Of a DNA stretch of 20,670 bases, positions 1 to 20,670 are shown one piece after another. A model generated the notes under the pieces. The model was given only the letters and a program-made list of their open reading frames with translations, did no database searches and had not been told where the DNA came from. The stretch's first letter is position 1. Every line of letters begins with the position of its first letter. This stretch comes from Spirochaetaceae bacterium (GTDB taxonomy: Bacteria > Spirochaetota > Spirochaetia > Treponematales > Breznakiellaceae). The stretch lies in the NCBI GenBank assembly GCA_031284295.1, contig JAITAE010000067.1, positions 1-20,670 of the forward strand, given 5' to 3'. A program made the position numbers and the translations under genes.

Positions 1-513
1 CTGCTCGGTTTTATCGCGGACCCGCGTACCGGGCTGGGACGCTTCAGGAATTTCAAGATAAGCAACCTGGACTTGATGAAAAAACTGGCCGGCGCCACGC
101 TGGATAAGCCTATCGAAGAAATACTGGCTATGCCGTATGTTAAGGAACGTATTGACGTTTACTTTGAACAGCACGATATGTTTATAAGAATGGTCAAAGA
201 TCGCGCAAAGGTTGAAGGCAACGCGGTGCTGGTTGACTTGCGCGGCGCCGAGACTATTCACGCGGGCAACCGCTTCCTTGTTTATACGCTGTTTCCGGAG
301 CAAAATATTTCTGTTTGGGTGGTGGACGGCAAGAAAAAGGTAAACTGTGTTATTACCGTGGGTTACAACATAATAAACAAGACGGCAAAGGTCGATGTAG
401 GCAGTTTGATGCTGCGGTACGGCGGCGGCGGCCATAGTCAGGTCGGTACATGTCAGACGGCTTATGGGGAAACCGACCGTATAATCAAAGAAATAATCGC
501 TGAAATACGCTAG
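1..513 (+). CDS. DHH/DHHA1-family phosphoesterase, C-terminal part (5' end outside window)
   Basis: The frame is open from the first base of the window to TAG at 511-513, so this is the 3' part of a longer gene; the ATG at 73 is internal. The visible 170 residues end in a glycine-rich DHHA1 signature (GGGGHSQVGT), the nucleic-acid or phosphoester substrate-binding motif at the C-terminus of DHH enzymes such as NrnA (nano-RNase/pAp phosphatase) and RecJ-like or exopolyphosphatase-related proteins. The preceding GFIADPRTGLGR stretch is also typical of the exopolyphosphatase-related branch. The catalytic DHH half lies upstream and cannot be checked. The enzyme is expected in the cytoplasm, hydrolysing short oligonucleotides, cyclic dinucleotide products or pAp; which of these cannot be decided here. 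No membrane segment is visible. Confidence 0.85.
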   Translation: MLGFIADPRTGLGRFRNFKISNLDLMKKLAGATLDKPIEEILAMPYVKERIDVYFEQHDMFIRMVKDRAKVEGNAVLVDLRGAETIHAGNRFLVYTLFPEQNISVWVVDGKKKVNCVITVGYNIINKTAKVDVGSLMLRYGGGGHSQVGTCQTAYGETDRIIKEIIAEIR

Positions 514-582
514 CAGCCTGTTGCGTTTGGTGGATTTTTTGCACGACGTGCGAAAATCCCGATTTATAGGTTGTTGCGAACC
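512..582 (+). repeat. Intergenic repeat, copy 1
   Basis: This stretch begins AGCAGCCTGTTGCGTTTG and ends near GATTTATAGGTTGTTGC. It resembles 1902-1974, which starts AGCAGCCTGTCACATTTG and has GATTTATGGGCTGTTTTGC at the same relative place. The first 16 bases also resemble the reverse complement of the right end of the element at 2034-2114. It contains a short hairpin around GCACGACGTGC flanked by T and A runs. The similarity was seen by eye and the copies are diverged. The three related copies sit in the gaps flanking the Pro/Gln-repeat gene. Confidence 0.5.
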
Positions 583-665
583 TTTGGTAGAGGGCAGCTT
601 TTTTTGTTGCGTTTGTAGGGAAGGCCCGGAGGCAGATTTTAGGTGGGGGGAAGTGAGATCAATGT

Positions 666-1745
666 ATGAAAAAAACCTTGTTATCCGTTCTATTACTAGG
701 CCTGAGCGGTGGTGTCATTTTTGGATGGGGGAACAGACAGCGTCCGCAGACGCCCGCTCAGGGGCAGCCTGCGGCACAGCAGACCCAGCGGCAAAGTTCC
801 GCCCAGCGTTCGCAGACGCCCGCTCAGGGGCAGACTGCGGCACAGCAGGCCCAGCGGCAAAGTTCCGCCCAGCCTCCGCAGACGCCCGCTCAGGGGCAGA
901 CTGCGGCACAGCAGGCCCAGCAGGCCCAGCAACAAAGTTCCGCCCAGCCTCCGCAGATGCCCGCTCAGGGGCAGCCTGTGGTACAGCAGGCCCAGCAACA
1001 AAGTTCCGCCCAGCCTCCGCAGACGCCCGCTCAGGGGCAGTCTGTGGCACAGCAGGCCCAGCAACAAAGTTCCGCCCAGCCTCCGCAGATGCCCGCTCAG
1101 GGGCAGCCTGCGGCGCAACGGCAAAGTCCCGCGCAACAGCCTTCACCTACGAAAACCCCGGTGCAGACGAGTACGAAGCCCAAGGCCAAAACCCCGGAGC
1201 AAGCTGTGCTCGTGCTGGACGTGAACCCGTTCATGTGGATATTTTCCGGTATTCCCGATGAAAACAACAACCGGTCCATATTTTTCGATATAGGCGTTCA
1301 GTACAATATGCTTCCGGGTATAGCCGTAAGGTTTAACCCGTCATTTTCATTTGGATTTACCAGTGAAACGGCCTTTACCGATTCGCAGATGGATTTTTTT
1401 GAGTTGGAATTTCCATTCACATTTCTTTGTTTTCCGTTTCCTGACGAAACTTACCTGTCCCCGGCTTTTTTTGGAGTTTCAATAATATGTGCCTATCACG
1501 ACACGGTGAACCCGGATTCCAGCAATACAGTCTTTTTTTCTATAGGGGCTATGATGGAGTTAGGTTACCAGTTTAAGTTTTCCAACCACCTGGCAATTAC
1601 CCCCAGCATAGGTATATCGCGAATATTCCCCAAGCCGGTCGACGGGACTTCATCTTCCGTGCCAAACTTTAACTTCTATTCCCCGTGGACGGACGATACG
1701 CCTGTCGCGCCGCGCATAAGGGTAACGCTTGGTTTCTGGCTGTAG
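666..1745 (+). CDS. Secreted Pro/Gln-repeat protein with predicted outer-membrane barrel domain
   Basis: A 359-residue protein. Residues 1-20 form a Sec-type signal peptide (MKKT, then a Leu/Val/Gly-rich core). Residues 24 to about 175 are a low-complexity linker made of a 22-residue unit built on QTPAQGQ and QQSSAQPP. Residues 185-359 alternate hydrophobic and polar positions and are rich in Phe, Tyr and Gly, as in outer-membrane beta-barrels, ending in RVTLGFWL. A Pro/Gln-rich spacer before a barrel could span peptidoglycan or the periplasm. The start is ATG at 666, with a purine-rich AGGTGGGGGGAAGTGAG stretch upstream. The repeat frame is also open in several shadow frames on both strands because the 66-bp unit lacks stops; the signal peptide and barrel region identify this frame as the gene. 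Specific function not recognised. Confidence 0.8.
   Translation: MKKTLLSVLLLGLSGGVIFGWGNRQRPQTPAQGQPAAQQTQRQSSAQRSQTPAQGQTAAQQAQRQSSAQPPQTPAQGQTAAQQAQQAQQQSSAQPPQMPAQGQPVVQQAQQQSSAQPPQTPAQGQSVAQQAQQQSSAQPPQMPAQGQPAAQRQSPAQQPSPTKTPVQTSTKPKAKTPEQAVLVLDVNPFMWIFSGIPDENNNRSIFFDIGVQYNMLPGIAVRFNPSFSFGFTSETAFTDSQMDFFELEFPFTFLCFPFPDETYLSPAFFGVSIICAYHDTVNPDSSNTVFFSIGAMMELGYQFKFSNHLAITPSIGISRIFPKPVDGTSSSVPNFNFYSPWTDDTPVAPRIRVTLGFWL
747..1140 (+). repeat. 66-bp in-frame tandem repeat (about 5.8 units)
   Basis: Units begin CAGACGCCCGCTCAGGGGCA or the variant CAGATGCCC. They start at 747, 813, 879, 954, 1020 and 1086; the last is partial and diverged. All complete units are 66 bp except the third, which is 75 bp through a 9-bp GCCCAGCAG duplication. 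All lengths are multiples of three, so unit gain or loss would change only the length of the Pro/Gln linker in the surrounding secreted protein. Confidence 0.9.
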
Positions 1746-1901
1746 GCCGCTTTGCCTTGAAGCGGCGACCGGGCTATCCGCTATAATAATGCCGCTACAC
1801 GCCGGGCGGTATTATTCCGCTTCTATCCCTTGCACAGAACTTTGCGTTCGGAACAGGCTCTCCGCCCAAAAAAACGGCACTTATACTGTCGTCATTATAC
1901 C

Positions 1902-1974
1902 AGCAGCCTGTCACATTTGTAGGTTTTTTACGTTGCTTTGCGCCGTGAAACCTGCGATTTATGGGCTGTTTTGC
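1902..1974 (+). repeat. Intergenic repeat, copy 2
   Basis: It aligns by eye with 512-582: both start AGCAGCCTGT, have a TTTTTT run about 25 bases later, and have CGATTTAT(A/G)GG near the end. The copies are diverged in the middle. It lies downstream of the Pro/Gln-repeat gene. Confidence 0.5.
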
Positions 1975-2033
1975 CTGATGTTTTATCACCTGCTTAACCA
2001 TATTAACCATATTTAAGGAAAGGGAACGCGCTG

Positions 2034-2114
2034 CTTAGACAGTTTGCAAGGAAAAAATCGCCTACAAGGCGATTTTTGAAGATTTGGTGCGCGAAGACGC
2101 AACAAACTGCTAGA
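2034..2114. repeat. Palindromic intergenic element with internal terminator-like hairpin
   Basis: The ends (CTTAGACAGTTTGCAA and CAACAAACTGCTAGA) form an imperfect inverted repeat. Inside is a perfect 11-bp stem, AAAAATCGCCT (2053-2063) with AGGCGATTTTT (2067-2077) and loop ACA, which is A-rich on one side and T-rich on the other. It could terminate transcription in both directions. The right end read in reverse complement (CTAGCAGTTTGTTGCG) matches the start of the repeat after the DHH gene (CTAGCAGCCTGTTGCG). Confidence 0.65.
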
Positions 2115-2130
2115 TTTTTTTTTGATATCG

Positions 2131-2139
2131 TGCTATTAT
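2131..2139 (+). promoter_or_regulatory. Possible extended -10 promoter for tlyC
   Basis: TGCTATTAT fits the extended -10 form TGnTAtnaT, and the preceding sequence is T-rich with no clear -35 box. It lies 42 bases before the tlyC start and directly after the palindromic element, so tlyC and the channel gene probably begin a new transcript here. Weak, motif-only evidence. Confidence 0.3.
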
Positions 2140-2181
2140 ATTGGTTAGGGTTTAACCTTAAACAGGCGAGTCCCGTAAAAA

Positions 2182-2958
2182 GTGAACATACCGGACTATC
2201 TTAAACATTTTTTTAAGAAAGACGACCTCGAACGCAAAACCTACGAGGCGCTTGAATCTGACCAGCGAAAAATGATTCGCGGGATCGTTGAATTCGGTGA
2301 AACCACCGTAAAGGAAGTGATGGTGCCTCGCGTAGATACCTTGCTGTTACCTGCGGATCTCCCCAGAGAGGAACTGTTGTCCCGCATAGCTTGTAGCGAC
2401 CATTCCCGCTTTCCGGTTTACCGTGACACGATAGACAACGTTATCGGAATAGTGTATGTCAAGGATGTACTCAAAAAACTTATAGAAAACAATGATTTTC
2501 AAATAATAGATATACTCCGTAAGCCGTTTTTTGTGCCGGAATCCAAGCATATAGACGAATTACTGCGCGAATTTCAACGACGGCGCGTCCATATAGCGGT
2601 TGTAGTTGATGAGTATGGCGGTGTTTCCGGCATTGTCTGTATGGAAGACATCCTGGAAGAGATAATTGGTGATATTCAGGATGAATTCGATCATGAGCGT
2701 GAAGAAATAATCAGTCTGAACGGCAACTCATGGCTATGTGACGCCCGTTTTAAACTGGAAGACCTTGCCGAAGCGCTGGGTATACAACTGCCCATAGATG
2801 ATTTCGATACGCTGGGCGGCTTTGTTTTCGATCTGTTTGGGCGTATTCCTGTACGTTACGAAAAAGTCAGCTTCAACAACCTGGACTTTATCGTACAGGA
2901 AATCGAAGGCCGGAAAATCAATACCATAAAAATAATACGCAATGACGGGCAAACCTGA
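2182..2958 (+). CDS. tlyC: TlyC/CorC-type CBS-pair protein
   Basis: A 258-residue protein without signal peptide or membrane segments. It contains the MVPRVD motif near residue 48, a CBS pair over about 50-165 with DEYGGVSGIVCMEDILEEI, and a C-terminal CorC/HlyC accessory domain (about 175-256, with the DTLGGFVFDLFGRIP signature). This is the short soluble form lacking the N-terminal DUF21 membrane domain, as in CorC (linked to Mg2+/Co2+ efflux) and the spirochaetal proteins named hemolysin C. The hemolysin label rests on old heterologous work; a cytoplasmic regulatory role in ion homeostasis is more likely. The start is GTG at 2182, with only a weak ribosome-binding sequence (AGGCGAG). The gap to the MscS-type gene is 43 bp on the same strand, suggesting co-transcription of two ion-related genes. 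Confidence 0.9.
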   Translation: MNIPDYLKHFFKKDDLERKTYEALESDQRKMIRGIVEFGETTVKEVMVPRVDTLLLPADLPREELLSRIACSDHSRFPVYRDTIDNVIGIVYVKDVLKKLIENNDFQIIDILRKPFFVPESKHIDELLREFQRRRVHIAVVVDEYGGVSGIVCMEDILEEIIGDIQDEFDHEREEIISLNGNSWLCDARFKLEDLAEALGIQLPIDDFDTLGGFVFDLFGRIPVRYEKVSFNNLDFIVQEIEGRKINTIKIIRNDGQT

Positions 2959-3001
2959 CATTAAAAATGCCGTCATTATTTAGAAAAGGGGGTTATTAAG
3001 T

Positions 3002-4369
3002 ATGAAAAAATTATTTTCTTTATTGTTGTTTTTATGCATGATTCACTTGCCGGAAATTTTCGCGCAGGATGCCGGAGGCAACATCAGTGTTACGGAAAAA
3101 CTGGAAGCCGACGCGGCTGCCGTAACGGAAACCATTGAAGATAAGCTGGATGATACCGCAAAAAGCGCTACCGACATATTGGGCATAAAAAACCATAATT
3201 TTCCTGTCCGGGTAGGCATTGCGGTAGCCATATCCATTTTACAAATTTTGTTGATATGGTTAACATGGAAATTTTTCACGTTTATCACAAAAAAAGTGGA
3301 TGCTTACGGTAAACGGCATTTTCATCCGATAAAAATCAAAAAAATTGTTTTAATGGATGTTGAGCAAATGCTCAAACTTTCCGCTCAGTTAATATCCATA
3401 TTAAAGCTGATTGTGGGCCTGCTCCAGCTTATCATCACAATACCGATAATATTCCATTTATTTGAAGCGACACGGGATATAGCGGCCAAACTGTTCGGCT
3501 ACATACTTGCTCCGATAAAACAATTTGCGGTTGGTCTTGTAAATTATATACCTAACTTGTTTGCTGTCGCCATTATCCTGATAATAGCGCGCTACATTCT
3601 GCGCACGGTAAAATTTTTTACGACACAGATTGAACGTAAAAAACTTGTTATTCCCGGATTTTATTCCGATTGGGCACAGCCGACATTCAACATACTGCGT
3701 GTGCTGATATATGCTTTTACAATAGCGTTCATATACCCGTATTTGCCGAATTCCGAATCGGACATTTTTAAGGGTATCTCGGTTCTGGTCGGCGTGCTTT
3801 TTTCGCTGGGTTCAAGTTCTGTAATAAGCAATTTGATTGCCGGCATTGTTATGACGTATATGCGTCCTTTCCAGGTGGGAGACCGCATTAAAATAAATGA
3901 TGTGATCGGTTTTGTTGTTGAACGTGGGCCTATGAATACGCGGGTCCGTACCCATAAAAATGAATTCGTATCATTCCCCAACCAAATGATACTGAATACA
4001 AGTGTTACAAATTTTAATTCATCAACGGTCGCCGGGCTTGACGGCTATATTGCGCACGCTATAGTAACCATGGGCTATGATGTCCCGTGGCAGACCGTAC
4101 ATGAGATCCTTATAAATGCGGCGTCAAAAACAGAATTCACCGAAAAAACGCCGCCGCCTTTCGTGAATCAGACTAAGCTTGATGATTTTTACTGCTGGTA
4201 CGAGATAAATGTTTATACAAAGGATGTAAGCAGACTGCCCGTAGTATATTCCGAACTGTACAAAAATATCCAGAACGGCTTCAGCGCGGCCAATATAAGT
4301 ATGTTCGCCCCACACTACCAGGTAAGGATAAACGCACCTCCCGCCGAGACGCAGACAGGCCCGCATTGA
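3002..4369 (+). CDS. MscS-family mechanosensitive ion channel
   Basis: A 455-residue inner-membrane protein. An N-terminal signal peptide (residues 1-22, ending near FAQ) precedes a periplasmic stretch of about 40 residues. Hydrophobic segments follow near 65-92, 125-155, 160-195 and 225-250. The pore helix region is about 255-290 (GSSSVISNLIAGIVMTYMRP), followed by the MscS beta domain (FQVGDRIKI, VERGPMNTRVRT, FPNQMILNTSVTNF). These last motifs are diagnostic of MscS-type channels that release solutes on hypo-osmotic shock. It is longer than the classical 286-residue MscS, with extra N-terminal segments as in larger family members. ATG at 3002 follows a good GGGGG-type ribosome-binding site. 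It is the last gene of the rightward block and is followed by a strong hairpin. Confidence 0.93.
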   Translation: MKKLFSLLLFLCMIHLPEIFAQDAGGNISVTEKLEADAAAVTETIEDKLDDTAKSATDILGIKNHNFPVRVGIAVAISILQILLIWLTWKFFTFITKKVDAYGKRHFHPIKIKKIVLMDVEQMLKLSAQLISILKLIVGLLQLIITIPIIFHLFEATRDIAAKLFGYILAPIKQFAVGLVNYIPNLFAVAIILIIARYILRTVKFFTTQIERKKLVIPGFYSDWAQPTFNILRVLIYAFTIAFIYPYLPNSESDIFKGISVLVGVLFSLGSSSVISNLIAGIVMTYMRPFQVGDRIKINDVIGFVVERGPMNTRVRTHKNEFVSFPNQMILNTSVTNFNSSTVAGLDGYIAHAIVTMGYDVPWQTVHEILINAASKTEFTEKTPPPFVNQTKLDDFYCWYEINVYTKDVSRLPVVYSELYKNIQNGFSAANISMFAPHYQVRINAPPAETQTGPH

Positions 4370-4386
4370 GATACCGCAGGCTTTCC

Positions 4387-4418
4387 CTTCTTTACGGAAA
4401 GTCCGTTCCGTAAAGAAG
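4387..4418. terminator. Hairpin terminator between convergent genes
   Basis: A perfect 13-bp inverted repeat, CTTCTTTACGGAA (4387-4399) and TTCCGTAAAGAAG (4406-4418), has a 6-base loop and is followed by TTGTTT. It sits between the rightward channel gene and the leftward rpiB and could serve both strands. Confidence 0.75.
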
Positions 4419-4461
4419 TTGTTTAACGGCGCGCCGGCGCAGAGAAAAATCAGTTTTGATT

Positions 4462-4908
4462 TTAGCCGTCCGGTCTCTCCAGCGCCGATATTTGGGCTAT
4501 GCGGCGTTTATGGCGTTCATCCCCTGAAAATTCTGTTTCCAGCCATGTCTTGACTATCATTTTGGCAAGCTCGACACCGACAACGCGGCCTCCAAGGGCA
4601 AGCATATTCGTGTCGTTATGGGCGCGGGACATGGCCGCCGTAAAGCAATCGGAGCAGAGTACGCAACGAATGCCTTTTATCTTGTTAGCCGTGCAGTTCA
4701 TGCCGGCGCCGGTCCCGCAGAACAGGATTCCTAGTTCACACTCACCCCGCGCCACGGCTTGTGCGGCGGGGACGGCGAAAACCGCGTAATCGCAAGGCTC
4801 CGCCGTGTCCGTACCAAAGTCCCTGTAGGCAACGGACATCACGTTCAGCAAAACCTTTATCTCGTTTTTTAACGCGAATCCGCCGTGATCACTTGCCAGC
4901 GCTATCAT
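4462..4908 (-). CDS. rpiB: Ribose-5-phosphate isomerase B
   Basis: A 148-residue cytoplasmic enzyme of the RpiB/LacAB family that interconverts ribose 5-phosphate and ribulose 5-phosphate in the non-oxidative pentose phosphate pathway. SDHGG at residues 6-10 is the substrate-binding loop. FCGTGAGMN at 63-71 carries the catalytic cysteine (Cys64) and the GTG anion hole. SRAHNDTNMLALGGR carries the conserved histidine (His97). Length is normal for the family. AGGG lies upstream of the ATG, within the 9-bp gap after the stop of the FlgD-Ig/OmpA gene, so it is translated as the last gene of that operon. A metabolic gene behind envelope genes is probably a lineage-specific arrangement. Allose-6-phosphate isomerase activity cannot be excluded. 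Confidence 0.93.
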   Translation of the reverse strand: MIALASDHGGFALKNEIKVLLNVMSVAYRDFGTDTAEPCDYAVFAVPAAQAVARGECELGILFCGTGAGMNCTANKIKGIRCVLCSDCFTAAMSRAHNDTNMLALGGRVVGVELAKMIVKTWLETEFSGDERHKRRIAQISALERPDG

Positions 4909-4917
4909 ACCTGCCCT

Positions 4918-7900
4918 CTATTTATTCAAAATGAATTCGACTCGGCGGTCCTTCCACCAGTCATCGCGATTTGCCGAGTCCGCGATCGGTTTTCGCCCGC
5001 CCAGACCGTCCGTTGTCATGCGTCCTGAGCTTACGCCGAGTCTTACTAGTTGCTGTTTAACGAAGGCGGCGCGGTCGCGGGACAGCGGGACAAGCGGAAT
5101 ATTACCGCCCGCCGTACTCGTCTCCTCATCCTCCCTACCGGAAACATTGTGTGCGTGCCCTTCTATAACTACCGTGTAGTCCTTAAACTTGTTCAAAATC
5201 TGGGCTATACGGCGCAGTACGCGCATATTGTTGTCGATAACGGACTGCGCAAGCCCCTGTTGCGGGTCCTGCGCTTTTGAAACAAAGTCCGCGTGATCGG
5301 CGCGGAATATGATCGCCGGCACCTGCATCTTTAGCTTGTCGCCATCCCGTATCACAAGCACGTCAACGCGCAAAACGCCTGAAACAGCGGACGTTTGCCC
5401 CTCAACATCGGTAACGGTAAACGTGTACGGGTAATCCATCGCGGATTGAACCAGTTCGCCCGCCTTAGACCGCCCGTCCCAAGTCAACTCCCGCGTTATC
5501 TGCGATTTTCCAGACGCCGTCCAGAACGACTGCCGTCCCTGCGGGTCGAAGACCTCTAATGTCCAGCTTTCAAACGGCAGGTACGAGAACGCGCTAAGCG
5601 TGATGAATTCCTGATCGTCCACGCCGTCGTTGTCCGGGCTAAAGAATTCCGGGCGCGCCGAAGCGGATATTACCGGGGGCTGTGCGGAACAGACGAAGGC
5701 CGGGCTTTCTGTACGGAGAGTCTTACCGCGCGTGTAGGCGGCTTCCAGTACCCCTATGAACACGCCATCCGCCGCGTTGCCGTTGGAACGTCTGCCGTCC
5801 CATTCTACTTTTTCAGGCACAGTGTCGCCTGTACCACGCCAAACTTTTACAGGTTCGCCGTCCGGCTCCTCCGCGTTCACCAGCTTAAATGTCCATCCGC
5901 TCACGCCGTCTTTTGGGTTCGCCGTTATGTCAAAAACCTGCGCCTTGGTATTGTTTCCGTTGGGCGCGATCGTTTCGTGCAGAGTCGTTATCCATGATCG
6001 GGTGGGGCGCGTGTCCACTGTGATACCGGTAAACTCGATGGCCGTGCGGTTACCCGCCGGGTCCTGCGCCGACAGTGTAAGGCGGTAAACGCCGTCCTTT
6101 ACGATGTTCCCCGAATCGTCCGTGCCGTCCCAGTCAAACGAAGGAACCGCGCCGTCATACCAGACAAAGCCGCGAACCGGCTGGGCTTCCCGAGCGCCCT
6201 GCGGCACAATGGCCCCCGTCCATAGCTTTTCAGGATCGGTCTCTATCGTCAGCGGAATAACCTTGCGCGTTGAATCCGGCTCCGGGTCGAAAAGCAGGTA
6301 CGGCGCGTCAATGCGCGCGCCGGGCGGCGTGATATCCAGCACTACAGGCCCGGCAAAAACGCTAGAAACGTTACCGTTACGCGCCGTAGCGCTCAGTTTT
6401 GCGCGGTACCGGCCTTCAGGCGCGGGAATGTTGCCGTCCGTCCTGCCGTCCCAAACGATGGAGGGCGGCAGGCTGCCGTTCCCGGAGAATGTACGCACCG
6501 GCTTGCCGTCCGCGCCGGTTACGACGAGCGAGTATTGAACAACGCCGCTCTCCGATTTGGAAGTAAGGCTGAAACGCACGGAATCCTGTACACTGTCGCC
6601 ATTCGGAGAGAAAGCCTCCGGCGCAGCCGACATTATCAGTTCTGTAGCGCTATTATCCAGCGTGAAGGGCAGACTCACTGCCTGGCCTGAATTGCCGGCA
6701 AGGTCGGTGCAGAGAAGGCGGTACGTGTAATCCCCGTCCGGGCAGAGTAGCCCCGCGTCGGAAAGGCCGTTCCACATGACTTCCGGCGCGGGTCTGCCGC
6801 CAAGGCCGAAAGCGCGGACAACGCTACCTTCCTTATTCACAATTTCGCCGCGCCAGGATGTATCCTCCTGTGAAACGGTCTGGCGCAGGACGACCTCATC
6901 CTTATCGCTGTCACCGTTGGGCGAGAATATGTTGTCCGCCAAAGTTATTGAAGCCTGCGGTTTCACCCTGTCCAACACAAAATCGGGGGACAGCTTCTCG
7001 GGCGTAACGTAACCGTTCAGGTAGGAAACGGTAAGCCGCGCCTGGTATACGCCGTCGCCCAGTGGATTGCCGGAATCGTCAAAACCGTCAAAAACTATAC
7101 CTACCGGCGCCGGAGCGCCCCCTGAGTAAGTCTTTTTTACCTGTTTTACGGAATTTATCACATCGATACGCCAGCTTTGAAGCGAATTCCCGGCTGAGGG
7201 CGCGGGGATGGACGGGATCATGTTTATAGTCTTGATCCGCGTGTCCGTTTTTCCCGGCGCAACGGGTTCCGAACGGCTCACGGGCGGCGAAAAGTAACGG
7301 CTGCCGCTTATAGCTATGTTTGTTACAGGCTTGTCGCCCGAATAAACTATGTTTGAAACACGGACCGAAAGCGAAGCATTACCGGCGCGGTCCGTGCTTT
7401 TAATCGTGTACGAGTATACGCCGTCCGAAACAGGCGTACCTGAGTTGTCGCGGCCATCCCAGACAATGTCGATAGGTTCCGAATCGTTCAGCGTCCACGA
7501 GCGAACAACGGTATCGGAGGTGTCGGCAACCGAGGCCGCCCACAGATCTTCGTGGGAACCTGTCTGCCGTACCCGTATCGAGGATTTTGCGCCTTCACCA
7601 AAGAATTTTTCGGAAACCGAAGGCTGGGCCAGCTCGATGACAGGCGGAGTACAGTCAACAATTACAACACGCTTTTCAGATTCGGATGAGTTGCCGTTAT
7701 CGTCCACCGCCCGTATCGAATAGAAGTAACGGCCATCGCCGGCAACTTCACCCAAGTCCGTCGCGCCGTCCCAAATCACCGATTTCGGTACGGTAACGCT
7801 CTGTTTGGGCGTGGTAATTATCCGCCAAAATTCCTTGTAGTTAAGGCTGACCGGGCGGGTTTCCTTGTTCATGATTGTGCGGATAATGTTTCCGCCTTCG

Positions 7901-8100
7901 TCCGTTATCAGGAGACGCCATTCTTTGATATAGCGTTTGTCCGATATACTGAACGGGATGGACAGTGTATCCTTTACGCCATCGTTGTTTGGCGAGATAT
8001 AGATTTCCGGAAACTCCCCGGCAAGCGGGGCTTCGTCAGAGCCAATGGTAAACACGGCGGCGCAGAACAATACGCCGGCAATAACGGATGACTTTTTCAT
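4918..8100 (-). CDS. Large envelope protein: eight FlgD-type Ig-like repeats plus C-terminal OmpA domain
   Basis: A 1060-residue exported protein with a signal peptide over about residues 1-20. The body consists of about eight repeats of roughly 100 residues. Most open with an SPNxDGxxD-type motif (SPNNDGVKDT, SPNGDSDKDE, SPNGDSVQDS, SPDNDGVDDQ) and close with WDGxxDxGxxxxDGxYxY followed by a DxxGN-like turn. This is the pattern of FlgD-type Ig-like/gliding-associated beta-sandwich domains with possible Ca2+-binding acidic loops. The last 140 or so residues are OmpA-like: VVIEGHAHN, LSRDRAAFVKQQLVRLGV and DDWWKDRRVEFIL fit the peptidoglycan-binding fold. A periplasmic or outer-membrane scaffold anchored to peptidoglycan is inferred. 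Its ATG overlaps the stop of the upstream barrel gene by 4 bp (ATGA), implying coupled translation. Confidence 0.85.
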   Translation of the reverse strand: MKKSSVIAGVLFCAAVFTIGSDEAPLAGEFPEIYISPNNDGVKDTLSIPFSISDKRYIKEWRLLITDEGGNIIRTIMNKETRPVSLNYKEFWRIITTPKQSVTVPKSVIWDGATDLGEVAGDGRYFYSIRAVDDNGNSSESEKRVVIVDCTPPVIELAQPSVSEKFFGEGAKSSIRVRQTGSHEDLWAASVADTSDTVVRSWTLNDSEPIDIVWDGRDNSGTPVSDGVYSYTIKSTDRAGNASLSVRVSNIVYSGDKPVTNIAISGSRYFSPPVSRSEPVAPGKTDTRIKTINMIPSIPAPSAGNSLQSWRIDVINSVKQVKKTYSGGAPAPVGIVFDGFDDSGNPLGDGVYQARLTVSYLNGYVTPEKLSPDFVLDRVKPQASITLADNIFSPNGDSDKDEVVLRQTVSQEDTSWRGEIVNKEGSVVRAFGLGGRPAPEVMWNGLSDAGLLCPDGDYTYRLLCTDLAGNSGQAVSLPFTLDNSATELIMSAAPEAFSPNGDSVQDSVRFSLTSKSESGVVQYSLVVTGADGKPVRTFSGNGSLPPSIVWDGRTDGNIPAPEGRYRAKLSATARNGNVSSVFAGPVVLDITPPGARIDAPYLLFDPEPDSTRKVIPLTIETDPEKLWTGAIVPQGAREAQPVRGFVWYDGAVPSFDWDGTDDSGNIVKDGVYRLTLSAQDPAGNRTAIEFTGITVDTRPTRSWITTLHETIAPNGNNTKAQVFDITANPKDGVSGWTFKLVNAEEPDGEPVKVWRGTGDTVPEKVEWDGRRSNGNAADGVFIGVLEAAYTRGKTLRTESPAFVCSAQPPVISASARPEFFSPDNDGVDDQEFITLSAFSYLPFESWTLEVFDPQGRQSFWTASGKSQITRELTWDGRSKAGELVQSAMDYPYTFTVTDVEGQTSAVSGVLRVDVLVIRDGDKLKMQVPAIIFRADHADFVSKAQDPQQGLAQSVIDNNMRVLRRIAQILNKFKDYTVVIEGHAHNVSGREDEETSTAGGNIPLVPLSRDRAAFVKQQLVRLGVSSGRMTTDGLGGRKPIADSANRDDWWKDRRVEFILNK

Positions 8101-9113
8101 GACTCGGAGTCTCCCAGTTTGATCACAGGCGGGGCCTTGTCTATGCTGCCAAACTCCGCTGACAGTCCGGCTGAAAAAAGATTAATTTTATCGTCAAGCC
8201 GCTGGTAAAAGGTGGAAACATTCAAATCGGTCTTTTCCCAGCCCTGTTTCATCAGAATATCCGATCCGCCGGTGCTTACCGTCCATTTAACCGCTATCCC
8301 AATGAAGGGGGTGTGCGGCCCGATATGATCCGCCAACTCTCGTACATTCATGTCCCAGCCAAACGAAACGGTGATGATTTTTACAATGCCAAGCTCCAGC
8401 CCAAAATTCATCAGGATGTTTTGAAAGGTTGGTACGGCGACATCTGCGGAAAATCCGGCGGCAAATTTGTCATTTTCAAATAAAACAGCCGCAAAGCCGC
8501 CCTTTACAGTGAAAGAACCGGGAAAATTATCAAAATAATTGTTGGCGAAGGTCTTCCCGATATTGGTAAGCGCGGCGGACATCCTTGTGTCTTTCAAAAA
8601 CCCCAGATTCCCTATCCTGTACACAAAACCAAGATCGAGTCCCGCCGCAAATCCGTCGCCATATTTGGATGTAGCGCCCCCAAAAATAGAAGCGCCCACG
8701 TACAGGTCTTCCGCAATGTCCCGCGCCCAGCCGAAACGGGCACTGAATGTGTTCCCCGGAGGAGAGAGGGGAGGCTCTAAAAAAACTCCCTGCAGCACGC
8801 CGGTCCACACGCCCCAGCGGCTGGGAAACAGAGCTCCTGCAAGAAAAGCAAAACCGGCGTCAGCTTCCTCCGTCATAAACGTTGCGCCCAAATCGGCGGA
8901 AACCCGCTGTAACGGCGCGGTGAGCGCCGGGTTTATGTTTATCGAGTAAGGACCGGCATCGTAAAGGCCGCCACCCACGGTCGAAGCCGCATTGGAAATG
9001 AGGCCCGGAAAGCCTAGCAAAAAAAGATTTTCCCCGTAGGGCGGCGTATCTTTTGAGTATGAGTAAGCGGCAACAATGGCGGCAAAAATAACGGCAAAAA
9101 TAATTCTTTTCAT
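8097..9113 (-). CDS. PorV/FadL-like outer-membrane barrel protein
   Basis: A 338-residue protein with a signal peptide (MKRIIFAVIFAAIVAAYSYS). The mature part is rich in Gly, Phe and Ala with alternating hydrophobicity, and carries a PYSININPAL segment like the NPA motif near the start of PorV/FadL-type barrels. I chose the ATG at 9113, preceded by GGAG at 8-base spacing, over the upstream in-frame TTG at 9134, which would place extra residues before the signal peptide. It lies between a UPF0164 gene and the FlgD-Ig/OmpA gene and overlaps the latter by 4 bp. Its role is probably transport or secretion at the outer membrane with its neighbours; substrate unknown. Confidence 0.75.
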   Translation of the reverse strand: MKRIIFAVIFAAIVAAYSYSKDTPPYGENLFLLGFPGLISNAASTVGGGLYDAGPYSININPALTAPLQRVSADLGATFMTEEADAGFAFLAGALFPSRWGVWTGVLQGVFLEPPLSPPGNTFSARFGWARDIAEDLYVGASIFGGATSKYGDGFAAGLDLGFVYRIGNLGFLKDTRMSAALTNIGKTFANNYFDNFPGSFTVKGGFAAVLFENDKFAAGFSADVAVPTFQNILMNFGLELGIVKIITVSFGWDMNVRELADHIGPHTPFIGIAVKWTVSTGGSDILMKQGWEKTDLNVSTFYQRLDDKINLFSAGLSAEFGSIDKAPPVIKLGDSES

Positions 9114-9170
9114 TAATATGGCTCCTTTTACCAAGATATAAAATTAAAGCAGTTTAGAGAAGTAACATTG

Positions 9171-9197
9171 ATTGCGCGCCACGCCTTGCGGCGCAAT
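9171..9197. repeat. Small inverted repeat between two barrel genes
   Basis: ATTGCGC (9171-9177) and GCGCAAT (9191-9197) form a 7-bp stem in the 104-bp gap between the UPF0164 gene and the PorV-like gene. There is no U-tract on the coding strand, so a processing or attenuating hairpin is as likely as a terminator. Confidence 0.4.
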
Positions 9198-9217
9198 GCG
9201 AAGCGCGCCACCGGTTT

Positions 9218-10495
9218 TTAGTATTGAAGACGGCGCATTTCGTTGATCCGTTTGTTCAACTGATCATAGTTGTCCAGCGATTTTAACGCTTCCAGCGCGG
9301 GTTCAAAGTTTGGGTTTATTTCCAGGGCTTTTTCAAACATTGACCGGGCTTCGGCATCGTTAGATTTGGAGTACGCGTCAAGGCCGGCAAGATAATGCTC
9401 GTCCACAAGATCACTTTTTGATTTACGCCCATTGTCGCCCAGGTCGAAGCGGACGCCCAGCGCTACGCGGTTCAGGGGCTGTATCTGCGTAAGCAGGTCA
9501 AGCGTATAGTTTACATCAAGGCTGATGTATTGAAGGTTGACGGCGCTGCCTATTACGGCGCGTATGTTGCCCGCCTTCATCAACAGGCCGGCCCGCATGG
9601 ACAGAAAACTGGCTGCCGTTACGGAAAGGCCCGCCGCCCAGTAAGGTTTTTCGGACAAATTAAAGTCCTGAATATTTACCGGCACCGAAAAATCAAAAGA
9701 CATAAGCAGCGGACGAATCGGACTGTACGAAATACCCGCAACGGCAACCGCCGGGAGCGGGTCGCCAAGGGCGGCGGGTCCAAAATTGCGCGCAACAAGG
9801 GCTAACGACATATTGCGGTCACGGGAGTTATAAAATTTGAACAGGTTAAAACGTGTAAGGAGGCCGACATCCGCCATTACAGACGCCGCCGACTGTTCCT
9901 TCCCGGAGCCTGTCGTTACAATTTCAGTAATGCCGGCAAAATCCGGCACGGAACGAAAAGCTCCTTTCAAATTAAAGCCCAGCGATACGCCGCCAAAATA
10001 GTAACCAGGAAACAGGTTGTAAGAGCCGTTCAACACGGCAACCGCCTCGGAATAGTAACCCTTGGACAGCCTGTCTCCAAAATAACCGTACTGTGTAAAC
10101 GGCATATACAGCCATTTACCGCTTAGTCCTATTCCGGCATTGTTAAAATGCGCGGCGTACGCCAACGCTTCGATCTTCGCGTCCGCTATCCAGTTGTTAT
10201 GAAAGAAGGCCAACTCGGAAATTGTCAGCATGGAAGAGCCGGCCGGATTGAATTCGATGAATGAAACATCGTCCGCAACGGCGGAATACGCTCCAGCCAT
10301 GCCCTCGGAACGCCCGCCTATGGGTATGTTCAGGATAGGAAAGGCTGTCAAACCGGCGTTGTCGTCTATGCCATAGATACCGTTCAAATAGTCCGTTACA
10401 GAACCGTAAGCGTCGGCGTCCATATCTATAGCCCAGTTCGTAACCGGTACAAGAAAAAACACATAGAAAAGGTAAAGGCCTTTTTTCATATCCAT
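9218..10495 (-). CDS. UPF0164-family (FadL-like) outer-membrane protein with C-terminal TPR
   Basis: A 425-residue exported protein. The signal peptide covers about residues 1-22. The region after residue 50 holds the family hallmark: IPIGGRSEGMAGAYSA followed by DDVSFIEFNPAGSS. This matches the treponemal UPF0164 group, which has been proposed to form FadL-like barrels importing hydrophobic nutrients. A long barrel-like region runs to about residue 350. The last 65 residues form a TPR-like helical pair (HYLAGLDAYSKSNDAEARS, FEKALEINPNFEPALEAL), an extension suggesting a periplasmic protein contact. It is the first gene of the leftward block continuing through the PorV-like gene, the FlgD-Ig/OmpA gene and rpiB. 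The start is ATG at 10495 (a second ATG is at 10489); no clear Shine-Dalgarno site is present. Confidence 0.85.
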   Translation of the reverse strand: MDMKKGLYLFYVFFLVPVTNWAIDMDADAYGSVTDYLNGIYGIDDNAGLTAFPILNIPIGGRSEGMAGAYSAVADDVSFIEFNPAGSSMLTISELAFFHNNWIADAKIEALAYAAHFNNAGIGLSGKWLYMPFTQYGYFGDRLSKGYYSEAVAVLNGSYNLFPGYYFGGVSLGFNLKGAFRSVPDFAGITEIVTTGSGKEQSAASVMADVGLLTRFNLFKFYNSRDRNMSLALVARNFGPAALGDPLPAVAVAGISYSPIRPLLMSFDFSVPVNIQDFNLSEKPYWAAGLSVTAASFLSMRAGLLMKAGNIRAVIGSAVNLQYISLDVNYTLDLLTQIQPLNRVALGVRFDLGDNGRKSKSDLVDEHYLAGLDAYSKSNDAEARSMFEKALEINPNFEPALEALKSLDNYDQLNKRINEMRRLQY

Positions 10496-10612
10496 TTCTA
10501 CTTATTAATATATCGATGCTTTTCTATGAAAAAAAGACTCTAGAGCGCCGCCGCCGGCCTTTAAATACGTGGGTAGCAGTGTAATTCTCCTTGCTGTTTG
10601 CCGGGCTTTCAT

Positions 10613-10683
10613 TGATTCTTGATACAAAGGGGGGCGCTATTTCCATACCGCCTTCGGCACATAGGGGCCTTCCTGTCGCGCCC
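10613..10683 (+). repeat. 71-bp direct repeat A, copy 1
   Basis: Nearly identical to 10785-10855 at a fixed 172-bp offset, with two differences in the GATACAAAG/GATATGAAG segment. The unit contains GGGCGC and GCGCCC at either side of small complementary stretches (CCGCCTTCGG, GGCACATAGGGGCC), so its transcript could fold. Confidence 0.9.
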
Positions 10684-10784
10684 ACCAGTGGGTTTAAAGT
10701 CCGCTACGCGGTAGCATACCGCCAAACGCCTTTTAAATGTACAGGTATGTCAGTTGTTGTCCTTGCGATTAGCTAGGTTCACAA

Positions 10785-10855
10785 TGATTCTTGATATGAA
10801 GGGGGGCGCTATTTCCATACCGCCTTCGGCACATAGGGGCCTTCCTGTCGCGCCC
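10785..10855 (+). repeat. 71-bp direct repeat A, copy 2
   Basis: Second copy of the unit at 10613-10683. Similarity weakens rapidly upstream (a shared TCCTTGC remains), so this looks like two insertions of an element or an old duplication. Confidence 0.9.
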
Positions 10856-10859
10856 CCCA

Positions 10860-10958
10860 GCCCAATAACAGCGCGCGAAACATTGAGCGCGTACAGTCGA
10901 AAAAGCCGCCGGCTGTGGCGCTGGAACAGGCCGCTGTTTAGAATAAGTTTTTAGCGCC
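10860..10958 (+). repeat. 99-bp tandem repeat B, copy 1
   Basis: Runs from GCCCAATAACAGCGCGCG to AATAAGTTTTTAGCGCC and is immediately followed by a second copy. It contains a self-complementary segment, CGCGC-N10-GCGCG. Confidence 0.9.
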
Positions 10959-11058
10959 GCCCGATAACGGCGCGCGAAACATTGAGCGCGTAAAAGGCGA
11001 AAAAGCGACCGGCTATGGCGCGGGAACAGGCCGCTGTTTAGAATAAGTTTTTAGCGCC
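10959..11058 (+). repeat. 100-bp tandem repeat B, copy 2
   Basis: Direct tandem copy of 10860-10958 with one 1-bp insertion and scattered substitutions, ending in the same AATAAGTTTTTAGCGCC. The inner CGCGC/GCGCG pairing is kept. Confidence 0.9.
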
Positions 11059-11087
11059 CTCGCTCCATAACCGCTTATCTGTCGTGT

Positions 11088-11137
11088 GGAGTTTGCGCTA
11101 AACGCAAACTCCGAAAATAACCGCGCAAGCGGTTATT
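11088..11137 (-). terminator. Two hairpins downstream of the riboswitch operon
   Basis: GGAGTTTGCG (11088-11097) pairs with CGCAAACTCC (11103-11112). AATAACCGC (11116-11124) pairs with GCGGTTATT (11129-11137). Both stems are perfect and have 4-5 base loops. Read leftward they follow the stop of the 787-residue lipoprotein by 23 bases, and the first one met ends in GGTTATTTTC, so they probably end the operon transcript. Confidence 0.6.
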
Positions 11138-11160
11138 ACGCTACCCCCCAATCAGGGGCG

Positions 11161-13524
11161 CTAGTTATTTTTGAATGTAAGTGTGTTGCCTGATACGGTG
11201 CAGGTTACGTTGCCGCCGTTGTACATATAGACAGTTTGGGCGGCGGATAGAGTGATGGTAACATCGCCGCCGTTTTTGAGTACCTTTGTACCGCTGTCGC
11301 CCGATTGGTGTTTAAGATAGACAGTAACATCGTAGCCGGAAGGATTGACAAAACGGTAATCATAGCCGCCGCTGCCATTAGCCGTGCCGTTGATAATGCG
11401 GCTTTCCAGCCAAAGAACGCCCCCGCCGGAGGTTTCGGTGGATATTTCGCCAAAACTTGCGGTGTAGGCGTGAACGCCGGTATGCTGCTTAACAAAGTCA
11501 ACATGGTCAAGCGGTGGGTCAAGCGGAGTGCCGTCAACCTGCACCGCGTTGCGGATGTCGCATCTGATGTCCGAAGTATCGGCATAGCCATAGTTAGCGT
11601 GACTCCTCACATAGAAAACATCAATGGCGGTGCCTACAAACGTCATCACATCGGGAGTGTTCTCTGTAGTGGGGTAGTCCGACCGGATTGATCCCCACCT
11701 GCCCATGTTGTCCTGCCATGCGTGATTCTTGTAAAAGGTAACCGCGTAGCGGCGGGTAACGGCGGATTCGTCCACGCTGCCCTTTAGTTCGTACCAGGTA
11801 TCGTCCGGCATTCCGTTCCTGTTTTCGTCTTTCATAACCCAAACAACACCCGGTTCCTCCCAGCCCGCAAAAGCGTTGCCGCCGGTAACGATATCATAGC
11901 CGGGATAGTTATCTACATGGATTTCCCTTATATAGTAACCGCCGAAGCCTCCAAGTGAACCGGCATACCATAGATGGTCCCCCGGCGCGAATGCGCCGCA
12001 ATTTTTTTCCTTTTCCGTAACAGTGGCATCGCTAGGCAAGCTTTCCGCGTTGACACATTCCACCACAGTAGACGCGGAAACAGTCTGCGCCGCCCCCTGC
12101 TCGTCCGTGAAAGAGGCGGTAACGGTAACATTGTAGTTCCCCGCTTGAGTATCCGTCTTAAAGGTAAGGAATTCCCCGTTAGCTTCGTAACTGGCGCTGC
12201 CCGATAATGTCCAGGTGAATGTCGCGCCCGCCGGTATCCGCCAAAGAACGGGCGCTATTACCAGCTTGCGCCCTTCCGTTACCGTATAACGCCCGGGAAC
12301 AGGGTCAATCGCGCTTATCCGCTTGCCGTAGTCAAAGAACAGGTGCGGCGGCATCAACTCTATTACATTGAAGTTAAGGGTGTTGGTAGCTTTATCAATC
12401 CAGTCGCTGCTATCGCCAAAGGTAAGCAGAGGCCCGTTCTTAAAGAACTGTACGGGGCAGTTCCCCGCCTGTGAGGTATCGAATCCCCTAACTTCGTACA
12501 CCGTTTCTCTCCGTTTACTGTTGTCGGAATATACACACGTTACTTGAACGCTGGACGGGTCAAAAGGCTCTCCTACCAGATAAGTAACCTTATTGCTGAA
12601 TATTTCCATACCCCATTGTTCGGCCCTATTTCCGCCCAATAGAATTACACTTCCGCTCACAACACTAGGTATGGTGAGCGTAACCGTGTAGCTTATGCTA
12701 TTCTTTTCGGGCTCTGTTACGGTGATGATGAATTTTATGCTGCCGCCCGCGGCGATTCGGGATGTGTCAACGATAAACACGTCCTTCCATATCCCGCGCC
12801 TTGAGTCCGTGATGCCGGGACTTTCCCCGTCCGCCGCGCTCTGGGCTATATTTACCGCCGCCCCGTCAGCGCCGCTCACGGCCAGGGTCTGCGTTGTCTT
12901 TCTCTTTACGGTAAAGTACGCGGCGGCGGCGGCGGGAAGAACCGCCATCTCCCGCGTCAGTGCCGCCCCGCTCCCGCCAAGTTTTGTTATCTTTAGCCCC
13001 GCGCTGTTCTCCGCTGTGGTACTGATTAGCGGGGCTGCCGTCAGGCTCCCGTACTCGCTCTCGCTCAGGAACGCTCCGGTGTCAGGCTCAAAACTCAAGA
13101 GCTGCGGGGCGGGAGCGTCCGCCCATTCCTCGCCCTCCCCATACTCTGCCGCCTTTACCTCTATCTCTTCCAGCGCGCTGTAGAATTTCCCGCCGGTCTC
13201 CACCAGCAGCACATCAACCGAGTACCGGCCCGCGGGCAGCGGTATTCTGCGCTCCCGGATCGTCTCCGTAACCGGTATGGTAAGCGGTTCAAAGCCGTCT
13301 TCGCCCAGACTTTCGATAAGCGCCCTGCTGTCTCCGGTAAGCTTTAGTTCCTCAGGAACTATAACGGAAAGGAGTATTCCAGTCTCCAGCTCGATGGGGA
13401 CTTCCACCGCTTCCAAAATTCTCTCGCCTGCGGACTGTTCGCAGGACATAAAGAAAAACAGGCAGACCAAAGTAAAAATGAAGAATGAAAAATGAATAAT
13501 GTTGAACAATGGAAAGCGTCTCAT
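11161..13524 (-). CDS. Multidomain surface lipoprotein with C-terminal region like Bacteroidetes B12-locus surface proteins
   Basis: A 787-residue lipoprotein; its hydrophobic N-terminus ends in FFFMSC (lipidated Cys28). Visible parts: a degenerate beta-sandwich segment with SYTVTLTIP near 278, a group-3/4 bacterial Ig-like domain at about 312-362 (VGEPFDPSSVQVTCVYSD then GFDTSQAG), and a PKD-like domain at about 412-490 ending TVTASFTDEQGAAQTVSAS. A C-terminal region (about 525-787) has GGNAFAGWEEPGVVWVMKDE, NGMPDDTWYELKGS and RRYAVTFY. From memory, that last set of motifs recurs in Bacteroidetes cell-surface proteins near BtuB/BtuG cobalamin loci; this was not checked. I chose ATG 13524, preceded by GGGGG at 5-base spacing, over GTG 13530. 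The gap to the upstream gene is 10 bp. It is the last gene of a riboswitch-led operon, so cobamide binding at the surface is a reasonable hypothesis. Confidence 0.8.
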   Translation of the reverse strand: MRRFPLFNIIHFSFFIFTLVCLFFFMSCEQSAGERILEAVEVPIELETGILLSVIVPEELKLTGDSRALIESLGEDGFEPLTIPVTETIRERRIPLPAGRYSVDVLLVETGGKFYSALEEIEVKAAEYGEGEEWADAPAPQLLSFEPDTGAFLSESEYGSLTAAPLISTTAENSAGLKITKLGGSGAALTREMAVLPAAAAAYFTVKRKTTQTLAVSGADGAAVNIAQSAADGESPGITDSRRGIWKDVFIVDTSRIAAGGSIKFIITVTEPEKNSISYTVTLTIPSVVSGSVILLGGNRAEQWGMEIFSNKVTYLVGEPFDPSSVQVTCVYSDNSKRRETVYEVRGFDTSQAGNCPVQFFKNGPLLTFGDSSDWIDKATNTLNFNVIELMPPHLFFDYGKRISAIDPVPGRYTVTEGRKLVIAPVLWRIPAGATFTWTLSGSASYEANGEFLTFKTDTQAGNYNVTVTASFTDEQGAAQTVSASTVVECVNAESLPSDATVTEKEKNCGAFAPGDHLWYAGSLGGFGGYYIREIHVDNYPGYDIVTGGNAFAGWEEPGVVWVMKDENRNGMPDDTWYELKGSVDESAVTRRYAVTFYKNHAWQDNMGRWGSIRSDYPTTENTPDVMTFVGTAIDVFYVRSHANYGYADTSDIRCDIRNAVQVDGTPLDPPLDHVDFVKQHTGVHAYTASFGEISTETSGGGVLWLESRIINGTANGSGGYDYRFVNPSGYDVTVYLKHQSGDSGTKVLKNGGDVTITLSAAQTVYMYNGGNVTCTVSGNTLTFKNN

Positions 13525-13534
13525 CACCACCCCC

Positions 13535-15181
13535 TTATTTGTCTTTTTCAGGACTTACGTTTTCTTTTTCGGCGGAAGTTTTTGCGGTTTCCGCCGCCTT
13601 TACGCGCGCCTCTTCCTGCGCCCGCGCCTTCGCCGCGTTTCTTGCAACGCGGGCAGAACGCGCCAGCATCCGGTGCTTGCCCAGACGGGCGCTGCGGCGG
13701 ACGGCGGCGGGCTCTTCCTGATACAACATCTCGCCTATCAGGTCCAGACAGTTGATGTTGAATTGGGAATCGTACAGTGTACCGGTTCCAATGTTGATGT
13801 CTTTGATTTGGTCGCCGTAGTTGGCTACATCGCAGACCCTTATCTCGTTACCCTTCATAGTCCAAAGTTGATTCGCGGCGTTCAGCACTGCGCCCTCCCA
13901 GTAATAGCCCGCCTCGTCCCCGAAGCCGGAATCGACCCGTGTCAGCAGATTTTCCTCAACCAGCGCTGAAATATTAACGTCCGCTGTTGGCTCCTCTAAC
14001 ATCGCCAGAATGCCCGCAAGGTCGACCCGGTAGTAGCGCCAGCAGGCGCGGATATCCTCGTCATAGGTTAGAGTCCCAAGTAGGGCATTGCTGCCGTCCG
14101 CTGAGACAGCCAAAAAGTGTATGTCGTATGTGCCGTCAGGGTCTACAGACTGCGGAACATCCCCGCCATCCCCCTGAATAAGGTATATTATGTCATCAAA
14201 ATCCGCCTCATCAGTGGCAAAGGCGTTTACCATAGACAGGCAAGATGCCCCCGCGTTGGTAAAACCGTCATTAGCCTGAGTCCCGCCTATCGCGCTGATA
14301 AGGATGTAGTCAATCTCACCGTAGGTATACTTATCCATGTCTGTGGAGTTTTTTCCGACCAGCGCGCTCATCTGATAAATCAATTTGGGGACATTATCGT
14401 TATCTAAAACACATCTATAGCGCACGAGGGTAGACCGGTACTGGGTAGTTACCCAGCCGGTGTTGTCCTCCGCCGTGTTGGAAAAAAGCCCGAATACATA
14501 GGGGATGCCATCAGAATCGTTCATCGTAAGGAGCGCCGTCCCGTGATGGTTGCAGCCGACACTGATATCACGGGCAGGTCCACTGTCCAAGTCAATCGCC
14601 TCCTCCACCGTGCAGGTCTCGCCTTCGTCAGTATCTTTTAGAGCGCTAATGCTTACACGGTAGACCATGGTCGAATCGTAGCCCAGTATTAAAAGGTAGT
14701 CCGGCCCGATTTTTATAACGGATTGCGGGTTTCCCGCCACCTCCACCTCTTCATCGTCCACAGTCATCACCAGCTTAACGTTTTTACCTTTACCGCCCGG
14801 CAAGGTGCGCCAATCGACAATATCAGTACCGCTTATAAGCGTAGGAACAAGAACGGTATAGCTCCCATTCGAGGTAAGAGAGTTTTCTGTTCCAGCAGCA
14901 TCAGGCGAGTCCGGTGCCGGAGATGACGGCAGCGGTGTAAAGACATTGCAAACCAGAACTTCTGTGGCGCCCTCATCGTTTATATACGAAAAAACAAGCG
15001 TATCCTTGTCTGTATCCGCGTCAATGAGCCCGTCAATCCCGGGCGGTGATTCGCTGGCGGGGATTACCTCCGGATTGGCGGGGTCATTTGGACTGTAACT
15101 ATCATCCCCCGTGATATAACGGAGCTTTCCGTGTTTATACTGCGAATCCGCTGCTATATAGTACGCTAAAAATTTTGCCAT
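13535..15181 (-). CDS. 548-residue protein of unknown function, possibly beta-propeller-like
   Basis: Not recognised with confidence. Residues 1 to about 485 are Asp-rich and strand-rich with recurring blade-like segments (DYLLILGYDSTMVYRVSIS, HHGTALLTMNDSDGIPYVF, NQLWTMKGNEIRVCDVANYG), suggesting a beta-propeller or similar repeat fold. The last 60 residues switch to an Arg/Ala/Lys-rich helical tail ending ENVSPEKDK. Unlike both neighbours it has no signal peptide or lipobox, starting MAKFLAYYIAAD. The start is firm: ATG at 15181 has AGGAGG six bases upstream, and no room exists for a leader in the 41-bp gap. It sits between two lipoproteins in the riboswitch-led operon. By analogy with the BtuG propellers of Bacteroidetes a ligand-binding propeller is possible, but the lack of an export signal argues against a simple equivalent. 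Confidence 0.75.
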   Translation of the reverse strand: MAKFLAYYIAADSQYKHGKLRYITGDDSYSPNDPANPEVIPASESPPGIDGLIDADTDKDTLVFSYINDEGATEVLVCNVFTPLPSSPAPDSPDAAGTENSLTSNGSYTVLVPTLISGTDIVDWRTLPGGKGKNVKLVMTVDDEEVEVAGNPQSVIKIGPDYLLILGYDSTMVYRVSISALKDTDEGETCTVEEAIDLDSGPARDISVGCNHHGTALLTMNDSDGIPYVFGLFSNTAEDNTGWVTTQYRSTLVRYRCVLDNDNVPKLIYQMSALVGKNSTDMDKYTYGEIDYILISAIGGTQANDGFTNAGASCLSMVNAFATDEADFDDIIYLIQGDGGDVPQSVDPDGTYDIHFLAVSADGSNALLGTLTYDEDIRACWRYYRVDLAGILAMLEEPTADVNISALVEENLLTRVDSGFGDEAGYYWEGAVLNAANQLWTMKGNEIRVCDVANYGDQIKDINIGTGTLYDSQFNINCLDLIGEMLYQEEPAAVRRSARLGKHRMLARSARVARNAAKARAQEEARVKAAETAKTSAEKENVSPEKDK

Positions 15182-15222
15182 TACAGCCTCCTAAAATTTA
15201 TATTTGCCACAGCCGCCACTAC

Positions 15223-17328
15223 TCATGGACCAACCCATTCCGCATAGCCAAACCCATCAGTGGTGTTATAGGTCAATGAAACGGTGCCGTCCATATAGGC
15301 AGTTGTCTTACTCTGATATATATGTCCACCAGTAAATTTGGAAAACAACTCATTAGAAACAGCAACAGGACTATCGGGAGTCCCGCCCTTTAAAAAAGCC
15401 TTACCGTCTGTTTTTTTCCATCCGTAACTAGTATTTTTCATAGGAGCGCTTCCTCCAGTTAAATTAATAACAATATTATTTTCACTAAGATTATTGAAAT
15501 CGCTGCCCAAATAAATTACGCCGCCGGGGGTGCTGGCACTGGTAGCCGCCACCAATTCAAACTCATTACCTATCGTAACATTACCGTTCATAATAAATTT
15601 TCCAGATGCCGACGCACGGATTTGCATGCTCATCCCGCCGGTATTGCCCGATATCGTTCCTCCATTCATCGTAAATGTTGAATTAAACACGTCTACAGCC
15701 CCGCCATTACCAGTAATTATTACATTGGTAATAGTTATAGTCATAGTTGAAGAAATAATAATACCCCATCCGCCATTATTTGAAATCGTCAAATTGCTCC
15801 AATTGTGCGTCCCTCCGGTTCCAGATAATTTAACGCCGTCACCACCATTATTTGAAATCTCGCCGCCTGTAATGACGGAAGTGCTCCATATATCTAATCC
15901 TCGCACATTTGAATTATTACTGATTTTCGCATTGCCCTTCATCTCAAATTTGCCACCTTCTCCGCCAAATACCATCGAAGCGCCGCTGGTAGTACCAGTG
16001 GAGTTGTTGCCGGTAATTTCTCCGCCCTCCATAACGAACTCTCCGGTGTTACCATTAATAGTTACCCCTCTACTAGAGGACTTTAACATTATTAAATTCG
16101 TAATCTTGGAGCCGTCCTTCATAACCACTTTGCCATTACTTTCTTTCTCTCCAATATGAAACACCGGGTAGCTAATGGTTTCATGTACTATATATGCATT
16201 TTTCCCGTCAAACGTGATATTATTGTCCGCCGTTAGAGTGCCGTTATTCAGAATTTTAAAAAGCCCGCTGTTGTTACTCTCAGGAACGGTACCGTCCCAG
16301 CTTATCTTTCGTTCCGCGCTGTCCCCTACCAGCGTTATCTTTATACCCGCCTTGTCATCCCCTGTTGGAAAAGCGTACGGGGCTACAGCCTGGTCCGCAA
16401 ACAGCCGTATAACATACTCGGCATTGGCTGTGCCGTTCTCGTTTATCCACGCCAGTACGCTGTTAAGGTTGTCGTCATACACGCCGTCCACTTCTGTTTT
16501 CACATTGCTTTCTACTATCATGAATTGGACATCACCAATGAATGGCACATCCCCTGATTCCGGTGGTTCGTCCCCTTCAGCAGGGAGTTCGCCCTCATCA
16601 GCGCCTTCATCTTCATCTTCACCGTCTTCGCCTTCCTCATCACTGCCCGGCAGCGATCCAATGACAAACGCCCCCTCTGATGATACCCCTCTCTCTATGT
16701 CGCCTACCTTAACCGCACCGTTTCCACCCAAAACCAGCGTCGCCCCGGCCGTACCCAAGTGATAAATCGCGTTTTGGTTAGCAACGGACAGCTTGCCGTC
16801 TACGCCCGACTCTATATTTTCATCCGCAAAAGCAAGATGATTGCCTTCATTAACAACAAAATTTACACCCTCTGTTATAAAAAATTTTGTTTTTATCAAA
16901 AAAACACCGGCCGTGGCGGAGTCTGCCGCCGGCAGCCGGAGCGCCTGACTTTTGCCGCTTCTATCATTTTTATCCGCCGTTTCCCCGTCCTCTAAATCGG
17001 ATACTATGTATACATCAGCGTCAGCCGTTATCGAATCCACCTCAAGCGTTAAACCAAGCGGAATCACCAGCGTCTTTTTAGTAATTACATTTATAGGCTT
17101 TTTGGCGCTAAAACTATTTTCAACTTTTATCGTACCGGTAAGCGGGTCATTAACGGCTGCTAATAATGAAGCCTCATCGGTAACGGAAACCGTCTTTAAC
17201 GGAATTTCTTCTTTAACCGATTTTAAAATATCCTCGCAACCTATAAACAAAAAAGCCGCAAACAAAAAAGCCGCCGCGCACGATACCGCGCCTGCAAGCC
17301 TCCCAAAACTAAAATTGAAGTTTTTCAT
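15223..17328 (-). CDS. Beta-helix repeat lipoprotein
   Basis: A 701-residue lipoprotein; residues 1-30 are a signal peptide ending LFIGC, with Cys31 the lipidation site. Residues 45-225 are strand-rich with VTDEASLLAAVNDP, a motif common before parallel beta-helix folds. Residues 229-260 are an acidic Glu/Asp/Gly linker. Residues 340-620 carry many short turns of the type GGEITGNN, GGEISNNGG and GGTISGNTGG, characteristic of right-handed parallel beta-helix surface proteins. A binding, adhesive or carbohydrate-contact role at the surface is inferred. ATG at 17328 has AAGGAG at 8-base spacing. It is the first clear gene behind the cobalamin riboswitch, but lies about 490 bases beyond the aptamer, with a possible small ORF and a 15-base homopolymer between them. 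Confidence 0.8.
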   Translation of the reverse strand: MKNFNFSFGRLAGAVSCAAAFLFAAFLFIGCEDILKSVKEEIPLKTVSVTDEASLLAAVNDPLTGTIKVENSFSAKKPINVITKKTLVIPLGLTLEVDSITADADVYIVSDLEDGETADKNDRSGKSQALRLPAADSATAGVFLIKTKFFITEGVNFVVNEGNHLAFADENIESGVDGKLSVANQNAIYHLGTAGATLVLGGNGAVKVGDIERGVSSEGAFVIGSLPGSDEEGEDGEDEDEGADEGELPAEGDEPPESGDVPFIGDVQFMIVESNVKTEVDGVYDDNLNSVLAWINENGTANAEYVIRLFADQAVAPYAFPTGDDKAGIKITLVGDSAERKISWDGTVPESNNSGLFKILNNGTLTADNNITFDGKNAYIVHETISYPVFHIGEKESNGKVVMKDGSKITNLIMLKSSSRGVTINGNTGEFVMEGGEITGNNSTGTTSGASMVFGGEGGKFEMKGNAKISNNSNVRGLDIWSTSVITGGEISNNGGDGVKLSGTGGTHNWSNLTISNNGGWGIIISSTMTITITNVIITGNGGAVDVFNSTFTMNGGTISGNTGGMSMQIRASASGKFIMNGNVTIGNEFELVAATSASTPGGVIYLGSDFNNLSENNIVINLTGGSAPMKNTSYGWKKTDGKAFLKGGTPDSPVAVSNELFSKFTGGHIYQSKTTAYMDGTVSLTYNTTDGFGYAEWVGP

Positions 17329-17349
17329 ATATTCTACTCCTTATTCTGA

Positions 17350-17416
17350 CCCTGGCCCGCGTCCCCTAGTCAAACAACGTTTGACAGACTACTTAAGCCT
17401 AGACGCGGGCTTCAGG
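17350..17416. repeat. Nested inverted-repeat element before the beta-helix lipoprotein
   Basis: Outer arms GCCCGCGTC (17355-17363) and GACGCGGGC (17402-17410) are extended by CCCTG and CAGGG (with a 2-base bulge), and CCTAG/CTAGG-type complementarity continues inward. The interior holds a second hairpin, GTCAAAC (17369-17375) with GTTTGAC (17379-17385). The transcript would form a long stem about 20 bases before the lipoprotein start, just outside its Shine-Dalgarno site. Confidence 0.7.
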
Positions 17417-17765
17417 GCTCAAACCCTACAACAACCGCGCTTTGCGCGGCTATTCCGCCTAAACTAAAAGCCTCTCCGTCCATAGGAACAAGTCCTGTTT
17501 CCGCGAAAGTATATATGTAAAAATTATGTTTGTTATAAAAAATACGGCTGGGGGGGGGGGGGGGCAAATGACGATAATTAACAATCAACGAATAATGACC
17601 GGTGAACAGCGGGTTTTTGCGCGGCGGACGGCGAGTCTGCCGGTAAGTATTACAAGTTGTAAAAGAAATAACAGGAAGGCGGCGTAACACGGAAAATACT
17701 AATACGCCCAACGTACTATGGAAATAATTTTCGCCAAACCACCGCATTGCGGCTGCTGGAAACAT
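17412..17765 (-). CDS. Possible small leader ORF behind the cobalamin riboswitch
   Basis: A 117-residue frame with no recognised homology. The case for it: ATG at 17765 has GGAGG at 5-base spacing, lies 57 bases after the aptamer's closing stem, and both SD and ATG fall inside a potential hairpin (17763-17795), a normal layout for a translational riboswitch. The case against: the protein has no recognisable domain or clear signal peptide, its middle (about 17565-17605) looks like AT-rich noncoding repeat, and its 3' end is a hairpin also found at 18024-18060. It contains PPPPP encoded by the 15-base C tract, so any tract change not divisible by three would shift the frame. It may be an uORF rather than a functional protein. 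Confidence 0.35.
   Translation of the reverse strand: MFPAAAMRWFGENYFHSTLGVLVFSVLRRLPVISFTTCNTYRQTRRPPRKNPLFTGHYSLIVNYRHLPPPPPSRIFYNKHNFYIYTFAETGLVPMDGEAFSLGGIAAQSAVVVGFEP
17424..17460. repeat. Hairpin repeat C, copy 1
   Basis: Aligns base for base with 18024-18060 (offset exactly 600): both have C-ACAACCGCGC, a 3-base centre, GC(G/A)CGG and TTCCGC. It forms the CCGCGC-TTT-GCGCGG hairpin. The second copy is part of the riboswitch aptamer. Confidence 0.7.
17550..17564. repeat. Homopolymeric tract of 15 G (C on the operon strand)
   Basis: Fifteen consecutive G on the plus strand, C on the transcribed strand of the lipoprotein operon, 222 bases upstream of the beta-helix lipoprotein start and in frame within the possible leader ORF. 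Tracts of this length slip readily during replication. In Treponema pallidum, poly-G tracts upstream of tpr genes cause phase variation. Its exact length in the assembly may be unreliable. Confidence 0.95.
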
Positions 17766-17795
17766 GGAAACCTCCGGCCTGTAGCGGGCCACATG
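17763..17795 (-). promoter_or_regulatory. Possible riboswitch expression platform (SD/start hairpin)
   Basis: On the minus strand CATG(T)G (17790-17795) can pair with CCATG (17763-17767) and GGCC (17787-17790) with GGCC (17776-17779). This encloses the GGAGG (17771-17775) and ATG (17763-17765) of the possible leader ORF. No U-tract follows, so control of translation rather than Rho-independent termination is suggested. Pairing was judged by eye. Confidence 0.4.
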
Positions 17796-17821
17796 GGATT
17801 CGTCACGGGCAAAAGCCCGCC

Positions 17822-18074
17822 GCATACCAAAGTTTCCTGACTTATGAACCGGCGACAATCCGCCAAGGGCGCCGCGCCTTCCCGAAACCGCAAAATGTAA
17901 CACATCCCGCACTCTCAGTGGCATTTACGCCGCCCCGCCTGTCCGTCAATGCCGGACAAGCCATTCAATCACAGTTACGCCATAGTGGGGGAATCACACC
18001 CTAAGACTTACGCGAGGCGCAAGTCCCATAACAACCGCGCAAAGCACGGTTGTTCCGCTTCCATTGAAGTATAC
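17822..18074 (-). promoter_or_regulatory. Cobalamin (B12) riboswitch aptamer
   Basis: On the minus strand, in order: 5' closing strand GTATAC (18069-18074); hairpin AACAACCG/CGGTTGTT; GGGAC (18023-18027); an 8-bp hairpin; GGTGTGATTCC (17990-18000); AACTGTGA (17969-17976); GCCACTG (17916-17922); GGGAAGGCG (17875-17883); the B12 box AAGTCAGGAAACTT (17830-17843); and the 3' closing strand GTATGC (17822-17827). Order and spacing match the cobalamin riboswitch consensus (GGTGaaAatCC, AACTGT, GCCACTG, GGGAAGGC, AGCCAGGAgACC). It is somewhat long because of added hairpins. It lies directly behind a consensus promoter and should lower expression of the leftward lipoprotein operon when adenosylcobalamin or a related cobamide is plentiful. 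Confidence 0.92.
18024..18060. repeat. Hairpin repeat C, copy 2 (within the riboswitch 5' region)
   Basis: Counterpart of 17424-17460. On the minus strand it forms AACAACCG-N9-CGGTTGTT and includes the GGGAC that starts the aptamer core, so it is structurally part of the riboswitch. A related but shorter stem occurs at 11116-11137. Confidence 0.7.
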
Positions 18075-18082
18075 TAACCAGC

Positions 18083-18111
18083 ATTATATCGCACGAAATT
18101 TTTTTTGTCAA
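18083..18111 (-). promoter_or_regulatory. Consensus sigma-70 promoter of the riboswitch operon
   Basis: TTGACA (18106-18111) and TATAAT (18083-18088) on the minus strand are separated by exactly 17 bp. The expected transcription start is near 18076, which places the riboswitch closing stem (18069-18074) at the very 5' end of the RNA. Confidence 0.9.
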
Positions 18112-18210
18112 GCAAAAAAATTCAGCTTTGTCGCTAACAAGTGATAAGTTCACCCTCTGAAGTAACGAGGGAATCGTTCACCCCCCGGCTAAAATAGGAG
18201 GATGAAATAT

Positions 18211-18660
18211 ATGATGGGCAGCAAAGAACTGGCACGGCTGGCGGTTATTAAGGGCACTTTGGACGGGGACTACACGGCAAAGCATGAAGAACAACTGGCT
18301 GGGAATACCCTGGACAAGACCCAATTCGGCCATATCGCGGAAACCTTAGGCTGCGATCTTATTCCCACCGGAAGTTGGCAAGCCAAAGGCGGTTCATAGC
18401 TGAGTTCAACCAACGGTTCCACCGGGAGACTGCCTGCAAGGACACAACCGCCTTTGCGCCCGTTCCGGCGGGCTTCGATCTTGACACCCTGCTTGCGGCC
18501 AAATACGACCGTAAAACGGACAACTGCGGCTGCCTAATTCCCTGGCCTCCGGTCAAAAAACACATCGTGTTTTTGTTCAGCGAAAAGATAGGCTTTAAAG
18601 CGTATTATGACAAAAGGTATTACGGGGTAAAATTCTTGGACTTTCTGAACAACAACAAGA
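18211..18660 (+). pseudogene. Decayed DDE transposase (ISNCY/integrase-like), deleted and frameshifted
   Basis: AGGAGG at 18196-18201 precedes ATG 18211 and a helix-rich start (MGSKELARLAVIKGTLDGDY) typical of the N-terminal helix-turn-helix of this family. The frame then jumps to a piece from the catalytic domain end (TQFGHIAETLGCDLIPTGSW then QAKG), so most of the DDE core is missing, and stops at 18397-18399. In another frame from about 18390 the family's C-terminal part continues: FIAEFNQRFHRE, FAPVPAGFDLDTLLAAKYDR, and a tail ending near YGVKFLDFLNNNKK. At least two deletions or shifts are needed, so it is inactive. It marks past insertion next to the riboswitch promoter, about 100 bp away on the other strand. 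Confidence 0.8.
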
Positions 18661-19013
18661 AATCCCATTTGCCATTTTCCGCAGGTGGCCAAACGCCTTA
18701 TTCACGATTCTTTTTTCGCCAGCGTCAAAGCCCCCTAACTTGCCGGCAAGGGGGGAGGGGTATCGAATCGCCCGTTAATATGTCCCGTAAGGGGTTATCG
18801 AATCGCTCGTTATTGACACAAAGTTGACACATTTGCGTAATGAAATGAGCATTCTCATTAGGGCATGCTGATGTGCCAACGAAGTTAATCAGCGTTGCAC
18901 TAAGTTCATCAGATATTCCATTTCTATCACAAGATAAGTGGCGTTCAATTTTTGCATGGCCAGCGGGATTTGTATGAGCTCGACGGCGAATGTTTTATCC
19001 TGTGCGGTAATGA
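18661..19013. other. Gap between transposase remnant and GH18-like lipoprotein
   Basis: No supported gene. It contains two copies of TATCGAATCGC(C/T)CGTTA with a 35-bp period (18761-18779 and 18796-18814), perhaps from an IS end. Short uninterrupted frames on both strands of 18885-19013 could be relics of a gene but are too short to assign. Confidence 0.5.
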
Positions 19014-20111
19014 CTAGCTGTCAAGTTTTACAAGCGCCCAAACGTTTAGTGTTTCCTGCCCTAAACGCCAAAACCCTACGTTTTTAACGCCCTGTGTGCG
19101 GTACATACGCATACGTGAAGCAAGCGAGTATTCGTCTTCGTAGTATACCGTAACCCGAACCGTTATATCGTATGTAAATGTTGGTATGCCATTGACGCGG
19201 CGGAAGTTCTGTGCATCGTAATCGCGTTTTAGGTTTTCTGTCGTGCTGTGTATAAGGCCGCGCGATGTGCTTTTATCACCCCAACTGCGCCCGTAAAACG
19301 GTATACCCATAATAAGTTTTTCCGGTCCTATCGCTTGCAGGCTGTAATCCGCCACAGATTTACACCAATTCATTGAAGCCACCGGGCCGGGCGAACTACC
19401 CGACCAATGCTCATCGTATGCCATTACAAAAATACGATCGGCGATTGCTGCTATTGAAACATAATTGTAAGTACCGCCGGCGCGAGTGCGTGCAGGTACG
19501 CAAACCGAAAGCATTTTACTACCTAAACCGGCGCGTATTTCGGCTAAAAACGATAAAAAATGTTCCGCATCGCGCGCCGGCACACTTTCCAAATCCACAT
19601 TGAGGCCGTCATAATCCTTTACCGCCGCGAGTATTTCCGAAACAAGCAGCCTTCTAGCCTCACTACCCCCCTGAATAACAAAATGAGTGAGGCCGGCACT
19701 GTTACAAACAAGAGCCAAATGCACCCTACCGTTAAATTTACTGATATTTTTTCGGCGCGGAATATCGGCTAGATGGCCATAACGGTCAACCTCTGCCGCG
19801 AAATATACCAAATCTGAAACAGGATAACGGCTTTTAATATCCCCTTCCCGCCCGCTGAGTAGATATGCCCACACCTCGCCAAAGGAGCTTTCCGGCAGCC
19901 CGTCAATGTTGTTTTCCGACAATTCCACGATTTCATAGAGTTCTTCCGTTTCCACGACAATTTCATCTTCAACATGAACTATTTCTTCAACCGTTTCGAG
20001 ATTCGCCGTATTCAAATCACTGGTTGGCGACGTAGGGGCAGTCGTCCTACAACTGGAAATTTCAAACAGTATAATTAAAATTAAAATGATTTTTAAACTA
20101 TTTAGTCGCAT
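19014..20111 (-). CDS. GH18/YaaH-like glycosidase lipoprotein
   Basis: A 365-residue lipoprotein; the hydrophobic N-terminus ends in ISSC with lipidated Cys21. A Glu/Val-rich spacer (about 35-75) follows. The rest is a glycoside hydrolase family 18 barrel of the spore-germination YaaH/SleL type. DYDGLNVDLES at 166-176 carries the catalytic signature with Glu175 as proton donor and Asp173 beside it. MAYDEHWSGSSPGPVASMNW and EKLIMGIPFYGRSW are the conserved later strands. The catalytic residues are intact, so an active enzyme cleaving beta-1,4-linked N-acetylhexosamine polymers is expected. Peptidoglycan remodelling at the envelope is most likely; chitin degradation cannot be excluded. No LysM domain is present. 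ATG 20111 has no Shine-Dalgarno site, but a promoter lies only 8 bases upstream. Confidence 0.87.
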   Translation of the reverse strand: MRLNSLKIILILIILFEISSCRTTAPTSPTSDLNTANLETVEEIVHVEDEIVVETEELYEIVELSENNIDGLPESSFGEVWAYLLSGREGDIKSRYPVSDLVYFAAEVDRYGHLADIPRRKNISKFNGRVHLALVCNSAGLTHFVIQGGSEARRLLVSEILAAVKDYDGLNVDLESVPARDAEHFLSFLAEIRAGLGSKMLSVCVPARTRAGGTYNYVSIAAIADRIFVMAYDEHWSGSSPGPVASMNWCKSVADYSLQAIGPEKLIMGIPFYGRSWGDKSTSRGLIHSTTENLKRDYDAQNFRRVNGIPTFTYDITVRVTVYYEDEYSLASRMRMYRTQGVKNVGFWRLGQETLNVWALVKLDS

Positions 20112-20118
20112 GAATTTA

Positions 20119-20147
20119 ATAATAGCGAGGGCTTAAATTTACCACAA
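20119..20147 (-). promoter_or_regulatory. Promoter of the GH18-like gene, implying a leaderless mRNA
   Basis: TTGTGG (20142-20147) and TATTAT (20119-20124) on the minus strand are 17 bp apart. The ATG (20109-20111) begins 8 bases after the -10 box, where transcription would start, and no ribosome-binding sequence is present. Confidence 0.5.
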
Positions 20148-20276
20148 GCTGTCGCAGCAAGACATCGAAAATGTAACCGAAAAAAGGTGTTTGAGACATT
20201 GGACTTGTTCAAGAACCTTATGGGTTCTCTCACAAGCCGCAGAAAATGCTGCGCATTTTGCCGTTTTTAAGCGGAA

Positions 20277-20358
20277 GTTGTTCAAAACCGGAAGTTTTTG
20301 AACAACTCTATTATGAAAAAGTAACCCAAATCGACATACTTCCGGGAAAAACCGGAGG
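20277..20358 (+). promoter_or_regulatory. Hairpins upstream of transposase, including one over its ribosome-binding site
   Basis: GTTGTTCAAAA (20277-20287) and TTTTGAACAAC (20296-20306) form a perfect 11-bp stem whose loop contains CCGGAAG. CTTCCGG (20339-20345) can pair with CCGGAGG (20352-20358), burying the GGAGG of the transposase, or alternatively with that CCGGAAG loop. Two further small stems precede it (AGAACC/GGTTCT and AAAATGC/GCATTTT). Confidence 0.6.
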
Positions 20359-20363
20359 TTAAA

Positions 20364-20670
20364 ATGGGCTTGCACATGAATGAACAAAAAGCAGTAACGC
20401 GGGAAACTAGAGAGGAGTACCACAAGGCAGGCAAGAAGGAAAAAGGCTTAATTCTGGATCAGTATGTCAGGCTCACAGGCTATAACCGGAAGTACGCCGT
20501 CCGTCTCCTGTCTAAGCCTGTCGCCGGCAAGACCGTAATGACCGTCATAGACGGGAAAACGGTCGTTTACAAAGCGGAAAAAAGCCGAGCCCTGAAAACC
20601 GATTGGGAAAACCTATCTACACACGGGAAACGCTTGCCTGCATCGAAGCTATGTGGCGATTTTACTGGTA
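20364..20670 (+). CDS. Transposase, N-terminal part, with apparent -1 frameshift (runs off window)
   Basis: ATG 20364 has GGAGG at 5-base spacing. The N-terminus (MNEQKAVTRETREEY, then LDQYVRLTGYNRKYAVRLL) is the helix-turn-helix start of an integrase-type (DDE) transposase family common in spirochaetes and other gut bacteria. Frame 0 stays open to the window end, but family-like sequence moves to the -1 frame after about 20580, where GKPIYTRETLACIEAMWRFY is read. An A6 run (20578-20583) is the likely shift point. It may be a decayed copy, a sequencing error or ribosomal frameshifting; the catalytic domain lies outside the window. The codon pattern AAA AGC does not form a canonical -1 slippery heptamer. 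Confidence 0.7.
   Translation, partial: MGLHMNEQKAVTRETREEYHKAGKKEKGLILDQYVRLTGYNRKYAVRLLSKPVAGKTVMTVIDGKTVVYKAEKSRALKTDWENLSTHGKRLPASKLCGDFTG

Follow-up and report, generated by a model that had tools for sequence, protein, structure and literature searches.

A lineage-form cobalamin riboswitch ahead of a probable BtuH-type cobamide-capture operon in a spirochaete

Surface capture of cobamides by BtuH-type lipoproteins has been worked out in gut Bacteroides. BtuH2 of Bacteroides thetaiotaomicron (PDB entry 7BIZ) is presented in the original report as a surface B12-binding lipoprotein that is needed for efficient B12 uptake; some of the BtuH proteins described there lack Ig-like domains, and over 80% of BtuH homologues lie in an operon with btuB (PMC8941943), an association that is usual without defining the family. 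A related arrangement is found in the BtuB1–BtuG1 complex (8BLW), where BtuG1 bears a BtuH domain, according to the corresponding paper (PMC10404256). For spirochaetes, the open-licence literature yields nothing on BtuG together with riboswitch and spirochete, and the sole match for BtuH with Spirochaet is a paper that attributes some Spirochaetota members to the DUF4465/BtuJ family of B12-binding proteins (PMC13398666).

Here, we analyse a 20,670-nucleotide stretch of spirochaete DNA ('the window') and consider it probable that a real, lineage-form cobalamin riboswitch controls an operon for a cell-surface cobamide-capture module. With the BtuH locus of B. thetaiotaomicron (7BIZ; PMC8941943), this operon has in common a lipoprotein with Ig-like domains and a C-terminal H domain as well as riboswitch control of the locus, and differs in its spirochaete host, in the replacement of most corrin contacts, in a window without btuB and in its partners, i.e. 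a beta-helix-like lipoprotein and an unknown protein of about 500 residues. With the Bacteroides BtuBG loci that encode a fused BtuG1-H protein (8BLW; PMC10404256), it shares a homologous H domain (E 4.9e-53) and B12 riboswitches; in contrast to these loci, the window protein carries no fused propeller and its 548-residue neighbour shows no BtuG-like propeller match.

In our proposal, scarcity of cobamides would allow expression of the operon, i.e. of the beta-helix-like lipoprotein, the approximately 500-residue protein and the BtuH-type lipoprotein, the last of which would bind cobamides at the cell surface and pass them on to a TonB-dependent transporter encoded elsewhere. Cobamide bound to the aptamer would lower expression, presumably at the level of translation, as suggested by a hairpin that abuts a Shine–Dalgarno sequence and ATG behind the aptamer. 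A BtuH-type capture module would thus be placed in spirochaetes with different partners, among them a previously undescribed family of about 500 residues. Ordinary annotation misses this module twice, with the riboswitch scoring below the Rfam cut-off and the H domain belonging to no Pfam or NCBIfam family.

All parts of the locus lie on the minus strand. A TTGACA-N17-TATAAT promoter (18083..18111, with the -35 at 18111-18106 and the -10 at 18088-18083) matches the consensus at 12 of 12 positions and is the sole perfect one of eight promoter-like sites between 17000 and 19100, where shuffled sequences contain 2.3 on average; the orthologous leader in the sister genome G005 (locus L057) has an identical -35 and TATACT at equal spacing. 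The aptamer (17818..18077), recognized by RF00174 and by a lineage covariance model, begins at the transcription start expected from this promoter, just as an earlier sequence-only reading had proposed. That reading had also described conserved aptamer blocks in order and a closing stem, and these could indeed be located: GGTGTGATTCC at 18000-17990 is followed by AACTGT within 17981-17966, GCCACTG at 17922-17916, CGGGAAGGCG at 17884-17875 and the B12 box AAGTCAGGAAACTTTGGTATGC at 17843-17822, with the P1 arms GTATAC at 18074-18069 and GTATGC at 17827-17822. Core blocks in this order, the B12 box, a T-loop-like GGTG..ATTCC and the position in a gene leader are as in RF00174. Different from RF00174 are the lineage P1, in which GTATAC/GTATGC is extended by CAATG/CTTTG, the P2 pairs of the family model, which are unformed in L057, and, in the window aptamer, a score under the gathering score as well as two added hairpins (18054-18030 and 18025-18005, together 18005..18054), which do not occur in the L057 leader.

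The sequence-only reading had pointed to a covariance search with RF00174. In a permissive scan (4227 families, 1201 nt), the window aptamer matches RF00174 with 21.7 bits and an E-value of 0.004 (0.0014 across the host genome), which is less than the gathering score of 31.5 bits, a curation threshold rather than a biological trait, and therefore Rfam reports nothing for the window under default settings. The lineage model, built from 28 RF00174-type riboswitches of relatives with the window, L057 and L063 (genome G003) all left out, assigns 82.1 bits to the window aptamer (E 2.6e-20, with E-values being rough owing to a short calibration), 112.4 bits to L057 and 79.6 bits to L063. The host genome's second copy, on contig C55, receives 60.3 bits, and in the remaining 18 of 22 sources the model recognizes nothing up to an E-value of 1. 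Under RF00174, L057 scores 30.2 bits and L063 is not picked up within the same E limit, its riboswitch having been detected by motif and lineage model. Among the 59 genomes searched, RF00174 matches occur in 47 (own genome included) and exceed the cut-off in 46. A riboswitch that arose merely by chance resemblance is ruled out by the lineage model scores together with the RF00174 match of L057.

The P1 arms correspond to the lineage signature GTATACTTCAAAGGAAG ... AGYCAGGARACTTTGGTATAC. In the 28 aligned copies, which come from one family of genomes, the common arms are GTATAC..CAAAG and CTTTG..GTATAC, along with the box AGYCAGGARACTTTGG; 97.4% of P1 cells pair, and both partners have changed in 6 of the 11 pairs, in a structure derived from these same 28 sequences. 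For the whole consensus structure, 95.4% of cells pair (shuffles, 87.8%) and 14 pairs carry both-side changes (shuffles, 6.5; none of 500 shuffles as high), figures to be read in the light of the structure having been derived from the same sequences and of a relatedness that persists in the shuffles; sliding the partners against each other destroys the pairing signal. By these comparisons, we regard the cobalamin riboswitch at 18077-17818 as confirmed and as a spirochaete-lineage form, which is predicted to bind a cobamide.

Directly behind the aptamer, a hairpin GGCC..GGCC is followed by a Shine–Dalgarno sequence (GGAGG, 17775-17771) and an ATG at 17765-17763 (whole element, 17763..17792), and this succession, with GGAGG or GAGG, is common to the window, L057 and L063. 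The segment occurs at a single place in the host genome, which excludes a genome-wide repeat, and a search by eye found no kissing partner for the hairpin. Because the hairpin abuts the Shine–Dalgarno sequence and ATG, because a terminator scan of the leader found none and because in other relatives the first gene, for instance that for the TonB receptor of G028:C38, immediately follows the hairpin and Shine–Dalgarno sequence, riboswitch control is likely to act on translation. In the window, the ATG at 17765 opens a leader reading frame of 117 codons (17412..17765) just past the riboswitch. The start of the lipoprotein gene lies 435 nt beyond the leader ATG, i.e. the Shine–Dalgarno sequence and ATG next to the hairpin belong to the leader frame instead; this frame stops 83 nt before the gene, and its sequence conservation ends after the first codons. 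As the ATG in the window opens this leader frame, the lipoprotein itself may be controlled through coupling or polarity.

Inside the leader frame lies a poly-C tract of 15 C on the RNA strand (17550..17564). A treponeme precedent for homopolymeric C/G tracts upstream of surface-protein genes is Treponema pallidum, where poly-G tracts in the promoters of genes for outer-membrane proteins are reported to be variable, with effects on expression (PMC7864442). In T. pallidum, these tracts comprise 7-11 nt, reside within the promoter and are known to vary in length, whereas here we deal with candidate phase-variation tracts of 13-16 nt in a transcribed leader behind a riboswitch. Searches of the open-licence literature revealed nothing on a riboswitch combined with phase variation and a homopolymeric tract, nor on cobalamin riboswitches with leader peptide and poly-C. 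It seems possible that riboswitch control and phase variation are combined in a single leader, and, if the tract is phase-variable, a gut symbiont would supplement ligand sensing with a random hedge in its vitamin uptake.

This has to be weighed against the view that the tract arose during assembly or is a neutral leftover that does not affect regulation, to which we assign an even chance. Where long C/G runs coincide with contig ends, as with the 83 C that open L097 and the 29 that border L178, they have the look of artefacts, and tracts of this kind are frequent in the genus, with 267 overlapping 12-mer C/G matches in the host genome. On the other hand, orthologous leaders from separate assemblies share internal C tracts between unique flanks (15 C in the window, 14 in L057 and 15 in L063), and tracts are concentrated behind cobalamin riboswitches. 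Within the genus, C/G tracts of 14-16 nt follow 14 of 20 such riboswitches (12 C, 2 G; counting riboswitches with at least 250 nt downstream and tracts within 700 nt), and the sequences upstream of the genus riboswitches, taken as a control, contain one tract in 7654 nt. The artefact or relic view gains from nine riboswitch copies found later: seven have enough downstream DNA and only two of these are followed by a tract, although some of the later matches are short and possibly not riboswitches (the 34 matches comprise 21 counted earlier, 9 new ones with a locus and 4 without a locus, which were left out of the tract count). Altogether, a tract of 13-16 nt lies behind 16 of 27 cobalamin riboswitches of the genus, in comparison to 4 of 68 ordinary gene leaders on 20 arbitrary contig stretches (163,831 nt; Fisher p 6.5e-8) and to none of seven TPP riboswitches of the genus (p 0.008), with both p-values overstating the case because the genomes are related and ORF calls are mechanical. 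Outside the genus but within the family, a tract follows 5 of 38 cobalamin riboswitches, and two of these five are at contig ends. An ATG with a permissively defined Shine–Dalgarno sequence reads into the tract in 9 of 12 poly-C copies, a share not controlled for chance, and in G004:C366, G005:C35 and G023:C139 (the last from another genus) the tract is inside the coding sequence of the first gene. The second riboswitch of the host genome (L069 2963-3134, on C55) is likewise followed by a 15-C tract, after which the contig ends before a gene. Throughout the genus, the riboswitch might then gate translation of a leader frame with a slippery C/G tract of 13-16 nt, such that much of the B12 regulon, including capture lipoproteins, would be both nutritionally controlled and phase-varied from cell to cell; we put this forward tentatively and regard it as rather doubtful.

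The third gene behind the leader (11161..13530) encodes a 789-residue lipoprotein with Ig-like domains followed by an H domain at about residues 505-702; its lipoprotein signal, judged by eye, is a hydrophobic stretch followed by FFFMSC. Neither Pfam nor NCBIfam has a family that matches its C-terminal domain, and so this protein passes for an unknown. Compared to PDB sequences, however, it matches 7BIZ and chain B of 8BLW already as a single sequence (E 4.7e-19 and 1.9e-15), and a profile of 26 relatives does so with E-values of 3.2e-75 and 4.9e-53; the profile alignment to 7BIZ also covers the Ig-like part of the latter, in line with a Big_3 match in the 789-residue protein. Its identification as a BtuH homologue with Ig-like and C-terminal domains is thus secure on homology grounds, and the operon therefore looks like a cobamide-capture operon. 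The sequence-only reading, which had seen no recognized B12 gene downstream of the riboswitch, was wrong on this point; the cobamide-responsive surface system that it had envisaged is supported, with the BtuH homology as the more direct evidence.

Matches to the 789-residue protein were found in 11 of 59 genomes, own included. In named genomes, a single-sequence scan revealed no relative, and a profile scan did find relatives (best 80 of 561), with the spirochaete ones being titled Treponema or Spirochaetaceae MAGs, whose isolate codes are of a kind used in termite-gut surveys. The order riboswitch, lipoprotein(s), approximately 500-residue gene and BtuH is present in the window and in four relatives, i.e. 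L057 (G005), L063 (G003), L054 (G018) and L055 (G004, with a second lipoprotein), and L056 (G010) has riboswitch, lipoprotein and BtuH without the approximately 500-residue gene. This gene is also upstream of BtuH in L062, L064 (with one gene between), L097 and L104, all four on contigs that break off ahead of the operon start or right at it. A point against our proposal is that several BtuH-like loci (e.g. L059, L065, L088) have no riboswitch in the sequence available for them. L203 (G026) has, behind its riboswitch, first a small lipoprotein and a BtuH-like one (7BIZ, E 1.4e-4), then a TonB-dependent receptor and a YncE/BtuG-like propeller; in L099 (titled Treponema sp.), two lipoproteins come after BtuH, then a TonB receptor, a Mg-chelatase-like ATPase, FecCD and an ABC ATPase, and in L061 BtuH is followed by a TonB receptor.

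No TonB receptor or transporter gene was found in the window itself, which fits with the idea that, under a genuine riboswitch, the operon serves some other role under cobamide scarcity, such as adhesion or surface remodelling, and that its BtuH-like protein has lost cobamide binding. Set against this are the relatives just described, in which BtuH adjoins TonB receptors. The host genome, which is 58% complete, encodes TonB plug domains on C42 and C187, FecCD on C29 and C213 and two proteins with a B12-binding domain, all of them outside the window. The eight contact residues published for BtuH2 (PMC8941943; chain index equals residue minus 100) speak for both sides. Only two of the eight are kept in the window, i.e. 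Asn399 and Phe401, the latter being Phe also in 16 of the 22 other spirochaete domains and in 56 of the 68 from Bacteroidota. Gln333, present in 20 of 22 other spirochaete and 67 of 68 Bacteroidota domains, is Asp in the window, Leu578 is Phe, and for His476, Tyr510 and Trp511 a window counterpart is not evident in the alignments. Trp577 is Ser in the window and is found in none of the 22 other spirochaete domains, but it is missing from 23 of 68 Bacteroidota domains as well (present in 45), and Asn399 is invariant in all 91 aligned H domains, the window included. The H-domain tree places the window together with L057 on a long, divergent branch (1.08 changes per column), and this speaks for the different role. 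All in all, we consider such a different role unlikely and favour the cobamide-capture operon, with a 789-residue protein that we infer to bind cobamides. That the H domain was acquired recently from Bacteroidota was considered but not adopted: a quick tree of the 91 domains, which resolves neither root nor direction, separates spirochaetes and Bacteroidota by one change (support 83).

A decaying or inactive aptamer, or one that affects the leader frame only and leaves the lipoprotein genes unaffected, would agree with the low RF00174 score, the two inserted hairpins and the 435 nt that separate the ATG of the leader from that of the lipoprotein. This reading is very improbable, given that L057 and L063 have kept core blocks, P1, hairpin, Shine–Dalgarno sequence and ATG, in contrast to the remaining leader sequence, which is not conserved.

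The first two genes of the putative capture operon have no B12 link by sequence. The 701-residue lipoprotein (15223..17328; ribosome-binding site AAGGAG at 17342-17337) shows a weak match, below its cut-off, to a right-handed beta-helix family. The 548-residue protein (13535..15181) has no match in Pfam, NCBIfam, PHROGs or PDB sequences and represents an undescribed family with seven aligned members. A BtuG-type propeller is not supported by these same collections, nor by comparing profiles with the BtuG-like protein encoded in L203, which gave a probability of 1.3%. The family adjoins BtuH-like genes in L054, L055, L057, L062, L063, L064, L097 and L104, and its members apparently have no signal peptide (none evident by eye in the seven aligned ones), although their neighbours are lipoproteins. 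Further proteins of 300-430 residues that are unmatched in Pfam and have no obvious signal peptide are encoded around BtuH-like genes of relatives (L057 7319-9681, L063 10451-11266, L064 6285-7382 and L055 2558-3694) and are absent from the window. Elsewhere in the window, 666-1745 encodes a 359-residue protein with a long repetitive N-terminal segment rich in Q, A and P, and a lipoprotein-like protein of Glycosyl hydrolase family 18 is encoded upstream of the riboswitch at 19014-20111 on the minus strand.
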